From Caldithrix abyssi DSM 13497 (GTDB lineage Bacteria; Calditrichota; Calditrichia; Calditrichales; Calditrichaceae), in contig NZ_CP018099.1 of NCBI RefSeq assembly GCF_001886815.1, positions 3,656,501-3,720,500 of the forward strand: 64,000 nucleotides of DNA, given 5' to 3'. Under the pieces are notes generated by a model. That model was given only the letters and a program-made list of their open reading frames with translations, searched no databases and had not been told where the DNA came from. Below, one piece after another: positions 1 through 64,000 of the stretch (within the stretch, counting starts at the first letter, position 1; each line of letters opens with the position of its first letter). A program made the position numbers and the translations under genes.

Positions 1-1543
1 CCAGATAGCTAAGGCCTTAAGAGAGAATATTCATTTCATGTGGTTATCAGGGAACAGTCGTCCGGATTTTAGGACGATAAATCGTTTTCGTTCATCACGA
101 TTGAAGGGAAAAATAGAGGAAGTATTCACCTATGTAGTTGAGCAATTATTGGAGTTGGGCTATATCGAATTAAATGATCTTTTTATAGACGGGAGCAAAT
201 TTCAGGCGAATGCGAATAAATACAAGGCAGTCTGGAAGAAGAATGTAGACCGTTACCAGAGAGTACTTCAAGAGAAGCTAAAGGAATTACTAAAGAAGAT
301 AGATAACGAGAATGATTTAGAGAATCGTTTATACGGTAATAAAGATTTAGGAGAATTAGGAGAGGATGTTACTTTAAGCTCTCATCAGATTGAACAAATA
401 GTTGATATATTGAATGAGCGGTTAAAAAAGGAACCGGACAATAAGGAATTAAAGAGAGCAAAAAATAAAATAGAGAAGGATTATTTACCGCGCCAACGTA
501 AATATGAAAAGCAACGAAAGCTTCTAAATGGTAGGAATAGCTATAGCCAGACGGACCCGGATGCTACCTTTATGAGTAAGAAGCGGGATCATCATAATAA
601 TACGGATTTGCTTCCGAGTTATAATGTTCAGGTAGGAAGTGAGAATCAATTTATAGTGAATTATACGATAAATCAGAACGCGAATGATAGCGTATTATTA
701 AAGCCCTTTATGGAGTCATACAAGCGTTGTTATGGTAGGCAACCAAATCGAGTAATAGGCGATGCAGGCTATGGAAGTGAGGAGAATTATGCATATTTGG
801 AATCAGAAGGTGTAGAAGCTTATATCAAATACAGTAGTTATTACAAAGAGCAAAAGAAGTCATACAAAGAGAATCCTTTTTTGATAGATAACATGCGGTA
901 TGATCCTGAATTAGATCGCTATGAATGTCCTGCCGGTCGGTATTTAGAATATGTTGGAGAACAGGAAAATGTTACGTCGACGGGATTTAAAGTAAAGCAT
1001 CGTATTTACCGTAGTGAGAGTTGTGAAGGCTGTGCATTGAAAGAGAAGTGCTATAAGGGCCAGACTGCGCGTGTTGTTAGAGTAAATGTCATGCTTAATG
1101 ATTATAAAAAGCAGGTTCGTTCTCGATTGAATACGGAAGAAGGAAGAAAATTAATCAGCAAACGAGGTTCGGAGATAGAAACAATTTTTGGACAAATAAA
1201 GCATAATCTTGGAATAAGGGGCTTTTTATTAAGAGGATTAGATAAAGTAAAAACAGAATTTGGTATAATAGCAGTAGCGTATAATTTAAAAAAGATGTTT
1301 AATCAGATGAAAGAGTACGGTTTAGTTAACGAGATGTATAAGTATAGCGCTAACATCTTTTTTAATTTAAACCGGGCAAGCCAGTGTCAAAATTTAGGCC
1401 CAAAAAATACCATTTTAAAATCGTTAGAGCGGTTTTTTATAGAAATTAAGGAAAAAATAGTTGTTAAATATTCATCTTGTCTCTTCAACGCCAAAATATG
1501 TTTTGTATAAAAATTTACTTTCATCGACTTTTGGGACAGCCCC
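1..1543 (+). mobile_element. IS1182-family insertion sequence, 3' part only
   Basis: The transposase reading frame is open at the first base of the window, so the left end lies outside. About 17 bp at 1527-1543 read on the minus strand as GGGGCTGTCCCAAAAGT, a sequence typical of IS1182/IS5-type element ends, and I take 1543 as the right end. The left end and any target duplication cannot be checked here. A similar stretch occurs alone at 46012-46031. Confidence 0.65.
2..1510 (+). CDS. IS1182-family DDE transposase (5' end outside window)
   Basis: Transposase of the IS1182 group. Translation in frame from base 2 gives QIAKALRENIHF before the first visible ATG at 38, matching the N-terminal domain of this family, so the gene starts upstream and 38 is not the true start. 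Counting from that Met, the first catalytic Asp is about residue 51 (FIDGSKF), the second about 242 (VIGDAGYG), and the Glu lies in GSEIETIFGQIKHN near 385. A cysteine cluster of the C-x2-C-x5-C type (ESCEGCALKEKC), usual in this family, lies between the last two. The frame looks intact to its stop, so the element may be active. It is AT-rich compared with the host genes. Confidence 0.9.
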   Translation, partial: QIAKALRENIHFMWLSGNSRPDFRTINRFRSSRLKGKIEEVFTYVVEQLLELGYIELNDLFIDGSKFQANANKYKAVWKKNVDRYQRVLQEKLKELLKKIDNENDLENRLYGNKDLGELGEDVTLSSHQIEQIVDILNERLKKEPDNKELKRAKNKIEKDYLPRQRKYEKQRKLLNGRNSYSQTDPDATFMSKKRDHHNNTDLLPSYNVQVGSENQFIVNYTINQNANDSVLLKPFMESYKRCYGRQPNRVIGDAGYGSEENYAYLESEGVEAYIKYSSYYKEQKKSYKENPFLIDNMRYDPELDRYECPAGRYLEYVGEQENVTSTGFKVKHRIYRSESCEGCALKEKCYKGQTARVVRVNVMLNDYKKQVRSRLNTEEGRKLISKRGSEIETIFGQIKHNLGIRGFLLRGLDKVKTEFGIIAVAYNLKKMFNQMKEYGLVNEMYKYSANIFFNLNRASQCQNLGPKNTILKSLERFFIEIKEKIVVKYSSCLFNAKICFV

Positions 1544-2100
1544 GGGCGTAAATAGCACCGATTTGCTTAGTTTTCGGCTTACATTTTGTGATACAGTTCT
1601 ATTTTTTCTTTTCGATCCTGGCGTTCCCTTTTCAGTTGACGCTGGACAGAAAGGTTTGCGTGAAAAAATCTTTGTGCGCTTTGTGACTTCTTTGCGCTCT
1701 TGGTGGTTCGTTTTTGGTTGCGGCTGCGCTGCCTTAGGGATAGTTTTTGAACCTTGATTTTCAGGATTACGGGATTTTCTTGATTTTTTACTACAATGAA
1801 ACGATGCATCCCATTTTAAAGATAAATTCTGGAATGCAGATAAAATAATCCTGTTAATCCAAAAATCGGGCAAATCCTGGTTCAAAATTTAATTTCTCAT
1901 CTTCCGGTCATTCCAATCCCGTCCTGACCTGAAGATTGACAGCCACCATTTTTGTAGAAGCGAAGGATGTTCATCTGTTTTTTAAAAATATTTATTTAGC
2001 GTGTACAAAGATTAGTGCGAGCCAAAGCGAAATTTTAAGGAGAATCCTTCGCTTTTACTGATTTTTCCTCGTAACGTTTTGGGAAGATTTCTCCTCCCCC
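1544..2100. other. Gene-free region with dispersed intergenic repeats
   Basis: No credible gene. It holds copies of sequences that recur elsewhere in the window. The stretch at about 1672-1741, including TGTGACTTCTTTGCGCTCT and GGTTGCGGCTGCGCTGCCTT, recurs near 6151-6300 and 12605-12700. The stretch at 1850-1910, including CAAATCCTGGTTCAAAATTT and CCGGTCATTCCAA, recurs at 5875-5943. ORFs predicted on the minus strand here are translations of these repeats. Confidence 0.7.
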
Positions 2101-2280
2101 GTGGAACGGGCTCGTCGAAATGACAGGAGAGGACCCGTGGAACGTATTCATCGAAATGACAGGGGAAGACCTGTGGGACGTGTTCATCGAAATGACAGGA
2201 GAGTTGGAGAAGGACGTGTTCGTCGAATTGACAGGAGATTGGGAGTGGAACGGGCTCGTCGAAATGACAGGGGAGAGACT
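2101..2280. repeat. Five tandem copies of a 36-bp unit
   Basis: Units start at 2101, 2137, 2173, 2209 and 2245, each exactly 36 bp, with the shared core TCGTCGAAATGACAGG near the middle and a variable end. The period is a multiple of three, so all frames stay open and produce spurious ORFs. The core matches the inner arm (TCGAAATGACA) of the MITE at 12711-12856. Confidence 0.85.
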
Positions 2281-2382
2281 ACCTTTTGCCATTCCGTGGA
2301 GCGCCTACCACTCCGTCATTTAGAGGATTCCGCCGGCGGGACGACGAGAAAGCTTTTTTATCCTTCACCGCTCCCCCCCCCG

Positions 2383-2640
2383 CTCCCTGAGCGAAGTCGA
2401 AGGGAGCGAAATCGAAGGCTTGCCCTGAACGCAGCCGAAGGGGAGGCTTCACAATCACGGTTGCTTCGGCTACGCTCAGCAACCGTACTCATGCTCCCTG
2501 AGCGAAGTCGAAGGCTTGCCCTGAACGCAGCCGAAGGGGAGGCTTCACAATCACGGTTGCTTCGGCTACGCTCAGCAACCGTACTCCCGCTCCCTGAGCG
2601 TAGTCGAAGGCCTGCCCTGAGCGAAGTCGAAGGGAGTGAA
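2383..2640. repeat. Mosaic of CTGAGCGAAGTCGAAGG repeats with a 79-bp direct repeat
   Basis: The motif CTGAGCGAAGTCGAAGG and close variants occur several times in both orientations. A 79-bp segment at 2412-2490 is repeated base for base at 2508-2586. Read on the minus strand the motif encodes PFDFAQG-type peptides, and the flavin reductase gene that ends here has picked these up as its C-terminus. Confidence 0.85.
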
Positions 2641-3165
2641 GCTTCTATTTTTTTTTTTTAATACGCGAACGACTTCCCCGAAATAGATTCTGTGATAGTC
2701 ATTCTGCGCGTAATTGTCTTCAATGGCAGGATCCAGAAAATTTTCAGGGTGAAAATCGTCCTGATAAATTTTTTTACAGACCACAATCAGGTCGGCTTCC
2801 TCAAACGCCACACTCTTTTCCTCTGGCAGGGGAAAAGGCGTTAACCCCGCTTCCGCTATCTTGTCGCCATCTCTGCCCGATTTTGTGCCCAGCAGAGACA
2901 GCGCCGGTCGGTACGCTTCCGGAAATGCGCACAGGGTAAAGTAATCAAATCGATTCATAAATTGAAATGTAAAGCGCGTGGGACGCACCACGACCTGTGC
3001 GAACGGTCGGTTCCACATAATCCCCATGCTTCCCCAGGAGATGGTCATGGTATTAAACGCCTTGTTTGAAAATTGACCGGCCGTCAGCAACAACCAGCGA
3101 TCGTCAAATAAAGAGAAGACATTAAAGTTTAACGACTTTACATCGACTTCATTAAAAGATTTCAT
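2572..3165 (-). CDS. Flavin reductase-like FMN-binding protein with repeat-derived C-terminus
   Basis: Flavin reductase-like protein that should bind FMN as a split-barrel dimer; the physiological substrate is unknown. The family block is clear at about residues 28-85, with TAG, an NTM-like TMTISWG stretch, a VVRPTRF-like segment and an FTL-like YFTLCAFP. The start is supported by an AGGGGG ribosome site just upstream. Only 9 bp separate it from the upstream saccharopine dehydrogenase-like gene, so the two probably form an operon. The true domain ends near RVYFGEVVRVLKK; the following codons cross a 12-13 base A tract (T run on the plus strand at about 2647-2659) and then the PFDFAQG repeat before stopping. 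The last ~25 residues are therefore repeat-encoded and the natural stop was probably lost. Confidence 0.8.
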   Translation of the reverse strand: MKSFNEVDVKSLNFNVFSLFDDRWLLLTAGQFSNKAFNTMTISWGSMGIMWNRPFAQVVVRPTRFTFQFMNRFDYFTLCAFPEAYRPALSLLGTKSGRDGDKIAEAGLTPFPLPEEKSVAFEEADLIVVCKKIYQDDFHPENFLDPAIEDNYAQNDYHRIYFGEVVRVLKKKNRSFTPFDFAQGRPSTTLREREYGC

Positions 3166-3174
3166 CCTGCCCCC

Positions 3175-4293
3175 TTAAATTTCTGTTTGTTGATAGTGAA
3201 TGCCGCGTTGGTGGAACTCATTAAACACAAAACGCACCAGTTCATGGTTGTGTCCTAATTGTTCTAAAGGCAGAATACCCTTTTCAGTGATCAGGCCGTT
3301 CAGCATTGCCCGCGCCATAATAGTGGCTGTATAGCCGGTGGTACGCGCCATGGAATGGATGCCAGACTTTGCGTCGTAAAAATCGAGCAGGTCAAACTGC
3401 AGTCCGCCGTCCGGGCCGCGCACTTCCACGCGCATTACGGTCAGGTCTTCCTCGCCAGGTTTCAGCTGCCACTGTTTAAAGAGCGTTTGACAGGTCAGGT
3501 CAATGGGACGAATCTTTTGCCCATTAATTTCAAGCGGCGCTTCGTCCAGCAAACCGGTCTGTTTTAAAAACAAAACCTTTTCTCTATGTCCGGGGTAGCG
3601 CAGGGTTTTTTCCACCATGTCAGGCGCGTCAATGGTGTAAAGCAAAGTGCGCAAACCGTCGCTGTTAAAAGCCTCCAGCGTGCCCACCTGTGGAAAGTCA
3701 ATAAACTCCGGATCGGTGAGCGGCTCTTTAACCACGATTTTGCCGTCTTTTTTAAAACGGGCGGGACGCGTGTACTCTTCAATGACATCGATCGGCGAAA
3801 ACACGGCTTTGTATTCCCAGGGCAACTGGCGAACACGCGGCAGACCGCCTACATAAATTTTTACCTCTTCAACTTTTTTTAAAAGGGATTGCCCATAACC
3901 AACCAGTAAATTACTCATGCCCGGCGCAACGCCGCAATCAACCAGCGCCGTCACCTGATTTTTTAGGGCCAGTGTCTGAAGGGCAAGGGCATCTTCCGGG
4001 AAAAAAGCAATATCGACTACGTTTTTCCCCAATTCAAGCAAATGTTTCAGAGTTTGATACCCCAAAAATCCGGGCAGGGCGTTAATGACAACAGCAGCGT
4101 CTCTGGTGAGCTCCTTCAAAATCAGCGGATCGGTGGCATCGGCAACCTGCACATCTATTGCATCGATCTTCTCTAATTCCTTTAATTTCTGAGCATCCCG
4201 ATCCACAATTAGAACATTTTTATCGCTGTCCTGCGCCAGATCACGCGCCATCGGATTGCCGATCAGGCCAGCTCCTAAAATCACAATTTGCAT
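3175..4293 (-). CDS. Saccharopine dehydrogenase family NAD(P)-dependent oxidoreductase
   Basis: Soluble dehydrogenase of the saccharopine dehydrogenase / lysine dehydrogenase-like family, about 372 residues. A Rossmann fold opens the protein (VILGAGLIGNPMARDLA, about residues 3-19), followed by an acidic strand end (LIVDRD) and the VADATDP segment usual for these enzymes. The remainder resembles the family's catalytic/dimerisation domain, including GVAPGMSNLLVG and a conserved region near PLTDPEFIDFPQVGTLEAF. I start at the ATG at 4293 rather than the in-frame TTG one codon upstream; a purine-rich AAAGGGAAAGGGA lies just ahead. It is the first gene of a two-gene operon with the flavin reductase. 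The substrate (saccharopine, lysine or another amino acid) cannot be decided from the sequence. Confidence 0.85.
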   Translation of the reverse strand: MQIVILGAGLIGNPMARDLAQDSDKNVLIVDRDAQKLKELEKIDAIDVQVADATDPLILKELTRDAAVVINALPGFLGYQTLKHLLELGKNVVDIAFFPEDALALQTLALKNQVTALVDCGVAPGMSNLLVGYGQSLLKKVEEVKIYVGGLPRVRQLPWEYKAVFSPIDVIEEYTRPARFKKDGKIVVKEPLTDPEFIDFPQVGTLEAFNSDGLRTLLYTIDAPDMVEKTLRYPGHREKVLFLKQTGLLDEAPLEINGQKIRPIDLTCQTLFKQWQLKPGEEDLTVMRVEVRGPDGGLQFDLLDFYDAKSGIHSMARTTGYTATIMARAMLNGLITEKGILPLEQLGHNHELVRFVFNEFHQRGIHYQQTEI

Positions 4294-4506
4294 CAAAGTC
4301 CCTTTCCCTTTAATAGATGTGTATTTCAGCTAAATTTATCAAATTCTCTTTTTAAGTGCAAAAACCGCCTTTTACCTTATTACTTTAAAAAGGTCTTCCC
4401 CTTATCATCCGTCAAAAAATATTTACAGTAGTTGAAAAATTAATACCGTTCGTTTATATTGGGATAGTTTTACCACGTCTTCGCTTCATGTCTGGAGGAA
4501 ATAATA

Positions 4507-5655
4507 ATGTACTCTAAATTGTTACCTTTGGTGATGTTCATAATTTTAGGATCGTTTTGTTCTCCCACCGTTTTTGCCGCTCAAAAGATTAAAATTGTAA
4601 AGATTCTGGATACCAATCTCTTTTTGCTTCAGGATGGTCGAAAGATCAGTCTGGCCAATTTGCAGATGCCCTCAAAGGCGGATAGCAACCAGGCGCGACA
4701 GGCTATTGCGCAAAAGATTCTGGCCTATGAACACCAACATTTATTAAAATATGATTTGATAATGGAACCATCTCCCGCCGCCGACTCCACCATGCAAATT
4801 ATTCCTGTACATCTGTTTCAGAAGCTGCCATTGAGTAAAGTCAATTTTAACAAAGAATTACTTGAATTGGGCTATGCGTTTTATGTCCCCGTGGATTCGT
4901 TGTACCGCGAAGAATACGAATGGGCGGTCCGTAAGGCCAAAAAATTAAAACGGCCCCTCTGGGCTCCTGAACGGTATTTACAACGCCAGAAGGTGGCTGT
5001 GTTCTTTGGCACCAGCGGCGTTATCGGTCAATTCAATTCTCTTGAGTTTCCGCAGAAAAATGATTTTCGATTATGGGGAATCGATGTCATGATCGGTAAT
5101 CCATACAGTGGTTCTTTCTCTGGAGAGCTTAAACTGGGAAAAATTCGTATTAGAGAAAAGGGCTTTGCAGCCTGTGAAGCGGGTCCGGCGGCCCATTACG
5201 CAGTGGACGCCCTTTATGACTTTATCATTCTTAATTCTCAACTAAATTTCACCTATTTTGGCTTTGGTGTGGGCTTTTTCTATTTGGCCCAAACTAAACG
5301 CGGATTTTGTGACGAAGTTCTTGGCGCTAATGCTGTGCCAAATCTGAATGTAAGATTGGGGTTTATGGAGAAATTTTTTATTTCGGCAGAGTTGAACAAT
5401 TCGATTCCGGAACTCTGGCAAGTAGGAATTACCTACCGATTCGCTGCGCCCTTCTCCAGCATCTGGATTGGTTACCTGGGCATCAATGATTTTGAAAATT
5501 TTAAAGAATCGTTCAACCAGAACCACTACATCGGGATCAAAGGTCAATATCTTTTCTGGAACCGATTGTTAATGCACGTCAGCGGACAAATTCGCCCCAA
5601 CTCCAGCGACAAATTTTGGGGAGCCGGCCTGTCTTTTAAAATTTACTCCAATTAG
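4507..5655 (+). CDS. Exported protein: thermonuclease-like N-domain fused to beta-barrel-like C-domain
   Basis: Not a named family to my knowledge. Residues 1-25 form a signal peptide ending near VFAAQ. Residues about 27-160 resemble a staphylococcal-nuclease (SNase/TNase) OB-fold: KIVKILDTNLFLLQDGRKISLANLQMP corresponds to the family's first strands, and ELLELGYAFYVP with the charged helix after it matches the later part. The usual catalytic Arg/Glu residues are not obvious, so it may be inactive. From about residue 165 on there are alternating aromatic/glycine strands (for example FNFTYFGFGVGFFYL and KFWGAGLSFKIYSN at the end) resembling an outer-membrane beta-barrel closing on an aromatic-rich C-terminus. 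A good ribosome site (TGGAGGAAATAATA) precedes the ATG. Monocistronic. Confidence 0.6.
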   Translation: MYSKLLPLVMFIILGSFCSPTVFAAQKIKIVKILDTNLFLLQDGRKISLANLQMPSKADSNQARQAIAQKILAYEHQHLLKYDLIMEPSPAADSTMQIIPVHLFQKLPLSKVNFNKELLELGYAFYVPVDSLYREEYEWAVRKAKKLKRPLWAPERYLQRQKVAVFFGTSGVIGQFNSLEFPQKNDFRLWGIDVMIGNPYSGSFSGELKLGKIRIREKGFAACEAGPAAHYAVDALYDFIILNSQLNFTYFGFGVGFFYLAQTKRGFCDEVLGANAVPNLNVRLGFMEKFFISAELNNSIPELWQVGITYRFAAPFSSIWIGYLGINDFENFKESFNQNHYIGIKGQYLFWNRLLMHVSGQIRPNSSDKFWGAGLSFKIYSN

Positions 5656-6497
5656 AGAACCATATCACTCAAATCTATGCGGAAAGGGCCGGCAGATTCC
5701 TGGTACAGTTGTCGAATTTAGATTCCAGCCATTTTCTGCGCAATTAGCTGTGCCACATTCCCCTCACCTTCTGGTCGGACACACTTACAAAGGGCGCTAA
5801 AGTTGCCGGAATGTGTAACACGTAAAGCGTGACAGGCAATGAAACTGAGCAAATTCAAGCAGAGGATCAGAATCATGGTAATCCAAAAATCAAGCAAATC
5901 CTGGTTCAAAATTTAATTTTTTCATCTGCCGGTCATTCCAAATTCCCATCTGGCGGAATGCGAAAATTTTTGTTCTGCTGGATTGGTTGAATAGTTAATT
6001 AGTTGAATGGTTGAATAGAAATTTACAAATACGCAAATATTGGACATCATTGGAGAAAAATTTCCAACGAACAGTTCTTCCCACTCTCCCACAATCTTTT
6101 TCTTGGATAGAGGGTAAGGGCAATTGAAACTATTTTTAATTTAAAATAGTTTTTGCGCCTTTGTGACTTCTCTGAGCTCTCTGTGTTCGCTTACAATAAT
6201 TTGTTTAATCATTTTCTGCGATTATTGGCGTAATCTGCAAGAAAATTACTTTGCGCACGTTGTGGTTGATTTTGCTTGCGGCTGTGCTGCCTTGGAATAA
6301 ATTCATCAATCAACAATCATAAATCCATTCAGGCTGTGTAAAAACGACGTTGCAAATCGTCTATGAAACGGCGCCGCTAAATGGAAAGCGCGCTTTTTGC
6401 CAGCTCCACGCTGCCAGGCGACAAACCATTTTAAAGTGCGTTGAACCGATTTTTTCATTAACTTTAACTCCGTACGCATTTAACGGAGGAGACCATC
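5656..6497. other. 842-bp gene-free region with dispersed repeats
   Basis: No gene seen. It contains a second copy of the 1850-1910 repeat at about 5875-5943, a TTGGTTGAATAGTT-type low-complexity run at 5981-6020 (recurring near 12420, 14494 and 20885), a GGGTAAGGGCAATTGAAAC segment at 6112-6130 that recurs at 12569-12587, and the GTGACTTCTCT / GCGGCTGTGCTGCCTT segments. An AGGAG-type ribosome site lies before the peptidase start at 6498. No convincing promoter was identified. Confidence 0.65.
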
Positions 6498-8651
6498 ATG
6501 TCTAAAAGATTTTCCATTCTTTTTTCACTACTGTTTGCTTTTACGCTTTTGGCCGGCGAAAAAACGCTAACCATAAAAGAAGCCATTCTCGGAAATTACC
6601 AGAATCTAAAAGTTGAAAATCTGGAACAGTTGCAATGGATTTATGATACTGAAAATTTTTGCTACGTGGACTCCTTAAATCAGCAATACGGTTTGATTAA
6701 AGTCTCCGCGCGCACTCAACAGCGCCTCATGCTGCTCACGCTGGACTCTTTAAACGCTCTGATGAACAGGGCAAACCAAACGCCTTTAAAGAAATTTCCC
6801 CGCATCGCCTGGCAAAACGCCCAGCGTTTTCGCTTTAGAAGCGGGCAAAAATTCTTTGTGTGCGATTTGACTGAGCCGGCCGTGCAGCTAATCAACGAAA
6901 TTCCCGAACAGGCCCAAAACGTGGAACTCCATCCGAAATTGAACTACGTAGCCTACACCATTGGCCAGAACCTTTATGTCTCTCTTAAAGCGGGGCAAAC
7001 CATTCAAATCACGTTCGACACAGAAGACGGCATCTTAAACGGCGACAGCTACGTGCACCGCCAGGAGTTCGGCATCCGCAAGGGCATTTTCTGGTCGCCT
7101 TCCGGAAAGCATTTAGCCTTTTACCGCGTGGATCAGCGTATGGTAACCCAATATCCGCTGGTAGATATCGACAGCCGGCCGGCAAAACTGCGTTACATCC
7201 GCTATCCGTTTACCGGCATGACCAGCGAGCAGGTAAGCGTTGGCGTGTACCATCTTCAAACTGGCTCTATCACCTACCTGCAAACCGGCGAACCTCAGGA
7301 TCATTACAAATGTAGCGTCACCTGGAGTCCCGATGAGCAATTCATTTACGTGGCGCAGCTAAACCGCGATCAAAACCATTTACGCCTGGTGAAATATGAT
7401 CCGCAAAATGGCCTGGCGCAGCAAACACTCTTCGAAGAAAGCGATGATCAATGGGTAGAGCCCGAACACGGTCTTCTCTTTGTTAACGATGATCCGAACC
7501 GCTTTATCTGGTTTTCCAAACGGAACGGCTACAACGACCTCTATCTTTATCGCAGCGATGGGAAATTACTGCGCAAACTAACGCCCTCGCAGTGGGATGT
7601 GACGCGCTTTCTGGGCTTTGACGCCGCCGGAAAGAACGCTTTCTTTCTGGCCTCGGCCAACAACGGCCTGGATCGTCAGGCGTTTAAGGTGTCGTTGAAA
7701 TCGGGACGTTTAACCCAACTCACCCATTCTTCCGGCGTTCATGTTGTTCAGTTTCAAAAACAGGGCAAGTTTTTGCTTGATCGCTTCACCAATCTCTCCA
7801 CGCCGAACCGCATTGCTCTTTTGGACGCCAGCGGCCGGGAAGTTCAGGTTTTACTGAATGCCGCCAATCCACTGCAAGAATACAAAATCGGCGATTTAAA
7901 ACTGCTGCAACTGCAGAGCGAGGCGGGAGATGTTTTGAATGCGCGCATCATCTTTCCGCCCGATTTTGATCCGGCTAAAAAATATCCGGTGATCGTTTAC
8001 GTTTACGGCGGGCCGCATGGGCAAATGCTCACCAACAGTTTTTTGCGCGGCTGGAGATGGTGGTTTTACTACATGGCGCAAAAAGGCTTTATCCTGTTTA
8101 CGCTTGATAATCGCGGCACCAACAATCGCGGCCTGGAATTCGAACAGGTGATCCACCGCCGCCTGGGAACCATAGAAGTGCAGGATCAAATGGTCGGCAT
8201 TCGCTATCTCAAAAGCCAGCCTTTTGTGGACAGCACGCGCATCGGCGTTCACGGCTGGAGCTACGGCGGTTTTATGACCATTTCGCTTATGACGCGCCAG
8301 CCGGGCGTGTTTAAAGTAGGCGTGGCCGGCGGGCCGGTAATCGACTGGCGCTACTACGAAGTAATGTACGGCGAACGCTACATGGACACGCCCCAGAGCA
8401 ATCCCGAAGGCTACGAAACCTCCAGCTTGCTCAATTACGTTCAAAACCTGGAAGGCCGTTTGCTGATCATTCACGGTACGGTGGATCCGGTGGTCGTTTT
8501 GCAAAACAGCTGGCTTTATTTGCGCAAGGCCATTGATCTCCAGAAACAGGTAGATTACTTTGTCTATCCAGGAGACGAGCACAACATGCGTGGCCAGGAT
8601 CGCGTACACCTGTACCAGAAAATTTCGGATTACTTTCTGGAGCATCTATAA
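6498..8651 (+). CDS. Secreted S9 family (DPP-IV-like) serine peptidase
   Basis: Prolyl oligopeptidase-superfamily peptidase of the DPP-IV type, expected to remove dipeptides from peptide N-termini outside the cytoplasm. Residues 1-19 are a signal peptide (LFSLLFAFTLLAG). An eight-bladed propeller-type domain spans about 50-460, and an alpha/beta hydrolase domain follows to 717. The catalytic triad is visible as Ser588 (GWSYGGF), Asp663 (HGTVDPVV) and His695 (GDEHNMRG), with spacing that matches DPP-IV. The N-terminal Glu motif that anchors the substrate amine in DPP-IV (E-E) reads VHRQEFG here, leaving one Glu, as in many FCB-group S9 homologues, so the exact specificity is open. A GGAGGAGACC ribosome site precedes the ATG. 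It stands alone, with a 143-bp gap to the next gene. Confidence 0.92.
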   Translation: MSKRFSILFSLLFAFTLLAGEKTLTIKEAILGNYQNLKVENLEQLQWIYDTENFCYVDSLNQQYGLIKVSARTQQRLMLLTLDSLNALMNRANQTPLKKFPRIAWQNAQRFRFRSGQKFFVCDLTEPAVQLINEIPEQAQNVELHPKLNYVAYTIGQNLYVSLKAGQTIQITFDTEDGILNGDSYVHRQEFGIRKGIFWSPSGKHLAFYRVDQRMVTQYPLVDIDSRPAKLRYIRYPFTGMTSEQVSVGVYHLQTGSITYLQTGEPQDHYKCSVTWSPDEQFIYVAQLNRDQNHLRLVKYDPQNGLAQQTLFEESDDQWVEPEHGLLFVNDDPNRFIWFSKRNGYNDLYLYRSDGKLLRKLTPSQWDVTRFLGFDAAGKNAFFLASANNGLDRQAFKVSLKSGRLTQLTHSSGVHVVQFQKQGKFLLDRFTNLSTPNRIALLDASGREVQVLLNAANPLQEYKIGDLKLLQLQSEAGDVLNARIIFPPDFDPAKKYPVIVYVYGGPHGQMLTNSFLRGWRWWFYYMAQKGFILFTLDNRGTNNRGLEFEQVIHRRLGTIEVQDQMVGIRYLKSQPFVDSTRIGVHGWSYGGFMTISLMTRQPGVFKVGVAGGPVIDWRYYEVMYGERYMDTPQSNPEGYETSSLLNYVQNLEGRLLIIHGTVDPVVVLQNSWLYLRKAIDLQKQVDYFVYPGDEHNMRGQDRVHLYQKISDYFLEHL

Positions 8652-8794
8652 TTGTAATCTTTAAAAAAATATTAAATTAGATTTTTACCGCGCCTTTTGC
8701 GGCATATTGGCAATTGAATAGAGAGAAAATTTTAGATAGATGAAATCTGTACTTTATAAATCACGATCTGATCATTGATCAGAGGGAGTTCCCC

Positions 8795-10012
8795 ATGTTA
8801 AAACGACTCGTACTTTTAGGCAGTCTTTTATTTTTCGGATTTACCGTGCAAAACGACAATCCGCCCTTTACAGCGCAGCTTATAACGCAAGTCGACCAGC
8901 AGGTTCGGCAGTGGATTTTTGCCCCACCAAACGATGATGCGCCCCTTAACTATTTTACTTTAACCGACGATAAACTATTGATTAATAAGGACGCAGAAAC
9001 GGTCGAATTACCCTTACCGCCTCACTTTTACCGCTTAAAAACATCAGCGGAAAGCCATTGTTTTGCGTTAATTGAGTTGTTACCCGCAAGCAAAGAGCAT
9101 ACTTCAGCCCGACTTGCGATCAAGGTGTATGCGACGCCTCAAACCCTTTTATTCAGCGTCGAAGAGCCTCTGTTGAATCCGGAATCCATTCCTTCCGTCA
9201 CCGTTCTGGATAACGGCGCCCTGATTTTAAGCGAAGCGCCCATCGGACGACTCGCCTTTTACTCCACCAGCGGCCGGCTTTTGCGCGAACTACAACTCTT
9301 TGATGATGCATCGTATGATCTGGAGCGCGTTTTAATGGTAGCGCCGGCTGCCGCGGATGCCAATCGGATTGCGGTACTGGCCAGTAAACGCGGCAGCGCG
9401 CCTCTGGACTCCGATGCGCCCCGGCCGACGGGCGAACCGCATCTTTTTATGTTCGATTATCAGGGAAATCTAATGTGGCAGCAGGCCTTGCCCGAAGCGG
9501 CTCCGTCGAATATTGCCTTTTCGCCGGATGGCGAACATTTGCTGGTCAGCGTGCACTCTGCTTATCTGTTCAAACCCATCGTCAAAAAAACATTGCTTGT
9601 AACAGCCGACGGAGCCCTGCAAAAAACCTTTTCCTTTCTTTTTAAACAGATCGATTTCGCCCGCGCGCAAAAACGCGCCCTCCTGGCAGATCGTTTCACC
9701 GTGCGACAAATCAATCTCCAAAACGGTGAATTGGAATGGGAACACCATTTTTTGCCGGAGAAAGGTCTGGTAGCCGCGGTCAAACTGGATGAAAACGGAC
9801 AGAAAGCGGCCGTGCTAACTGCGCTCCATCGTTTTTACAATCATCGTTTCGAATTTCATGCGCCGACGCTTCACGCTTTTGATCAGCAAGGAAAGCTTTT
9901 AAAGAAGGTTGTTTTTGAAGGCGAAAAATTTCTTACACCGGCCCTGCAATTTAAACAAAACGAAATTTACACGGGCTTTATTCAAAACCTGTACAAAACA
10001 GAGGTTCAATAA
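8795..10012 (+). CDS. Hypothetical exported protein with propeller-like repeats
   Basis: A 405-residue protein I cannot assign to a named family. It begins with a short hydrophobic export signal (LVLLGSLLFFGFTV) without a clear lipobox cysteine. The body has repeated short motifs such as ALILSEAPIGRLAFYSTSGRLLREL, HLFMFDYQGNLMWQQALPE and IAFSPDGEHLLVSVHSAYLF, which resemble blades of a PQQ/WD-type beta-propeller. AFSPDG is typical of WD-like blades. An AGAGGGAG ribosome site precedes the ATG. Its stop codon overlaps the next start by one base (TAATG), implying translational coupling to the secreted M23 protein, so the two may work together at the cell surface. Confidence 0.65.
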   Translation: MLKRLVLLGSLLFFGFTVQNDNPPFTAQLITQVDQQVRQWIFAPPNDDAPLNYFTLTDDKLLINKDAETVELPLPPHFYRLKTSAESHCFALIELLPASKEHTSARLAIKVYATPQTLLFSVEEPLLNPESIPSVTVLDNGALILSEAPIGRLAFYSTSGRLLRELQLFDDASYDLERVLMVAPAAADANRIAVLASKRGSAPLDSDAPRPTGEPHLFMFDYQGNLMWQQALPEAAPSNIAFSPDGEHLLVSVHSAYLFKPIVKKTLLVTADGALQKTFSFLFKQIDFARAQKRALLADRFTVRQINLQNGELEWEHHFLPEKGLVAAVKLDENGQKAAVLTALHRFYNHRFEFHAPTLHAFDQQGKLLKKVVFEGEKFLTPALQFKQNEIYTGFIQNLYKTEVQ

Positions 10013-12330
10013 TGGAAAAGATGCGGTCTATTCTTTACGCCTTAAAATCGCTTATTTTAGATTCAAAATACCTGGCGGTTCCGAATCACAGTCAACACGG
10101 TTACTCTGCAGCAATTGTTTTCTTTCTTGTTTTATTCCTGATGGCTTTCGCCGTACAAAGTCAGGAGCAATTTCCCTGGCCGGTTGAACCCTTTCATCAA
10201 AACCATGAAATCACCGGCACCTTTTGCGAATTTCGCGATACGGGCTCCTCAGATCATTTTCACAATGGGACTGATATCCCCAAAGCCGATGGGCAGCCCG
10301 TGTATCCGGTCAAAGACGGAACCATTGTTAGCATGTACACCGTCGGTTCCAATGCCTACGTACGCGTAAACGATATCGCCTACGTGCACATCAAACCCAA
10401 CGCCTCGCTATCCGTGGGCGATAGAGTTATTGCCGGCCAAACCATTCTGGGCACCATTTACCCGGGTCTGGGACACGTTCATTTTACCTATGGCTACGTA
10501 GGTTCCGAAAAGAACGCCATGCTGCCCAACCAGGGTTTTACCCCGCTGGAGGACCCCTGGCCGCCGATTATTCGTTATGTGCATTTTTACATCAACAACA
10601 GCCTGCAAAAATTCCCCACGCCTCGCGTGAGCGGCGCGGTGGATATTGTGGTTAAAGTGGACGAACAAAACGGCCCGCCTTCTTCTTTGGTTTCCAGACG
10701 CAACAACGGTATTTACAAGATTGGCTACAAAATTTTCACGAAGGACACGTCCACCGTTATTTACGCGCCGTCGCCCGATGGCCTGCGTTTTAAATTTGAC
10801 ACTAAACCCAGCAACGCCTATGTGCACAATGTTTTCTTCGATCAGCTTTCAAGCACCACCAGCCATGTTTACATTCTGACCAACCGTCTTGAGTCGGACG
10901 ATTACTGGAACACCACCGAACTCGATTCCGGCAAATACGTGGTAATGGTTTTTGCCGAAGATACGCGCGGCAACGCCGACACGCTTTACGTTCAGGTAGA
11001 AGTTACCGGCGAGGACGCCCTACCGCCCGCCCAGCCGACCATGCGTTTTGCGCGCAGCCTTGCACAGGGCATGCAAATCGCCTGGTACCCGGTCGGCGAT
11101 TCGGATCTGAAAGGATATCGCTACTACTTTAGTTGGGACCTGGAAAACTGGAATTTACATACCAACGAAGGAGAATTAACCGCCGAAAAAACCGATACAA
11201 CCTTTAATGTGCAGTTCACAAAACCGGTGTTTTCCCGCATGTCGGCGGTGGACAAAGCCTATCCTCCCAATGAAAGTGAATTCAGCGATGTGTACGGCGC
11301 CATGCCTTCGCCAGATAACCAGCGTGTTCTGATTGTGGATGGTTTCGACCGCACGCAAAGCAGCGGAAGCTGGCATCAACCGGCCCATTGGTTTGCCGCC
11401 CTGCACGGCCAGGCCTTGGCTGCCAACGGATTTGGCTTTGACTGTGCCGCCAACGAGGCAGTGCTGGACGGCAGCGTCAATTTAAACGAGTACGATGCCG
11501 TTATCTGGCTGTTGGGCGATGAGTCAACCACCGACGAAACCTTTAGCGCCGCAGAACAACAATTGGTTAAAGCCTATCTGGAAGCGGGAGGACGCTTGTT
11601 CGTCAGCGGCTCCGAAATCGCATGGGACCTGGATCAGGATAATACCTCCTCCGCTTCTACAGCCGAAGACGAAGAATTTTTGCACAACTATCTAAAAGCC
11701 GACTACGTTGCCGATGATTCCAAAATCTACCAGGTAACGGGTTTAAGCGGTACGATTTTCGAAGGACTTGAATTGAGCTATGGTCAGCAGCCCTATGCTG
11801 AAGATTATCCGGACGCCATCAAAGCCTACGGCGGTTCACAGGCTGCGCTGCAGTACAAAGGAACCAGCCTGATCGCCGCTGTGCAATACGAAGGCACGTT
11901 TGGTTCAGGAACGGTTCCCGGCAAGCTGGTTTACCTGGCCTTCCCTTTCGAAACCATTGACACCGAACAGCAGCGCAACGCCCTGATGCAACGCGTTCTT
12001 AATTTCTTTTTCGATTTGAATGATCTTCAGGAAAGCCGGCCCCACGTGGCAGAACAATTTGTCGTAGCGCAAAATTATCCCAATCCCTTTAACAGCAGTA
12101 CAAACATTCAGGTTGTTCTTCCCCGCAGCGGCCACATTCAGGTGGCTATTTACGATTTAGAAGGCCGCCTGATTCGCCTGTTAAAAAGCGGCCATTTAAA
12201 CCAGGGTCGCCATATTTTTCACTGGAATGGCGCCAATGAAAAAGGAGAAGCGGTTGCCAGCGGACTCTATGTGTACCGAATAACATTTGCCGGAAAAGCT
12301 CTCTCCCGAAAAATGCTTCTGGTCAAATAA
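10012..12330 (+). CDS. Secreted M23-type peptidase-like protein with type IX-style sorting domain
   Basis: A 772-residue multidomain exported protein. After a long charged N-region, a hydrophobic signal segment (AIVFFLVLFLMAFAV) ends near residue 46. Residues about 55-170 form an M23/LytM-like domain keeping the zinc ligand pattern H-x3-D (HNGTD) and H-x-H (GHVHF). A degenerate fibronectin-like part (about 340-420) precedes a flavodoxin/ThuA-like segment beginning RVLIVDGFDRTQSSGSWHQP, seen also in FCB-group secreted amidases. The C-terminal ~80 residues (NYPNPFNSSTNI to SGLYVYRITF to LLVK) are a FlgD-like/type IX secretion sorting domain, so the protein is probably exported across the outer membrane and attached or released. 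Peptidase activity is inferred from the ligands only. It is coupled to the upstream gene. Confidence 0.8.
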   Translation: MEKMRSILYALKSLILDSKYLAVPNHSQHGYSAAIVFFLVLFLMAFAVQSQEQFPWPVEPFHQNHEITGTFCEFRDTGSSDHFHNGTDIPKADGQPVYPVKDGTIVSMYTVGSNAYVRVNDIAYVHIKPNASLSVGDRVIAGQTILGTIYPGLGHVHFTYGYVGSEKNAMLPNQGFTPLEDPWPPIIRYVHFYINNSLQKFPTPRVSGAVDIVVKVDEQNGPPSSLVSRRNNGIYKIGYKIFTKDTSTVIYAPSPDGLRFKFDTKPSNAYVHNVFFDQLSSTTSHVYILTNRLESDDYWNTTELDSGKYVVMVFAEDTRGNADTLYVQVEVTGEDALPPAQPTMRFARSLAQGMQIAWYPVGDSDLKGYRYYFSWDLENWNLHTNEGELTAEKTDTTFNVQFTKPVFSRMSAVDKAYPPNESEFSDVYGAMPSPDNQRVLIVDGFDRTQSSGSWHQPAHWFAALHGQALAANGFGFDCAANEAVLDGSVNLNEYDAVIWLLGDESTTDETFSAAEQQLVKAYLEAGGRLFVSGSEIAWDLDQDNTSSASTAEDEEFLHNYLKADYVADDSKIYQVTGLSGTIFEGLELSYGQQPYAEDYPDAIKAYGGSQAALQYKGTSLIAAVQYEGTFGSGTVPGKLVYLAFPFETIDTEQQRNALMQRVLNFFFDLNDLQESRPHVAEQFVVAQNYPNPFNSSTNIQVVLPRSGHIQVAIYDLEGRLIRLLKSGHLNQGRHIFHWNGANEKGEAVASGLYVYRITFAGKALSRKMLLVK

Positions 12331-12710
12331 ACTCTGTACCTCGAACGCTGGAATACTTCTTTCGTAAGGTCTTTTCCGCCATGGCAAAAGCGAAGATATT
12401 TATGCAGCTGGGGGGGGTGATTGGTTGAATAGTTGATTGGTTGATTTGTTGAATGGTTGCCGGGCTGTCATAACGCAGCAATAAGTATGCCTTACATCGT
12501 TAGATACCGCCGCCTGCCGGAAAGACGACCTTCTGACCTCCTCTCTCGGAATTTTATTCTGGGAAAGAGGGTGAGGGCAATTGAAACTATTTTAATTTAA
12601 AACAATCTCTGCGCTCTTTGTGACTTCTCTGCGCGCTGTGCGCTCTGTGGTTGCTTAAATTACTGCGCAAACTTTTTGGTTGCGGCTTTGCTGCCTTAGT
12701 TATAGATGAG
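12331..12710. other. Gene-free region with dispersed repeats before the MITE
   Basis: Contains a GATTGGTTGAATAGTTGATT run at about 12419-12460, GGGTGAGGGCAATTGAAAC at 12569-12587, and the TGTGACTTCTCTGCGC and GGTTGCGGCTTTGCTGCCTT segments at 12618-12699. All of these recur at 1.6-1.9 and 5.9-6.3 kb. No gene, promoter or strong terminator was recognised. Confidence 0.6.
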
Positions 12711-12856
12711 TTAGAGTTCTGCAAAATGTAAATTTTAGTGTCATTTCGAGGAGCGGAGCGACGAGAAATCTTTTGTTTTTGTTGAAGTTAGAAGATTTCT
12801 CATCCCGATAAATCGGGATTCGAAATGACATGTATGTGCATTTTGCAGAACTCTAA
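12711..12856. mobile_element. 146-bp MITE with terminal inverted repeats and 8-bp target duplication
   Basis: The ends are an 18-bp perfect inverted repeat, TTAGAGTTCTGCAAAATG at 12711-12728 and its complement at 12839-12856. Directly outside, TAGATGAG occurs at 12703-12710 and again at 12857-12864, as expected for an 8-bp target duplication. Inside, TGTCATTTCGA (12739-12749) pairs with TCGAAATGACA (12820-12830), and AGAAATCTT (12764-12772) pairs with AAGATTTCT (12792-12800), so the whole element can fold into one long hairpin. There is no coding capacity; it must have been moved by a transposase in trans. Confidence 0.85.
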
Positions 12857-12918
12857 TAGATGAGTAAAAACGGAGTTTGAGTTACTAAAACGCAACTCAA
12901 ACTCCAGTTCAAGTTTTC

Positions 12919-14373
12919 CTAATTAATCTTTTTCAGCACTTCCAGCAGGTACTCCCACACATGCTGCACCGACTCAATGCGGATTTTTTCATCCGGCGAA
13001 TGCGCGCCTAAAATATCCGGGCCAAAAGAGATCATATCCATGCCCTCGTATTTCTCGCCGATGATGCCGCATTCCAGTCCGGCGTGAATGTCCGTAACTT
13101 CCGGTTCCTTGCCAAATTTTTCAGCATAAATACTTTTGCAAATCTGCAACAATTTGGAATCCGGATTGGGCTGCCAGGCCGGATAACCGTCCGTCTGTTT
13201 CACCTCAAAACCGGCCAGTTCTCCCAGCGCTTTCACCCGATCCGAAATATCGGTAATGGAAGAAGCGATGGACGAGCGTTGCGAAGTTAGCATTTCAACC
13301 TCATCGCCTTTGGTCGTAATGATAGCCATATTGGTGGAAGTTTCTACCAGCCCTTCAATGGCATGGCTCATGGCCATCACACCGTGTGGCATGACGTACA
13401 GCAGACGCACCAGTTGATCTTTAAACGGCGTGCTGAAAACTTTTTCCGCCCGCGCATGTTCTTCAATTTTAACGGTTACATCTTTATCCACAAATTTTAA
13501 TTCGTCTTTAAAGATTTTTTCGTAGTTTTGCGCAAATGCCTTCAAAGCGTCCAGTTGATCTTCCGGAACATCCAATACCGCCTCGGCCTCGCGCGGGATG
13601 GCGTTGTGCGCACTGCCGCCGTTAATGGCCGAAATATGGTAATGGAACAAACCATCAAGATGGTAAAGCAACCGGCCCAACAGTTTAATGGCATTGCCCA
13701 ATCCCTGGTGAATATTTAAGCCAGAATGTCCGCCGCGTAAGCCGCCGACCTTTAATAAAACGGTGGTGTGATCGGTATGCGGTTCCAGCCATTCGATCTT
13801 TTTACGCAAAATGGTGTTTTGTCCGCCGGCGCAACCGATAAAAAGCGTAGTCTCTTCTTCTGAATCAATATTCAACAAATATTTGCCTTCAACAAAATCG
13901 CTTTTTAACGAAGAGGCGCCCGTCAGTCCGGTTTCCTCATCCACCGTGAACAAAAACTCCATAGGCGGATGCTGCACGTTTTCATCCTCGATGATTGCCA
14001 TGGCCATGGCAATGGCAATGCCGTTATCCGCGCCCAGCGTGGTTCCCTCGGCCGTAACCCAACCGTCCTCCACCTTCAATTTGATCGGGTCTTTAGAAAA
14101 ATCGTGCTGCGTGTCTTTATTCTTTTCGCAAACCATATCCATGTGCCCCTGAATCACACATCCCGGACGGTCCTCCATTCCAGGGCTTGCCGGCTTTTTA
14201 ATGACCAGATTGCCCACGTCATCCACTTTGTACGTACAGCCGTGCTCTTTGGCAAACTGAATTAAAAAGTCGCGAAGCTGTTCTTCATGCTTGGAACAGC
14301 GTGGAATCTGACTGATCAGGTAAAAATTTTTCCAGACCAGCTTTGGTTCTAAAGCTTCGATGATTTCTCTCAT
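12919..14373 (-). CDS. pepD: Aminoacyl-histidine dipeptidase / cytosol non-specific dipeptidase (M20)
   Basis: Cytoplasmic zinc dipeptidase of the M20 PepD family, about 484 residues, which hydrolyses a broad range of dipeptides including Xaa-His and allows peptides to be used as amino-acid sources. Visible family blocks are GCVIQGHMDMVCEK (first metal His/Asp), GTTLGADNGIAIAMA (bridging Asp), TVDEETGLTGA (catalytic and metal Glu), GLRGGHSGLNIHQG and AHNAIPREAEAV in the lid/dimerisation domain, and IHAGLECGIIGEK (last metal ligands). The ATG at 14373 has an AAGGAG site seven bases upstream; an in-frame ATG at 14379 is too close to that site. It stands alone and is divergent from glgX, with the nested insertion sequences lying between them. 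Confidence 0.93.
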   Translation of the reverse strand: MREIIEALEPKLVWKNFYLISQIPRCSKHEEQLRDFLIQFAKEHGCTYKVDDVGNLVIKKPASPGMEDRPGCVIQGHMDMVCEKNKDTQHDFSKDPIKLKVEDGWVTAEGTTLGADNGIAIAMAMAIIEDENVQHPPMEFLFTVDEETGLTGASSLKSDFVEGKYLLNIDSEEETTLFIGCAGGQNTILRKKIEWLEPHTDHTTVLLKVGGLRGGHSGLNIHQGLGNAIKLLGRLLYHLDGLFHYHISAINGGSAHNAIPREAEAVLDVPEDQLDALKAFAQNYEKIFKDELKFVDKDVTVKIEEHARAEKVFSTPFKDQLVRLLYVMPHGVMAMSHAIEGLVETSTNMAIITTKGDEVEMLTSQRSSIASSITDISDRVKALGELAGFEVKQTDGYPAWQPNPDSKLLQICKSIYAEKFGKEPEVTDIHAGLECGIIGEKYEGMDMISFGPDILGAHSPDEKIRIESVQHVWEYLLEVLKKIN

Positions 14374-14379
14374 TTCCAT

Positions 14380-14750
14380 TCTCCTTCAAATCTGATTTAA
14401 CAAGGGATTAAATTAAAGAATATTGATGAAAAAAAAAAATTAATCTGAAAGCTGCTTCATCAAAAAAGGCCATGATTAAACGGTTGAGGGGATGGTTGAT
14501 TGGTTGAATCGTCCAGTTTTTTGGCATCAGGCTTACAATGACTAAAAAATCACCATTCCTGATTATTACCCCATACGCCTCGCAGATAAATTCAAAATGC
14601 CAAACGCCTCCCACTTCGCGTAATAATTCGTAACTTTTGATTCGTAATTCGTAATTTTTAATTCAATTGGCATTAGCCCATTCATTTTTCATTCTTTAAT
14701 TATAGACTTTAATCTCAAAAATTTCTTTTTCCACATCCTATTTTATTCTA
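14380..14750. other. 371-bp AT-rich intergenic region
   Basis: This region carries the pepD upstream region. A GATTGGTTGAATCG run lies near 14499-14512, and a low-complexity TTCGTAATTCGTAATTTTT-type stretch near 14640-14660. Both are of the dispersed repeat type seen in other gaps. No gene seen; the pepD promoter must be here but I cannot place it with confidence. Confidence 0.5.
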
Positions 14751-14983
14751 CCTAAATTTCTAAAGTAAAAAATTTTAACAAAAAAATAGTATTGCCCTGT
14801 ATTTACTAAGAGAATTATTTCCCCTAAATTTTAGAAAATCTACCTAAAATTGCGATTATTTTGCCCGATTCTTTTTCCATAGACGATTTTTCCTGTTACG
14901 AAACATTGAATTGGACGTACCTCGCCCTTTTATTCTTTTTAAAAAAATCAGACACAAAATTTTTATGAATCTTTGTTAATTTC

Positions 14984-15358
14984 TTACGTAAAACTCAAGG
15001 CGTCTATGCTTGAATCTATCTTAGACCACCAGCTCTTGTAATAATAAGAACTGTACATTCTTAGGTGTACTTGTCTGGCCGATTTGGTAATCTTTCCGGC
15101 TAATTGAATAAACCAGAGTCTAAAACTATGGGGCTCCTGGCGCCAGGCTTTCTCATCGGTTAATTTCCGAAACCAAACACTTATATTGTAAGCCAATACA
15201 CTTAATAGAAAAAATGTTTCATTTACCCAAAAATCTTTGGTCAAAATCATACCAGCATATAATTGATTTTTGACCGCCTCGATCCAGTTCTCGCTCTCTC
15301 CACGATCTCCATATAAATGATGTATATAAAGCGGGCTTTCTTCTATATTGGTGACATA
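14984..15358 (-). pseudogene. IS1380-family transposase, C-terminal fragment
   Basis: The last 124 codons of the split transposase. The host frame resumes after the ISL3 target duplication with YVTNIEESPLYIHHLYGDRG. The block YGDRGESENWIEAVKNQ carries the Y-x2-R-x3-E-x6-K signature of IS4/IS1380-type enzymes, including the third catalytic acid. The remaining part (FFLLSVLAYNISVWFR and onward) is the usual C-terminal helix region. It cannot be translated in one piece with the N-terminal fragment at 16655-17590. The reconstructed protein would be 436 residues. Confidence 0.9.
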
Positions 15359-15366
15359 ACAAAAAT

Positions 15367-16654
15367 GGCTCTACTGGGATTCCTGTGGAAAAAGGTCTAA
15401 TTTACCAAGAAAGAAAAGTATTGCTATCCTAAAATTTTCAAATTTTCTAAAGCCTCTACCAACTGTTTTTATCTCCTGTATCTTGCCGTTCAACCATTCG
15501 GCTACTGAATTATCTATCTGATATCTTATATAGTTTAATAAGCCATCTGAATGAGCAATGAGCATTTTTGCTACTTTAATCATTTTATTTAAAGAACGTT
15601 CCTTAATATCCTGATACCATTCCGCAAAAAAAAATTTCGCATCATTTATTGTTTCACTCCTAAAGAATTCTTTGAAGTTCTCTTTGGCCGCCCAAGCCTG
15701 GGAAGTGATAAGGTTAAGTTCTTGAATTTTTCTGAAACGCGATAATTGCTTGTCCGTCATATTTTCCAGATTCTTTAAAAATAAATATTTACTTTTCACT
15801 AAGGTTTTATCATTAGATTTTTGTAATTTACGGGCTTCCTCTCGTCTGGTTTTATCCACTCCATCATTTAAATACTTCATTATATGAAATTTGTCATGCA
15901 CTATGGAAGCATTGGGAAGCTCCTTTTGAACAGCTTTAATAAAAGCTTTCCACATATCCATACTGACCGCTTTGAGGCCCTCCTTTTGTTTCTCTGTTAA
16001 TCCCTTGTTTATTAAGGAACTGGCAGAGCTTGTTGTGCGACCTTCACTTACATCTATTACACGTCTTCTTTCACTATCGGATAATACGCTTACATAAGTA
16101 TGACCTCTTTTCATACTCTTCTCATCTATCCCGATATATTTAATGTCCTCTTCCGTTCGGCGTGATAGCCCGCGTTCCACTGCTTTGCTCATTATATGAT
16201 GAAGCATATCAAAGCTGATCCGTAAAAATTGTGCCGTTTTGCTCTGGTTCTTGGAGGCCAGTAATAACTCAATAGCAAAACGTTCAAATAATAAAGTCGT
16301 TCGACTCGACTTTTCTGCCCAAGGTACTTTGATCGTTTTTACTCCATGTTCCTTGCATTTAATGCGGGGTACTTTGCAGACAATATAGGTCTTCATTTGG
16401 CATGTATCCAAATGCCGCCAACGACGTTTTTCGCGGTGATCATAAATATCATATTCCACTTCGCATTCGGGACAAAAACCTTTTTTTGACTTATAGATAA
16501 TCTCTATTTCTACTTCCTCATTCGCAATATCTAAGTCAACTTTAGAAACTTCCCAGGGATGCGAAAGTCCCAAAATCTGTTTAAATAATTCTTTATCTTT
16601 CATAAACTCAATCTAAGGATTATTTTTGTTTTTCACAAAAATCCCAGTAGAGCC
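15367..16654 (-). mobile_element. ISL3-family insertion sequence, copy 1 (1288 bp)
   Basis: The ends GGCTCTACTGGGATTCC (15367 inward) and GGCTCTACTGGGATTTT (16654 inward on the minus strand) form the terminal inverted repeat. The 8-bp target duplication ACAAAAAT is present at 15359-15366 and 16655-16662. The length equals that of the copy at 26202-27489. It is inserted inside the IS1380 transposase gene in the same orientation. Confidence 0.96.
15371..16603 (-). CDS. ISL3-family transposase, copy 1
   Basis: A 410-residue DDE transposase. A cysteine-rich N-terminal zinc-binding region (CPECEVEYDIYDH, then C residues in CQMKTYIVCKVPRIKCKEHG) is followed by a helix-turn-helix-like part and the catalytic core: first Asp in YIGIDEKSMKRGHTY, second in SIVHDKFHIMKYLND, and Glu in SVAEWLNGKIQEIKTVGRGFR. 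The frame is intact. It differs from copy 2 by two residues (Leu for Pro in KN-ENMT, Glu for Gly in IK-RSLNK), so transposition was recent. The element ends only 4 bp beyond its stop codon. A read-through peptide from its left end forms an artificial tail on the N-terminal IS1380 fragment. Confidence 0.95.
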   Translation of the reverse strand: MKDKELFKQILGLSHPWEVSKVDLDIANEEVEIEIIYKSKKGFCPECEVEYDIYDHREKRRWRHLDTCQMKTYIVCKVPRIKCKEHGVKTIKVPWAEKSSRTTLLFERFAIELLLASKNQSKTAQFLRISFDMLHHIMSKAVERGLSRRTEEDIKYIGIDEKSMKRGHTYVSVLSDSERRRVIDVSEGRTTSSASSLINKGLTEKQKEGLKAVSMDMWKAFIKAVQKELPNASIVHDKFHIMKYLNDGVDKTRREEARKLQKSNDKTLVKSKYLFLKNLENMTDKQLSRFRKIQELNLITSQAWAAKENFKEFFRSETINDAKFFFAEWYQDIKERSLNKMIKVAKMLIAHSDGLLNYIRYQIDNSVAEWLNGKIQEIKTVGRGFRKFENFRIAILFFLGKLDLFPQESQ

Positions 16655-17590
16655 ACAAAAATAAGTATATTGTTTGTAAGGAAATAAACTGTCTTTTTCT
16701 ACTATCTTCTCAAATTTACGTAACGCCACAAAACGTCTGGCCTTTGACCAACCTTGCGCACGATAATAAAATTCGCTCATCTCCCAACCTTCTAATTCCG
16801 GAATTGATTCCCAATCCTGATCTTTTAGTAGATGTTCCAGATTTTTTAACTTGACTTTGACTAAATATTGAATCTGACCGGAGTAACTTTCTAATAGGCT
16901 CAGAACTTTGTCATTAAAAAAGCCACTATCCGCACGGACAATTAAAAATCTTATTTGCTTGACTATCATCGAAAGCACCTGTTTTAAAAAGGCATCCGCA
17001 TTATTGGCGGTGTAGGCATCCCCAGGTCGAAGCCAGGCCGCAATACACTCTTTGGTACTGTTGAGAAAAGCTAATAAGGGATGGTAGCTACGTTTGCCTT
17101 TATGCCTGGGATTAAATCCTTTTTTTGCACCTTCTTGTTTGCCATAGACCGTCTGAACCGTAGAATCCAAATCCAATATATCACGCTTTGTATGAAGTCT
17201 TCTATGAATCTTATTAGACAGAAAACCAATGACTTCTATTAATTGATTATTCTGACGAAAACTGAACTTTTTGAAACGATATCGGATCGTGTCAATATCC
17301 AAATGCCCATTGAGGTCAAATAAGTGATGGATTAAAGGGTCTAAACTAAAATGTTCGATTTTTAAAAGACGATCCATACCGCCGAGTAAACCAAGAATCA
17401 TTATATTGAAAATTTGAGCCAATGAATATTTTTGATTATGTCTTCCCTCTATGGTAAGTTTGGTTTCTATTAGTTTATCTATCCCTAACTTTTTCATGAA
17501 TTTGTAAATTGGATATAAGCCGGAATAATTAGTTAAATTGCCGCCTGTAAAAGAAGTTTTGACACTCTTATGATTATTCTTTATTTTCAT
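16655..17590 (-). pseudogene. IS1380-family transposase, N-terminal fragment
   Basis: The first 312 codons of the split transposase, beginning MKIKNNHKSVKTSFTGGNLT. The first two catalytic Asp blocks are visible: DILDLDSTVQTVYGKQEG and FLIVRADSGFFNDKV. After the codons for YTYFC, the reading frame runs into the inserted ISL3 element and stops 13 codons later near 16613. The catalytic Glu is on the other fragment, so this part is inactive alone. Confidence 0.92.
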
Positions 17591-17734
17591 CTACAAGGTG
17601 CTCCTTTCTTTTGTTTTTTGTTTTTGTAACTAACTTAATTTACAAATAATTGGAGCACCTTTCATCTTTTTTACATTAGAAATTTAGGTTCTATATTAAA
17701 TTAAACAACAGGTGAGGTTAAAATCATAAAAAGC

Positions 17735-19855
17735 ATGAAAAAAGACAAAACAATTAAAAGCGACATTCTTTCATTAATTGGCAATAATTTCGATATTCAA
17801 CGCGGAAAGCCCTTTCCTTTTGGCGCCACCATTGTGCGCGGCGGCATTAACTTTGCCGTTTATTCGCCTTACGCTCAATCGGTATGGTTGGTGTTATTTG
17901 ATCTGTGCGAGCAGGAGCCGGTACTCGAATTTCCTCTGGATGCCACTTACAACCGCACCGGCCACGTGTGGCATGCTCTGGTAACCGGTCTTGATCACGG
18001 CATTAAATATGGCTTTCGCGTGCGGGGCAGCAGCGATCACAATCCCGTTGACGAGCGCATTGTTCTACTGGATCCTTACGCCCGCGCCACCTGCGGCGGT
18101 CAACAATGGGGAAAGCCGATTAAAATTGAACGCGACGGCCGAAAGCACACCTTTCGCATTTCCACCATTCCCAAAAACAACTTCGACTGGGGGTTGGACG
18201 CGCCGCTCAATATTCCCCTGCCGGACACCATCATTTACGAGCTACACGTTCGCGGTTACACCGTGCATCCTTCTTCCAAAGTGAAACATCCGGGAACGTT
18301 TACGGCGCTCACGCAAAAAATCCCCTATCTCAAAGAGCTGGGCGTAACAGCCGTGGAACTGATGCCTGTTACCGATTTCGACGAAACGGCCAACGAGCGG
18401 ATCAATCCTAAAAACGGCAAAAAGTTGATGGACTTCTGGGGCTACAACCCCCTGTCCTTTTTTGCGCCTAAAGCCGCTTATGCCGCCAAAAATGAAAATG
18501 AACACGCCATTCTGAATGAATTCCGTCAAATGGTAAAAAAATTTCATCAGGCCGGCATCGAGGTAATCCTGGATATGGTCTTTAATCACACCGGCGAAAG
18601 CGGCCTCGACGGTCCGGTTTACCACTTTAAAGGCTTTGACAACCGTGTGTACTACATGATCGATCCGCAAACGGGCGAGTACCTCAATTTCTCAGGCTGC
18701 GGCAACACGCTGAACTGCAACCATCCCGTGGTACGCGACATGATTTTGGACAGCCTGCGTTACTGGGTCATGGAAATGCACGTGGACGGTTTTCGTTTTG
18801 ACCTGGCTTCTATTCTGGGACGCGGACGCAACGGAGAGATTCTCTCCAATCCGCCGCTCCTTGAGCGCATCGCCGAGGACCCGATTCTGGCCAAAAGCAA
18901 GTTGATTGCCGAAGCGTGGGACGCCGCCGGACTGTATCAGGTGGGCGATTTTCCGCATTTCGAGCGCTGGATGGAATGGAACGGTCGTTACCGCGACGAT
19001 GTGCGGCGCTTTATGCGCGGCGACCGCGGCATGGTGGGCGCCTTTGCCACGCGTCTGTTCGGCAGCGCCGACCTGTACCAGGACGACGGCCGCGAACCGT
19101 ACCACAGCGTTAATTTTGTTACCTGCCACGACGGTTTTACTCTGCATGACCTGGTTTCGTACAATGAAAAACACAACCTGGAAAACGGCGAGGATAACCG
19201 CGACGGCGCCGACCAGAATTTTAGCTGGAACTGCGGCGTGGAAGGGCCTTCTTCCGATCCTGAAGTTCTTAAATTACGCAGCCGACAAAAACGCAATTTT
19301 ATAACGGCTCTGCTCCTCTCTCAGGGCGTGCCCATGCTGCTGGCGGGCGACGAATTCGGTCGCACGCAAAAAGGCAATAACAATGCTTACTGTCAGGACA
19401 ACGAAATCAGCTGGGTCAACTGGGATCTGACCCGCCAGAATGAGGATCTGCTGCGCTTTACACGTTTGCTAATCCGCTTTCGAAAAGAAAATGCCCATTT
19501 TCGCAGAGCGCAGTTCGAAATAAAAACCATTAACGGCGAGCCTGAAGTGAGCTGGCACGGACAAAAACTCAACCAACCACAATGGGAAGATCCTGAAACG
19601 CGCTGGCTGGGCGTGCTTTACCGCGGAGACACGGCACAAAAACAGAAAGACGTCTACCTGCTTTTCAACGCCAGTGGTCAGCCCCGTCGTTTTGAGCTGC
19701 CCAAGATAAAATCAGGTAAAAGCTGGCATCTGTTCATCAATACGGCCAACACGCCGCCCCGCGATATCTATGAGCCCCGCCGTGCCCCTGTTTTAAATGA
19801 CCAGACCAGAATTGTGTTGCAGCCTTTTTCTTCGGTTGTTTTAATCGGGAGGTAG
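17735..19855 (+). CDS. glgX: Glycogen debranching enzyme GlgX (isoamylase-type, GH13)
   Basis: Cytoplasmic alpha-1,6-glucosidase of the GlgX/isoamylase group, 706 residues, that removes short side chains from glycogen limit dextrins. An N-terminal CBM48-like domain (about 20-115, including [27 protein letters not shown]) precedes the (beta/alpha)8 catalytic domain. Catalytic residues by position are Asp356 (DGFRFDLAS), Glu393 (IAEAWDAAG) and Asp466 ([11 protein letters not shown]), with [10 protein letters not shown] as the first conserved block. The ATG at 17735 lacks a well-placed ribosome site: AGGTGAGG lies about 20 bases upstream, next to an ATC/ATA pair. The IS1380 end is only 46 bp upstream, so the original promoter may have been displaced. 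It is followed 2 bp later by the GSCFA gene. Confidence 0.95.
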
Positions 19856-19857
19856 CC

Positions 19858-20814
19858 ATGAAGTTTCGCACGGAAATCAACATCGACAGAGCGGACCAAA
19901 CCATTCAACACATCGATCCCATCATAACGCTGGGCTCCTGTTTCGCCGAAAATATTTCAAAGGCGCTTAAAGAACATTATTTCCATGTGCTGGAAAACCC
20001 CTTTGGCGTTTTGTACAATCCCCTTTCCATCGAGCGGGCGCTGCGCTTTATCATCGAAGACAAAACCTTTACTCAAAATGATCTTATTTTTCACCAGCAG
20101 GAATGGCACAGCTTCTGGCATCACAGCTCGTTTTCACATCACGATGCGCAGGTCTGTTTGCATAACATCAACACGGCCATTCAGCAGGCGCACCACTTCT
20201 TAAAAAAGGCGCGCTGGCTGATCGTCACCTTTGGCACGGCCTTTGTCTATTTCCTTAAAAAACAAAAGACAGCGGTGGCCAACTGCCACAAACTTCCAGA
20301 GACAGAGTTTGAACGCCGGCTGATTTCCTTGGCCGAAATCACTGAACCGTGGTTGCGGCTGTTGGATTTGCTCCGCCAATTCAATCCTCAATTAAAAATC
20401 ATCTTCAGCGTAAGCCCCATTCGCCATCTGCGCGACGGTCTGCCAGAAAACCAGAAGAGCAAGGCTACCCTCATTCTGGCCACCCATCAATTGGTCGACT
20501 CCAGCGCCGACTATTTTTATTTTCCGGCTTATGAAATTGTACTTGACGACTTGCGCGACTACCGCTTTTACGAAGCCGATTTAACTCATCCCAATCAACA
20601 GGCTGTCGCCTACATCTGGGGAAAATTCAAGGCCATGTTTTTCGATAGAACCACCCAGCAGATCTTAAAAGAAATGGCAGATTTTTACAAAAGGACTACG
20701 CATCGCTTCCGAAACTCTGCTTCTCCTTCGGCCAAAAATTTTATGACAGAAACGGAAGCGCTTCGAAAAATGCTGTTGCAAAAATATCCCTACCTAAAAC
20801 AGCGCGATTTTTGA
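19858..20814 (+). CDS. GSCFA domain-containing protein
   Basis: A 318-residue protein of the GSCFA family, named for its N-terminal motif, here LGSCFAENISKAL at about residues 23-35. The family is related to SGNH-type hydrolases but its substrate is unknown. Other matching features are NPFGVLYNPLSIERAL, WLIVTFGTAFVYF, IIFSVSPIRHLRDGL and the late DLTHPNQQAVAYIW, which would supply the His of an SGNH-like site. The start codon is two bases after the glgX stop, with GGGAGG inside the glgX 3' end as ribosome site, so it is co-transcribed with glgX. A link to glycogen metabolism follows only from this context. No signal peptide is seen. Confidence 0.88.
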   Translation: MKFRTEINIDRADQTIQHIDPIITLGSCFAENISKALKEHYFHVLENPFGVLYNPLSIERALRFIIEDKTFTQNDLIFHQQEWHSFWHHSSFSHHDAQVCLHNINTAIQQAHHFLKKARWLIVTFGTAFVYFLKKQKTAVANCHKLPETEFERRLISLAEITEPWLRLLDLLRQFNPQLKIIFSVSPIRHLRDGLPENQKSKATLILATHQLVDSSADYFYFPAYEIVLDDLRDYRFYEADLTHPNQQAVAYIWGKFKAMFFDRTTQQILKEMADFYKRTTHRFRNSASPSAKNFMTETEALRKMLLQKYPYLKQRDF

Positions 20815-21070
20815 AGACAACATCCTCTATTTTTCTTCAAGGATAAACGCTTTAACGCGCAAAATTTTTAGGCCGCCGGGTTGTTAGTTGATTGGTTCAT
20901 TGAACAGAGGCAATCCTTTACAACGTTGGTAATAACTGATCACGATCAGATCCTCCTTCTCTCCCAGACTTGTAGGGACCGAGGATGTGAGGGCGAGGAA
21001 GGGGCGGTTTGAGGTTCTTCTGCCGTTTCCACGGCGAAAGACAATGCTCCACACCAACGCCAACCAACCC
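20815..21070. other. Intergenic lead-in to the hairpin repeat array
   Basis: No gene. It holds a short TTGATTGGTTCATTGAA run near 20888 of the dispersed type, a CTGATCACGATCAG palindrome near 20937, and degenerate pieces of the following repeat unit, such as a CCGTTTCCACGGCG hairpin near 21023. Confidence 0.5.
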
Positions 21071-22365
21071 GATGGATATTCAGATGTCCCTACGGGACAT
21101 TTTTCAATGTGTTGGTTTCAGGCCTTTTCCCGGCAGTGAACTGCCGCGTTATTCTCAACAATCCCTATGGGATTTAATTTTTACTCCAACAAAAATTTGA
21201 CAGATCTACAGAAATTTCACACTACGTACCGCCAATGAATCCGCCCCGTCAGGGACGATTGAGAATAGCCCGTTGATTCATCGGCGGGGAAAAGGAAGCG
21301 AACCAACGTCAATCCCGTCCCGGTAGGGACGATTGAAACGGGCGGGATGGATATTCAGATGTCCCTACGGGACATTTTTACATTTGTGTGTCTTCCCTAT
21401 TCCCGGCAGTAAACTGCCGCGTTATTCTCAACAATCCCTACGGGATTTTTCCACAAATTTTCGTCCCGTGAGGGACGTTTGAGAATAGCCCGTTGATTCA
21501 TCGGCGGGAAAAAGGAAGCGCACCAACCCCAATCCCGTCCCGTAGGGACGTTTGAGAATAGCCCGTCGTTTCAACGGCGGGGAAAATGCACTGAACCAAA
21601 TCACAATCCCGTCCCGGTAGGGACGGCTGAAACCTGGCGAAATGGAAATTCAGATGTCCTTCCGGGACATTTTTACATTTTGTGTGGTTTCCCGTTTCCC
21701 GGCAGTGAACTGCCGCGCTATTCTCAACAATCCCTACGGGATTTAATTTTTACTCCAACAAGAATATAGCATATCTACAAAAATTTCACACTACATACCG
21801 CCACTGAATCTGTCCCGTCAGGGACGAATGATAATAGCCCGCTGATTCATCGGCGGGGAAAAGGAAGCGACCCTCCCCAATTCCGTCCCGGTAGGGACGG
21901 CTGAAACTGGCGGGATGGATATTCAGATGTCCCTACGGGACATTTTTACATTTGTGTGGTTTTTCCTTTTCCCGGCAGTGAACTGCCGCGTTATTCTCAG
22001 TAATCCCTACGGGATTTAATTTTTACTCAAACAAAAATTTGCCATATCTACAAAAATTTCACACTACGTACCGCCAATGAATCCGTCCCGACAGGGACGA
22101 TTGAGAATAGCCCGTTGATTCATCGGCGGGGAAAAGGAAGCGAACCAACGTCAATCCCGTCCCGGTAGGGACGATTGAAACGGGCGGGATGGATATTCAG
22201 ATGTCCCTACGGGACATTTTTACATTTTGTGTGATTTCCCTTTTTCCGGCAGTGAACTGCCGCGTTATTCTCAACAATCCCTACGGGATTTTTCCACAAA
22301 TTTTCGTCCCGTGAGGGACGTTTGAGAATAGCCCGCTGATTCATCGGCGGGAGACAAATTTAAAA
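21071..22365. repeat. Array of five ~274-bp hairpin-rich units (block 1)
   Basis: Units begin (GATGGATATTCAGATGTCCC or variants) at about 21071, 21346, 21640, 21914 and 22188, spaced 275, 294, 274 and 274 bp. The last is truncated. In the unit at 21914 the main palindromes are GTCCCTACGGGAC (21929-21941), CGGCAGTGAACTGCCG (21973-21988), AATCCCTACGGGATT (22002-22016) and CGTCCCGACAGGGACG (22084-22099), plus a CCCG...CGGG stem around GATTCATC and a CCCGGTAGGGACG motif. Some units have internal deletions or duplications (the short form at 21346 lacks the ACTCCAACA...CACTAC part). Changes in the stems are often compensated or fall in loops. No coding potential. Confidence 0.92.
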
Positions 22366-22440
22366 TAAAATCAGGATAACAACTTGATAAATCCGGAATA
22401 ATTAATTATATTCAATGCAAAAAGTAAGAGATTTTGCTAT

Positions 22441-23727
22441 ATGCAAGAAACAAAATTCCTTAATAGAGATATATTTCCGCAACTTAAAAGCAATTTGAAG
22501 ACACCTTATGTTTTAATACTTATCGGTTCCCGACGAACCGGAAAAACCACGCTATTGAAAATGTTGCTCCGCGAACCCGAGGTTCAAAAAAACGCCCTGT
22601 ATTTCGACCTGGAGAATCCCATTCAAAGGGAAAATTTTCAATCACCAGACTATGATTTGATTGCCCGGCAGATTATTCAGGCTTTGCCTCACCCGAACCA
22701 GAGAGGCTATGTCTTCCTCGATGAAATTCAGTACCTTGAAAATGCCGCCTCTTTACTAAAATACATGTTTGATCACTATTCCAATCTAAAATTTGTGGTT
22801 TCAGGCTCTTCTTCGTTGCGCATCAAATCCTTATTAAGTGAGTCCATGGTGGGGCGAAAACGCGTCTTTCGACTTTTCCCACTAAATTTCAGAGAATTCC
22901 TGGTTTTTAAAGACAAAATGCATTTGTACAGGCAGCTGGAGGGGTACCACTTTTTTTCACCGTCTTCTGAAATACCGAAAATTCTCCCCTCTATCCGGAG
23001 CCAGCTACTGGCTGAAATCTTTGACTTTTTAATTTTTGGTGGCTATCCAGAAACCACGCTTCTTCAGAATCGGGAGGAGCGGGTTCAATCGCTATATGAA
23101 ATCTACACCTCTTACATTCAAAAAGATATTGCTTATTTGTTCTCCATTGAAAGCGTAGATAAGTTTAACAAACTGGTTAAAATCCTGGCCTCTCAAACTG
23201 GAAATCTGGTGAACGTTTCCGAGCTCTCTAATACCCTGGGGATTTCTCGCGCAACGATCGAAAGGTATCTATTCATTTTAGAAAGTACCTTTGTTCTGGA
23301 ACTTCTTAAACCTTTTTATTCCAACGTTCGGAAAGAGTTAAGCAAAATGCCTAAACTATTTTTTGAAGATGTTGGGATTTGTAATGCCATTGTGGGAAAG
23401 TTTACTCTGGAACCTGGAAGCGCTTTTTGGGGACAACTGGCCGAAAATTTTGTTTTTAACCAATTGAAAAAACAATATGTGCCGGAAATTAAATTCTGGC
23501 GTAGCAAAAATAAACAGGAAGTGGATTTTCTGATTTTCCACGAGGGGGAAATGATTCCGCTGGAAGTTAAATTTCAGCAGCAACGAAAAATGCGTCTTCC
23601 TTCCGGATTGCGCAGTTTTATTCGCCAATACCAGCCAAGCCGCGCTTTTGTTATTACCCAGGATTATCTGGAAACCATCCGTTTTGACCAGACGGAGGTC
23701 ATCTTTCTGCCCATTTATCTGATTTAA
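22441..23727 (+). CDS. AAA ATPase with DUF4143 domain
   Basis: A 428-residue cytoplasmic ATPase of the AAA_14/DUF4143 group, common and scattered among bacteria and archaea but of unproven role. Walker A is LIGSRRTGKTTLL (about residues 27-39) and Walker B is GYVFLDEIQYLEN (about 90-102); a sensor-like VVSGSSSLRI follows. A winged-helix-like region (NVSELSNTLGISRATIERYLFILEST) leads into the C-terminal DUF4143 part, where WRSKNKQEVDFLIFHEGEMIPLEVKF has the E/D-x-E-x-K pattern of a PD-(D/E)xK nuclease fold. The ribosome site is weak. The gene stands alone, enclosed by the two blocks of the 274-bp repeat, 75 bp after one and 16 bp before the other, suggesting it entered the array as a cassette. 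Confidence 0.88.
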   Translation: MQETKFLNRDIFPQLKSNLKTPYVLILIGSRRTGKTTLLKMLLREPEVQKNALYFDLENPIQRENFQSPDYDLIARQIIQALPHPNQRGYVFLDEIQYLENAASLLKYMFDHYSNLKFVVSGSSSLRIKSLLSESMVGRKRVFRLFPLNFREFLVFKDKMHLYRQLEGYHFFSPSSEIPKILPSIRSQLLAEIFDFLIFGGYPETTLLQNREERVQSLYEIYTSYIQKDIAYLFSIESVDKFNKLVKILASQTGNLVNVSELSNTLGISRATIERYLFILESTFVLELLKPFYSNVRKELSKMPKLFFEDVGICNAIVGKFTLEPGSAFWGQLAENFVFNQLKKQYVPEIKFWRSKNKQEVDFLIFHEGEMIPLEVKFQQQRKMRLPSGLRSFIRQYQPSRAFVITQDYLETIRFDQTEVIFLPIYLI

Positions 23728-23742
23728 CTCGTTCCTACGCGT

Positions 23743-24245
23743 GAATGGATAATCCAATATCCCTACGGGACATTTTTTACATTTGTGTGTTTTCCCTTTT
23801 CCCGGCAGTGAACTGCCGTGTTATTCTCAATAATCCCTACGGGATTTAATTTTTACTCCAAAAAATTTGACATATCTACCAAAATTTCACGCTACGTACC
23901 GCCAATGAATCCGTCCCGTCAGGGATGAATGACAATAGCCCGCTGATTCATCGGCCGGAAAAATGAACCGCACCAAACCATATCCCGCCCCGGTAGGAAC
24001 GGTTGAAACTGGCGGGATGGATATTCAGATGTCCCTACGGGACATTTTTATATTTGTGTGGTTTCCCTTTTCCCGGCAGTGAACTGCCGCGTTATTCTCA
24101 ATAATCCCTACGGGATTTAATTTTTACTCCAAAAAATTTGACATATCTACCAAAATTTCACAATACTAAACGCCATTGAATCCGTCCCGTCAGGGATGAA
24201 TGACAATAGCCCGCTGATTCATCGGCGGGGAAAATGAACCGCAAC
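23743..24245. repeat. Two further ~274-bp hairpin-rich units (block 2)
   Basis: Units start at about 23743 (GAATGGATAATCCAATATCC, diverged) and 24016 (GATGGATATTCAGATGTCCC), in the same orientation and with the same hairpins as block 1. They share private changes (AAAAAATTTGACATATCTACC, AGGGATGAATGACAATAGCC), so they duplicated from each other after separating from block 1. The remaining ~120 bp to rsmE contains a GTGGGTTACGGCTATTCTGT segment related to the GGTTGCGGCTGCGCTGCC dispersed repeat. Confidence 0.9.
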
Positions 24246-24368
24246 AAAAATAACATAACTCAGCTTTGCGCTTAACCCGATCAAAGTTTTTGTGGGTTAC
24301 GGCTATTCTGTCTTAGTTTGTGAACTTTGTTGTTTGCATTTAAAGCATTTATTTTTCAAATTCCAACT

Positions 24369-25070
24369 ATGGAACTATTTTATGCTGATCCGGAACACAT
24401 CAGGGATGATCTGGCGGTTCTTGACGACTTTGAGCGTAAACATATTGTACAAACCTTACGCAAAAAAGAAGGAGAGATCATCCATTTAACCGATGGTCAG
24501 GGCACCCATTACACAGGCGCCATTCTTTCTCTCAAGCCCCACCTGAGCGTTCAAATTATGAAAAAAGAGCGCATTCCCGCAGCGCGCGTTCCTCTTGCTC
24601 TGGCCTGCGGCTTCATCAAACCCAATCGGCTTGATTTTGTTCTGGAAAAGGGAACCGAGCTGGGCGTCAACCATTTCGTCTTATTCAAAAGCGATTACGC
24701 CAATTACTTCAGCGCCAACGAAAATCGCTACAGGAAAATAATCCGTCAGGCTGTTAAGCAAAGCTTGCATTTTTACTTTCCAACGCTTACTTTCTTGAAG
24801 TCTTTTAACGCCTTACTGGCGTACAGCGAAAAATTCAGCGTAAAATTGGCGGCCATCGATCAGTCGTACCCGGCTCTTCGGGAGATGATCGGGCCCATCC
24901 AAAAGGCACAGCAGTTATTGATCGTCATCGGGCCGGAAGGCGGCTTTAGCGCGGATGAAGTTTCTGGTTTGTTAAACAATGGGTTCAACGGCGTTTCGCT
25001 CGCATCAAACCGCTTGCGTACGGAAACCGCTGCCCTAACGGCCGTTTCGTTTGTAAAACAATACATCTAA
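24369..25070 (+). CDS. rsmE: 16S rRNA (uracil-1498-N3)-methyltransferase RsmE
   Basis: SPOUT-family methyltransferase that methylates N3 of U1498 of 16S rRNA using S-adenosylmethionine; 233 residues from the chosen start. The N-terminal PUA-like part begins MELFYADPEHIRDD, the position at which this family normally starts; an in-frame ATG at 24327 would add 14 unrelated residues. Conserved blocks are KPNRLDFVLEKGTELGV, the cofactor loop VIGPEGGFSADEV, and the knot end SLASNRLRTETAALTAV. No strong ribosome site is visible before 24369. A HIT protein follows 19 bp downstream, probably in the same transcript, which ends at the terminator at 25445. Confidence 0.95.
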   Translation: MELFYADPEHIRDDLAVLDDFERKHIVQTLRKKEGEIIHLTDGQGTHYTGAILSLKPHLSVQIMKKERIPAARVPLALACGFIKPNRLDFVLEKGTELGVNHFVLFKSDYANYFSANENRYRKIIRQAVKQSLHFYFPTLTFLKSFNALLAYSEKFSVKLAAIDQSYPALREMIGPIQKAQQLLIVIGPEGGFSADEVSGLLNNGFNGVSLASNRLRTETAALTAVSFVKQYI

Positions 25071-25089
25071 AAATTTAAGGAGGTGCGCC

Positions 25090-25440
25090 TTGTCATTAGA
25101 AGATTGTGTTTTTTGCCAGGTACTTGCCAAAAAACTACCAAGCAAAATGGAATACGAAGACGATGAAGTAGCCGTTTTCTGGGACATCAATCCGCAGGCG
25201 CCAACGCATCTGCTTATTGTTCCCAAAAAACACATCCCCAATGTCTCTTCGTTCACAGAAGAAGACAGCTACTTATTGTGCAAAATGTTCCAGGTGGCCC
25301 GGAAAATCGCCAAAAAACTGCATCTTGAAGAAAAAGGATTCCGGCTGGTAGTTAACGAAGGTAAGGACAGCGGGCAAAGCATTTTTCATGTCCATGTCCA
25401 TTTGCTAAGCGGCCGACGCCTGATGTGGCCTCCGGGTTAA
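25090..25440 (+). CDS. HIT family (HINT-like) nucleotide-binding protein
   Basis: A 116-residue histidine-triad protein, probably a purine nucleoside phosphoramidase of the HINT group. It starts at a TTG, six bases after a perfect AAGGAGG site; the next in-frame ATG is well inside the domain. CVFCQVLAKK near the N-terminus supplies the zinc-type cysteines of many HINT proteins, APTHLLIVPKKHI is the family's central strand, and the triad HVHVH lies in SIFHVHVHLLSGRRLMWPPG at the C-terminus. It lies downstream of rsmE in the same orientation, with an intrinsic terminator directly after it. Confidence 0.93.
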   Translation: MSLEDCVFCQVLAKKLPSKMEYEDDEVAVFWDINPQAPTHLLIVPKKHIPNVSSFTEEDSYLLCKMFQVARKIAKKLHLEEKGFRLVVNEGKDSGQSIFHVHVHLLSGRRLMWPPG

Positions 25441-25444
25441 TCGT

Positions 25445-25467
25445 AAAGCCGCCATCAAGCGGCTTTT
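25445..25467 (+). terminator. Intrinsic terminator after rsmE-HIT
   Basis: AAAGCCGC (25445-25452) and GCGGCTTTT (25459-25467) form an eight-pair stem around a six-base loop, with further T residues after it. It sits 5 bp after the HIT stop codon. Confidence 0.85.
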
Positions 25468-25519
25468 ACTTTTACAATGAACTTAAAACGCTCACGACGC
25501 TACGGAAGAGGTTGCAATC

Positions 25520-26236
25520 TTGAAATTGACTTTTATTAAGCAAATTTTGTTTGACGCAGACGACACCCTGTGGGAAAACAACGTCTATTATATTAAAGCC
25601 ACCAACGATTTTCTTGATCTGCTGGTGGAAAAAGGTCTAAACCGCGAACAATTACAACAAGAATTTGACGAGCTCGAGTTATGGGTGGTCAAAGAACGCG
25701 GTTACGGCAGCCACAACTTTGTTTACATCCTAGAGGTCCTTTACGAACGCTATCAAAATCTGATCGACTATCGTCAGTTTAAATCCATTGTCCAGCGTTT
25801 TGAAGACCATCCCAACAATCCCAAACTTTTCGAGGGCGTTATTGATACTCTGAACGCTCTTAAAGAAAAATACACACTTTACGTGCTGACCAAAGGCGAT
25901 TTTAAAGAGCAGGAGCAAAAGATCATTAACGCCGGTATCGATAAGATCGTCAACGGCTATTTTATCGTCCCTGAAAAAGAAGATGCCGTGTATCAGCAGA
26001 TTTTGACACAACGTAATTGGAAGGCAAAAGAGACCTGTATGGTTGGCAATAGCCCAAAATCTGACATCAATCCTGCGCTACGCGTCGGTATGTACGCCAT
26101 CTATATTCCCTATGCCAATACCTGGAAATTGGACTACGAAGAGGTAAAACCAGTACAGGGGCGCTATTTTAAAGTTCAGCGCTTTAGCGATTTAAAAGAT
26201 TGGCTCTACTGGGATTTTTGTGAAAAACAAAAATAA
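25520..26236 (+). CDS. HAD superfamily hydrolase, C-terminus altered by IS insertion
   Basis: Haloacid dehalogenase-like phosphatase, 238 residues as it now reads. Motif I is ILFDADDTLWENN (nucleophile Asp and acid/base Asp), motif II is YVLTKGDF, the motif III Lys is in the EQKIINAGI/KEDAVYQQ region, and motif IV is MVGNSPKSDINPAL. An alpha-helical cap (about residues 25-95) fits the subfamily I type. The start is a TTG with an AAGAGG-type site upstream. The ISL3 element inserted at 26202, so the last 11 residues (WLYWDFCEKQK) come from the IS. Joining the flanks restores an original ending SDLKDYFL and stop. The change lies outside the catalytic core, so the enzyme is probably still active. 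Confidence 0.88.
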   Translation: MKLTFIKQILFDADDTLWENNVYYIKATNDFLDLLVEKGLNREQLQQEFDELELWVVKERGYGSHNFVYILEVLYERYQNLIDYRQFKSIVQRFEDHPNNPKLFEGVIDTLNALKEKYTLYVLTKGDFKEQEQKIINAGIDKIVNGYFIVPEKEDAVYQQILTQRNWKAKETCMVGNSPKSDINPALRVGMYAIYIPYANTWKLDYEEVKPVQGRYFKVQRFSDLKDWLYWDFCEKQK

Positions 26237-27489
26237 TCCTTAGATTGAGTTTATGAAAGATAAAGAATTATTTAAACAGATTTTGGGACTTTCGCATCCC
26301 TGGGAAGTGTCTAAAGTTGACTTAGATATTGCGAATGAGGAAGTAGAAATAGAGATTATCTATAAGTCAAAAAAAGGTTTTTGTCCCGAATGCGAAGTGG
26401 AATATGATATTTATGATCATCGCGAAAAACGTCGTTGGCGGCATTTGGATACATGCCAAATGAAGACCTATATTGTCTGCAAAGTTCCCCGCATTAAATG
26501 CAAGGAACACGGAGTAAAAACGATCAAAGTTCCTTGGGCAGAAAAGTCGAGTCGAACGACTTTATTATTTGAACGTTTTGCTATTGAGTTATTACTGGCC
26601 TCCAAAAACCAGAGCAAAACGGCACAATTTTTACGGATCAGCTTTGATATGCTTCATCATATAATGAGCAAAGCAGTGGAACGCGGGCTATCACGCCGAA
26701 CGGAAGAGGACATTAAATATATCGGGATAGATGAGAAGAGTATGAAAAGAGGTCATACTTATGTAAGCGTATTATCCGATAGTGAAAGAAGACGTGTAAT
26801 AGATGTAAGTGAAGGTCGCACAACAAGCTCTGCCAGTTCCTTAATAAACAAGGGATTAACAGAGAAACAAAAGGAGGGCCTCAAAGCGGTCAGTATGGAT
26901 ATGTGGAAAGCTTTTATTAAAGCTGTTCAAAAGGAGCTTCCCAATGCTTCCATAGTGCATGACAAATTTCATATAATGAAGTATTTAAATGATGGAGTGG
27001 ATAAAACCAGACGAGAGGAAGCCCGTAAATTACAAAAATCTAATGATAAAACCTTAGTGAAAAGTAAATATTTATTTTTAAAGAATCCGGAAAATATGAC
27101 GGACAAGCAATTATCGCGTTTCAGAAAAATTCAAGAACTTAACCTTATCACTTCCCAGGCTTGGGCGGCCAAAGAGAACTTCAAAGAATTCTTTAGGAGT
27201 GAAACAATAAATGATGCGAAATTCTTTTTTGCGGAATGGTATCAGGATATTAAGGGACGTTCTTTAAATAAAATGATTAAAGTAGCAAAAATGCTCATTG
27301 CTCATTCAGATGGCTTATTAAACTATATAAGATATCAGATAGATAATTCAGTAGCCGAATGGTTGAACGGCAAGATACAGGAGATAAAAACAGTTGGTAG
27401 AGGCTTTAGAAAATTTGAAAATTTTAGGATAGCAATACTTTTCTTTCTTGGTAAATTAGACCTTTTTCCACAGGAATCCCAGTAGAGCC
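26202..27489 (+). mobile_element. ISL3-family insertion sequence, copy 2 (1288 bp)
   Basis: The ends are GGCTCTACTGGGATTTT at 26202 and GGAATCCCAGTAGAGCC ending at 27489. The 8-bp target duplication AAAAGATT is at 26194-26201 and 27490-27497. It is the same length as copy 1 and nearly identical. It landed exactly where two convergent genes met: the HAD hydrolase 3' end on the left and the bactofilin-like lipoprotein 3' end on the right. Confidence 0.97.
26253..27485 (+). CDS. ISL3-family transposase, copy 2
   Basis: A 410-residue transposase, intact, with the same zinc-binding N-terminus and DDE residues as copy 1 (IDEKSMKRG, VHDKFHIMK, AEWLNGKIQ). It differs from copy 1 at two residues: Pro in KNPENMT and Gly in IKGRSLNK. 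At least one silent difference (TTC for TTT, in the KFFF stretch) is also visible. Which copy is ancestral cannot be told from the window. Confidence 0.96.
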   Translation: MKDKELFKQILGLSHPWEVSKVDLDIANEEVEIEIIYKSKKGFCPECEVEYDIYDHREKRRWRHLDTCQMKTYIVCKVPRIKCKEHGVKTIKVPWAEKSSRTTLLFERFAIELLLASKNQSKTAQFLRISFDMLHHIMSKAVERGLSRRTEEDIKYIGIDEKSMKRGHTYVSVLSDSERRRVIDVSEGRTTSSASSLINKGLTEKQKEGLKAVSMDMWKAFIKAVQKELPNASIVHDKFHIMKYLNDGVDKTRREEARKLQKSNDKTLVKSKYLFLKNPENMTDKQLSRFRKIQELNLITSQAWAAKENFKEFFRSETINDAKFFFAEWYQDIKGRSLNKMIKVAKMLIAHSDGLLNYIRYQIDNSVAEWLNGKIQEIKTVGRGFRKFENFRIAILFFLGKLDLFPQESQ

Positions 27490-27495
27490 AAAAGA

Positions 27496-28131
27496 TTATT
27501 TTTTGTAAACCAGCTCGGCGTTAATCACATCGCCTTTGATTTGAGACGAGCCGTCAAGATACACTAAAATCTGTGTATTTTCCGCTTTCTGGCCGTCAAT
27601 ATTCCCTTCTACCACAGAACTATCGTTCAAAAATATTTCAACTTTTCGCTTTTCATCTTCTCCGGTTTTACCTTTTACCACGATACTTCCGACAACCAAC
27701 GCCTTATCTTCCAGAAAAACATCGCCATTGACTGTAAAAACATTACCCAACACACGTGCGCGCACCAGCCGAATAGAGCCGTTGACTGTATTAACATCCT
27801 GCCCGACAACAGCGTTTGCCTTAAGAGTTACCGCACCGTTAATTACCGTAACGCTTTCTGCCACTTTACTGTTTTCAGCAATTTTGACCTGCCCATTAAT
27901 GGATTTAATATCCTCGACCTTGCTTTCACGCCCAATTTCAATGCGACCGTTAATCGATTTTAAAGCGCCGTTAATAACACAATGATCGCCAATGATGATA
28001 TCGCCATTGATGGTGTACAAGTCCTTATCAACATTACGATTGGTTTCAATCGTAATGCTCTCGTTGACCTCGGCCTCACAACCGACCATCAACACCATTG
28101 CGGACAAGAACAATATTAAATATTTCATCAT
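27496..28131 (-). CDS. Bactofilin/polymer-forming-like lipoprotein with repeated I/V-N-G turns
   Basis: An exported lipoprotein, about 211 residues. The signal peptide ends in the lipobox LMVGC (Cys about residue 18), so it should be acylated and anchored in a membrane. The mature part is built from short strands joined by a recurring ING/VNG turn (INGDIIIG, INGRIEIG, INGQVKIA, INGAVTLK, VNGSIRLV, VNGDVFLE), spaced about 16-20 residues, which suggests a right-handed beta-helix like bactofilins or DUF583/polymer-forming proteins. A structural or scaffolding role is inference. GAGGGC lies just upstream of two adjacent ATGs (28131 and 28128); either could be used. The stop codon now overlaps the right target duplication of the ISL3 element, and the protein end is unchanged. 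Confidence 0.8.
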   Translation of the reverse strand: MMKYLILFLSAMVLMVGCEAEVNESITIETNRNVDKDLYTINGDIIIGDHCVINGALKSINGRIEIGRESKVEDIKSINGQVKIAENSKVAESVTVINGAVTLKANAVVGQDVNTVNGSIRLVRARVLGNVFTVNGDVFLEDKALVVGSIVVKGKTGEDEKRKVEIFLNDSSVVEGNIDGQKAENTQILVYLDGSSQIKGDVINAELVYKK

Positions 28132-28231
28132 CTGCCCTCTCATTTTAAATAGAAAGACGAATTTTTTCTTATTTTGTTTCCAAAATATACTTAAAAAATA
28201 CTTGCTCCCAAAAAAATCATTAATTATATTT

Positions 28232-28253
28232 TACCAGTGCGGTAATATATTAC
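28232..28253. promoter_or_regulatory. Candidate operator upstream of the Rrf2 gene
   Basis: Two overlapping palindromes lie 15-36 bp before the Rrf2 ATG: TACC-agtgc-GGTA (28232-28244) and the perfect 12-bp GTAATATATTAC (28242-28253). Their position fits autoregulation by the encoded Rrf2 protein. Binding is inferred from position only. Confidence 0.5.
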
Positions 28254-28267
28254 AAGATCAGTTAACT

Positions 28268-28708
28268 ATGAATGTGAATACTTTAATAAAAAGAGAGTAC
28301 GATTACGCGGTTCGTATTTGCGCCTATCTGGCCGGGCAAAAACGCAATAAAGCGATTCCCATTTCCAGGATTGCCGAATTATTGAGCATTACCAAGCCTT
28401 TTGCCAATAAAATTATCTTTCAGTTACGCAAGGCGGGTATCATCGATTCGGTTCAAGGGCGATACGGCGGGATTTACTTAAAACGAAATCCCAAAGAACT
28501 TTCGGTGCTGGACATTTTGAATGCCATGGAGTTCAATTCCATAATTAATGAGTGTTTACGAACACCGGGGATTTGTCCTATTATCGGTTTTTGTAAGATT
28601 CACATCTTCTTTTCCGAATTGCAGGAAATTTTGATAAAACGTTTAAAAGAAAAGATGATTAGTGATTTAGTAATTCACGATTATGAGTTAGAATCCATTG
28701 TTTTTTAA
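28268..28708 (+). CDS. Rrf2 family transcriptional regulator with three-cysteine cluster
   Basis: A 146-residue winged-helix regulator of the Rrf2/IscR/NsrR type. The start is MNVNTLIKREYDYAVR, matching the family; the upstream in-frame extension to 27992 has no family similarity and crosses the operator region. The helix-turn-helix is PISRIAELLSITKPFANKIIFQLRKAGIIDSVQGRYGG. Three cysteines in ECLRTPGICPIIGFC (C-x6-C-x5-C) match the usual Fe-S ligand positions of IscR/NsrR-like sensors. The gene is 20 bp upstream of cydA and in the same direction, so it probably controls the bd oxidase genes in response to oxygen, NO or Fe-S status. The signal itself is inference. Confidence 0.88.
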   Translation: MNVNTLIKREYDYAVRICAYLAGQKRNKAIPISRIAELLSITKPFANKIIFQLRKAGIIDSVQGRYGGIYLKRNPKELSVLDILNAMEFNSIINECLRTPGICPIIGFCKIHIFFSELQEILIKRLKEKMISDLVIHDYELESIVF

Positions 28709-28728
28709 TTAACAACGAGGAGGTTGCG

Positions 28729-30105
28729 ATGAGCGCTTTAGCTTTAGCGCGATGGCAGTTTGCCGTCACCACAGTTTACCACTTTTTCTTTGTTCCTCTT
28801 ACGCTTGGGTTGTCCATTTTTGTAGCGATTATGGAAACGCTTTATGTGCGTACCGGCAAAGAAATTTACCGACGGATGACCAAGTTCTGGGGCACTTTGT
28901 TTGTTATTAATTTTGCCATGGGCGTGGTAACCGGTATTGTGCAGGAATTCCAGTTTGGTCTTAACTGGTCGGAATATTCCCGGTTTGTGGGGGATATTTT
29001 CGGCGCGCCTCTGGCCATTGAAGCCCTGCTTGCATTCTTTCTGGAATCCACTTTTCTGGGCATCTGGATTTTTGGCTGGGATCGGATTTCCAAAAAGCTG
29101 CACCTGCTGTCCATGTGGCTGGTAGCCATCGGCTCTAATCTTTCTGCTCTGTGGATTTTAATAGCCAACTCTTTTATGCAAAGCCCCATGGGACACAAGT
29201 TGGTTACCGATGAGGCCGGCAACGTTATCCGCGCCGAAATGACCAACTTTGCCGAACTGGTTTTCAATCCCAACGTCTGGTATCAGTTCCCACATGTTGT
29301 AACCGGCGGCATGGTCACTGCAGCGTTTTTTGTTATTGGCATCAGCGTCTTCCACATCTTCAGAAAAAGCGAAGACCAGGAAGCGTACCAATTATCGCTC
29401 AAATACGGAACCATTTACGGTTTTATCGCCATTGTTCTGGTGATTTTGCTGGGCCATTCACAGATGCAACACATGCTTAAAACTCAGCCGATGAAAGTAG
29501 CCGCGGCCGAAGCCCTGTGGGAATCGGAAAATCCGGCCAGCCTGTCGGTTTTGACCATTGGCGATCTTTCCGGAAAAAAAGAGATCTTTTCCATTCGAAT
29601 CCCTTATCTGGTGACCATCCTGGCCTACAACTCGCTGGAAGGTGAAGTGAAAGGGGTTAATGAATTACAAAAAATGTATCAAGAAAAATACGGGCCCGGC
29701 GATTATATTCCGCCCATTGTTGTTACTTACTGGAGCTTCCGGGCAATGGTGGGTGCAGGCATCCTGATGCTGTTTCTCTCCATCTACCTGCTGTTTTACG
29801 TATTGAAAAACCGCTACGACTTTAAGCCATGGGTTAAACACGTAATGCTGTGGAGTATTTCACTGCCTTTTATTGCCAACTCTGCCGGCTGGATTTTAAC
29901 AGAAGTAGGCCGTCAACCCTGGATCGTCTTTGGTATTTTAAAGACGGAAGACGCCGTTACGCCTTCTATGGTTGTAAGCGCCGGCGAAGTTGCTACTTCA
30001 TTAATTGTGTTCACGCTTTTGTATGGCATTTTAATGGTTGTTGATGTCTATTTGTTAAAAAAATATGCTGTGGCAGGCACCATTGCCGCAGATAAAGGTC
30101 ATTAA
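28729..30105 (+). CDS. cydA: Cytochrome bd ubiquinol oxidase subunit I
   Basis: Membrane subunit carrying haems b558, b595 and d of the cytochrome bd quinol oxidase, which reduces oxygen without pumping protons. 458 residues with about nine membrane helices. The N-terminal block RWQFAVTTVYHFFFVPLTLG contains the axial His of the haem b595/d site, and QEFQFGLNWSEYSRFVGDIFGAPLAIEALLAFFLES contains the conserved Glu pair region. SQMQHMLKTQPMKVAAAEALWE and GWILTEVGRQPW are family hallmarks. The quinol loop is short, so it is the short-Q-loop type. An ACGAGGAGG ribosome site lies upstream. Second gene of the Rrf2-cydA-cydB unit. Confidence 0.97.
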   Translation: MSALALARWQFAVTTVYHFFFVPLTLGLSIFVAIMETLYVRTGKEIYRRMTKFWGTLFVINFAMGVVTGIVQEFQFGLNWSEYSRFVGDIFGAPLAIEALLAFFLESTFLGIWIFGWDRISKKLHLLSMWLVAIGSNLSALWILIANSFMQSPMGHKLVTDEAGNVIRAEMTNFAELVFNPNVWYQFPHVVTGGMVTAAFFVIGISVFHIFRKSEDQEAYQLSLKYGTIYGFIAIVLVILLGHSQMQHMLKTQPMKVAAAEALWESENPASLSVLTIGDLSGKKEIFSIRIPYLVTILAYNSLEGEVKGVNELQKMYQEKYGPGDYIPPIVVTYWSFRAMVGAGILMLFLSIYLLFYVLKNRYDFKPWVKHVMLWSISLPFIANSAGWILTEVGRQPWIVFGILKTEDAVTPSMVVSAGEVATSLIVFTLLYGILMVVDVYLLKKYAVAGTIAADKGH

Positions 30106-30123
30106 TCCTGGAGGAGGTAAATC

Positions 30124-31140
30124 ATGGAATATTTAAATACAATATGGTTTATTTTAATTGCCGTCCTCTTTATTGGGTACTTCTTTTTAGAGGGATTTGA
30201 TTACGGCGTGGGAATGCTGGTTCCCTTTTTAGGCAAAGATGATATCGAGCGGCGTGTTATTATAAACTCTGTCGGTACTTTTTGGGATGGAAACGAAGTT
30301 TGGCTGCTGACTGCAGGCGGCGCCATGTTTGCAGCCTTCCCTAACTGGTACGCAACGTTATTCAGCGGCTTTTACCTGGCTTTGATCTTGATGCTGGTGG
30401 GGCTCATTGTGCGCGGCGTGGCTTTTGAATTCCGCAGCAAAGACGACAATCCAAAATGGCGAAATTTCTGGGATTGGGCCCTGGCAGTGGGCAGTTTTAT
30501 CCCTGCCCTTTTATGGGGCGTCGCTTTTACCAATATCTGGATGGGCGTGCCGATTGACGAGAACATGCATTATGTGGGCGGATTTTTCAATTTACTCAAT
30601 CCTTTTGCCCTGATCGGCGGACTGGGAACTCTTACCATTTTTCTATTACACGGCGCCCTTTTCCTGTCTATAAAAACAGAAGGCGAAATCGAACAGCGAG
30701 CCAGAGCGCTTGCCGCCAAACTCTGGATTCCCACGTTCATCGTTTATGTTCTGTTTATCATCGTCGGCTATTTAAAGACCAACTTGTTCTTCAAATTCGG
30801 CGTTAATCCGGGCATCATTCCCATCTTCACCGTTCTGTCTTTAATTTCTACGTATTTTTTCATCAAAAACGGAAAAATGGGCTGGGCGTTTATTTTAAAC
30901 GGTTTAACCATCGTTCTTACAACCGTAACCATCTTTATGTCCATGTATCCCAATGTGATGCCGTCTTCGCTCAATCCCGAGTGGAGTTTGACCATCTATA
31001 ATGCTTCGTCTTCTCCTTACACATTAAAGATTATGAGCATTGTGGCCCTGATTTTTGTTCCCATTGTGCTGGCCTATCAGTCATGGACTTACTATATTTT
31101 CAGAAAACGCGTTTCTACCAAATCCAAACTCACCTATTAA
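30124..31140 (+). CDS. cydB: Cytochrome bd ubiquinol oxidase subunit II
   Basis: Second integral membrane subunit of the bd oxidase, 338 residues with about eight helices; it binds no haem itself but stabilises CydA. Diagnostic features are LFIGYFFLEGFDYGVGMLVPFL near the N-terminus, INSVGTFWDGNEVWLLTAGGAMFAAFPNWYATLFSGFYLAL, and VAFEFRSKDDNPKWRNFWDWAL. The late MYPNVMPSSLNPEWSLTIYNASSSPYTLKIM block is also typical. A GGAGGAGG site precedes the ATG. It follows cydA by 18 bp and is followed by a terminator. Confidence 0.97.
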   Translation: MEYLNTIWFILIAVLFIGYFFLEGFDYGVGMLVPFLGKDDIERRVIINSVGTFWDGNEVWLLTAGGAMFAAFPNWYATLFSGFYLALILMLVGLIVRGVAFEFRSKDDNPKWRNFWDWALAVGSFIPALLWGVAFTNIWMGVPIDENMHYVGGFFNLLNPFALIGGLGTLTIFLLHGALFLSIKTEGEIEQRARALAAKLWIPTFIVYVLFIIVGYLKTNLFFKFGVNPGIIPIFTVLSLISTYFFIKNGKMGWAFILNGLTIVLTTVTIFMSMYPNVMPSSLNPEWSLTIYNASSSPYTLKIMSIVALIFVPIVLAYQSWTYYIFRKRVSTKSKLTY

Positions 31141-31147
31141 AAGTTTG

Positions 31148-31187
31148 CAAGGCTGTGGCCAATGGTCGCAGCCTTGTTTTCTTTTTT
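31148..31187 (+). terminator. Intrinsic terminator after cydB
   Basis: CAAGGCTG (31148-31155) pairs with CAGCCTTG (31169-31176), with inner GGCC/GGTC pairing, followed by TTTTCTTTTTT. It separates cydAB from cydDC, which may therefore be a second unit or be reached by read-through. Confidence 0.8.
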
Positions 31188-31242
31188 ATTATCTCAAAAA
31201 TTGCTACCTTTTTAATCAGGTGAACAATAACGAAAGTTTGGT

Positions 31243-32973
31243 ATGAACATCGATCGCAGATTAATCCGTTTACTTAAAAATTTAAGATGGCCTTTTATCC
31301 TAACGTTGTTTTTTGCCCTTCTTTCTGTAATTGCAATTGTTTTAGAGGCCAAATATTTAAGCGCCATTATCGATTTAAGTTTTTTAAAAAAACAATCGTT
31401 GGGCAATCTGCTTGATTTGCTGTTAATCTTTATTCTGGTTATCTTGGCCCGCTTCCTGTTCCAGTGGCTGAGCGATAGTTTTGCCAGCCATCTTAGCGCC
31501 AGAATCCGCCATGATCTTCGCAATCAGCTTGTTCGTCACCTGCAGGGGGTCAGTCCCGTCGTTTTAAACCTGGAAAAACGCGGCGAGCTGATCAACACCT
31601 TGCAGCAGGGCGTGGAGTCGCTGGACGCCTATTTTCGTTCCTACATCCCGCAACTGTTCAGGGCGGCAGCCTTTCCCATCGTCATTTTAATGTTTGTCTT
31701 TCCGATCGATCTTCTTTCGGGCTTTGTTTTTCTTTTTACAGCGCCGATTATTCCTGTGTTTATGGTTTTAATCGGACAACATGCCAAAAAGGCCACGCAG
31801 CGCCAGTGGAAAACGTTGTCTTTTTTGAGCGCTTACTTGCTGGATGTCATCGAAGGTTTAACGACTTTAAAGATATTAAATCGCAGTCAATCACAAATTA
31901 CACGGATTCGTCTGCTCAGCGAACAATTTCGACACAACACCATGAGCGTCTTAAAGATCGCCTTTCTTTCTGCGCTGGTGCTTGAGCTGGCGGCATCGCT
32001 CAGTACGGCTGTAATTGCCGTTGAAATCGGCCTGCGCTTACTTTACGCTAAAATTTCCTTTTCTCAGGCGTTATTTGTTCTCATTCTCGCGCCGGAATTC
32101 TACCAGCCCATGCGTCAGTTAGGAGCCAGTTTCCACGCCGGTATGGAAGGCATGGAAGCCGCCCGCCGGATTTTCGAAATTTTTACCATCCGCGGACGGA
32201 GCACCCCAAAGCAAAGCGCACAGCTTTCTTTTTCATCGTCTTTGTCCATTGAGCTGCAAAAAGTCTCGTTCCGCTATCCGCAAACCGACACAGAGGCTTT
32301 GAGCGACATCTCCTTAAAAATTGAAGCGGGCAAAAAATATGTGATTATCGGCCCCAGCGGCGCAGGCAAATCAACGCTTTTTAATCTTTTGCTGAAATTT
32401 ATTGCCCCCACGCAGGGACGCATTCTGGTCAACGGCAATGACCTGCAGCAAATTAACGACGATTTCTGGTTCAAGCAAATAAGCTGGGTGCCGCAAAAGC
32501 CCTACCTATTTCACGACACCATCGAAGCCAACCTTAAACTGGTCAATCCCATGGCTTCGGCCGAAGACATGGTTCGGGCCTGCAAAACGGCGCGTTTGCA
32601 CGATTTTATTATGTCCCTGCCAGATGGTTACCAAACCATTGTAGGAGAAAGAGGCGCCCGATTAAGCGGCGGGCAGGCACAGCGCCTGGCTCTTGCCCGC
32701 GCTTTTTTAAAAGACGCCCCGATCATTTTACTGGATGAACCAACGGCTAACCTTGATCCACAGCTGGACCGTGAAATTGTTGAGATTATGCGGCAATTTC
32801 CTGATGACACAACACAGATCATTATCGCCCACCGTTTTACCACCTTAAAAAATGCCGATTTGATCTTTGTTATGGTTGACGGAAAGCTGACGGACGTCGG
32901 CTCCTTTGCCGAATTGACAGCGTCAGGGAAATATCTGCATCGTATGGCTGAAGAATTGAGGGGGATGAGCTGA
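31243..32973 (+). CDS. cydD: Thiol reductant ABC exporter subunit CydD
   Basis: Half of the heterodimeric CydDC ABC transporter, which exports cysteine/glutathione to keep the periplasm reduced and is needed to assemble cytochrome bd. 576 residues: six membrane helices (about 15-300), then the ATPase domain with Walker A GPSGAGKST, Q-loop WVPQKPYLF, signature LSGGQAQRLALARA and Walker B PIILLDEPTANLD, H-loop IIIAHRF. The core GLTTLKILNRS and EFYQPMRQLGASFHAGMEG are typical of CydD. The ATG is the first in a frame that otherwise lacks family similarity upstream. It overlaps cydC by one base (TGATG), so the two are translationally coupled. Confidence 0.93.
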   Translation: MNIDRRLIRLLKNLRWPFILTLFFALLSVIAIVLEAKYLSAIIDLSFLKKQSLGNLLDLLLIFILVILARFLFQWLSDSFASHLSARIRHDLRNQLVRHLQGVSPVVLNLEKRGELINTLQQGVESLDAYFRSYIPQLFRAAAFPIVILMFVFPIDLLSGFVFLFTAPIIPVFMVLIGQHAKKATQRQWKTLSFLSAYLLDVIEGLTTLKILNRSQSQITRIRLLSEQFRHNTMSVLKIAFLSALVLELAASLSTAVIAVEIGLRLLYAKISFSQALFVLILAPEFYQPMRQLGASFHAGMEGMEAARRIFEIFTIRGRSTPKQSAQLSFSSSLSIELQKVSFRYPQTDTEALSDISLKIEAGKKYVIIGPSGAGKSTLFNLLLKFIAPTQGRILVNGNDLQQINDDFWFKQISWVPQKPYLFHDTIEANLKLVNPMASAEDMVRACKTARLHDFIMSLPDGYQTIVGERGARLSGGQAQRLALARAFLKDAPIILLDEPTANLDPQLDREIVEIMRQFPDDTTQIIIAHRFTTLKNADLIFVMVDGKLTDVGSFAELTASGKYLHRMAEELRGMS

Positions 32974-34715
32974 TGAGCGCTATTTTTCGGCTATTGAAAT
33001 TAGTTCTACCTTACAAAAAATGGATCGCACTCTCGGTCTTTTTGGGTCTGCTAACCATTGCCAGCAGTATTGGCTTGATGATGACCTCGGCCTTTGTTAT
33101 TTCCATGGCGGCGTTGCATCCTTCCATTGCCGAAATACAGGTAGCCATCGTCGGCGTTCGCTTTTTCGGCATCAGCCGCGGCATTTTTCGCTACCTGGAA
33201 CGGCTGATCAGCCATAATACCACCTTTCGTTTGCTCAGCCACTTTCGCGTTCGTTTTTATGCCGCGCTGGAGCCGCTGGTGCCAGCCCGCGTGGCGCATC
33301 TTAAAAGCGGCGATCTGCTGCAACGCATAGTAGCCGACATTCAGAATCTGGAAAACTTTTTTGTGCGCGTCATTGCGCCGCCTTCGGTTTCTGTTTTAAC
33401 GGCGCTTCTTATGACCCTTATTCTGTGGGCCTACCACATCAATTTCGCCCTTGCTTTTATTACGTTTTATGCGCTGGCCGGCACCATCATTCCCTATTTA
33501 AGCGTACAGTTGAGTCGTGGAATGGGCAAACAAATCACCGTTCTTAAAAATCAATTGAACGTCGCCCTGTTAGATCACTTAAATGGTCTGCCAGAACTCT
33601 TAATTAACCGCCAGATCGAAAATCAGGAAGAGAAGATTAAAGTCCTCAATAAAAAATTAAGCAGGCTGCAGCGCAACATGTTAATCATCGACGCTCTACA
33701 CCAGGGCTTTGTCACCTTATTGATGTTTGGCGCAGTGGTCATGGTTTTGATCGTCGGTATTCCGATGGTAGAAAATAACATGCTCAACGGCGTTTACCTG
33801 GCCGTTCTGGTGCTGGGCGTTATGGCCGCCTTCGAAGGCGTGTTGCCCCTTCCCCAAATGGCTCAATATCTGGAGGAAAACAATGAAGCGGGTAAAAGAC
33901 TGTTCGAGATCATCGACCGGCCTCCGCAGGTTGTTGATCCGCAACAACCCATTCCCTTTCCGAACGAACAGCCGGTTCGCTTCGCCGTTAACAACTTAAC
34001 TTTTGCTTACAACAATACTCAACAGCCAGCTTTAAAGAACCTCCGTCTTGAAATCCCCTATTCTTCTAAAGTAGCCATTGTCGGTCCGAGCGGTTCGGGA
34101 AAATCAACTCTGGCCCGTTTATTGATCCGGCTTTACGATTATCAGTCAGGTCAAATTTTATTGAACGAGCGGGAATTAAAAAACTATCGCCAGACGGACA
34201 TTCGTGAAAACATTGGCTACGCCTCGCAAAGTTTTCATTTGTTTACCGGTAGCGTCGCGGATAACCTGCATCTGGTTAATCCCGAGGCCAGCGAACGACA
34301 AATGCTGGATGTATTACGGTTGGTTAACCTCAGCGATCTGTCGCACACTCCGCAAGATACCCTGAACTACTGGATTGGCGAACACGGTAATCGACTAAGC
34401 GGCGGACAGGCGCAACGGCTTGCTCTGGCGCAGGTTCTGTTAAAAAACAGCCCTGTATTGATTTTTGACGAGGTAACCTCAAGCCTCGATGCGGAAACCG
34501 AGCGTCTTATTTTAAAGAATATCTTTGATCATTTTAAAGAGCAAACGATCATCAACATCACGCATCGTTTAAACAACATGGAACACTACAATATGATTTT
34601 TGTACTAAACGAAGGTGAATTGATTGGCCGGGGCACACATCACGATTTAATGAGAGAGAATGAGCACTACCGCCATTTATTCAAGATTTTTCAGGAGAGC
34701 TTATTGTTTGCTTGA
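32973..34715 (+). CDS. cydC: Thiol reductant ABC exporter subunit CydC
   Basis: Partner half-transporter of CydD, 580 residues. Six membrane helices with the CydC-type segments ASSIGLMMTSAFVISMAALHP and VGVRFFGISRGIFRYLERLISH, then an ATPase domain with Walker A GPSGSGKST, signature LSGGQAQRLALAQ, Walker B PVLIFDEVTSSLD and H-loop NITHRL. Note Asp-Glu-Val where most ABC proteins have Asp-Glu-Pro. The last 35 bp overlap the 3' end of the convergent histidine kinase gene. Its clustering with cydAB and an Rrf2 gene supports a role in bd oxidase biogenesis. Confidence 0.93.
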   Translation: MSAIFRLLKLVLPYKKWIALSVFLGLLTIASSIGLMMTSAFVISMAALHPSIAEIQVAIVGVRFFGISRGIFRYLERLISHNTTFRLLSHFRVRFYAALEPLVPARVAHLKSGDLLQRIVADIQNLENFFVRVIAPPSVSVLTALLMTLILWAYHINFALAFITFYALAGTIIPYLSVQLSRGMGKQITVLKNQLNVALLDHLNGLPELLINRQIENQEEKIKVLNKKLSRLQRNMLIIDALHQGFVTLLMFGAVVMVLIVGIPMVENNMLNGVYLAVLVLGVMAAFEGVLPLPQMAQYLEENNEAGKRLFEIIDRPPQVVDPQQPIPFPNEQPVRFAVNNLTFAYNNTQQPALKNLRLEIPYSSKVAIVGPSGSGKSTLARLLIRLYDYQSGQILLNERELKNYRQTDIRENIGYASQSFHLFTGSVADNLHLVNPEASERQMLDVLRLVNLSDLSHTPQDTLNYWIGEHGNRLSGGQAQRLALAQVLLKNSPVLIFDEVTSSLDAETERLILKNIFDHFKEQTIINITHRLNNMEHYNMIFVLNEGELIGRGTHHDLMRENEHYRHLFKIFQESLLFA

Positions 34716-36213
34716 TTTTGTTTCGTGGTTGGGAGAGGTCTTTTTTCCAGACGGGCAAGGTAAAACTAAAAACGGTTTCGCTGCCGGGGTTACACTTTAC
34801 AGAAATCTTTTGACCGTGGGCTTCAACAATTTTTTTAACAATGGCCAGGCCCAGGCCGCTTCCGCCTGACTTACGGTTTCTGCTTTTATCCACACGGTAA
34901 AAACGCTCGAAAACATAAGGTAGATCTTCGACGGGAATGCCGGGCCCGTTATCCGCAATTTTAACAATGACATGGTTTTCCGCTTTCAGCAATTCAAGAT
35001 TAACCGTTGCCCCCTTCCCGCTGAACTTCAGTGCGTTTTGAATCAGATTGGAGATGGCGCGTTCGATCATTCCGATATCGCCCATCACCAGAGGCAAATT
35101 TTTAGGAAAACGGGAAATCAGATTAATATTCAAACTTTCGGATTGAGGTTGAAATTTTAACACAATATCCTGGGCTAACTCGGCAATGGAAAAGGGCTCG
35201 ATTGCCGGCTCAATTTGTTTGGCGTCAAATTTGGCCAGTTCAAACAATTCGCTCACCAGTTCGCTTAAATGCACCACATTTTTGTGAATGATCTGCAGGA
35301 ATTTTTTACGTTCTTTTTGTGACAGCTTTTCATCCTTGATCATTAAGGTTTCCACATAACCGCGGGTGGATGCCAGCGGACTGCGCAGATCGTGAGAGAT
35401 ATTGGCGATAAACTCGCGACGCATGCGATCATTTCTCTCCAGATCACGCAGGTAGGTTTCAAAAGCGCTGGCCATGTTATTAAAAGCCACGCCCAGTTCG
35501 CCAATTTCGTCTCGCGAAGTGATGGGTATTCGTGCATCGTATTTGCCGTTTTTGAAAAAATTAACCACATTGCGCATGATCTGCAGACGCTTGTTCAAAA
35601 AGAAAAACACTAAAAACCCGGCAAATAAACTGAACATCACGGCAAGCATGGCGGCCAACGCCGTGTTTTGCAGTACGCCGCTGTCCATGATCGACTGCAA
35701 GGAAAGTGTATTCAGCGGCACATTGTAGGTAATCAATAAATAAGCATACTGATCGTCTAAGTGCAAAGGACTTGCAGAAAAAATCACCTTACCGTCTGGA
35801 TCGAGAGGATTGTCAATGAACACGGCCTCTTTTAAATTTTGATCTTTAGCGGCAATAAATTCAAGAATGGGCTGCACATCAATTTTTTTACGTTTAATTT
35901 CACTGGCATCGGTTAACGTTTGCAAAATGCGGCCAGTTTGGTCCACGATATAGATATGAGCATCAGGATTGAGGAGCGTTAAATTTTGTGTATCATTGGT
36001 AATGGTGGTTAACGAACAGCCGGCTTTCACGCGTTCTTCAATCATGCGCGCCAGAGCCGCTGCCGTTTTAGCATGCAGCTTTTGATCTTTCTCGTAATAA
36101 TAGTCAAACGTACAGGTTAAGGAGAGGTACATCTGAACGGCCGACAGCGCCAGTATTTGTATTAAAAAGATCAACGCAATTTTACCAAACAAACTTTTCA
36201 GAATCGTCTTCAT
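34681..36213 (-). CDS. Two-component sensor histidine kinase
   Basis: Membrane sensor kinase, 510 residues. A first helix lies at about 8-30, a periplasmic sensing region follows to about 185 (dCACHE/PAS-like: DAHIYIVDQTGRILQTL, FSASPLHLDDQYAYLLITY), the second helix at about 185-208, then a HAMP linker. The HisKA dimerisation helix carries the phospho-accepting His in FIANISHDLRSPLASTRGY, and the HATPase domain has N, G1 and G2 boxes (LIQNALKFS, DNGPGIP, GGSGLGLAIVKKI). It overlaps the upstream response regulator gene by 4 bp (ATGA), so the pair is coupled. The 3' end overlaps cydC by 35 bp in convergent orientation. The signal is unknown. Confidence 0.92.
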   Translation of the reverse strand: MKTILKSLFGKIALIFLIQILALSAVQMYLSLTCTFDYYYEKDQKLHAKTAAALARMIEERVKAGCSLTTITNDTQNLTLLNPDAHIYIVDQTGRILQTLTDASEIKRKKIDVQPILEFIAAKDQNLKEAVFIDNPLDPDGKVIFSASPLHLDDQYAYLLITYNVPLNTLSLQSIMDSGVLQNTALAAMLAVMFSLFAGFLVFFFLNKRLQIMRNVVNFFKNGKYDARIPITSRDEIGELGVAFNNMASAFETYLRDLERNDRMRREFIANISHDLRSPLASTRGYVETLMIKDEKLSQKERKKFLQIIHKNVVHLSELVSELFELAKFDAKQIEPAIEPFSIAELAQDIVLKFQPQSESLNINLISRFPKNLPLVMGDIGMIERAISNLIQNALKFSGKGATVNLELLKAENHVIVKIADNGPGIPVEDLPYVFERFYRVDKSRNRKSGGSGLGLAIVKKIVEAHGQKISVKCNPGSETVFSFTLPVWKKDLSQPRNKIKQTISSPEKS

Positions 36214-36935
36214 TGCCCCACATCATCCTCATCCATAAACTTGTAACCAACGCCCCAAACCGTTTTGATATATCGCGGATTGGAAGGATCGTCTTCGATT
36301 TTAGCCCTTAAACGATTAATATGCGAATTAACGGTATGTTCATAACCGGAAAATTGATACCCCCACACCATATTTAACAATTTTTCTCGCGAAAAGGCCC
36401 TGCCTGGATTCGAAATAAAAAGCTTTAAAAGTTCAAACTCTTTGGCCGTCAACTCGATATTTTTGTTTTTAAGCAAAACGCGGCGCTTGGCCACATTAAC
36501 CGCCAGATCGCCGGTTTTGAACTCTTCAGGTCCGTCGGACTCATTGCTTTCTTCGTAAGCCTTTATCCGCCGTAAAATCGTTTTCACCCTGGCCAGCAAC
36601 TCTCTGATGGAGAAGGGCTTGGTGATGTAATCGTCGGCGCCTAATTCCAGCCCTAACACCTTATCCAGCTCTTCGCTGCGGGCTGTGAGCATTAAAATGG
36701 GCAGCTTCTTCTTTTTCTCTCTTAAAATTTTACAGACTTCAAGGCCATCCAGTGCAGGTAGCATGACGTCTAAAATCACCAGTTGATAATCGTTTTTGAG
36801 CGCCCGCTCCAGGCCACGATCCCCCTGATTGGCCACATCGAGATCAATGCCCAGGTCCCGCAGATGCAGCTCCAGTAAAGCGCAAATCTCCGTGTCGTCC
36901 TCTATTAACAAAACATTTCTGTTCATAACATCCAT
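36210..36935 (-). CDS. OmpR/PhoB-type response regulator
   Basis: A 241-residue response regulator. The receiver domain has the acidic pair IEDD, the phospho-accepting Asp in LVILDVMLPALDG (about residue 57), a Thr/Ser in LMLTARSEE and Lys in DDYITKPFS. The winged-helix output domain (about 140-235) includes LTAKEFELLKLFISNPGRAFSREKLLNMVWG and the recognition helix EHTVNSHINRLRAKIEDDPSNPRYIKTVWGVGYKF. The start could be 36935 or the ATG at 36926, which has a GGATGGA-like site upstream. It forms an operon with the downstream histidine kinase. Target genes are unknown; cydDC and the polysaccharide genes are only neighbours. Confidence 0.93.
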   Translation of the reverse strand: MDVMNRNVLLIEDDTEICALLELHLRDLGIDLDVANQGDRGLERALKNDYQLVILDVMLPALDGLEVCKILREKKKKLPILMLTARSEELDKVLGLELGADDYITKPFSIRELLARVKTILRRIKAYEESNESDGPEEFKTGDLAVNVAKRRVLLKNKNIELTAKEFELLKLFISNPGRAFSREKLLNMVWGYQFSGYEHTVNSHINRLRAKIEDDPSNPRYIKTVWGVGYKFMDEDDVGQ

Positions 36936-37054
36936 CCGTTCTGCTGGTAATTCAATTTACCAGCAAATGATCACGAAACCATTGCAAAAAGTTAATCTTT
37001 TTAAGAAATAACTGGAAAAAGGGAAGGATAATTCCGAAGAGGGCAAACTAACGG

Positions 37055-37561
37055 TTAAAATATCCTGGTCAGGTAATACATGGCCGAAAAAAGCAAGGCC
37101 ACGCTTGAAGTCAACGAAAAAGCCTCTTTGATGGTGTACCAGTTGGTGTGGTTCACATAAATCACATCGCCCGGCTGCAATCGTATTTGTTCTTCGCTTA
37201 AAGACAACATCTTTTTCAAATTAATCGTTAGTTCTTTTTTATATGTCTTTCCGTTTTTATCTTTATAAGACCGGATAATCTGAACGTCGTCCAGGTCGGC
37301 ATACGTGCCGGGCCCGCCAGCCAGAGAGAGCAGTTCGATTAAATTGGTCGAGCTGGCCACCTCGTAAAGGCCGGGTTTTTGAACAAAGCCCCACAGGCTG
37401 ACCGTAATGGTAATATCGCCGGGTTTGGCGTAATAATAGTTCACAGATTTGCCCGTCATATTGCGAGCCGCCATGTTCATTTGATCTGTTTGCGCAAACA
37501 AAGGCCCCACAGCCATCACAAACAATCCCAAGGCAAACAACCATTTCCGCATAGATTTCAT
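37055..37561 (-). CDS. SLBB-domain polysaccharide export-type protein, short
   Basis: A 168-residue exported protein with a signal peptide (LFALGLFVMAVGPLFAQ) and one SLBB-like beta-grasp domain (about 45-135: YYYAKPGDITITVSLWGFVQKPGLYEVASSTNLIELLSLAGGPG and LQPGDVIYVNH). It ends in a hydrophobic helix (SVALLFSAMYYLTRIF). The SLBB domain is found in Wza-type outer-membrane polysaccharide exporters, but this protein lacks their Poly_export domain, so it is a small accessory or periplasmic partner rather than a full channel. It begins 11 bp after the tyrosine autokinase gene and is presumably co-transcribed with it. Confidence 0.8.
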   Translation of the reverse strand: MKSMRKWLFALGLFVMAVGPLFAQTDQMNMAARNMTGKSVNYYYAKPGDITITVSLWGFVQKPGLYEVASSTNLIELLSLAGGPGTYADLDDVQIIRSYKDKNGKTYKKELTINLKKMLSLSEEQIRLQPGDVIYVNHTNWYTIKEAFSLTSSVALLFSAMYYLTRIF

Positions 37562-37572
37562 CCTTTAATTAC

Positions 37573-39939
37573 TTAAGAAGTTTCCGTTCGTTTTTTCTTC
37601 GCTTTTTTTCCGCCTGTATGGCCATAGGTGTAATAACCATAGTAGCCGTAATAACGGCTTTTATACTGGCCATAATAGCTTCCGTAAGCGCGTTTAATGT
37701 CGAAATTATTCATGGCCACGCCAAGAATATGCGCATTGACGCGCTCCAGTTGCTCAATCGAGTGTTCCAATTCATCAAAGATCGTTGTGCCTGCCAGAAT
37801 GATCAGCAGCGTTCCTTCCACCTGTGTTGCAAGAATGGAAGCGTCGGTCACCGCCAGCACAGGAGCTGTGTCAAATATCACCAAATCGTACATGGATTTC
37901 AAACGGTCGATTAATTCGTGGGTTTGCGGCGCGGCGAGAATCTCTGAAGGATTGGGCGGCACCAGACCGGAAGTCATCACCGAAAGATGGGGAATTACCT
38001 CTTTATGAGTAATTTCATCCAGCGTATTTTGCCCGAACAGATGGTTGGTTAAGCCCGGTTCCTTGGGCAGACCAAATAATCTGTGAATGGCCGGGCGACG
38101 CAAATCTGTATCGACCAGCAGGGTGTTTAGTCCCGCCTGGGAAAAGGTAATAGCCAGATTGGAAGCCGTGGTGGTTTTTCCTTCCTTTGGATTCGGGCTG
38201 GTAACCAGAAAACTTTTTAAAGGCTTGTCAAGTCGGGCATATTGCAAGTTGGTTCGCAAGCGGCGGTATCCCTCAGCAACGGAAGAGCGAGGGCTTAATA
38301 AAGCGATTAAGTGATCGTCGATAGCAGGATTCTCTTTATTCTGTGCCAATTCCGCAATCATCTGCGAATCCATGCTGGGGATAACGGACAAGGGCTGCCA
38401 GCCACGTCTCTTAAGGTCTTCCGGCGTACGGATACTGACATCCAGATATTCAAGCAAAAATACCAGCCCCACGCCCAATCCCAGACCGAGCAAGGCGCCC
38501 AGCATTAAATTCATCCGGATTTTAGGAGAGATGGGTAATTTGGGCACAATGGCCTGATCGATAATTTCAATGTAGCCGAATTGCGACTGTTCGGCAATGG
38601 TCGCTTCCTGATACTTTTCTTCAACCAGCAAATACAGTTTTTCGGCGCTAAGGCGTGCGCGCTGCAACCGGGCGAACTCAATGCTTCTTTTAGGAATGCG
38701 ATCAAATTGTTTCTGGTAATCCAGAAGCACGACGGCCAGGGCCTTTTTCTTTGCTTCCAGCGCCTGAACCTGTATTTGCGTGTCAAAAATTTTCTGTTTG
38801 ACTTCCACCAGGTATTTTGCAGGATCGGTTAACTGTCCGGGTAAAACCGATTTTAGATAATCGTTGGTTCGCTTTCGGAGCTTTTTACGCAAATTATCGA
38901 TTTGCGAATCGATTTTGATCAGTTTCTCCTTGTAAATAGGATCTTCTGCCGCATGTGGATTTTGAGAAATGGTAATGTCTTTTTCAACTTCCAGGCGGGC
39001 AATCTCCTCCTGTAATAAACGAATGTAAGGATCGCTGGCGTCGCTCATAATCCTGGCCACATTGGGCTCCTGCCGCGCAATTTGTTTTCGGTAAAAATTG
39101 AGCGACTCTTTTACCGATTCCAGTTCTATGCTCACATTTTCATACTGTGCCTGAACCGTGGCCAGTTGTTCAATTACTTTTTGCGACTCGTCATCTACCG
39201 ATACAATACCCGTCTGTTCCATGTAACGCTGCAGCGCTTCTTCCGCTTTGGCCAATTGTTCTTGTTTGGCGATCAACTGCTTTTCCAGAAATTCACGCGC
39301 CGCTTTGGAACGCGTTCGACTCATCCGTAAATTGCGTTCGTAATAAGCCCGGGCAAATTGATTGGCAATAAGCGCCGCATCGCGCGGATCGCCGCTTTTT
39401 GCTATTATTTTGATTACCTCAGAATCGCGAACAGGTTCAAACTCCACCGTCCGGATTAAGACACCGGTTAATTCTTCTTCCGACAAAATTTCACGGCCCA
39501 ATTCATCCTCTTCAGGCGCTCTGATGCAGTGTAATATTTCCTGTGAATTATCGTAATATTTTTTGGCCAACAGTTCTCTGGCCACGGCATTAGCCACCGA
39601 ACGGGATTTCAAAATTTCCAGCTCATTATTCAAGTTTTGCGCAAAGCCCAGCCCGGTCGGATCGAACAATAATAATCCTCCCTGCCCCTTGCTCTGCGTG
39701 TTAACCAGCACCGTGGCCTGCGCCTGATAAACGGGCTGACTATTGATTGTGTAAACAACCGCCGTCAAAAATACGACCAGAAATGAAACGAGAACGATCC
39801 ATTTTCTGCGCAGGATTATTTGCAAATAATCCTGAAGCTTCATTACCTCTTCTTCGTTTTCAAAACCGGTATAACTTTGCGCCAAAGGCTTTCCGTTACC
39901 AGGATAACCTTCGCCCATATTCATTTTTTCACTGCTCAT
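37573..39939 (-). CDS. Polysaccharide co-polymerase / tyrosine autokinase (Wzc/BY-kinase type)
   Basis: Inner-membrane protein of 788 residues that couples chain-length control of exported polysaccharide to tyrosine phosphorylation. A Wzz domain starts at about residue 35 with a membrane helix (WIVLVSFLVVFLTAVVYTI), long coiled coils fill about 190-430, a second helix (MNLMLGALLGLGLGVGLVFLLEYL) follows near 480, then the BY-kinase domain: Walker A SPNPKEGKTTTASNLA, Walker A' TLLVDTDLRRP, Walker B YDLVIFDTAPVL. The C-terminal tail is a tyrosine cluster (YGSYYGQYKSRYYGYYGYYTY) with about a dozen Tyr, the autophosphorylation site. The SLBB protein downstream is its likely partner; glycosyltransferases are not in the window. 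Confidence 0.93.
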   Translation of the reverse strand: MSSEKMNMGEGYPGNGKPLAQSYTGFENEEEVMKLQDYLQIILRRKWIVLVSFLVVFLTAVVYTINSQPVYQAQATVLVNTQSKGQGGLLLFDPTGLGFAQNLNNELEILKSRSVANAVARELLAKKYYDNSQEILHCIRAPEEDELGREILSEEELTGVLIRTVEFEPVRDSEVIKIIAKSGDPRDAALIANQFARAYYERNLRMSRTRSKAAREFLEKQLIAKQEQLAKAEEALQRYMEQTGIVSVDDESQKVIEQLATVQAQYENVSIELESVKESLNFYRKQIARQEPNVARIMSDASDPYIRLLQEEIARLEVEKDITISQNPHAAEDPIYKEKLIKIDSQIDNLRKKLRKRTNDYLKSVLPGQLTDPAKYLVEVKQKIFDTQIQVQALEAKKKALAVVLLDYQKQFDRIPKRSIEFARLQRARLSAEKLYLLVEEKYQEATIAEQSQFGYIEIIDQAIVPKLPISPKIRMNLMLGALLGLGLGVGLVFLLEYLDVSIRTPEDLKRRGWQPLSVIPSMDSQMIAELAQNKENPAIDDHLIALLSPRSSVAEGYRRLRTNLQYARLDKPLKSFLVTSPNPKEGKTTTASNLAITFSQAGLNTLLVDTDLRRPAIHRLFGLPKEPGLTNHLFGQNTLDEITHKEVIPHLSVMTSGLVPPNPSEILAAPQTHELIDRLKSMYDLVIFDTAPVLAVTDASILATQVEGTLLIILAGTTIFDELEHSIEQLERVNAHILGVAMNNFDIKRAYGSYYGQYKSRYYGYYGYYTYGHTGGKKAKKKRTETS

Positions 39940-40103
39940 GCTTGCCCTAAAAAAAATTTATTTTATTAACACCTAAGAGTTATCGTTAAATAATTCAAAA
40001 AGATTAAACCTGCATAAATAAATAAAGAAAATAATTAAAAATTCTTAATACAATGTACTGGTTTTTAACTTAGAAATCAAGGATTTAACATCAACATTTG
40101 CGG

Positions 40104-41228
40104 CTATTTATAAAATTTTTTTATGATTTTAATCACCTGCTCTATTTCCTGGTCATTATTATAAAAATGCGGCGCCAGGCGTATTAACCCATTGCGTAAC
40201 GAAGCAACAACCTGATGCTTTTTCAATTCTTCGAACAATTCTTCAGCGCGCGCTGCCTTAAATGAGTAAATTCCTGACCAATGATGCCGATCTTTTGTAT
40301 TCACAAAAATAAGCCCAATTTTTTCCAGCTCTTCCACCAGCATTTCACCCAACTTAAAAAGGTGTTCCTGAATTTTGCCTGGATTCGCTTCCATCAGCAA
40401 TTCCACCGACGCCGATAAAGCGGTAATTCCGATAAAATTTGATGTTCCATATTCGAAACGGCGGGCATCGGGCAAAAACTCGAGCTGATAGTCGAAAAAA
40501 TCCCAGGCATTTTCAACAGCCAGCCACCCGGTAAAAGCCGGATGCAGTCTGGAAAAAAGTTCCGGCGCGATGTACATAAAGCCCGCCCCCATGGCGCCCA
40601 TCAGCCATTTGTGTCCCCCGTTGGACAAAAAATCAATATGACAGGCCTGCACATCTAATGGCAGCGCGCCAACCCCCTGAATACCATCCACTGAGAAGAG
40701 AATGCCCTGTTCTTTGCAAAGCTGGCCAATGGCCTGCAAATCGTTGCGAAAACCGCTGGAAAATTCGACAAAACTAATGGAAAGCAGCCTTGTCTTTGAA
40801 GTGATGGCCGCCTTAATTTTCTCCAGATCAACGAGCCCGTCAGGAGAAGAAATCTTTTTAACTATCACGCCTTTTCTTTCCAGATTCAAGAATGGGTACA
40901 TATTACTCGGGAACTCACAATCCGGCACCAGTACTTCATCGCCTGCCTGCCATTCCAGCCCATTGACCAGGTGATTAAAGCCCTCAGAGGTGTTCGTAAT
41001 AAAGGCAATATTTTCCGGACGGGCATTAATCAAACGGGCCAGCAAATTTCGTGTTTTATTCCGCAGTTCATCGGCCTTTTTAAATACATCAATCGTTCCG
41101 AACTGGCGCTCATCAAGATACCACTCCAACCGCTCGGTTACGCGCGTCGAAAACGGCGAAATGGCAGCATGATTGAGATAAATCTTCTGTGAGGTTATCG
41201 GAAATAGTTTTCGATAGTCGTGAAACAT
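40104..41228 (-). CDS. Class V aminotransferase (cysteine desulfurase-like)
   Basis: PLP-dependent fold-type I enzyme of 374 residues, in the class V group that includes cysteine desulfurases, isopenicillin-N epimerase-like proteins and kynureninases. The opening YLNHAAISPFSTRV, the TSEGFNHLV loop, EFPSNMYPF, VDGIQGVGALPLDV (Asp that contacts the pyridine ring) and the PLP lysine in FLSNGGHKWLMGAMGAGFMYI are all present. The catalytic cysteine loop of true NifS/SufS proteins is not evident, so I do not assign desulfurase activity. The ATG at 41228 follows a purine-rich AAAAGGAAAACA. Monocistronic, divergent from the cupin gene. Confidence 0.88.
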   Translation of the reverse strand: MFHDYRKLFPITSQKIYLNHAAISPFSTRVTERLEWYLDERQFGTIDVFKKADELRNKTRNLLARLINARPENIAFITNTSEGFNHLVNGLEWQAGDEVLVPDCEFPSNMYPFLNLERKGVIVKKISSPDGLVDLEKIKAAITSKTRLLSISFVEFSSGFRNDLQAIGQLCKEQGILFSVDGIQGVGALPLDVQACHIDFLSNGGHKWLMGAMGAGFMYIAPELFSRLHPAFTGWLAVENAWDFFDYQLEFLPDARRFEYGTSNFIGITALSASVELLMEANPGKIQEHLFKLGEMLVEELEKIGLIFVNTKDRHHWSGIYSFKAARAEELFEELKKHQVVASLRNGLIRLAPHFYNNDQEIEQVIKIIKKFYK

Positions 41229-41376
41229 TGTTTTCCTTTTAATTATTTTCTAAATTTTAAAAATAACAGATTATGAGGTTCATTTCAATTTGTTTTAAGA
41301 TTTTATTTGCTTTTTGTGTTTTCATTTCTTTTCTTTGAAACTTGTCGCCGGAAAAATTTTAAGGAAGGTGTTTGAA

Positions 41377-41730
41377 ATGGCAGTAAAAGAAATGAAAAAG
41401 ATTCCCGTCCAGCCCGTATCGGTGGGTAAAGGCGCTTTTATTCAGATTTTGATTGGCGCCGAAGAAGCTCCGCATTTTTTCATGCGCCGCTTCATTATCG
41501 AACCGAAAGGCCATATTCCGAAGCACACCAACACCGTTGAACATGAACAATTGGTATTGCGCGGCAAAGGGCGAATTGGCATCGGCGATGAGATATTTAC
41601 CGTTAAAAAAGACGATGTGCTTTTTATTCCGGCCAACATGCCTCACTGGTATGAAAATATCGGCGATGAACCGTTTGAATTTTTATGCCTGATCCCCAAT
41701 AAAGAAGACAAAATGCAACTTTTGGACTGA
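41377..41730 (+). CDS. Cupin-domain protein
   Basis: A 117-residue single-domain cupin. Motif 1 is PHFFMRRFIIEPKGHIPKHTNTVEHEQLVLRGKGRI (metal-type H, H and E), and motif 2 is VKKDDVLFIPANMPHWYENIGDEPFEFLCLIP with the last His. All four usual metal ligands appear to be kept. The chosen ATG follows AAGGAAGGTG at a good distance; an in-frame ATG at 41314 would add 21 residues without similarity. Such small cupins serve as sugar isomerases, dioxygenases or binding proteins and the substrate cannot be told. It is divergent from the aminotransferase. Confidence 0.9.
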   Translation: MAVKEMKKIPVQPVSVGKGAFIQILIGAEEAPHFFMRRFIIEPKGHIPKHTNTVEHEQLVLRGKGRIGIGDEIFTVKKDDVLFIPANMPHWYENIGDEPFEFLCLIPNKEDKMQLLD

Positions 41731-41887
41731 AGGCACCGGGCAAAGAAGAAAAATCGTACCTTGAGCTTTTTCTGCAGATTTGATTTTGATGAATTGCCAA
41801 AACAGGCTATCTTCAAAAACACCGCGATTCTCCGCATGGTCTTATTTTACCACGTCAACATTTTTTTTCGAAGAATCCGTATCGGAG

Positions 41888-41921
41888 CCGCAGGATCCTT
41901 ACAGGACGAGACCGCCCCGTT
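41888..41921 (-). repeat. tRNA-Ser fragment joined to hairpin motif
   Basis: On the minus strand, AACGGGGCGGTCTCG (41921-41907) is identical to 15 nt of the tRNA-Ser(CGA) D-arm/anticodon-stem region. It is followed directly by TCCTGTAAGGATCCTGCGG (41906-41888), a variant of the 20-nt insertion found in the array at 42.3-43.2 kb. The order (tRNA piece, then hairpin) is the reverse of that in the array. It overlaps the GIY-YIG stop codon by two bases. Confidence 0.8.
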
Positions 41922-42162
41922 AAAGAATGCCGCGACCTTTTAACCATTGGCGACCTTCAATCGTTTTGAAAAATTGCTCCCGCTGAAACGCTTCCGAACG
42001 AGTAGCAAATTCTTCGTAGTAAATGAGTCTCCAGGGACGAAAGGCTTTGGTGGAGCGCACCTTCCCGCTGTTGTGGCGCGTTAACCGTTCTTCCAGGTTC
42101 TGTGTGTGACCAAAATAATGACGACCGGAAGCTAAACTTTCAAGAACGTACGTGTAGTACAT
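41920..42162 (-). CDS. GIY-YIG nuclease-like protein
   Basis: An 80-residue single-domain protein of the GIY-YIG superfamily (UPF0213/YhbQ-like group). The first motif reads MYYTYVLESLASGRHYFGHTQN, with YYTYVL as the GIY part and HYFGHT as the YIG part (His in place of Tyr-Ile context). Conserved Arg in LEERLTRHNSG, and WRLIYYEEFATRSEAFQREQFFKT containing the catalytic-site Glu, are present. The start codon lies only 2 bases after the 3' end of tRNA-Ser(CGA) on the same strand, so there is no room for an ordinary ribosome site outside the tRNA. The 3' end touches a tRNA-Ser fragment. Short but full length for this group. Confidence 0.8.
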   Translation of the reverse strand: MYYTYVLESLASGRHYFGHTQNLEERLTRHNSGKVRSTKAFRPWRLIYYEEFATRSEAFQREQFFKTIEGRQWLKGRGIL

Positions 42163-42164
42163 GC

Positions 42165-42251
42165 GGAGAGGGTGGGATTCGAACCCACGGACCCCGAAAC
42201 AGGGTCAACGGTTTTCGAGACCGCCCCGTTCAACCACTCCGGCACCTCTCC
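42165..42251 (-). tRNA. tRNA-Ser(CGA)
   Basis: An 87-nt tRNA with the long variable arm of serine tRNAs. The acceptor strands GGAGAGG / CCTCTCC pair fully, the anticodon loop is CTCGAAA (anticodon CGA, reading UCG), the T arm GTGGGTTCGAATCCCAC is canonical, and the discriminator is G. CCA is not encoded. It is preceded (upstream on the minus strand) by eight partial copies of its own 5' half. Confidence 0.95.
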
Positions 42252-43159
42252 AATTATTTCATCTTTTAATTTCTAAAAAATTTAACTTTAACACAATACT
42301 TTTTCATTTTCGAGACCGACCCGTTTCCGCAGGATCCCTACGGGACAACCACTCCGCCACCTCTCCAATTATTTTATCTTTATTTCTAATTAATTCAACT
42401 TTAAACTATGCTTTTTTATTTTCGAGACCGACCCGTTTCCGCAGGATCCCTACGGGACAACCGCTCCGGCACCTCTCCAATTATTTCATCTTTATTTCTA
42501 ATCAATTTAACTTTAACACAATACTTTTTTATTTTCGAGACCGACCCGTTTCCGCAGGATCCCTACGGGACAACCACTCCGCCACCTCTCCAATTATTTC
42601 ATCTTTATTTCTAATCAATTTAACTTTAACACAATACTTTTTCATTTTCGAGGCCGACCCGTTTCCGCAGGATCCCTACGGGACAACCACTCCGGCACCT
42701 CTCCAATTATTTCATCATTATTTCTAATCAATTTAACTTTAACACAATACTTTTTCATTTTCGAGACCGACCCGTTTCCGCAGGATCCCTACGGGACAAC
42801 CACTCCGGCACCTCTCCAATTATTTCATCTTTTAATTTCTAAAAAATTTAACTTTAACACAATACTTTTTCATTTTCGAGACCGACCCGTTTCCGCAGGA
42901 TCCCTACGGGACAACCACTCCGGCACCTCTCCAATTATTTCATCTTTTAATTTCTAAAAAATTTAACTTTAACACAATACTTTTTTATTTTCGAGACCGC
43001 CCCGTTTCCGCAGGATCCCTACGGGACAACCACTCCGGCACCTCTCCAATTATTTTATCTTTATTTCTAATTAATTCAACTTTAAACTATGCTTTTTTAT
43101 TTTCGAGACCGACCCGTTTCCGCAGGATCCCTACGGGACAACCACTCCGGCACCTCTCC
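42252..43159 (-). repeat. Tandem array of eight tRNA-Ser 5' halves with a 20-nt D-loop insertion
   Basis: Read on the minus strand each unit is an AT-rich spacer of 56-59 bp, then GGAGAGGTGCCGGAGTGGTT(G) as in tRNA-Ser(CGA), then the 20-nt insertion TCCCGTAGGGATCCTGCGGA in the D-loop, then AACGGGTCGGTCTCGAAAA, ending within the anticodon loop. The 3' half of the tRNA is missing in every unit. On the plus strand the CGAGACC landmark of the units is at 42311, 42423, 42536, 42649, 42762, 42877, 42992 and 43104, with periods of 112-115 bp. The real tRNA (landmark at 42216) plus its leader is the ninth, insertion-free member. The ORF-like open frames across it are translation artefacts. Confidence 0.95.
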
Positions 43160-43174
43160 AAATAATATAAAAAG

Positions 43175-43259
43175 CGGAGAGGGTGGGATTCGAACCCACG
43201 GTGGCTGACGCCACACACGATTTCCAGTCGTGCCGATTCGACCGCTCTCGCACCTCTCC
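43175..43259 (-). tRNA. tRNA-Ser(GGA)
   Basis: An 85-nt serine tRNA. The acceptor strands GGAGAGG / CCTCTCC pair, the anticodon loop is CTGGAAA (anticodon GGA, reading UCC/UCU), the variable arm GTGTGGCGTCAGCCACC is long and paired, the T arm is GTGGGTTCGAATCCCAC and the discriminator is G. CCA is not encoded; CTTTTT follows directly. It is the most upstream gene of the tRNA-Ser locus. Confidence 0.95.
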
Positions 43260-43291
43260 GATTTGATAATGCATTTCTGTTCGAGCTTTAG

Positions 43292-43320
43292 AACTTAAAA
43301 AAAACTATCTTACTTTTCAA
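43292..43320 (-). promoter_or_regulatory. Candidate sigma-70 promoter for tRNA-Ser(GGA)
   Basis: On the minus strand TTGAAA (43320-43315) is followed after exactly 17 bp by TAAGTT (43297-43292), about 33 bp before the tRNA 5' end. The -35 is good, the -10 only fair. Confidence 0.45.
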
Positions 43321-43401
43321 GTTTTAAATCTTTATTAGATTATTTTATTTGCTCCTTTTTTACAGATTACCTAAATTATTGGTTAATTTTAATTAAGGTA
43401 A

Positions 43402-44319
43402 ATGCTAATGGTACACGGACATCATCATTCACACGGGCATGACGATACCAGGCTCCCCACCACGCGCTTATTGATTACCATGGCGCTCAATTTTGCCATT
43501 ACCATAGCCGAACTAATCGGGGGGCTTCTTTCCGGTTCGCTCTCATTGATTTCCGATGCGCTTCATAATTTCAGCGACGGCATTGCCATCATCATCTCTT
43601 ACATTGCCCTAAAGCTAAAAAAAAGATCCGTTACGCCACGCCATACCTTCGGCTTAAAAAGAGCAGAGATTTTTGCAGCGGCATTAAACTCAGGCGTGTT
43701 GCTTGTTATTACGCTCTATCTTTTTTACCACGCCGCCATCCGCCTTATAAATCCCGCCGTACTCAAAGGCGATCTGATGATCGTCGTTGCCGGAATTGGT
43801 CTGATCGCCAATGTGATTGGCACCTGGTTGCTGGCGCGCCCTGCAAAAAACAGCTTGAATCTTAAATCTGCATACCTCCATCTTCTTGCCGATGCCATCT
43901 CGTCTTTTGCCGTTTTACTGGGCGGCGTTGCCATTTATTACTGGAACATCTTCTGGGTGGATCCCATTCTGACCATTCTGATCGGCCTGTATATACTCAA
44001 AGAGAGTTATCACATTTTACAGGGGGCTATACACATCTTGATGGAAGGCGCTCCGACCAATATTTCTATTGATGAGGTAAAACAGGCTGTGGAAAGTTTG
44101 CCCGAGGTAAACAACCTGCATCACATTCATCTCTGGATGGTTGGCGACAACGACATTCACCTTGAAGGTCATGTGGATGTTGAGGACATGCTTTTAAGCG
44201 AAAGCGGCCAGCTACTGAACAAAATTGAACACCTATTGCAAGATAAATTCAACATTAAACATGTTACCTTGCAGCTTGAATGTAACCATTGTTCCAATGC
44301 ACATATGATTGGACATTAA
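43402..44319 (+). CDS. Cation diffusion facilitator family metal exporter
   Basis: Membrane exporter of 305 residues that exchanges divalent metals, most likely zinc, for protons. It has a His-rich N-terminus (GHHHSHGHDD) and six membrane helices; site A ligands are in LSLISDALHNFSDGIAI (helix II, H and D) and HLLADAISSFAVLLGG (helix V, H and D). A cytoplasmic C-terminal domain follows (LMEGAPTNISIDEVKQAVESLPEVNNLHHIHLWMVGD), ending in ECNHCSNAHMIGH. This matches the CzcD/ZitB group, and the HxxxD pair suggests zinc. The ATG at 43402 has only a weak site (AAGGTAA) upstream; a second ATG two codons later is possible. It is followed 23 bp later by the M24 peptidase. Confidence 0.93.
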   Translation: MLMVHGHHHSHGHDDTRLPTTRLLITMALNFAITIAELIGGLLSGSLSLISDALHNFSDGIAIIISYIALKLKKRSVTPRHTFGLKRAEIFAAALNSGVLLVITLYLFYHAAIRLINPAVLKGDLMIVVAGIGLIANVIGTWLLARPAKNSLNLKSAYLHLLADAISSFAVLLGGVAIYYWNIFWVDPILTILIGLYILKESYHILQGAIHILMEGAPTNISIDEVKQAVESLPEVNNLHHIHLWMVGDNDIHLEGHVDVEDMLLSESGQLLNKIEHLLQDKFNIKHVTLQLECNHCSNAHMIGH

Positions 44320-44342
44320 TTTAAATAAAAAAGGGAAACGCC

Positions 44343-45731
44343 ATGTTTAATATCGAAACGTACAAAGATCGTCGGCAAAGATTGAAAGAACGGATGAAGG
44401 ATGGTATTTTGCTTTTCCTGGGAAATAATGAATCTCCCATGAACTATCCGGCCAATGTCTATCCCTTTCGGCAGGACAGTACTTTCCTCTATTTCTGGGG
44501 ACTTGATCAACCAGCCCTGGCGGCCGTCATCGACCTTGATCAGGACAAAGAAATCATTTTTGGCGATGATTTTTCGGTGGATGATATCGTCTGGATGGGG
44601 CCGCAACCCAAACTCCACGATCTTTGCGCTCAGGTCGGGGTGCAAACCGTTAAGTCCTCTGCCGATTTAGCCAATTTTATTTTTAGGGCGTTGCAAAAGG
44701 GCCGCCCCATTCACTTTCTGCCTCCTTATCGCCACGATAACATGATTAAACTTCAGGAGATTTTAGGAATTCGCGCTGATTACCTGAAAAATTATGTTTC
44801 CGTGCCCTTCATCAAAGCCGTTGTGGAACTGAGGTCTGTCAAATCCGAAGAGGAGATCATCGAAATTGAAAAGGCGCTGGATATTACCTATCAGATTCAT
44901 CTGGAGGCCATGAAATTAATTCGACCGGGTCTAAAAGAATACGAAATTTCCGGCGTTCTTAAAGGTAAAGCGATGAGTCTGGGCGGCAGCCTTTCTTTCC
45001 CGATGATTTTTTCCGTGCATGGCGAAATTTTACACAATCCGCACCAACTTAATCTCATGGAAAAGGGTCAATTGGTGGTGCTGGATTGCGGCGGAGAGGC
45101 GCCCAGCCACTACGCCGGCGACATTACGCGTACACTGCCCGTCTCAGGAAAATTTTCCGAAGAACAAAAAGCGGTTTACCAGGCCGTTTTAAGCGCCCAG
45201 ACCGCCGCAATTGAAATGATTCAGCCAGGAATCAGGTTTCGCGATGTTCACCTTGAAGCGGCAAAAGTGCTTACCCTTGGATTGAAAGAACTGGGTTTAA
45301 TGAAGGGAAATATTGACGACGCCGTTCAGGCCGGAGCCCATGCCCTCTTCTTTCCCCATGGACTTGGTCACATGATGGGCCTTGATGTGCATGACATGGA
45401 AGACCTTGGCGAAGAATACGTGGGATACGATGAACATACAAAGCGCAGCAGCCAATTTGGGCTGGCCAATTTGCGCCTTGCCAGAGAGCTAAAATCGGGA
45501 TTTGTAGTAACCGTCGAACCGGGCATTTACTTCATCCCTCAATTGATCGATCTGTGGCAGCAGGAACAAAAATTCAAAGACTTTATTAACTACGATAAGC
45601 TGGAATCCTATCGTCATTTCGGAGGAATTCGTATTGAAGATGATGTATTGGTTACCGAAAATGGCTGTCGGATTTTAGGCAAACTGATTCCCAAACGCAT
45701 CGAAGGCATCGAAGCCATTATGCAAAAATAA
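44343..45731 (+). CDS. Xaa-Pro aminopeptidase (M24 family)
   Basis: A 462-residue aminopeptidase P-like enzyme that removes N-terminal residues next to proline. An N-terminal aminopeptidase P domain (about 5-135, with LGNNESPMNYPANVYPFRQDSTFLYFWGL) precedes the pita-bread fold. The five metal ligands are visible: Asp in VVLDCGGEA, Asp in YAGDITRT, His in FPHGLGHMMGLDVHD, Glu in TVEPGIYF and Glu in GGIRIEDDVLV. Extra loop residues AYVGYDEHTKRSSQFG-like are common in this subgroup. An AAGGGAAA site precedes the ATG. It follows the CDF gene closely and ends at a strong terminator. Confidence 0.94.
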   Translation: MFNIETYKDRRQRLKERMKDGILLFLGNNESPMNYPANVYPFRQDSTFLYFWGLDQPALAAVIDLDQDKEIIFGDDFSVDDIVWMGPQPKLHDLCAQVGVQTVKSSADLANFIFRALQKGRPIHFLPPYRHDNMIKLQEILGIRADYLKNYVSVPFIKAVVELRSVKSEEEIIEIEKALDITYQIHLEAMKLIRPGLKEYEISGVLKGKAMSLGGSLSFPMIFSVHGEILHNPHQLNLMEKGQLVVLDCGGEAPSHYAGDITRTLPVSGKFSEEQKAVYQAVLSAQTAAIEMIQPGIRFRDVHLEAAKVLTLGLKELGLMKGNIDDAVQAGAHALFFPHGLGHMMGLDVHDMEDLGEEYVGYDEHTKRSSQFGLANLRLARELKSGFVVTVEPGIYFIPQLIDLWQQEQKFKDFINYDKLESYRHFGGIRIEDDVLVTENGCRILGKLIPKRIEGIEAIMQK

Positions 45732-45732
45732 A

Positions 45733-45763
45733 ATAGGCTGGCTGCAAGCCGGCCTATTTTTTT
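45733..45763 (+). terminator. Intrinsic terminator after the M24 peptidase gene
   Basis: AATAGGCTGGC and GCCGGCCTATT pair around a TGCAA loop (one bulge), followed by TTTTTTT. It lies 1-2 bp after the stop codon. Confidence 0.88.
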
Positions 45764-46133
45764 CATCTGTCTGCAAATAATAGAAATTTCTAAAGAATGT
45801 TGCCAGATGGCGCAGCCTGATGTTCCTGTTTGCTTTGAAGTTACGCTGCAAATGCCCAGTTCTACAAAACAGGACAAGAGAATAATATTAGCGTAAATCC
45901 TATTAATTAAACGTTATTTGTCGTTTTGTTCTCATTCAAATAAGGCAAAGTTAGCTTCTGCTGTTTGAAATGATAGTTCACCCTTTTTTGAGTGGACTCA
46001 TACATTGTCTTTGACTTTTGGGCCAGCCCCGGAAAGAAATGAAAAATAACGCTTTTCAGTGTGATTTAAAATCTCTTTGCGGTTGATTTAATGAAAGTTA
46101 TTTGCCTGCGGTTAAGTAACCTCAGGTGTGTAG
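45764..46133. other. 370-bp gene-free region with a solo IS-end remnant
   Basis: GACTTTTGGGCCAGCCCCGG at 46012-46031 closely matches the IS1182-type end at 1526-1545, but no transposase sequence is attached, so it looks like a decayed or solo end. A hairpin CCTGCGGTTAAGTAACCTCAGG (46105-46126) lies just after the DUF420 stop codon and may end that transcript, although it has no T run. No gene seen. Confidence 0.55.
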
Positions 46134-46547
46134 CTAACGTAAATAGAGCATCACGTAAATTAAAACGCCGCTAATGGAAACAAATACCCAGGCCGGAAAA
46201 ACCACCCTTGCCACACGCTTATGCAATTCGAATCGTCCCTGTAAGGCGCGGTACACCATGTAAAAAATAAACGGCGTCATTGCCGCAGCCAGAATAATAT
46301 GCGGCACCAGCAGTATAAAGTAAAGCGGTCTTGTCCAGTCGTAATGGGGATAAGGAATGGATCCCACATGATAGTGATAGATCAAATACGAAATTAAAAA
46401 GAACATGGAAGAAATTAAAGCGCCCACCATCCACTTCTTGTGTTTTGCCTGTCGCCCGTGCCTGATGTGATGGTAGCCGATCAGGAGTAAAACAAAACTT
46501 AAGGCATTAAGCACAGCGTTAACAGTGGACAGATCGTTTACGCTCAT
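46134..46547 (-). CDS. DUF420 membrane protein (CtaM-like)
   Basis: A 137-residue protein with four membrane helices of the DUF420 family. Members of this family, such as CtaM, are needed for maturation of haem-copper oxidases in some bacteria. Visible conserved residues are His in IGYHHIRHGRQAKHKKWM, the LISYLIYHYHVG segment, and His in LVPHIILA and RFELHKRVARVVFPAWVFVSISGVLIYVMLY. It overlaps the upstream Sco gene by 4 bp and is the last gene of the ctaA-Sco-DUF420 unit, which fits a role in oxidase assembly. Confidence 0.9.
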   Translation of the reverse strand: MSVNDLSTVNAVLNALSFVLLLIGYHHIRHGRQAKHKKWMVGALISSMFFLISYLIYHYHVGSIPYPHYDWTRPLYFILLVPHIILAAAMTPFIFYMVYRALQGRFELHKRVARVVFPAWVFVSISGVLIYVMLYLR

Positions 46548-47134
46548 GGTAAGTTCCTGACCAGAGCGGCAATATGTTGTTTGAGCAAATCCATGTCAAT
46601 TGGATCATCGTAATCGTAATAGCCGCGAATCCACCCTTCGCCATCCACCAGAATTAACTTGGTGCTGTGATCGTACGGCAGTTCTCCGGCAAGTTTAAAA
46701 CCCTGTTCGTACAAATTTTTCATCTCTTCTTTTTCCCCGCGAACAAAAACCCAGCGTTGGTCGGTCACGCCCAGGTCTCTGGCATAATCTTGCAGAACCT
46801 GCAGTGAATCGTAATCCGGATCGCAGGTAATCGAAACCAGTTGCACCTTATCGCTTCTGGAAAAAGCGGCGTACAGTTCGCCCATGCTTTTGCCCATCAA
46901 CGGACAGGGGCCGCCGCATCGTGTAAAGATAAAATCTACCACATTAATTTTCCCTTTTAGCTGATCAAGACCAAAGGGCTGCCCGCTACGCTCCACAAAT
47001 GTAAATTCTGGCACCGCGTACAATCTGGGTAAATTAGCCAGACTGTTTTGCGCTTTTTGAATGACGGTCATGGCAATGATCAGAATGACTAACAATGCCG
47101 CTGCAAACAGAATAATCAATTTTAATCTTTTCAT
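46544..47134 (-). CDS. Sco1/SenC family copper chaperone, second copy
   Basis: A 196-residue membrane-anchored thioredoxin-fold protein that delivers copper to the CuA site or acts as a thiol reductase for it. An N-terminal helix (LIILFAAALLVILIIAMTVI) anchors it. The copper motif C-x3-C reads FTRCGGPCPLMG, and the partner His is in YDHSTKLILVDGEG. It overlaps ctaA upstream (ATGA, 4 bp) and the DUF420 gene downstream (4 bp), so the three are translationally coupled. A different Sco protein lies next to coxII at 52033-52854. Confidence 0.93.
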   Translation of the reverse strand: MKRLKLIILFAAALLVILIIAMTVIQKAQNSLANLPRLYAVPEFTFVERSGQPFGLDQLKGKINVVDFIFTRCGGPCPLMGKSMGELYAAFSRSDKVQLVSITCDPDYDSLQVLQDYARDLGVTDQRWVFVRGEKEEMKNLYEQGFKLAGELPYDHSTKLILVDGEGWIRGYYDYDDPIDMDLLKQHIAALVRNLP

Positions 47135-48057
47135 ACGTTTTTCCCTTTAGTTTTTAAAAAGACAAATAAGGTGAGCAACACGCCGATAATCATGCTGGAA
47201 ATCCACAAATGAATTACTCTTCCCAGGGCAGGCAAGTCAATCCAGATCAGCACCATGCCTACCAGCGCTTGCAAAACAAACAAAATGATCGCGGCGTTTA
47301 CCAAATTCTCAATGTGGGCCGGAATCGATCGTTCTGTGCTCTTAAAATAGGTGCGTAAATAAATGGCCGAAACAATCATGCCCAGCGCCAGAGCCACGTG
47401 CAGCGGCGTGGTAAAACCCACCAGATCCAATACGGCTCCGGTTTCCAGTAGCGGCGTTGCTTTTTGAATGTGCTCGATTTGGGATCGAATTTGTGTGCCA
47501 ATAATGATCTGGACGATCGAGATCAAGTACAACCCCAAAACAGCCCGTTTAATATTCTGACGCACCAACAGCAGCTGATTGTTTTTTAAGCGCAGATGGC
47601 TTTGCAAATACACGTACAATACCAGAGACACAATAATAAAAGCCAGCGCCATGTGGATGGTAATTACAAAAGGTTCCAGTCCTGAACTGACCACTTTGCT
47701 CCCCTGCCATCCCTGAAAGGCAACCAACAGGGCGCTTAACACCGCGGGAATCAGAATGTTTTTTTGATCCCTAAATTTAACAATCGCCCACACGGCCAAA
47801 ACGGCGATGAGCAGGCCCACCGTCATCCCGGCCAGCCGATTGATATATTCAATCCAGGCCAGGGTGAAATTAAAGAGATTCGGATCCATATCAGGTGGGA
47901 GCTGGCTGATATCTGTTGGCGGAATCCAGCGACCGAAGCATTTGGGCCAGTCGGGGCAGCCCAAACCGGCTCCGGAAACGCGCACCAGTCCCCCGATAAA
48001 TATCAAAAGGTAGGTAGCCGCCGTGGTAAACAGGGCAAAACTTTTGAATTTTTTCAT
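47131..48057 (-). CDS. ctaA: Haem A synthase (CtaA/Cox15)
   Basis: Membrane enzyme of 308 residues and eight helices that oxidises haem O to haem A for the caa3-type oxidase. The opening block IGGLVRVSGAGLGCPDWPKCFGRWIPP holds the extracellular cysteine pair C-x5-C found in Bacillus-type CtaA. Conserved His residues occur in FVITIHMALAFIIV, LHVALALGMI and GRVIHLWISS, and the Glu in WIEYINRLAGM. It starts the ctaA-Sco-DUF420 unit, 285 bp downstream of coxIV, with a possible own promoter in that gap that I could not define. Confidence 0.93.
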   Translation of the reverse strand: MKKFKSFALFTTAATYLLIFIGGLVRVSGAGLGCPDWPKCFGRWIPPTDISQLPPDMDPNLFNFTLAWIEYINRLAGMTVGLLIAVLAVWAIVKFRDQKNILIPAVLSALLVAFQGWQGSKVVSSGLEPFVITIHMALAFIIVSLVLYVYLQSHLRLKNNQLLLVRQNIKRAVLGLYLISIVQIIIGTQIRSQIEHIQKATPLLETGAVLDLVGFTTPLHVALALGMIVSAIYLRTYFKSTERSIPAHIENLVNAAIILFVLQALVGMVLIWIDLPALGRVIHLWISSMIIGVLLTLFVFLKTKGKNV

Positions 48058-48342
48058 TTTTTATCTTCCCATTAAATGAACATTAACGCATTTAAAGAGT
48101 AAAGCGGTCTAGTGTTCAAAAGGATCGGATAAACAACCGACGAGAACAAACGCCAGAGATTAGCGCCAGCTCCAAAACGACTCTTCTCTTTAAAATCTTA
48201 ATCATTTTCTAATTACCCGGCTAAGGTTTAACCGCCTTCCGCGCAACCGCAGCTTTTAATTCGTTCAAAATTTTCGTCTCTCTCGTCAGATCATGTGTGC
48301 TGCCAAAAGGAGACTCCCAAAATCTTGTTCAACGTTCCTGTT

Positions 48343-48744
48343 TTAGTTTGCTTTACTATTTGCTTCAACAGGCGCTTTTGGCGCTTCAGGCGATTGCTCC
48401 TTTTGATAGATTATGGATTGTTCCTGAATGGGCTTTGCCGATTCCTGATAAAGATCGCCGCGCCGTAATGTGTCAAACATTGTCAGAACAATAAATACGG
48501 TTACAAAAGCAATAGAAATCAGAAAGATGCTCAGGAACAGCTTATTATCATAAGCCAGATGCATAAAAATCAAAGCCACAATCGAAGCTTTAAACGAAGC
48601 GATGAGCATGGCCACGGCCAGATTAAAAGGCCCAAGATGAACAAAAGAAATCGCCACCGTTACCACCGTCAGTAAGAGCAAAGCCGCTCCGGACAGCAGA
48701 TACACTTTTAACGGAAGAATATGATCTTTTTGATTTTGACTCAT
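48343..48744 (-). CDS. ctaF: Cytochrome c oxidase subunit IV family protein
   Basis: A 133-residue small subunit of the oxidase with three membrane helices: LLSGAALLLLTVVTVAIS, FNLAVAMLIASFKASIVALIFMHL and FLSIFLISIAFVTVFIVLTMF. The segment ASFKASIVALIFMHLAYDNK is typical of the bacterial COX4/CyoD-like family. The hydrophilic C-terminus beyond DTLRRGDLYQ is variable. Six bases separate it from the upstream subunit III gene, and it is the last gene of the long act-cox unit. The ctaF name is by position and family. Confidence 0.88.
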   Translation of the reverse strand: MSQNQKDHILPLKVYLLSGAALLLLTVVTVAISFVHLGPFNLAVAMLIASFKASIVALIFMHLAYDNKLFLSIFLISIAFVTVFIVLTMFDTLRRGDLYQESAKPIQEQSIIYQKEQSPEAPKAPVEANSKAN

Positions 48745-48750
48745 AACACA

Positions 48751-49401
48751 TTACCCTATTAAATACAACAACGGAAAAATGTAAATCCAGAACAGGTCAA
48801 CCAGATGCCAGTACAGACCGGTATTTTCCACCGGCGTGTAATATTCGCTGTTAAAATGCCCTTTTATTGTTTTAATCCACATGATGAAGATGGCGACCAT
48901 CCCGCCCAAGACATGCAGGCCGTGCAAACCGGTCATCATGAAATAGATGCTGAAAAAGACGTGTGGATTGGTCCCTTCAATTCCCTGAAAGGTGTAAAAT
49001 TTGCCCGGCAGCTGTCCCAGCTCAAATTTATGATGATATTCAAAATATTTAACTACTAAAAACACGGCGGCTAAAAGAAGAGTCACCAGCAAATAGCGGG
49101 CGGCCACTTTGCTTTTATTCAGCTGCAGGCTGCGAATGGCCAGCGCCACCGTAACCGAACTGCTGATGAGCACAACCGTGTTTATGGTTCCCAGATAGAC
49201 ATCCAGATATTTATGAGCGTTGATGAACATATCAGGATGCAGGGCTCGATAGACTGCATAAAAAACAAACAGACCGCTAAACAGTAATACCTCGGTAACT
49301 AAAAAGATCCACATTCCCAGCTTTGCCGATTCACGCTGTTGCTCGGCATCGGCAAAATGGTGTTGTAAAAAGGTTGTGTGTTGCATCGTTTTTTCCATCA
49401 T
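48751..49401 (-). CDS. ctaE: Cytochrome c oxidase subunit III
   Basis: Membrane subunit of 216 residues, five helices, of the haem-copper oxidase. Conserved blocks are SAKLGMWIFLVTEVLLFSGLFVFYAVYRALHPD near the N-terminus, the central Glu in ARYLLVTLLLAAVFLVVKYFEYHHKF, TGLHGLHVLGGMVAIFIMW, and NTGLYWHLVDLFWIYIFPLLYLIG at the end. This is the short five-helix form. It follows subunit I by 31 bp and is part of the act-cox unit. Confidence 0.95.
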   Translation of the reverse strand: MMEKTMQHTTFLQHHFADAEQQRESAKLGMWIFLVTEVLLFSGLFVFYAVYRALHPDMFINAHKYLDVYLGTINTVVLISSSVTVALAIRSLQLNKSKVAARYLLVTLLLAAVFLVVKYFEYHHKFELGQLPGKFYTFQGIEGTNPHVFFSIYFMMTGLHGLHVLGGMVAIFIMWIKTIKGHFNSEYYTPVENTGLYWHLVDLFWIYIFPLLYLIG

Positions 49402-49432
49402 TCACTTTTCCTAATCAATAAATTTACCAATT

Positions 49433-51079
49433 TTAGCTTAACACCGATTCTTTAGCCTGCTCTTCCTTGTAAACGCGCCGATCTTCCACAATCTTAATGC
49501 GGTCGTAATCATACGGTCCATCTGTCACCAGCGGAATGCGTTCAAAATTATGCGGGTCTGGCGGCGTATCCGTCGTCCAGTCCAGAGTAAGCGCGCCCCA
49601 CGGATTTTTGTCTTTGACTTTTTCGCCTTTTACAATGCTGTAAATCAGATAACAGGCCATAATTAAAAAAGCCAGCCCGATCACAAAAGCGCCGTAAGAA
49701 GAAAACACATGATACGCTCTGTATTGTTCCACATAAGTGTAGTAGCGGCGGGGCATGCCCAACATGCCCATCACAAACTGGCTGACAAAAGTGACGTTAA
49801 ATCCCACAAACAACAGACCGGCGGCAATGCGCCCCCAAAACTCGCTGTATTTTCTGCCCCAAATTTTGGGCCACCAGTAGTGCAGTCCACCGATAAAAGC
49901 CATCACAGTGCCGCCCATCATCACATAGTGAAAATGCGCCACCACAAAATAGGTGTCGTGTAAATGCACATCTGTAGAAAGAGCCCCTAACATGATTCCC
50001 GTAAAGCCCCCAATGGCAAACAGGAACATGAAGGACAGAGCGTAGAGCATGGGCGTTTCCAGGCTGATTTTTCCTTTGTACATGGTGGCCAGCCAGTTGA
50101 ACATTTTTATTCCCGAAGGAATGCCCACCAAAAAGGTAAGAAAAGAAAAAATAGCCGCCGCCAGCTCAGACTGCCCGCTAACGTACATGTGGTGGCCCCA
50201 GACCAAAAAGCTGACCAGAGCAATACCCAGGCTGGAAAAAGCAATGGCCTTGTAGCCAAATATCTTCTTTTTAGAAAAGGTTGTCACCAGTTCGCTGATG
50301 ATGCCCATGCCGGGTAAAATCATGATGTAAACGGCGGGATGCGAATAGAACCAAAAAAAGTTCTGAAACAGCACCGGATCGCCGCCCATGGCCGGATCAA
50401 AAATGCCGATGCCCAGCAGGCGCTCCATGATTAAAAGCAGCAGGGTAATGCCCAGCACCGGTGTGGCGATGACCTGAATAATCGAAGTGGCGTAAAGTCC
50501 CCACACAAAAAGCGGCATTTTAAACCAGGTCATTCCCGGAGCGCGCAGTTTGTGAATGGTGGCAATAAAATTAATACCGGTAAAAATGGAAGAAAAGCCA
50601 ACAATAAAGGCGCCAAAGACCATGGAAACCACCGGCCCGGTAACCGATGTGCTGTAGGGTGTGTAAAAGGTCCAGCCTGTATCCACCCCGCCCTTAAGAA
50701 TGGAATAAACCATAATAATAGCGCCCACGATGTAAAAATACCAGCTCGCCAGATTTAATTTTGGAAAGGCCACATCGCGCGCCCCGATTTGCAAAGGCAG
50801 AACAAAATTGCCTAAAATGGCAGGAATCCCCGGTATGATAAACAGAAAAATCATGATGCCGCCGTGCAGGGTAAACATTTTATTGTAGGCATCGGCCGAA
50901 AGCATCACCTTTTCCGGCGTAATCAACTCCAGTCGAATCACCAGCGCCAGAAGTCCGCCGATTAAAAAGAAAAACATGATACTGTACATGTACAAAATGG
51001 CAATGCGTTTATGATCAACCGTAAAAAGCCAGGATTTCCAGCCTTTCTCTGCGGTTAGATAATTTACTCCTTCACTCAT
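49433..51079 (-). CDS. ctaD: Cytochrome c oxidase subunit I
   Basis: Catalytic subunit of a haem-copper oxidase, 548 residues with about twelve helices. The low-spin haem His is in [15 protein letters not shown], the CuB His and cross-linked Tyr in [22 protein letters not shown], the other CuB His pair in WGHHMYVSG, the high-spin/low-spin haem pair in [15 protein letters not shown], and the K-channel region in [14 protein letters not shown]. The cross-linked YxxxH arrangement is that of A-type oxidases. It is flanked by subunit II (7 bp upstream) and subunit III. With CtaA and CtaB encoded nearby it should carry haem A. Confidence 0.97.
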
Positions 51080-51085
51080 GAGCCA

Positions 51086-52036
51086 TTATTCTCCCAAACT
51101 TTTGATGTATTCAATCAATGCGTCCACTTCACGCGGCTTCAATATGCTTTGATAGGTGGGCATGACCGGTTGAAAGCCTTCAACCACTTTAGCCTGCGGT
51201 TTGAGGATCGATTCGCGCAGATAATTTTCATCCGCTTTAACAGAACTTCCATCGTTCAACTTAACCGTATGCCCGAAAACGCCCTTAAACGTAGGTCCAA
51301 CCAGCGGCGAGCCATCCACACTGTGACAGGTGACGCAGGCTTTACTTTTATAAAGCTTTGCCCCCAATTCCGCCAGACTCATACCTTCGCCAAAGCTGCT
51401 GTTTTCTTCTAACCAGGCTGCATATTCGGGCTCGCTAACCACCCGTACCTTGCCCAGCATTTTAGAGTGCCCCGTTCCGCAATATTCGGCGCAAAACAGA
51501 TCATAAACGCCGTTTTCGGTGGCTTCAAACCAGGCCACGGTGTAGCGATTGGGCAACACATCCATCTTTACTCTGAAATTAGGAACAAAAAAACTGTGAA
51601 TCACATCCTGCGAGGACATAACCAATTTAACCGGCACGCCGGCAGGCACAACCAGTTCATTGGTATTGCTGACCCCGTCCGGATAATCGAACTGCCAGAA
51701 CCACTTTTGCGCCGTTACCTTAATTTCGATGGCGTCGCCCGGCGCAAGTCTGATTTTCATGTACGACTTAAATCCCCAGAAAAAAACAATGGTTACCAGA
51801 ATCAGTGGAATAACCGTCCAGATGATTTCCAGTTTAGTATTATGCGACAGATCTTTTGTAAAATCGACCTGCTCCTGTTTCTTTTTTCGATAGAGCACAA
51901 CGAACAAGGCCGTTCCGCCAACCACAATAATAAACAGGATGATGGAAACCACAATAATAAACTGTAACAAGGCATCCACTTCCGCCGCAACCGTTGATGT
52001 CCCTTTTGGCAATAACCAGTTCATAAACCAATTCAT
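51086..52036 (-). CDS. ctaC: Cytochrome c oxidase subunit II with fused cytochrome c domain (caa3 type)
   Basis: Subunit of 316 residues that passes electrons from the donor to subunit I. Two N-terminal helices (about 20-45 and 65-85) anchor it. The CuA domain keeps the ligands: His in VIHSFFVPNF, then C-x3-C-x3-H-x2-M in FCAEYCGTGHSKMLGK. A C-terminal cytochrome c domain follows (about 225-316) with haem motif CVTCH and the axial Met in FQPVMPTYQ, so this is a caa3-type oxidase with a tethered cytochrome. It overlaps the Sco gene upstream by 4 bp, which fits copper delivery to its CuA site. Confidence 0.96.
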   Translation of the reverse strand: MNWFMNWLLPKGTSTVAAEVDALLQFIIVVSIILFIIVVGGTALFVVLYRKKKQEQVDFTKDLSHNTKLEIIWTVIPLILVTIVFFWGFKSYMKIRLAPGDAIEIKVTAQKWFWQFDYPDGVSNTNELVVPAGVPVKLVMSSQDVIHSFFVPNFRVKMDVLPNRYTVAWFEATENGVYDLFCAEYCGTGHSKMLGKVRVVSEPEYAAWLEENSSFGEGMSLAELGAKLYKSKACVTCHSVDGSPLVGPTFKGVFGHTVKLNDGSSVKADENYLRESILKPQAKVVEGFQPVMPTYQSILKPREVDALIEYIKSLGE

Positions 52037-52854
52037 GAAATTGTTCCCTGAATAGTTTGCTGTTTACGTCCCTTAATTCTAAAATAGACAATAAATAATC
52101 CTAAAAAGGCCAATGTTAAAGCTCCCCCGGCCTTCATTAAATTGCTGGCAAATAATACATACCCCTTGGCATCCGGATCATAGTGAAAGCAAAACAGAAG
52201 AATTTTATCGGTTGTGCTTCCTATTTTGCCCTGAGCCGCCTCCAGCAGTCCTAACTTTATGTCATTGGCCCGATATTCAATGCCGTACAAATACCTGGAA
52301 AGTTTGCCCGTACCATCGGTCAGCATGATTACGGCCGGGTGCGCGTACTGATTTTTTTCTTCCACAAAAAAGTATTGGAAGCCCACGGCATCGGCCAGGC
52401 GCTTTACTTCCTTCTCTTCTCCTACCAAAAATTCCCAGCCGTCGCTATCCGGCGGTTCCTGCAATCTTTTGAGCATACTTTCCTTTTTTTGCAGCGCATC
52501 CTGAGGCGTGTCGCGCGGATCAATGCTAATGGTCAGTACCCGATAATCTTCTCCGAACTTTAAGCGCACGCTGTATAAAGCCCGCGTCACGCCATCCAGA
52601 ACCAGGTTGCAAAGCATAGGGCAATGGTAATAGGCCAGAATCAAAACCACCGGTTTTTCGCCATCGTAATAGTCTTTTAACTGATGCGTCTGCCCCTGCG
52701 AATCAATCAGCTTCACATCCAGCGGAATTTGAGCGCCCAGATGTTCGATGACGTCAATTTTATTTAACTCCGGATCGCTGGTGCGCACCACCTGCCCCGT
52801 TGCGGCCTGCACGCTCAAAATCAGCAAAAACACAATTTGTATGAATGTTGACAT
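52033..52854 (-). CDS. Sco1/SenC family protein with C-terminal membrane helix
   Basis: Exported thioredoxin-fold copper protein, 273 residues from the chosen ATG (52854), which follows a GGAAG site and the stop of the upstream gene. An in-frame ATG at 52881 would add nine charged residues. A signal peptide (IQIVFLLILSVQAATG) is followed by the fold with C-x3-C in YYHCPMLCNLVLDGV and the partner His in AHPAVIMLTDG. Unlike the other Sco copy it ends with a membrane helix (AGGALTLAFLGLFIVYFRIK). The 4-bp overlap with the subunit II gene suggests it serves CuA assembly. Confidence 0.92.
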   Translation of the reverse strand: MSTFIQIVFLLILSVQAATGQVVRTSDPELNKIDVIEHLGAQIPLDVKLIDSQGQTHQLKDYYDGEKPVVLILAYYHCPMLCNLVLDGVTRALYSVRLKFGEDYRVLTISIDPRDTPQDALQKKESMLKRLQEPPDSDGWEFLVGEEKEVKRLADAVGFQYFFVEEKNQYAHPAVIMLTDGTGKLSRYLYGIEYRANDIKLGLLEAAQGKIGSTTDKILLFCFHYDPDAKGYVLFASNLMKAGGALTLAFLGLFIVYFRIKGRKQQTIQGTIS

Positions 52855-52855
52855 T

Positions 52856-53182
52856 TTATTTTTCTTCCTTTTGTTTTGCATAGGCCTCGTCGGCCAGAAT
52901 TTTCATCGCTCTTTCGATGGGGATGCGATAGATCCCTTTAGTGTAATCCAACAATTCGTAGCTATTCAAAATCTGTTCCTCCTGGGCGCGCAGTTCTAAT
53001 AATTCCGTCGATTGTTTATTTAAGATAATATCGTATTCCAGTTGCCGCGAGTAATAGGTAAAATATTCATTCACACCGACGATAATGGCGCCCAGGAGCA
53101 CCATAATCATAATGGTGTAAGCAATTATCTTATTGACATTCGCATCGCTTTTTTCGTATCCGTTGCCAGTATTATTTTGCAT
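52856..53182 (-). CDS. Small membrane protein of the alternative complex III cluster
   Basis: A 108-residue protein without a family I can name. One membrane helix (IIAYTIMIMVLLGAIIVGVNEYF, about 20-42) is followed by a helical, charged periplasmic-type tail containing LLELRAQEEQILNSYELLDYTKGIYRIPIERAMKILADEA. It sits between actF and the Sco gene, 19 bp and 1 bp from its neighbours. Small proteins of this shape are found at the same place in other FCB-group clusters as far as I recall, so a structural role linking complex III and the oxidase is possible but unproven. Confidence 0.75.
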   Translation of the reverse strand: MQNNTGNGYEKSDANVNKIIAYTIMIMVLLGAIIVGVNEYFTYYSRQLEYDIILNKQSTELLELRAQEEQILNSYELLDYTKGIYRIPIERAMKILADEAYAKQKEEK

Positions 53183-53201
53183 GCTTTTTAAAGCTCCTCT
53201 T

Positions 53202-54389
53202 TTAACTATTCACAAAGGTGATTGATTTTTGCAAATTGGGATCGCCCACAGGCAGCACCGGATTGGACCTCAGGCGCATCCAGTAAAGCATCAGAAAAAA
53301 AGCCGCGAATCCGACAAACAGGGTTAAGTCCATCCAGGAAAGACGAATACCCTGCGGATGTAAAACAGGGACGGCATTCCAGTAAAGATCCACCCAGTGC
53401 CCAAACAGGGTCCAGAGGGCAATAAATTGCAAAAAGCGCACGTTGCGTTTGGCCGCCCGGCTCATCAATCCCAGAAACGGCACCAGAAAGTTGCCAAATA
53501 CCAGAAACAGCCCAAAGACTTTCCAGCTCCCTTCCCAGCGTTTAAGATAAAAAACGGTTTCTTCCGGGATATTGGCGTACCAGATCAAAAAGTATTGAGA
53601 AAAAGCCATGTAGCCCCAGAAGATGGTAAACGACATTAACAGCTTGGCCAGATCGTGATAGTGTTCAACAGTGATCTGTTCGGTTAACACCTTTTTACGA
53701 TGCAGCGCGGCAATGGCCAGAATGATAAAGGCCAGGGCGGCCACAAAACCGCCGGAGAAAATATAAAGACCATAGATGGTTGAATACCATTCCGGTTGTA
53801 GCGACATCAGCCAGTCAAAGGCGGCAAAAGTGATGGTCAGGGCAAACAGCACCATGCCCAGGGCAGAAACTTTGCGCATTTTCTGGATTTGCTCAACGCC
53901 GCCCAGTTTGTCCTGTTCCAGAGAGGTTTTGTACAATTTACGCGCCACCAGGTACCAGACCAGAAAGTAAACGGTCGATCGAATGGCAAAAAACGGAATG
54001 TTTAAATAGGCGGTCTTGGCCTGTAAAACGTGATGGGCAGCCACCACCTCAGGGTGCGTCCATTCGTACAGATGATGCATGCCCAACAAAATGGGAATAA
54101 ATCCCAGCGCCAGTAGGGGCACGCTCATCATAACCGCTTCGCTGATGCGGCGCAACACAATGCCCCAAACCGTACCTGTAAGGTGGCTGAGCATAACAAA
54201 AAACATGGCGCCCAATCCGACCGATACCCAAAATACCCAGGCAACCAGATAAGAAAAAAAGAACTGTCGGGAATCCACAAAAAGCCCGATCAAACTTATG
54301 CCAAAAGCCACGGCGCCAACGATTAACATCTGCCTGTTAAAAACCCCTTTGTCCTTAAGCGAAAACGTTTGATTATCCATGTGCATCAT
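53202..54389 (-). CDS. actF: Alternative complex III subunit ActF (membrane, NrfD-like paralogue)
   Basis: Integral membrane subunit of 395 residues and about ten helices. The ActF/ActC pair of the complex belongs to the NrfD-like group; ActF is the shorter, more diverged one. Segments such as SHLTGTVWGIVLRRISEAVMMSVPLLALGFIPI and FDWLMSLQPEWYSTIYGLYIFSGGFVAALAFIILA are typical of the quinol:cytochrome c oxidoreductase quinone-binding subunit 2. The start could be at any of three nearby Met codons. It lies 10 bp downstream of actE and is part of the act-cox unit. Confidence 0.92.
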   Translation of the reverse strand: MMHMDNQTFSLKDKGVFNRQMLIVGAVAFGISLIGLFVDSRQFFFSYLVAWVFWVSVGLGAMFFVMLSHLTGTVWGIVLRRISEAVMMSVPLLALGFIPILLGMHHLYEWTHPEVVAAHHVLQAKTAYLNIPFFAIRSTVYFLVWYLVARKLYKTSLEQDKLGGVEQIQKMRKVSALGMVLFALTITFAAFDWLMSLQPEWYSTIYGLYIFSGGFVAALAFIILAIAALHRKKVLTEQITVEHYHDLAKLLMSFTIFWGYMAFSQYFLIWYANIPEETVFYLKRWEGSWKVFGLFLVFGNFLVPFLGLMSRAAKRNVRFLQFIALWTLFGHWVDLYWNAVPVLHPQGIRLSWMDLTLFVGFAAFFLMLYWMRLRSNPVLPVGDPNLQKSITFVNS

Positions 54390-54399
54390 TTTCCATTCT

Positions 54400-55002
54400 C
54401 TACTTTATTTTATCTCTTAATTCTTCGGGAACATCTTTAATGGTGGCATGCTGGGAGCGCTGCAAAGCTCTGAAATAAGCAACAATAGCCCAGCGATCTT
54501 TGACGGGAATCTGATGTTTGTAAGCCGGCATATTGCGAATGCCGTTGCTGATTACATCAAAAATATGCCCGTCGGCGTAGGCCCTTATGTTGTCCTGATG
54601 AAAAGAGGGCGGCGGCGGAAATCCTCTTTTGACCACCATTCCCAGACCGTCGCCCACACGACTGTGGCAGGGCGCGCAGTAGATATTGTATCGTTCCTGC
54701 CCACGTTTGAGCAGGGCCAGGTTCACAGCCTCCGGGATGTAATCGATCGGTTTTCCGTTTTCATCTTTACCTGTAAAATATTCCTCGTTTTCATGGTATT
54801 CGCCACGGGCTACCGTTCCCGGCACCGGAACGCGCATGGCAGAACCGTCGGTAAAAAACCGGTTTTCCTCCTGAGCTTTGAACTTAGGCTGATCGTCCAT
54901 ATCCGGCACAGGATGGATGGGCGGTTTTTCAGATATCTGCCCCCGGCAACCCAACAGCAACACAAACATGAAAAGTCCGATTATCCAACTAAGCTTTTTC
55001 AT
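54400..55002 (-). CDS. actE: Alternative complex III subunit ActE (mono-haem cytochrome c lipoprotein)
   Basis: Exported lipoprotein of 200 residues with lipobox VLLLGC. It carries one c-type haem site, YCAPCHSRVGDGLG, and a likely axial Met in RNMPAYKHQIP. The EYFTGKDENGKPIDYIPEAVNLALLKRGQERYNIYC lead-in is family-typical. It passes electrons from the complex to the oxidase side. It overlaps the 3' end of actD by 14 bp, a tight coupling, and precedes actF by 10 bp. Confidence 0.94.
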   Translation of the reverse strand: MKKLSWIIGLFMFVLLLGCRGQISEKPPIHPVPDMDDQPKFKAQEENRFFTDGSAMRVPVPGTVARGEYHENEEYFTGKDENGKPIDYIPEAVNLALLKRGQERYNIYCAPCHSRVGDGLGMVVKRGFPPPPSFHQDNIRAYADGHIFDVISNGIRNMPAYKHQIPVKDRWAIVAYFRALQRSQHATIKDVPEELRDKIK

Positions 55003-55549
55003 CGTCTTCCGCCTCTTCCGTGATTAATTCAACATTCTTACCGCCAATGGACTCAAGAAAGGTGCGCGCTTCATTTAAGTCAAACTCTCCTTCGTCGCCT
55101 TCAATGCTGACAAAAAATCCATCGTCGGTCACCTTTTTAAACCGTTCCGATTCAAATATCGGGTGGTTAAATCGGGGCAGTTTGTTAAAAATTAGCATGC
55201 CCACAAAGGCCGTGGCGGCGCCGGAAATGACCATTAATGCAAAGGCGACGGGGCTGTAAGCCTGGTAACTAAACAGCGGCTTTCCGGAAACCACCACCGG
55301 ATAAGCGACGGAACCGGTCCACCATTGCAGCAGCACGCCAAAGGACAAACCGATGGCGGCAGTGATTCCGGAAACCCAGCCCAACATCGAACGTTTTTCG
55401 CCCATGGCTTTATCCAACCCGTGAATGGGAAAGGGCGAATAACAATCGAAATTTTTAAATCCTGAATTTCGCAGCTGTTCGGCCGCCTTTAGTAACTGCG
55501 CCGGATTTTCAAACTCTGCTAACATCATTACTCTTTTAGCCTGACTCAT
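54989..55549 (-). CDS. actD: Alternative complex III subunit ActD (DUF3341)
   Basis: A 186-residue DUF3341 protein with two membrane helices ([22 protein letters not shown] and [24 protein letters not shown]). The N-terminal part ([42 protein letters not shown]) is the hallmark of ActD. It contains no redox cofactor. The gene overlaps actC upstream by 4 bp and actE downstream by 14 bp. Confidence 0.94.
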
Positions 55550-56958
55550 TTTGTTCCCTCCGCCTGATGGTGTTCATCATAATAGTGCGGATCGGCCTGC
55601 GGCAGAACGCCTTTGACCTCCGACATGGCAACCATGGGCAGCCAGCGCACAAAAAGCAGAAACAGGGTAAAAAACAGACCAAAAGCGCCGAGCATCATGC
55701 CAAAATCCACCCAGGTGGGTTTGAACATATCCCAGCTGGAAGGCAAAAAGTCGCGGTGCAGCGAAGTAATCACAATCACAAAGCGCTCAAACCACATGCC
55801 GATATTGACAAAGATGGAAATGACAAACATAACCGGGATACTGGTCCTGAACTTCTTAAACCATAACAACTGCGGAATAACCACATTGCTGATCACCATA
55901 ATCCAGTATGCCCACCAGTACGGCCCAAAGGCGCGATTGATAAAGGTAAACTGTTCGTACTGGTTGCCGCCGTACCAGGCAATAAAAAACTCCATGGCGT
56001 AAGAATAGCCTACCATCATACCCGTCAGCAGAATCACTTTGTTGATTTTTTCCAGATGAGTTAAAGTAATGATGTGTTCCAGCTTAAACGCTTTACGAGC
56101 GATGATAGCCATGGTAAGCACCATGCCAAAGCCGGAAAAAATAGCGCCGGCCACAAAGTACGGCGGGAAAATGGTGGAATGCCAGCCCGGTAAAATGCTG
56201 GTCGCAAAATCGGTACTCACAATACTATGCACCGAAAGCACCAGCGGCGTGGAAAGTCCGGCCAGAATCAAATAAGCCATTTCGTAATGCTTCCAGTGTT
56301 TGTTGCTGCCGCGCCAGCCCAGCGAAAAAATGCCCAGCACAATTTTGCGCAGACGTGTTTTAGCCCGATCTCTCATGCTCGCCAGATCGGGAACCAGGCC
56401 GGTGTACCAGAAAATGAGCGAAACCGTAAAATAGGTGCCCACCGCAAAAAAGTCCCACAACAGAGGGCTGCGGAAATTAGGCCACATGGCCATTTGATTG
56501 GGCACGGGAAACATATAGTAAATAACCCAGATGCGTCCCACATGAATGCCGGGGAAAACCAGCGCGCAGGCAATGGCAAACAGGGTCATGGCCTCGGCAA
56601 AGCGGTTAATCGATGTTCGCCACTTCTGCCGCAGCAAAAATAAAATGGCCGAAATTAAGGTGCCGGCGTGTCCGATTCCTACCCAAAACACAAAGTTGAC
56701 AATCGGAAAGCCCCAGCCCACAGGAACATTGTTGCCCCACACTCCAATACCGGTTCCAATCAGGTAACCAATCAAAACAAAGAGAATGAGCGCAAAAAAA
56801 GAACTGATGCCCATCAAAATGTACCACATCTTCGGCGGTTTGGGCCGTTCGGCAATAGAGCTCACATCTTCTGTAATGGAGTGAAAGGTAGGGTTCCCTT
56901 CAATTAACGGCGGCTCCTGTATTTGCGCAAGTTGCGCACGTTGCTCAAAAACACTCAC
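55546..56958 (-). CDS. actC: Alternative complex III subunit ActC (NrfD/PsrC-like)
   Basis: Membrane quinol-interacting subunit of 470 residues and about ten helices in the NrfD/PsrC family. Recognisable parts are [48 protein letters not shown], the [17 protein letters not shown] segment and [23 protein letters not shown]. It is expected to bind menaquinol and, with ActB, to conserve energy. It overlaps actB upstream (4 bp) and actD downstream (4 bp). Confidence 0.96.
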
Positions 56959-59927
56959 GAGACCAATCCCCCTTCCATCTCTTTCTTTTGCAGACGTTTT
57001 TCAATTAAAGGATTTGGATTGCGCAGGCGCGCCAGATAACTGGTTCTGGTTTTTAAATTCAGACCAGACAGCAGATTGTAATCGCGATCCACCTGTTTCA
57101 TTTTGCTCACGGCGCTGTTTGGATCGTTGATATTGCCAAAAACAATGGCATCGGCCGGGCAGGCCTGTTCACAGGCGGTTTTGATTTCGCCGTCGCGCAC
57201 GGCGCGCCCTTCGTTTTTGGAATTGATTTTGGCCTGATTAATGCGCTGCACACAGTAGGTGCATTTTTCCATCACGCCGCGAGAACGCACGGTAACATCC
57301 GGATTCATGGCCATCTTTAAGGTGTCTGCCAGTCCGCCCGTGTAATTAAAAAAGTTGAAGCGGCGCACTTTAAAGGGACAGTTGTTGGAACAATAGCGCG
57401 TGCCGATGCAGCGATTGTAGGTCATTACGTTTAAACCTTCGGCGTCGTGCGTGGTGGCCTGCACCGGACACACCTGCTCGCAGGGCGCGTTTTCACACTG
57501 TGCGCAGGCCATGGGCTGGGCCACCATTTCCGGGTCTTCCAGCTCGCCTGCATAGTAACGATCCAGACGAATCCAGTGCATTTCGCGACCTTTTAACACC
57601 TGTTCTTTGCCCACAATGGGAATATTATTTTCACTCTGGCAGGCAACCACACAGGCATTGCAACCGGAGCAGGAATTAAGATCGATGGTCATGCCCCACT
57701 GGTAGCCTTCGTCGTACGCCCTCTCTTTCCACAGCGATTTAAGCGGCGGATGTTCTTCCATCTTTTCGGCAAAGTGCGGTTCGTTTTTGTACTCTTCCAC
57801 CGTTGCCTCGCGCACCAGCGGACGTCCTTCCATTGAACCATGATCCTGTGTGGTGGCCATTTCTTCTTTTTCACCCGTCTTGCGCAGCCGGGCTCCAATG
57901 ACAAAATTAAATCCGGCCAGGGTACGTAAAACGCTGGCATTAACGCCCACGCCGCTGGCTATTTTTCCGCCCGCCGTACGTCCGTAGCCCAGCAGCAGGC
58001 TCGCCGAGTGATCGGCGTGTCCGGGCTGAATCCACACCGGAATTTTGATCTTGTTCTGACCGACTTCCAATTCCACCACATCGCCATTACCCACCTGCAG
58101 GGCCTGCGCCGTTTTGGGACTGAGCAGTAAACCATTGCCCCAGGTCAACTTGGTCACCGGATCAGGCAGCTCCTGCAGCCAGCCGTTGTTGGCAAACCGT
58201 CCGTCAAACACGGTAGGCGAGGGCCGAAAAACCAGCTCCAGTATTTCATTGGCGGTCGATTTAGTCTGGAAAGCCTGTTCAGAAAGCGTTTTTAATGTAA
58301 GCGTCGGATTAAGCGCATCGCTCTTCTCCGGCGCCAGATAGCCGTCATTCAACACCTTTTTCCAGCGTTTTTCAAAGTTTTGTCCGGGCAGGATCTCTTT
58401 CCACGCGGCGCGCACCAGCTCGTAACCAGATGCCGCCAGGCCGGTGGTCAGTAAATGAACCACTTCAAGCGCGCTTTTCGAATCGTACAACGGGGCAATC
58501 ATGGGCTGGGCCACACTCAAACTGCCGTCCGCATTACGTCCATCGCCCCAGGCTTCCAGATAATGGCTGAGCGGCAAATGCCAGTGGGCCTGCTGTGCCG
58601 TCTCGTCAAAATACAGTCCACAGTGGATGTGTGTTTTCAGCCTGCCCGCCGCCTGCTGCCAGTTTAAATCAACCGGCGCGTCATAGGCCGGATTCACATC
58701 CAGAGTGACCAGGGTTTCCACTTCACCGCTATTCATGGCGCGCACCAGATCGGCTAACTGATTTTTAGAAGGCAAAAGCGCATCCTGCAGAGGCAAATAC
58801 TCCACGGTCGCCCCCACGTTGCCCAGAGTTTTATTCAGGGCCAGTACCAGCGCATGCACTTCCGCAGGCTGTGTTCTACCGGCGACGATTAAACTCTTTC
58901 CCTTATTTTTCATCAGGTCATCAGCCAGGGCGTTTAACCATACGGCATCCACCTTTAACGCATTGGCAGGTAAATCAATATCGAGCGCCAGCCCCCGTTT
59001 TTTCAGGGCATGAGCCAGCGCCAGCGCAAAAGCCCCCACCTGCTGTGTTTGTAAACGCAAACGATGATCGGCCATGCCGCCGGTAATGGAAAAGTGGTTT
59101 TCCACCACGTACAGACGATTCATTTCTTCGCCGGCCTTAAGGACTTTACGCCCCTTCGAAAAACCTTTATGGGCGGCGATATTTTCGCTTTCGCTGAGCA
59201 AAAAGTCAGCCTCCAGAGAGAGGATCACCTTAGCGCGCTCGTAATGGTAAAGCGGCCGTAAATCCTGGCCCGTTGCCAGCCGGATTCCGCGAAAAATGTT
59301 CTCATCGCTTACTGATTCGTAGGCAAACCAGCGGGCTTCCGGGAATTGTTGTTTAAAATTCTGATAGGCTTTGTAAAGCGCAGGACTGGAAAAAGAACGG
59401 CTTAAAACCGCCAGTTTTTTTCCCTTTCCCAGACGAGTTTTTTCAGAACGCCAGAAGGCAATAAAATCCGGCCAGGTCTTGATCGCGCCTTTAAAACGCA
59501 CCTGTTTGGAGCGATCCGGATCGTACAATTCCAGCACAGACGCCTGCAACCAGGCGTTGGTCGCCCCCCGGGTAGAAGAGTGATCCGGATTACCCTCGAT
59601 TTTGGTCGGACGACCGTCGTGGTTTTCCACCAGCAGGCCATAATTACTTAGCCCCACAGGCATGATGGTGGCGTAATACCTGGGCACGCCGGGGATGATA
59701 TTTTCTGGCGCGACCACATAAGGCACAATTTTCTCCACCGGCCTGCGGCAACTTACCAGCCCGGCAAAGGCAATGGAAGCGCCCATCAGACCCAGGAACT
59801 TTCTGCGCGATACGCCATCGGCAACCTCTTCCACACTTTCGGGAAATTCGGCTGCTACAAATTTTTTGAATTCCGGCGTATCGGCCAATTGCTCCAGGCT
59901 TCTCCAATACTGCTTTCCTTCGTTCAT
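56955..59927 (-). CDS. actB: Alternative complex III subunit ActB (fused molybdopterin-like and Fe-S domains)
   Basis: Large periplasmic-side subunit, 990 residues. A twin-arginine signal lies near residue 41 ([17 protein letters not shown]). The first ~700 residues resemble a molybdopterin oxidoreductase without cofactor ([33 protein letters not shown]). The C-terminal ~230 residues are a ferredoxin-like domain with four cysteine sets: [35 protein letters not shown] and CTYCVQ...CEQAC. This fusion is diagnostic for ActB. I start at the ATG 59927, which has AAAAGGGGG just upstream; an ATG at 59942 overlapping the actA stop (ATGA) is the alternative. It overlaps actC by 4 bp. Confidence 0.95.
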
Positions 59928-59938
59928 ATTCCCCCTTT

Positions 59939-60586
59939 TCATCTATGACACCCCGAACAATCGATTGGCGGTTTGATGTTTTTTTGTTGAATCAGTTGCA
60001 TGGCAATTTCTAATTGGTTGGCAGGAGGCTGGTAGTTCATGGTGGTAATTTCTGAGGCGGGTCGCAAACTGGGGGCCGGATTATTGTGACAATCAAGACA
60101 CCAGCTCATGCTTAATGGCTTTTCCTGATGCACTTTTTCCATGGCCGCCACATTGCCGTGACACGACTCGCACCCCACGCCAGCCGTAATGTGTGCGGAA
60201 TGATCAAAATAGACGAAATCCGGCAAATCGTGCACCTTTGTCCACTCCAGCGGTTTGTTTTCAGCCATGCTTGCCCGAACGGGCAACAATTTGCGGCTTT
60301 CGGTTGCCACGCTGGAATGGCAATTCATGCAGGTTTGCGTGGGCGGCACGCTGGCCACCGCAGCCCGCTCCACATTTACATGGCAGTAACGGCAATCCAG
60401 GCCCAGATCGCCCACATGCAATTTATGACTGTACGGCACCGGTTGCTCCGGTTGATAACCAACATCCGTATATTGAGGCGAACCAAAATACCAGAAGAAA
60501 AAAACAACACCGATGATACCGCCTGCTGCGCCTATTAAAATAAATAGCGGTAATCGATTGGTCCATTTGGGAAAAATCTGCGCCAA
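59939..60586 (-). CDS. actA: Alternative complex III subunit ActA (pentahaem cytochrome c)
   Basis: A 215-residue membrane-anchored multihaem cytochrome. One N-terminal helix (LPLFILIGAAGGIIGVVFFFWYF) is followed by five CxxCH motifs: CRYCH, CMNCH, CESCH, CLDCH and CSGCH, as expected for ActA. It feeds electrons through the complex. The start is a TTG eight bases after AAGGGAG. It is the first act gene, 120 bp downstream of ctaB. A weak stem (GGCTCC/GGAG, then TTTTTT) lies in that gap, so the act genes may have their own promoter. Confidence 0.95.
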   Translation of the reverse strand: MAQIFPKWTNRLPLFILIGAAGGIIGVVFFFWYFGSPQYTDVGYQPEQPVPYSHKLHVGDLGLDCRYCHVNVERAAVASVPPTQTCMNCHSSVATESRKLLPVRASMAENKPLEWTKVHDLPDFVYFDHSAHITAGVGCESCHGNVAAMEKVHQEKPLSMSWCLDCHNNPAPSLRPASEITTMNYQPPANQLEIAMQLIQQKNIKPPIDCSGCHR

Positions 60587-60706
60587 GCTAATCTCCCTTC
60601 GTTAAACATTCTATGCTTCTTTAAATAGAAGCGACCATTCAGTTTGTAGCAAAAACAAAAAACTCCGACACAACTCAATGGAGCCTTTTGATTTTTATTC
60701 CAGAAC

Positions 60707-61570
60707 CTAAATAAAAATCTCCACCACAATGACCACGAACAGAATGAATAGGTATTGAATCGACATAAAAAACAACCGTCGATAATCCTTTTCCGTTTGA
60801 GAAGCGCGTGCTTTAAAGGATTGGCGGATAAACCGAAACCCTAAAATGGCGGCGGCGGCGCCGTAAACCCAGCCGACCTTCTGCGAAAATACCAGCGTCA
60901 GACTGGCGGCAACCAGAATTAAAGTATAAAACACAATTTGATTGAGCGTGGAACGCTCGCCATGTATCACGGGCATCATCGGCAATTTACTTGCGCGATA
61001 ATCGTCCGTGTAAAAAAGAGCTAATGCCCAAAAATGAGGCGGGGTCCAGAGAAAAATAATGAGAAACAAAATCCACGGTTCCCATGACATGGAACCGGTA
61101 GCGGCCACCCACACGCCCACAGGAGCCATGGCCCCGGCTGCTCCCCCAATGACAATATTCTGCGGGGTGGTCGGTTTTAAATATAAAGTGTAGAAAAAAC
61201 TGTAAAATAAAAGCGTGACTAGCGAAAGCAGAGCGCTGTACCAGTTAAAAAAGAATCCAAAAATTAATACACCGCTTATGCCCATCAACAATGAAAAAAT
61301 CAGCGCCCCTTTGTGACTGATCTTTTTTTGCGGCAGGGGACGTCGGCCGGCCGTACGTTTCATTAATGCATCGCGTTCTCGCTCAAAATATTGATTAAGC
61401 GCATTGGCCGAACCGCCTGTCAGGTAAAGAGCTACAAGCGCCAATAAGAAACGAAGTGGCTCGCGTAGCAAACTGCCTTCCAGAACCAACGACGTTGCTC
61501 CCGTAATAATCACCAGAAGCATGATTTCCGGCTTACTAAGTGTAAAATATTGTTTTATCTTTTCAATCAT
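60707..61570 (-). CDS. ctaB: Protohaem IX farnesyltransferase (haem O synthase)
   Basis: Membrane prenyltransferase of about 287 residues and eight to nine helices that converts haem B to haem O, the precursor of haem A. The prenyl-diphosphate motif appears in NALNQYFERERDALMKRTAGRRPLP, and the second conserved block is WTPPHFWALALFYTDDYRASKLPMMPVIHGE. The ATG at 61570 follows GGAAGG at a good distance; the in-frame ATG at 61609 would add 13 unlikely residues. It leads the act-cox cluster, so haem O synthesis is linked to oxidase genes. Confidence 0.95.
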   Translation of the reverse strand: MIEKIKQYFTLSKPEIMLLVIITGATSLVLEGSLLREPLRFLLALVALYLTGGSANALNQYFERERDALMKRTAGRRPLPQKKISHKGALIFSLLMGISGVLIFGFFFNWYSALLSLVTLLFYSFFYTLYLKPTTPQNIVIGGAAGAMAPVGVWVAATGSMSWEPWILFLIIFLWTPPHFWALALFYTDDYRASKLPMMPVIHGERSTLNQIVFYTLILVAASLTLVFSQKVGWVYGAAAAILGFRFIRQSFKARASQTEKDYRRLFFMSIQYLFILFVVIVVEIFI

Positions 61571-61874
61571 ATAAACCTTCCAGATTCCGAGCACAGATAA
61601 AAGAAACATCTAAGAAAAAACCATTATTCCCAACTGATAAAAAAAATCACACAGAAATTAAAAAAAATGTCTTTTAAAGCGGATTCAATACTTAATCTCC
61701 ACAAACCATTGCTAATGCTTTTGTAGCAAATCAATACACTACAAACCAAAGTATGCAAATAACGCAAGTGCGTGTGCAGAATTTGCTCACATGACTTTTA
61801 AATCGACACTATTTTAGAATCAACTTAAAATCTTATTCTTGAAAATAAAGGAGTTACGAGCGCTTCTAACTTTA
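61571..61874. other. Divergent intergenic region between ctaB and the DUF5666 gene
   Basis: AT-rich, with no gene. An inverted repeat TTTGTAG (61720-61726) / CTACAAA (61739-61745) with a 12-bp centre could be a regulator site serving either gene. A GCAAGTGCGTGTGCAGAATTTGCTC stretch at about 61764-61789 could be an upstream activator site for the sigma-54 promoter, but that is a guess. Confidence 0.5.
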
Positions 61875-61890
61875 TGGCATGGCCTTTGCC
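61875..61890 (+). promoter_or_regulatory. Candidate sigma-54 (-24/-12) promoter
   Basis: TGGCATGGCCTTTGCC has GG and GC separated by exactly 10 bases and matches the TGGCAC-N5-TTGC consensus at nearly all key positions. It lies 51 bp before the ATG at 61941, giving a leader of about 38-40 nt that contains the AAGGAGGT ribosome site. Confidence 0.75.
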
Positions 61891-61940
61891 TGTTACAATG
61901 CAAAACCAAAAATGTTAAACCAATTAAAAGGAGGTCAATT

Positions 61941-64000
61941 ATGATCCAAACAAGTAACTACCGTGGATGGCTAAGAGGACTTTTCCTGCTCTTAGGGATT
62001 CTTCTCAGCTTTTCCCTCACCGCTCAGGCGCAGGACTATTATGTTATAGCGTCCCAACCGGATGCTGATAGTTCGGAATACTTTTATGAAGAAGGCGCCA
62101 CGCTTTACATGACCGTTTATTCCCAGAATCTTGATTTCAATAACATGAAAAAGATGAAATGGGAAATCGAGAAAGATATGGATTATGGGCATGAAGATGG
62201 TATGGAGGATGATTCTGGAATGGATTTCGAAGGCGTCTTCACCAACAATATGGATGGTTCTTTCAGCGCCTCTTTCGATCTTAGCCAACTGCCCATGGCT
62301 GGTCTGTGGAAATGGAAAGCGGAGCTTGAAGACGAGCACGGCAATGAGGTTAAATTTAAAGCCGCTTTTAGCTACATCAACCCGAGCGATGATTCGGTAC
62401 ATCAGTACCTGGAGTTGAAAGGTATCATTTCTGAAATTAACGGCGACACTCTATTTATTGGAGATTACGCTTTCGTTGTGGATTCAAACACTGTAATCAT
62501 TGGCCACGAAGACAACATGCTCAATTTTTCAGACCTTATGGTCGGCGATTATGTAGAAGTTGAAAGCCGTGGACTGTATGACAATGTTTACCTTGCCATC
62601 AAGATCGAACTGGAAGATAAAGATGATTATGAAGACGATGGCCATCATGAAATGGAATTCAAGGGAAAAATCGAATCTATTACAGACTCCTCTATCGTTG
62701 TGAATGGCAACCAGTTTAAGATTACTGCTCAAACCATAATCCGTAACCGTCATGAAATGACCATTCAGATCGGTGATCTGGCTGTGGGCATGTTTGTTGA
62801 AGTAAAAGCCAGGCTTATGAATCGAGAAATGATCGCCCTTAAAATTGAGATCGAAGATTATGATGATCACGCCTATAAGTTTGAAATTGAAGGTATGATC
62901 GATTCTTTAAATACGAATTATTTGATCATCGGCGGACAAAAAGTTTACTTCGATTCGACCACGGTTGTTAAGCTCAGCCACCACGACATGGGCAGCGTAA
63001 GCGATTTACAGGTAGGTCAATATGTAGAAGTTAAAGTCATATTAACGGCTGACGGCGCCTTATGGGCCATTAAAATTGAAATTGAAGATTCTGACAATTA
63101 CAGTCAGGAAATCAAGTTTAAAGGCGTAATTGATTCGGTTGGCGTTAACTTTTTGATTGTCTCCGACAGACTGGTTTACGTGGACGACAGCACAGAAATT
63201 TACTGGGCACACAATGTAAGCATGAGCTTTAGCGAACTGCAAAAAGGACTGGTTGTTAAAGTTGAAGGCATTCTGCAAAATGACGGCAGCATTCTGGCTC
63301 AAGAAATCAAAGTAAAAGAACTGTGGAATAATTACATAGAAGTTGAAGGCGTGGTAGAATCTATCGACGCTGATGGCTTTACCGTCCAGGGCGTTTACTT
63401 TTACGTGGATTCGACCACCCTGTTTTTCACCAGCCACTATCAGATTTTAACTTTCAACGACCTCAAAACAGGCGATTGGGTGGAAGTTAAAGCGCTTCCG
63501 ATGGCCGACGGTTCATTGGTGGCTCTTAAAGTTCACGTGGAAGATGGCGATAAAACGCACCTCAGCGTTACCGGTGAAATTCAATCCATCACCATGGATT
63601 CGATTCGTGTGAATAATCTGAACTTTGCCATTGACTCCAGCACCATCGTCTATGATTTGCAGGATGCTCAGGTTGATATCTCTGCGCTGAAGGTCGGTCA
63701 GATCGTTGAAGTAAAAGCATTGATTTTGCAAGACGGAACTTTCCAGGCCGTAAAGATCGAAATTGAATACGATCCCGACATGGTTTCTGTAACCAGTTCT
63801 CTGGGTGGAAAGACCGAATCCAGCATCATTATTCTTAACACGGAATACACTATTACCTCTAACACCGTCATTCTGGACAGCAGCTTTAATGTAATCGATT
63901 ACACCTCGCTGCAGCCAGGTGATGAGGTAACGGTTTGGGCCGTTTCCAGCTCGGGCGGCAATGAAGCGCTGCAAATTCAAACGCTTTCTACTTCAAGCGT
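61941..64000 (+). CDS. Large exported DUF5666-repeat protein (3' end outside window)
   Basis: At least 686 residues and still open at the window end. A signal peptide (about 1-30, LFLLLGILLSFSLTAQAQ) is followed by a Ig-like or FN3-like N-domain (about 32-150) rich in Met/Asp (NMKKMKWEIEKDMDYGHEDGMEDD). From about residue 157 there are seven tandem units of roughly 75 residues of the DUF5666 type. Each runs G-x-I-x-S-I, then a short strand pair, then V-D-S-T-T-x-I, then L-x-x-G-x-x-V-E-V-K and A-x-K-I-E-I-E-D. The units are strand-rich and probably form OB-like barrels. The function is unknown. An AAAGGAGGT ribosome site and a candidate sigma-54 promoter lie upstream. The very acidic linkers (EDKDDYEDDGHH) could bind cations. 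Confidence 0.85.
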   Translation, partial: MIQTSNYRGWLRGLFLLLGILLSFSLTAQAQDYYVIASQPDADSSEYFYEEGATLYMTVYSQNLDFNNMKKMKWEIEKDMDYGHEDGMEDDSGMDFEGVFTNNMDGSFSASFDLSQLPMAGLWKWKAELEDEHGNEVKFKAAFSYINPSDDSVHQYLELKGIISEINGDTLFIGDYAFVVDSNTVIIGHEDNMLNFSDLMVGDYVEVESRGLYDNVYLAIKIELEDKDDYEDDGHHEMEFKGKIESITDSSIVVNGNQFKITAQTIIRNRHEMTIQIGDLAVGMFVEVKARLMNREMIALKIEIEDYDDHAYKFEIEGMIDSLNTNYLIIGGQKVYFDSTTVVKLSHHDMGSVSDLQVGQYVEVKVILTADGALWAIKIEIEDSDNYSQEIKFKGVIDSVGVNFLIVSDRLVYVDDSTEIYWAHNVSMSFSELQKGLVVKVEGILQNDGSILAQEIKVKELWNNYIEVEGVVESIDADGFTVQGVYFYVDSTTLFFTSHYQILTFNDLKTGDWVEVKALPMADGSLVALKVHVEDGDKTHLSVTGEIQSITMDSIRVNNLNFAIDSSTIVYDLQDAQVDISALKVGQIVEVKALILQDGTFQAVKIEIEYDPDMVSVTSSLGGKTESSIIILNTEYTITSNTVILDSSFNVIDYTSLQPGDEVTVWAVSSSGGNEALQIQTLSTSS

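Follow-up and report, generated by a model that had tools for sequence, protein, structure and literature searches.

Bacterial genomes often contain very small hairpin repeats, most of which move in ways that are still unsettled; to our knowledge, their mobility has so far largely been without an enzyme. Structured RNA genes are the landing place of some double-hairpin elements of mitochondrial DNA and some small dispersed repeats of cyanobacteria, and we know of no nuclease tied to either. The Ssn nucleases are small stand-alone GIY-YIG proteins that cut single-stranded rather than double-stranded DNA at a repeat sequence. tRNA genes are integration sites for large elements. In the RAYT system, a single-copy chromosomal nuclease gene lies beside clusters of short hairpin repeats, of which more copies occur elsewhere in the genome (PMC3116915).

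Here we describe a locus of Caldithrix abyssi DSM 13497 in which a small GIY-YIG nuclease gene is framed by a tRNA gene and hairpin-bearing tRNA pieces. It lies in a 64,000-nt stretch (NZ_CP018099.1, positions 3,656,501 to 3,720,500, hereafter the window) of a genome of 4,978,541 bases in one contig. A literature search at the level of titles and abstracts turned up no account of GIY-YIG genes that are linked to tRNAs and accompanied by hairpin-tagged tRNA copies, and the observations below point to an undescribed tRNA-linked nuclease and repeat system spread over many bacterial phyla.

The GIY-YIG gene and its tRNA-Ser surroundings

On the minus strand, tRNA-Ser(GGA) is followed by eight truncated tRNA-Ser copies (42307-43159), tRNA-Ser(CGA) and the GIY-YIG open reading frame (ORF). 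The features, in window positions, are:

43174..43259, minus strand: tRNA-Ser(GGA), upstream neighbour (ARAGORN)
43100..43159, minus strand: array unit 1, layout as unit 8
42988..43047, minus strand: array unit 2, layout as unit 8
42873..42932, minus strand: array unit 3, layout as unit 8
42758..42817, minus strand: array unit 4, layout as unit 8
42645..42704, minus strand: array unit 5, layout as unit 8
42532..42591, minus strand: array unit 6, layout as unit 8
42419..42478, minus strand: array unit 7, layout as unit 8
42307..42366, minus strand: array unit 8, made of tRNA-Ser(CGA) positions 1-21, a 20-nt D-loop double hairpin and tRNA positions 22-40
42163..42251, minus strand: tRNA-Ser(CGA), intact (ARAGORN)
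41920..42162, minus strand: GIY-YIG ORF, ATG start, 80 amino acids, the sole intact tRNA-clade copy in the genome
41907..41921, minus strand: 15-nt tRNA-Ser fragment, corresponding to tRNA positions 22-36 (BLAST)
41888..41907, minus strand: variant of the insertion hairpin, GTCCTGTAAGGATCCTGCGG on this strand, at the anticodon-loop end of the fragment (sequence comparison)

The ORF matches PF01541 over residues 1-67 of its 80 (E 3.4e-17; 62.9 bits against a curated cut-off of 22.6), and its AlphaFold model is a single compact fold with a mean pLDDT of 97.8, the nearest solved folds being the UPF0213 protein BH0048 (E 1.1e-12) and an Slx1 homologue (E 7.8e-5). Y5, Y16, R26 and H30 are identical in 36 of 36 proteins and E62 is present in at least 90%; we take these tyrosines, arginine, histidine and glutamate to have the active-site roles. 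The pooled pN/pS over eight close ORF pairs is 0.23, and the protein is therefore under purifying selection, of which the L062/L092 and L097 pairs taken alone show little. An NCBIfam search with the window protein returned no family, and none of the PADLOC models for anti-phage defence matched it at E ≤0.1.

The first-pass annotation had the ORF starting on the same strand at the 3’ end of tRNA-Ser(CGA), which stands, and two bases after it, which does not: ARAGORN places 0 nt between the two, the Rfam match 1 nt. It had also seen no separate ribosome site, and indeed no Shine-Dalgarno-like stretch is visible by eye ahead of the ORF, since the acceptor end of the tRNA occupies the preceding bases. 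At the other end, the TAA stop codon overlaps the exact 15-mer AACGGGGCGGTCTCG as described, by two bases (BLAST E 2e-4 within 3.2 kb), and the hairpin variant following the 15-mer agrees with each of the eight array copies at 18 of 20 positions (90%). This abutting layout of tRNA, ORF and fragment exceeds chance. The start geometry recurs in relatives: of the 70 ORFs placed after a tRNA, 19 begin at a distance of -1 to 4 nt from its end. At L063, in another genus, the stop codon overlaps nearly the same D-loop-to-anticodon tRNA piece (by eye).

The array units match tRNA positions 22-40 with 0-2 mismatches, are each followed by an AT-rich spacer, and repeat with a period of 112-115 nt. Their 20-nt insert, TCCCGTAGGGATCCTGCGGA, occupies the D loop, and the hairpin after the ORF-end fragment the anticodon-loop position; a one-hairpin fold of the 20-mer is also possible.

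Whether tRNA-Ser and the fragment become one where the ORF is absent, a check proposed in the first-pass annotation, can be read from congener G003, where tRNA-Ser(GGA) and a complete tRNA-Ser(CGA) lie 23 nt apart with no ORF, fragment or array, followed by a homologue (by eye) of the aminopeptidase-like gene at 44343. Since the tRNA is complete both with and without the ORF, the fragment is not its missing half. The two tRNA genes are 30 nt apart in the relative G002, adjoining a homologue of the transporter gene and again without the ORF. G002 and G006, both fragmented assemblies, have one hairpin-bearing tRNA copy each (by eye), in G002 a tRNA-Ser(GGA) copy upstream of the pair, and no nuclease match; G001 gave no match to the tRNA query.

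Across the C. abyssi genome, 7 of the 43 tRNA genes found by RF00005 adjoin hairpin-bearing partial copies:

tRNA-Ser(CGA): 8 hairpin-bearing copies and the fragment
tRNA-Ser(TGA): 5 copies upstream and 3 downstream (counted by eye)
tRNA-Ser(GCT): 3 copies upstream and 1 downstream (counted by eye)
tRNA-Glu(TTC): 12 copies downstream
tRNA-Glu(CTC): 3 copies downstream
tRNA-Cys: 7 copies downstream (by eye; recognised through partial matches)
tRNA-Asn: 4 copies upstream (counted by eye)

Upstream arrays consist of tRNA 5’ parts and downstream arrays of 3’ parts. An automatic detector scan of 43 tRNA calls, of which 41 belong to this genome and 2 to G003, returned 4 positives. Five of the seven arrays have no adjoining nuclease gene; the Ser, Glu, Cys and Asn tRNAs have a nuclease alongside in relatives too.

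The genome holds seven PF01541 matches. The second tRNA-linked copy (L006, G000:C1:546303-549509) contains stop codons and lies beside tRNA-Asn, after four tRNA-Asn copies with the hairpin TCCCGCCGTGGCGGGA or a variant; it is a decayed cassette. The seventh match (L007) is a 619-residue frame. Four loci (L001, L003, L004 and L005) have small GIY-YIG genes within arrays of different intergenic hairpin repeats; one pair is tandemly duplicated, and the proteins form clades separate from the tRNA clade.

We also tried reading the hairpin as one genome-wide dispersed family and rejected it: TCCTGCGGA occurs 90 times against 20 in a reversed control, with 8 sites in the window array and 6 in the tRNA-Glu(TTC) array, and most flanks outside arrays are unrelated. 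A dispersed sequence around CTTAAATTCCTGCGGA with similar flanks (L012, L013, L039, L044 and L050) is apparently unrelated to the tRNA arrays. Separately, the tmRNA of L249 (G000:C1:3008200-3010600; tmRNA at 1898-2284, minus strand) carries an extra TCCCGTAAGGGATCCCGGTTATCGGGA in the loop ahead of the tag reading frame, which is ~29 nt longer than in three relatives; a hairpin may have been inserted here into an RNA gene that is functional. L073 likewise has extra sequence at this place.

tRNA linkage and split tRNA copies in relatives

A protein search of 60 genomes, C. abyssi included, gave matches in 37. From a profile scan of genome contigs, the best 80 of 257 relatives were kept as named loci, a set skewed to the tRNA-Ser clade because a narrower alignment served as query. 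After identical ORFs, other-strand matches and those below 30 bits had been dropped, 165 matches were left (including those from the best 80 of 257), and the 108 flanked by 500 nt or more on each side make up the main count. An intact tRNA lies within 500 nt in 82 of these 108 non-redundant matches, the best 80 of 257 relatives being part of the set, against a rough expectation of about 1 in 100 for 43-45 tRNAs in 5 Mb. The nearest tRNA is on the strand of the ORF in all 82 and upstream of it in 51. Among the 57 matches with shorter flanks, outside the main count, 31 have a tRNA. A tRNA fragment is found at 4 of the 26 matches without a near intact tRNA and at none in a reversed-sequence control; neither tRNA nor fragment lies within 500 nt in 22 of the 108, and 11 of these 22 belong to the separate non-tRNA clades. 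The tRNA-GIY-YIG neighbours anticipated from the window thus recur in other genomes, most relatives do not carry the gene away from tRNAs, and its framing by tRNA and tRNA-derived sequence, with the link to a neighbouring array, is borne out well beyond this one locus.

The isotype of the tRNA tracks the protein lineage. The protein tree, built from 142 sequences over 72 columns and with many unresolved forks, has 98 isotype-labelled rows; isotype changes on it number 27 against a shuffled mean of 47.6 (0 of 200 shuffles as low) and Ser changes 7 against 33.3 (0 of 500 as low). The tRNA-Ser group covers CGA, TGA, GGA and GCT anticodons, with records from Bacteroidetes, Ignavibacteria, Balneolaceae, Calditrichia, Omnitrophota and others, and a deep 12-row group with the repeat-set genes of the C. 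abyssi genome has no row with a tRNA.

Our detector of tRNA copies split by 12-45 nt yielded 95 unique cases (102 rows under a looser rule), some weak ones depending on 8-nt anchors. With 400-nt flanks, a split copy with an insert is present at 42 of 80 tRNA-linked loci and at 32 of 39 tRNA-Ser loci. The net insert length among the 95 is 22 nt in 48, 20 in 11 and 18 in 8. Breakpoints leave the stems unsplit in 85 of 95 cases against 55.6 expected, recurring at TTG^AAA in the anticodon loop (29 times) and TTC^GAA in the T loop (21 times), with D-loop sites third; these cases are not independent events, because copies of one array are counted separately.

The 35 unique 22-mers are composed of two 11-nt hairpins, each with 4 bp and a 3-nt loop, and make 7.23 of 8 Watson-Crick pairs where shuffled inserts make 2.21. 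The hairpins covary: 92.1% of the double-hairpin cells are paired against 80.1% when shuffled, and two-sided changes number 31 against 6.0, with 0 of 500 shuffles reaching either value. The alternative of one long palindrome, taken over all 22 columns, was not supported: 72.4% of cells are paired against 73.5% shuffled, and two-sided changes number 6 where shuffles give 15.5. Hairpin 1 has its outermost pair open in 15 of the 35, and loop 1 reads purine-N-A in 30 of 35 and GNA in 19; in DNA, mini-hairpins with a GNA triloop closed by C-G are very stable. Inserts at separate sites of one copy differ in sequence (L142 and L091) and so are not plain copies of each other. The T-loop insert pattern, with up to 2 mismatches, occurs in 0 of 132 genomes of G048’s phylum and 3 of 40 of the window’s phylum; a single insert sequence therefore does not serve as a marker in general.

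A tblastn search for phage or plasmid carriage gave distant matches only, in 7 phage and 3 plasmid records at identities below 60%, and the exact T-loop insert pattern was not found in viral contigs. Several of the contigs examined end inside or beside tagged-tRNA loci. At L065 (oriented 1748-1842) and L131 (3248-3342), ARAGORN names a hairpin-tagged tRNA-Ser copy tRNA-Glu(CTC).

A candidate mechanism and its alternatives

We read these results as a specific process that connects the nuclease lineage with tRNA genes and sets structured inserts into single-stranded positions of the cloverleaf; the simplest enzyme for it would be a structure-specific nuclease working on single-stranded tRNA DNA in its folded form. 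We favor with moderate confidence a minimal structure-specific GIY-YIG nuclease that has the tRNA gene as its cognate substrate, and hairpin-tagged copies as its products or substrate. The comparisons establish purifying selection on the protein, covarying hairpins, recurrent insertion sites and a link to tRNA genes that is biased in strand and specific in isotype; the mode of action is inferred. The substrate would be one DNA strand of the tRNA-Ser gene folded as a cloverleaf, for example in replication; the nuclease would cut in the cloverleaf loops, and repair would leave double mini-hairpins of ~22 nt at the cuts together with tandem duplications of the adjoining tRNA half. Hairpin-tagged copies beside an intact functional tRNA gene would be the outcome, with the nuclease gene carried between them. 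The arrays do look like products of repeated cutting and repair, and the hairpins may be scars, shields against re-cutting or the mobile unit itself. One nuclease could serve several tRNA arrays in trans, as RAYTs are thought to serve REPINs, and the ORF would be translated from a processed tRNA-mRNA transcript. Several observations count against this explanation: there are arrays without an adjoining gene; G002 and G006 hold tagged copies but gave no nuclease match; 22 of the 108 matches have neither tRNA nor fragment nearby; the outermost pair of hairpin 1 is open in 15 of 35 inserts; the 20-mer of the window array can fold as one hairpin; and the DNA fold of a window array unit does not exceed shuffles in stability (z -0.07). 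Moreover, the loop positions may merely mark where inserts are tolerated. A more far-reaching reading, which we put forward tentatively, is that of a system reading DNA shape as well as sequence, in which the cloverleaf of an isotype is recognised in single-stranded DNA, cut at fixed loop positions and written with double mini-hairpins, giving rise to arrays of tagged copies next to essential tRNA genes across several phyla.

The first-pass annotation spoke of a small mobile or homing-type cassette linked to the array next door. Of this, the link to the array is upheld. A free-standing homing cassette would make a double-strand break in a cassette-less tRNA gene and be copied in by homologous repair, with the interrupted copy as an uncuttable scar. 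It would account for the ORF lying between an intact and a damaged copy of one tRNA (for 46 of 67 split copies, the ORF separates the copy from the intact gene), for the presence or absence of the cassette between congeners, and for L062, where an identical 53-nt 3’ part of the tRNA stands on either side of the ORF. However, the protein is a bare catalytic domain of 80 residues with no additional DNA-binding region, whereas the phage GIY-YIG homing enzymes treated in PMC3943268 have extra ones; the intact tRNA beside the cassette ought to stay a target, and nuclease-less arrays of 3-12 units, the majority in the C. abyssi genome, are unexpected. We consider classical homing unlikely; of the two, a nuclease that works on structured tRNA genes, in part in trans, is the better fit.

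Passive hitch-hiking, in which slippage yields tRNA-locus duplications and palindromic inserts while small nuclease genes survive in a safe harbour, agrees with the gene-less arrays and with the genomic islands noted near tRNA genes in C. abyssi (PMC5317091). The uniform strand of all 82 tRNA-linked matches, the tracking of isotypes, the preferred covarying 22-nt insert and the recurrent loop positions demand a specific process instead, and we regard hitch-hiking as quite improbable. An action at the RNA level, with the tagged copies transcribed as tRNA-like decoys or targets and the nuclease acting on or shielded by tRNA-like RNA, would suit insert positions that are RNA loops, the anticodon included, and an ORF that may share the tRNA transcript, given its start codon so near the tRNA end; but the nearest solved relatives of known activity, Slx1 and I-TevI, are DNA nucleases and many tagged copies lack the full acceptor stem, and we regard this as very unlikely. 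tRNA genes also serve integrases through their anticodon and T-loop segments, so tagged copies could protect tRNA genes as decoy attachment sites, but this would leave both the nuclease and the double-hairpin design unexplained and seems the most improbable of these readings.

Comparison with known systems

The tie between this nuclease lineage and tRNA genes suggests that these genes host a second, much smaller kind of element. If the shape-reading system is real, it would provide a way in which very small hairpin repeats of bacteria arise and spread. With one 80-residue lineage, one isotype, a defined 22-nt double hairpin and recurrent loop positions, hairpin-repeat movement becomes testable with a small protein and synthetic oligonucleotides. 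Genome annotation would gain as well, since hairpin-tagged arrays produce false tRNA calls such as the "tRNA-Glu" of L065.

UPF0213 proteins and Slx1 share the GIY-YIG fold with the window protein; Slx1, a branched-DNA nuclease, is larger and works with a partner. The mitochondrial double-hairpin elements and the cyanobacterial small dispersed repeats resemble the inserts in being short, mobile-looking hairpins. The Ssn proteins are likewise small stand-alone GIY-YIG proteins tied to hairpin-forming repeats, but their repeats are intergenic palindromes whereas those of the window are tRNA genes; the C. abyssi GIY-YIG genes that do lie among intergenic repeats encode clades apart from the tRNA clade. 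As in the RAYT/REPIN system, the window nuclease is flanked by hairpin repeats, with six further tRNA arrays in the same genome. Unlike the RAYTs, which are Y1 transposases related to those of IS200/IS605, the window protein has GIY-YIG as its only Pfam match, and, while REPs are not tRNA-derived, the repeat of the window consists of part of a tRNA gene whose loops carry hairpins.

Follow-up and report, generated by a model that had tools for sequence, protein, structure and literature searches.

Free-standing GIY-YIG homing endonucleases of T-even phages provide the closest described parallel to the locus analysed here. SegB, encoded beside tRNA genes, is reported to cut within tRNA genes with a preference for the motif RAWTSGAAC, and is required for the tandem amplification of the adjacent tRNA segment by homologous recombination (PMC13096335). 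SegB amplifies an intact tRNA together with segB in a phage. Tandem repeats that each carry a piece of the neighbouring tRNA occur as the 178-bp repeats of E. coli tyrT, associated with rtT RNA; these contain 3′ ends, are located downstream only, and have neither hairpin interruptions nor an adjacent nuclease gene. In type III toxin-antitoxin systems such as ToxIN, tandem RNA-coding repeats are located upstream of a nuclease gene. Finally, integrative elements targeting tRNA genes insert such that one functional tRNA copy is restored and a partial copy is left.

Here we investigated a 64,000-nt stretch of the Caldithrix abyssi DSM 13497 chromosome (from here: the window), in which an array of tRNA-Ser 5′ halves is located beside a GIY-YIG gene. 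In contrast to SegB, the genes of this family are chromosomal, about 80 aa in length and split into tRNA-isotype-specific clades, and the repeats are hairpin-interrupted partial tRNA copies. No phage record matched by tblastn at E 1e-5 and no PHROGs family was matched, hence the link to SegB is one of functional analogy, not of close homology. The array does not match the Rfam RtT family at the gathering cut-off, and a literature search for tyrT/rtT-like repeats retrieved no paper with the terms tried. The layout resembles type III toxin-antitoxin loci in that tandem non-coding repeats precede a nuclease gene, but the functional tRNA lies between them, the repeats are tRNA-derived and the protein in the toxin position has the GIY-YIG fold rather than being a ToxN-type ribonuclease. 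Compared with integrative elements, there is a single nuclease gene, partial copies occur at both ends, hairpin inserts are present, and no integrase was evident on inspection of the ORFs at 36–50 kb. We found no earlier description of chromosomal GIY-YIG genes with interrupted tRNA copies in the papers searched, which included neither subscription papers nor preprints.

The tRNA-Ser(CGA) array and the adjacent GIY-YIG gene

The initial annotation had described eight units of 112–115 bp, each holding a tRNA-Ser(CGA) 5′ half with the same 20-nt insertion in the D-loop, and this observation was confirmed. The features, all on the minus strand, are as follows.

43174..43259 (−): intact tRNA-Ser(GGA)
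43048..43159 (−): unit 1 (112 bp), tRNA-Ser(CGA) 5′ half, insert and spacer type A
42933..43047 (−): unit 2 (115 bp), spacer type B; the only unit with GGGGCGG as in the functional gene
42818..42932 (−): unit 3 (115 bp), spacer type B
42705..42817 (−): unit 4 (113 bp), spacer type C
42592..42704 (−): unit 5 (113 bp), spacer type C
42479..42591 (−): unit 6 (113 bp), spacer type C
42367..42478 (−): unit 7 (112 bp), spacer type A
42252..42366 (−): unit 8 (115 bp), spacer type B; its spacer is the leader of the functional tRNA
42326..42345 (−): 20-nt double mini-hairpin insert TCCCGTAGGGATCCTGCGGA in the D-loop of unit 8; identical inserts start at 42438, 42551, 42664, 42777, 42892, 43007 and 43119
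42163..42251 (−): functional tRNA-Ser(CGA)
41920..42162 (−): free-standing GIY-YIG nuclease ORF (80 aa), its ATG directly abutting the tRNA 3′ end
41907..41921 (−): 15 nt identical to tRNA-Ser(CGA) positions 22–36, remnant of the downstream interrupted copy
41887..41906 (−): degenerate ninth insert TCCTGTAAGGATCCTGCGGC in the anticodon-loop position of the downstream remnant

Each unit consists of tRNA-Ser(CGA) positions 1–21, the insert TCCCGTAGGGATCCTGCGGA, positions 22–40 (through CGAAAA) and an AT-rich spacer, and none has a 3′ half. TRF reported 94% matches with a score of 1612. The insert is exact in 8/8 units, while dinucleotide shuffles of the window gave 0 matches. The spacer types follow the order A B B C C C A B, the units are 94–99% alike, and a two-unit block of 253 nt is 98% identical at the two ends of the array, pointing to tandem growth by unequal exchange. 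In two congeners the two serine tRNAs are neighbours with only 23 or 30 bp between them, so the array is an addition.

Three features had not been noticed initially: the GIY-YIG ORF, the degenerate ninth insert with its tRNA-Ser remnant, and comparable arrays at six other tRNAs of the same genome. The ORF product matched Pfam PF01541 with an E-value of 3.4e-17. It is a stand-alone gene; the only Rfam matches in the window were tRNA and Acido-Lenti-1, with no intron family, and only tRNA in the array region. In the ninth insert the first mini-hairpin keeps its pairing (TCCC/GGGA to TCCT/AGGA). The order is therefore eight 5′ partials, functional tRNA, GIY-YIG gene and a 3′-side partial.

The initial annotation had offered three explanations, and its interpretation was supported only in part. 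Tandem duplication of leader plus half-gene describes how the array grew. A reverse-transcribed tRNA half is not supported, because the insert and spacers are genomic, upstream copies at other tRNAs continue past the anticodon, and downstream copies carry 3′ halves. The third, a locus producing RNAs that titrate Ser-tRNA enzymes or nucleases, remains a conjecture from sequence alone; the end point in the anticodon loop is specific to this locus, and copies elsewhere end at other positions. The absence of similar arrays in relatives had been set as a refuting condition. Such arrays are common, but they point to a nuclease-linked process that had not been considered.

Interrupted tRNA copies in the same genome and beyond

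We compared each tRNA gene detected in this genome with its own surroundings. Interrupted partial copies were found for 7 of 44 tRNAs, namely Ser(CGA), Ser(TGA), Ser(GCT), Asn, Cys, Glu(CTC) and Glu(TTC), while Lys(TTT) has one 15-nt match. All copies are on the strand of their tRNA and none is on the opposite strand. Upstream copies keep the 5′ end, whereas downstream copies keep 3′-side sequence, mostly through the 3′ end and often with a terminator-like hairpin. Ser(TGA) has five upstream copies (period 104) and three downstream (two with period 199). Five of the seven arrays have no GIY-YIG gene. Among these, tRNA-Glu(TTC) (locus L133; G000:C1 4552819-4554507, G000 being this genome) is followed by at least ten 3′ partial copies with a T-loop double hairpin. 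The GIY-YIG gene beside the four-copy tRNA-Asn array (G000:C1 547803-547997; locus L097 1804-1995) has in-frame stops and looks like a decaying nuclease gene.

The possibility that the insert is a genome-wide dispersed palindrome was rejected, because it occurs only in tRNA-Ser arrays and one degenerate neighbour. The sequence TCCCGTAGGGATCC is found only in the Ser(CGA) D-loop array and the Ser(TGA) anticodon-loop array, apart from one 1-mismatch stray, and TGCGCAGCATCCTGTGGA only in T-loops of Ser(TGA) and Glu(CTC) copies. Palindromes of the type TCCCGCC..GGCGGGA do also occur elsewhere in the genome, so that this hairpin type is not exclusive to the arrays. The T-loop double-hairpin pattern is confined to the class (4 of 385 genomes). 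A phage origin was not supported, as there was no match in phages, PHROGs or viral contigs for the T-loop insert.

The GIY-YIG family is frequent in the class (26 of 40 genomes). Every tRNA recorded beside it there is on the same strand, usually 0–60 bp upstream, and many loci carry hairpin-interrupted 5′ partials upstream and 3′ partials downstream. For 86 inserts (59 distinct) the mean folding z was −1.9, with 35 of 59 below −1.5; stems stay paired while loops vary. The insert position is conserved per isotype across families: Asn after 37 resuming at 48, Cys 37/56, Glu 27/45 and Asp 50/59. Four congeners carry copies at partly different tRNAs and in different numbers, so turnover is fast. 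Outside the class, 18 of 20 sampled loci have a same-strand tRNA within about 500 bp, and several show the order 5′ partial, GIY-YIG, full tRNA or the order full tRNA, GIY-YIG, 3′ partial. Locus L260 repeats the whole layout of the window with tRNA-Ala, and locus L018 is a Bacteroidota example with tRNA-Ser(GGA) and a T-loop insert. In a Planctomycetales MAG (locus L023 2138-3234) two tandem GIY-YIG genes of this family follow a tmRNA gene, thus the association may extend to tmRNA.

Isotype specificity and a possible mechanism

In a maximum-likelihood tree of 69 nuclease rows, the nucleases cluster by the isotype of the adjacent tRNA rather than by host (11 changes versus 19 for host family; all groups 22 changes versus a shuffled mean of 43.6, 0 of 200 as low), although many forks are unresolved because the protein is short. 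For ten loci lacking an intact upstream tRNA (mostly contig ends), the isotype was predicted from the tree and then looked for in the DNA. A fragment of the predicted isotype was found in 9 of 10 loci, one had no hit and none was wrong. One of the nine, locus L066, matched a sequence that ARAGORN calls tRNA-Glu(CTC) but which is the interrupted tRNA-Ser copy of locus L042, itself called tRNA-Glu(CTC). Similarly, an interrupted Asp copy in locus L263 (2014-2092) is called tRNA-Asp, hence such copies can be taken for real tRNAs of the wrong type or for functional genes. Six of eight measurable paralogue pairs have dN/dS of 0.05–0.23, consistent with selection, while two are near 0.8–0.9.

The complement of the SegB motif is the T-loop sequence GTTCGAATY. 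In this genome it is present in 18 of 44 functional tRNAs and absent from the pseudo-copy arrays scanned. All seven clean inserts examined lie inside a T-Y-G-A core resembling this motif (TTC^GA in T-loops, TYG^AA in anticodon and D-loops), with a joint probability of about 6e-10 under random placement. The core was chosen after seeing the sites, which makes this a lead rather than a proof.

We consider it somewhat more likely than not that the array is the amplified 5′ flank of a tRNA-Ser-specific chromosomal GIY-YIG gene that behaves like a free-standing homing-type nuclease gene parasitising tRNA genes, and that the arrays are its scars. In this view, the nuclease would cut its cognate tRNA gene, and break repair against an intact copy would leave one functional tRNA plus partial copies, with 5′ parts upstream and 3′ parts downstream. 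Partial copies with a mini-hairpin at or in place of the cut site would no longer be cut and would persist, recombination between leader-plus-half units would expand them in tandem, here to eight, and the nuclease gene would later be lost while arrays remain. Of these elements, the layout of the copies, the insert positions, the repeat structure and the occurrence of arrays without a GIY-YIG gene rest on the analysis itself, while DNA cleavage, the tRNA as the target, the repair route, resistance to cutting, homing and the origin of the hairpins are inferred, and stimulation of the expansion by the nuclease is inferred from SegB. Patchy presence among congeners is compatible with homing but is not proof. 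The functional tRNA beside the nuclease keeps the presumed target, so self-cutting must be weak or controlled. The eight halves also keep one uninterrupted TYGA core in the anticodon loop, which a simple resistance model does not explain, and at most isotypes the hairpin replaces an arm rather than marking a clean cut.

These results link a puzzling satellite to a recurring, apparently undescribed chromosomal arrangement in which tRNA genes, among the most conserved genes known, appear to be exploited by isotype-matched nuclease genes. They give a testable explanation for broken tRNA copies that annotation tools can miscall as other tRNAs. The proposed mechanism would extend SegB-type tRNA-targeted amplification from phages to bacterial chromosomes, and the hairpin-interrupted copies provide ready-made cut and uncut substrates. 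A more far-reaching possibility, which we regard as doubtful but not excluded, is a widespread, undescribed class of tRNA-isotype-specific nuclease systems in bacterial chromosomes, in which each GIY-YIG nuclease is paired with arrays of hairpin-bearing mimics of its cognate tRNA. These would act as cut-resistant DNA decoys or as RNA inhibitors, giving either a natural "cleave and rescue" tRNA drive or a new kind of toxin-antitoxin system.

Alternative explanations

Action at the RNA level and neutral drift are both less likely on present evidence, yet neither is excluded. The GIY-YIG protein might act on tRNA of one isotype, with the arrays transcribed as tRNA mimics in which the sensitive arm is replaced by an uncleavable hairpin and which titrate the enzyme as decoys or antitoxins, in a layout resembling type III toxin-antitoxin loci. 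This would agree with the isotype match between nuclease and mimic, the sense orientation of all copies within the tRNA transcription unit, in some cases with linkers of about 17–24 nt that are too short for separate promoters, the replacement of a specific arm at an isotype-conserved position, and the conserved stem pairing. Several upstream modules (Asn, Ser-GCT and Glu) also fold better than shuffles (z about −2), but the module of this window does not (z −0.6 to −0.85), and complementarity of the upstream tails to 5′ halves is weak overall (combined p 0.01, driven by one module in a hand-picked set). Moreover, characterised GIY-YIG enzymes act on DNA, and most arrays in this genome lack the nuclease. 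A neutral satellite, in which partial copies arise by ordinary slippage or unequal crossing-over and drift while nuclease genes merely use tRNA genes as safe harbours, would fit the similarity and block structure of the units, the persistence of arrays without the nuclease and the non-significant fold of this module. Alone, it does not explain the hairpin inserts, their exact sharing between different tRNA loci, their isotype-conserved positions across families, the strict 5′-upstream and 3′-downstream asymmetry, or the isotype-matched nuclease clades.

Still less likely are tRNA-half RNAs acting independently of the nuclease, whether by titrating seryl-tRNA enzymes or stress nucleases, as suggested initially, or as a pre-tRNA leader tuning tRNA-Ser maturation. 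The sense orientation and the intact 5′ end and leader of each unit would suit such a role, but arrays turn over between congeners, use different parts of the tRNA at different loci and have no conserved end point. Attachment-site remnants of tandem integrative elements that target tRNA-Ser by a tyrosine integrase are a remote possibility. Repeated tRNA parts beside a tRNA are typical of such elements, but besides the lack of an evident integrase among the ORFs inspected, the units are about 113 bp without cargo and the repeats are 5′ halves carrying inserts, whereas att repeats are usually 3′ ends.

Other tandem repeats are present in the window. Short repeats of 36, 72 and 96 bp occur at 2098–2634, and repeats of about 73 and 273 bp rich in CCGTCCCGTAGGGACG palindromes occur at 21462–22291, one stretch of which (21536–21581) matches the Rfam family Acido-Lenti-1.
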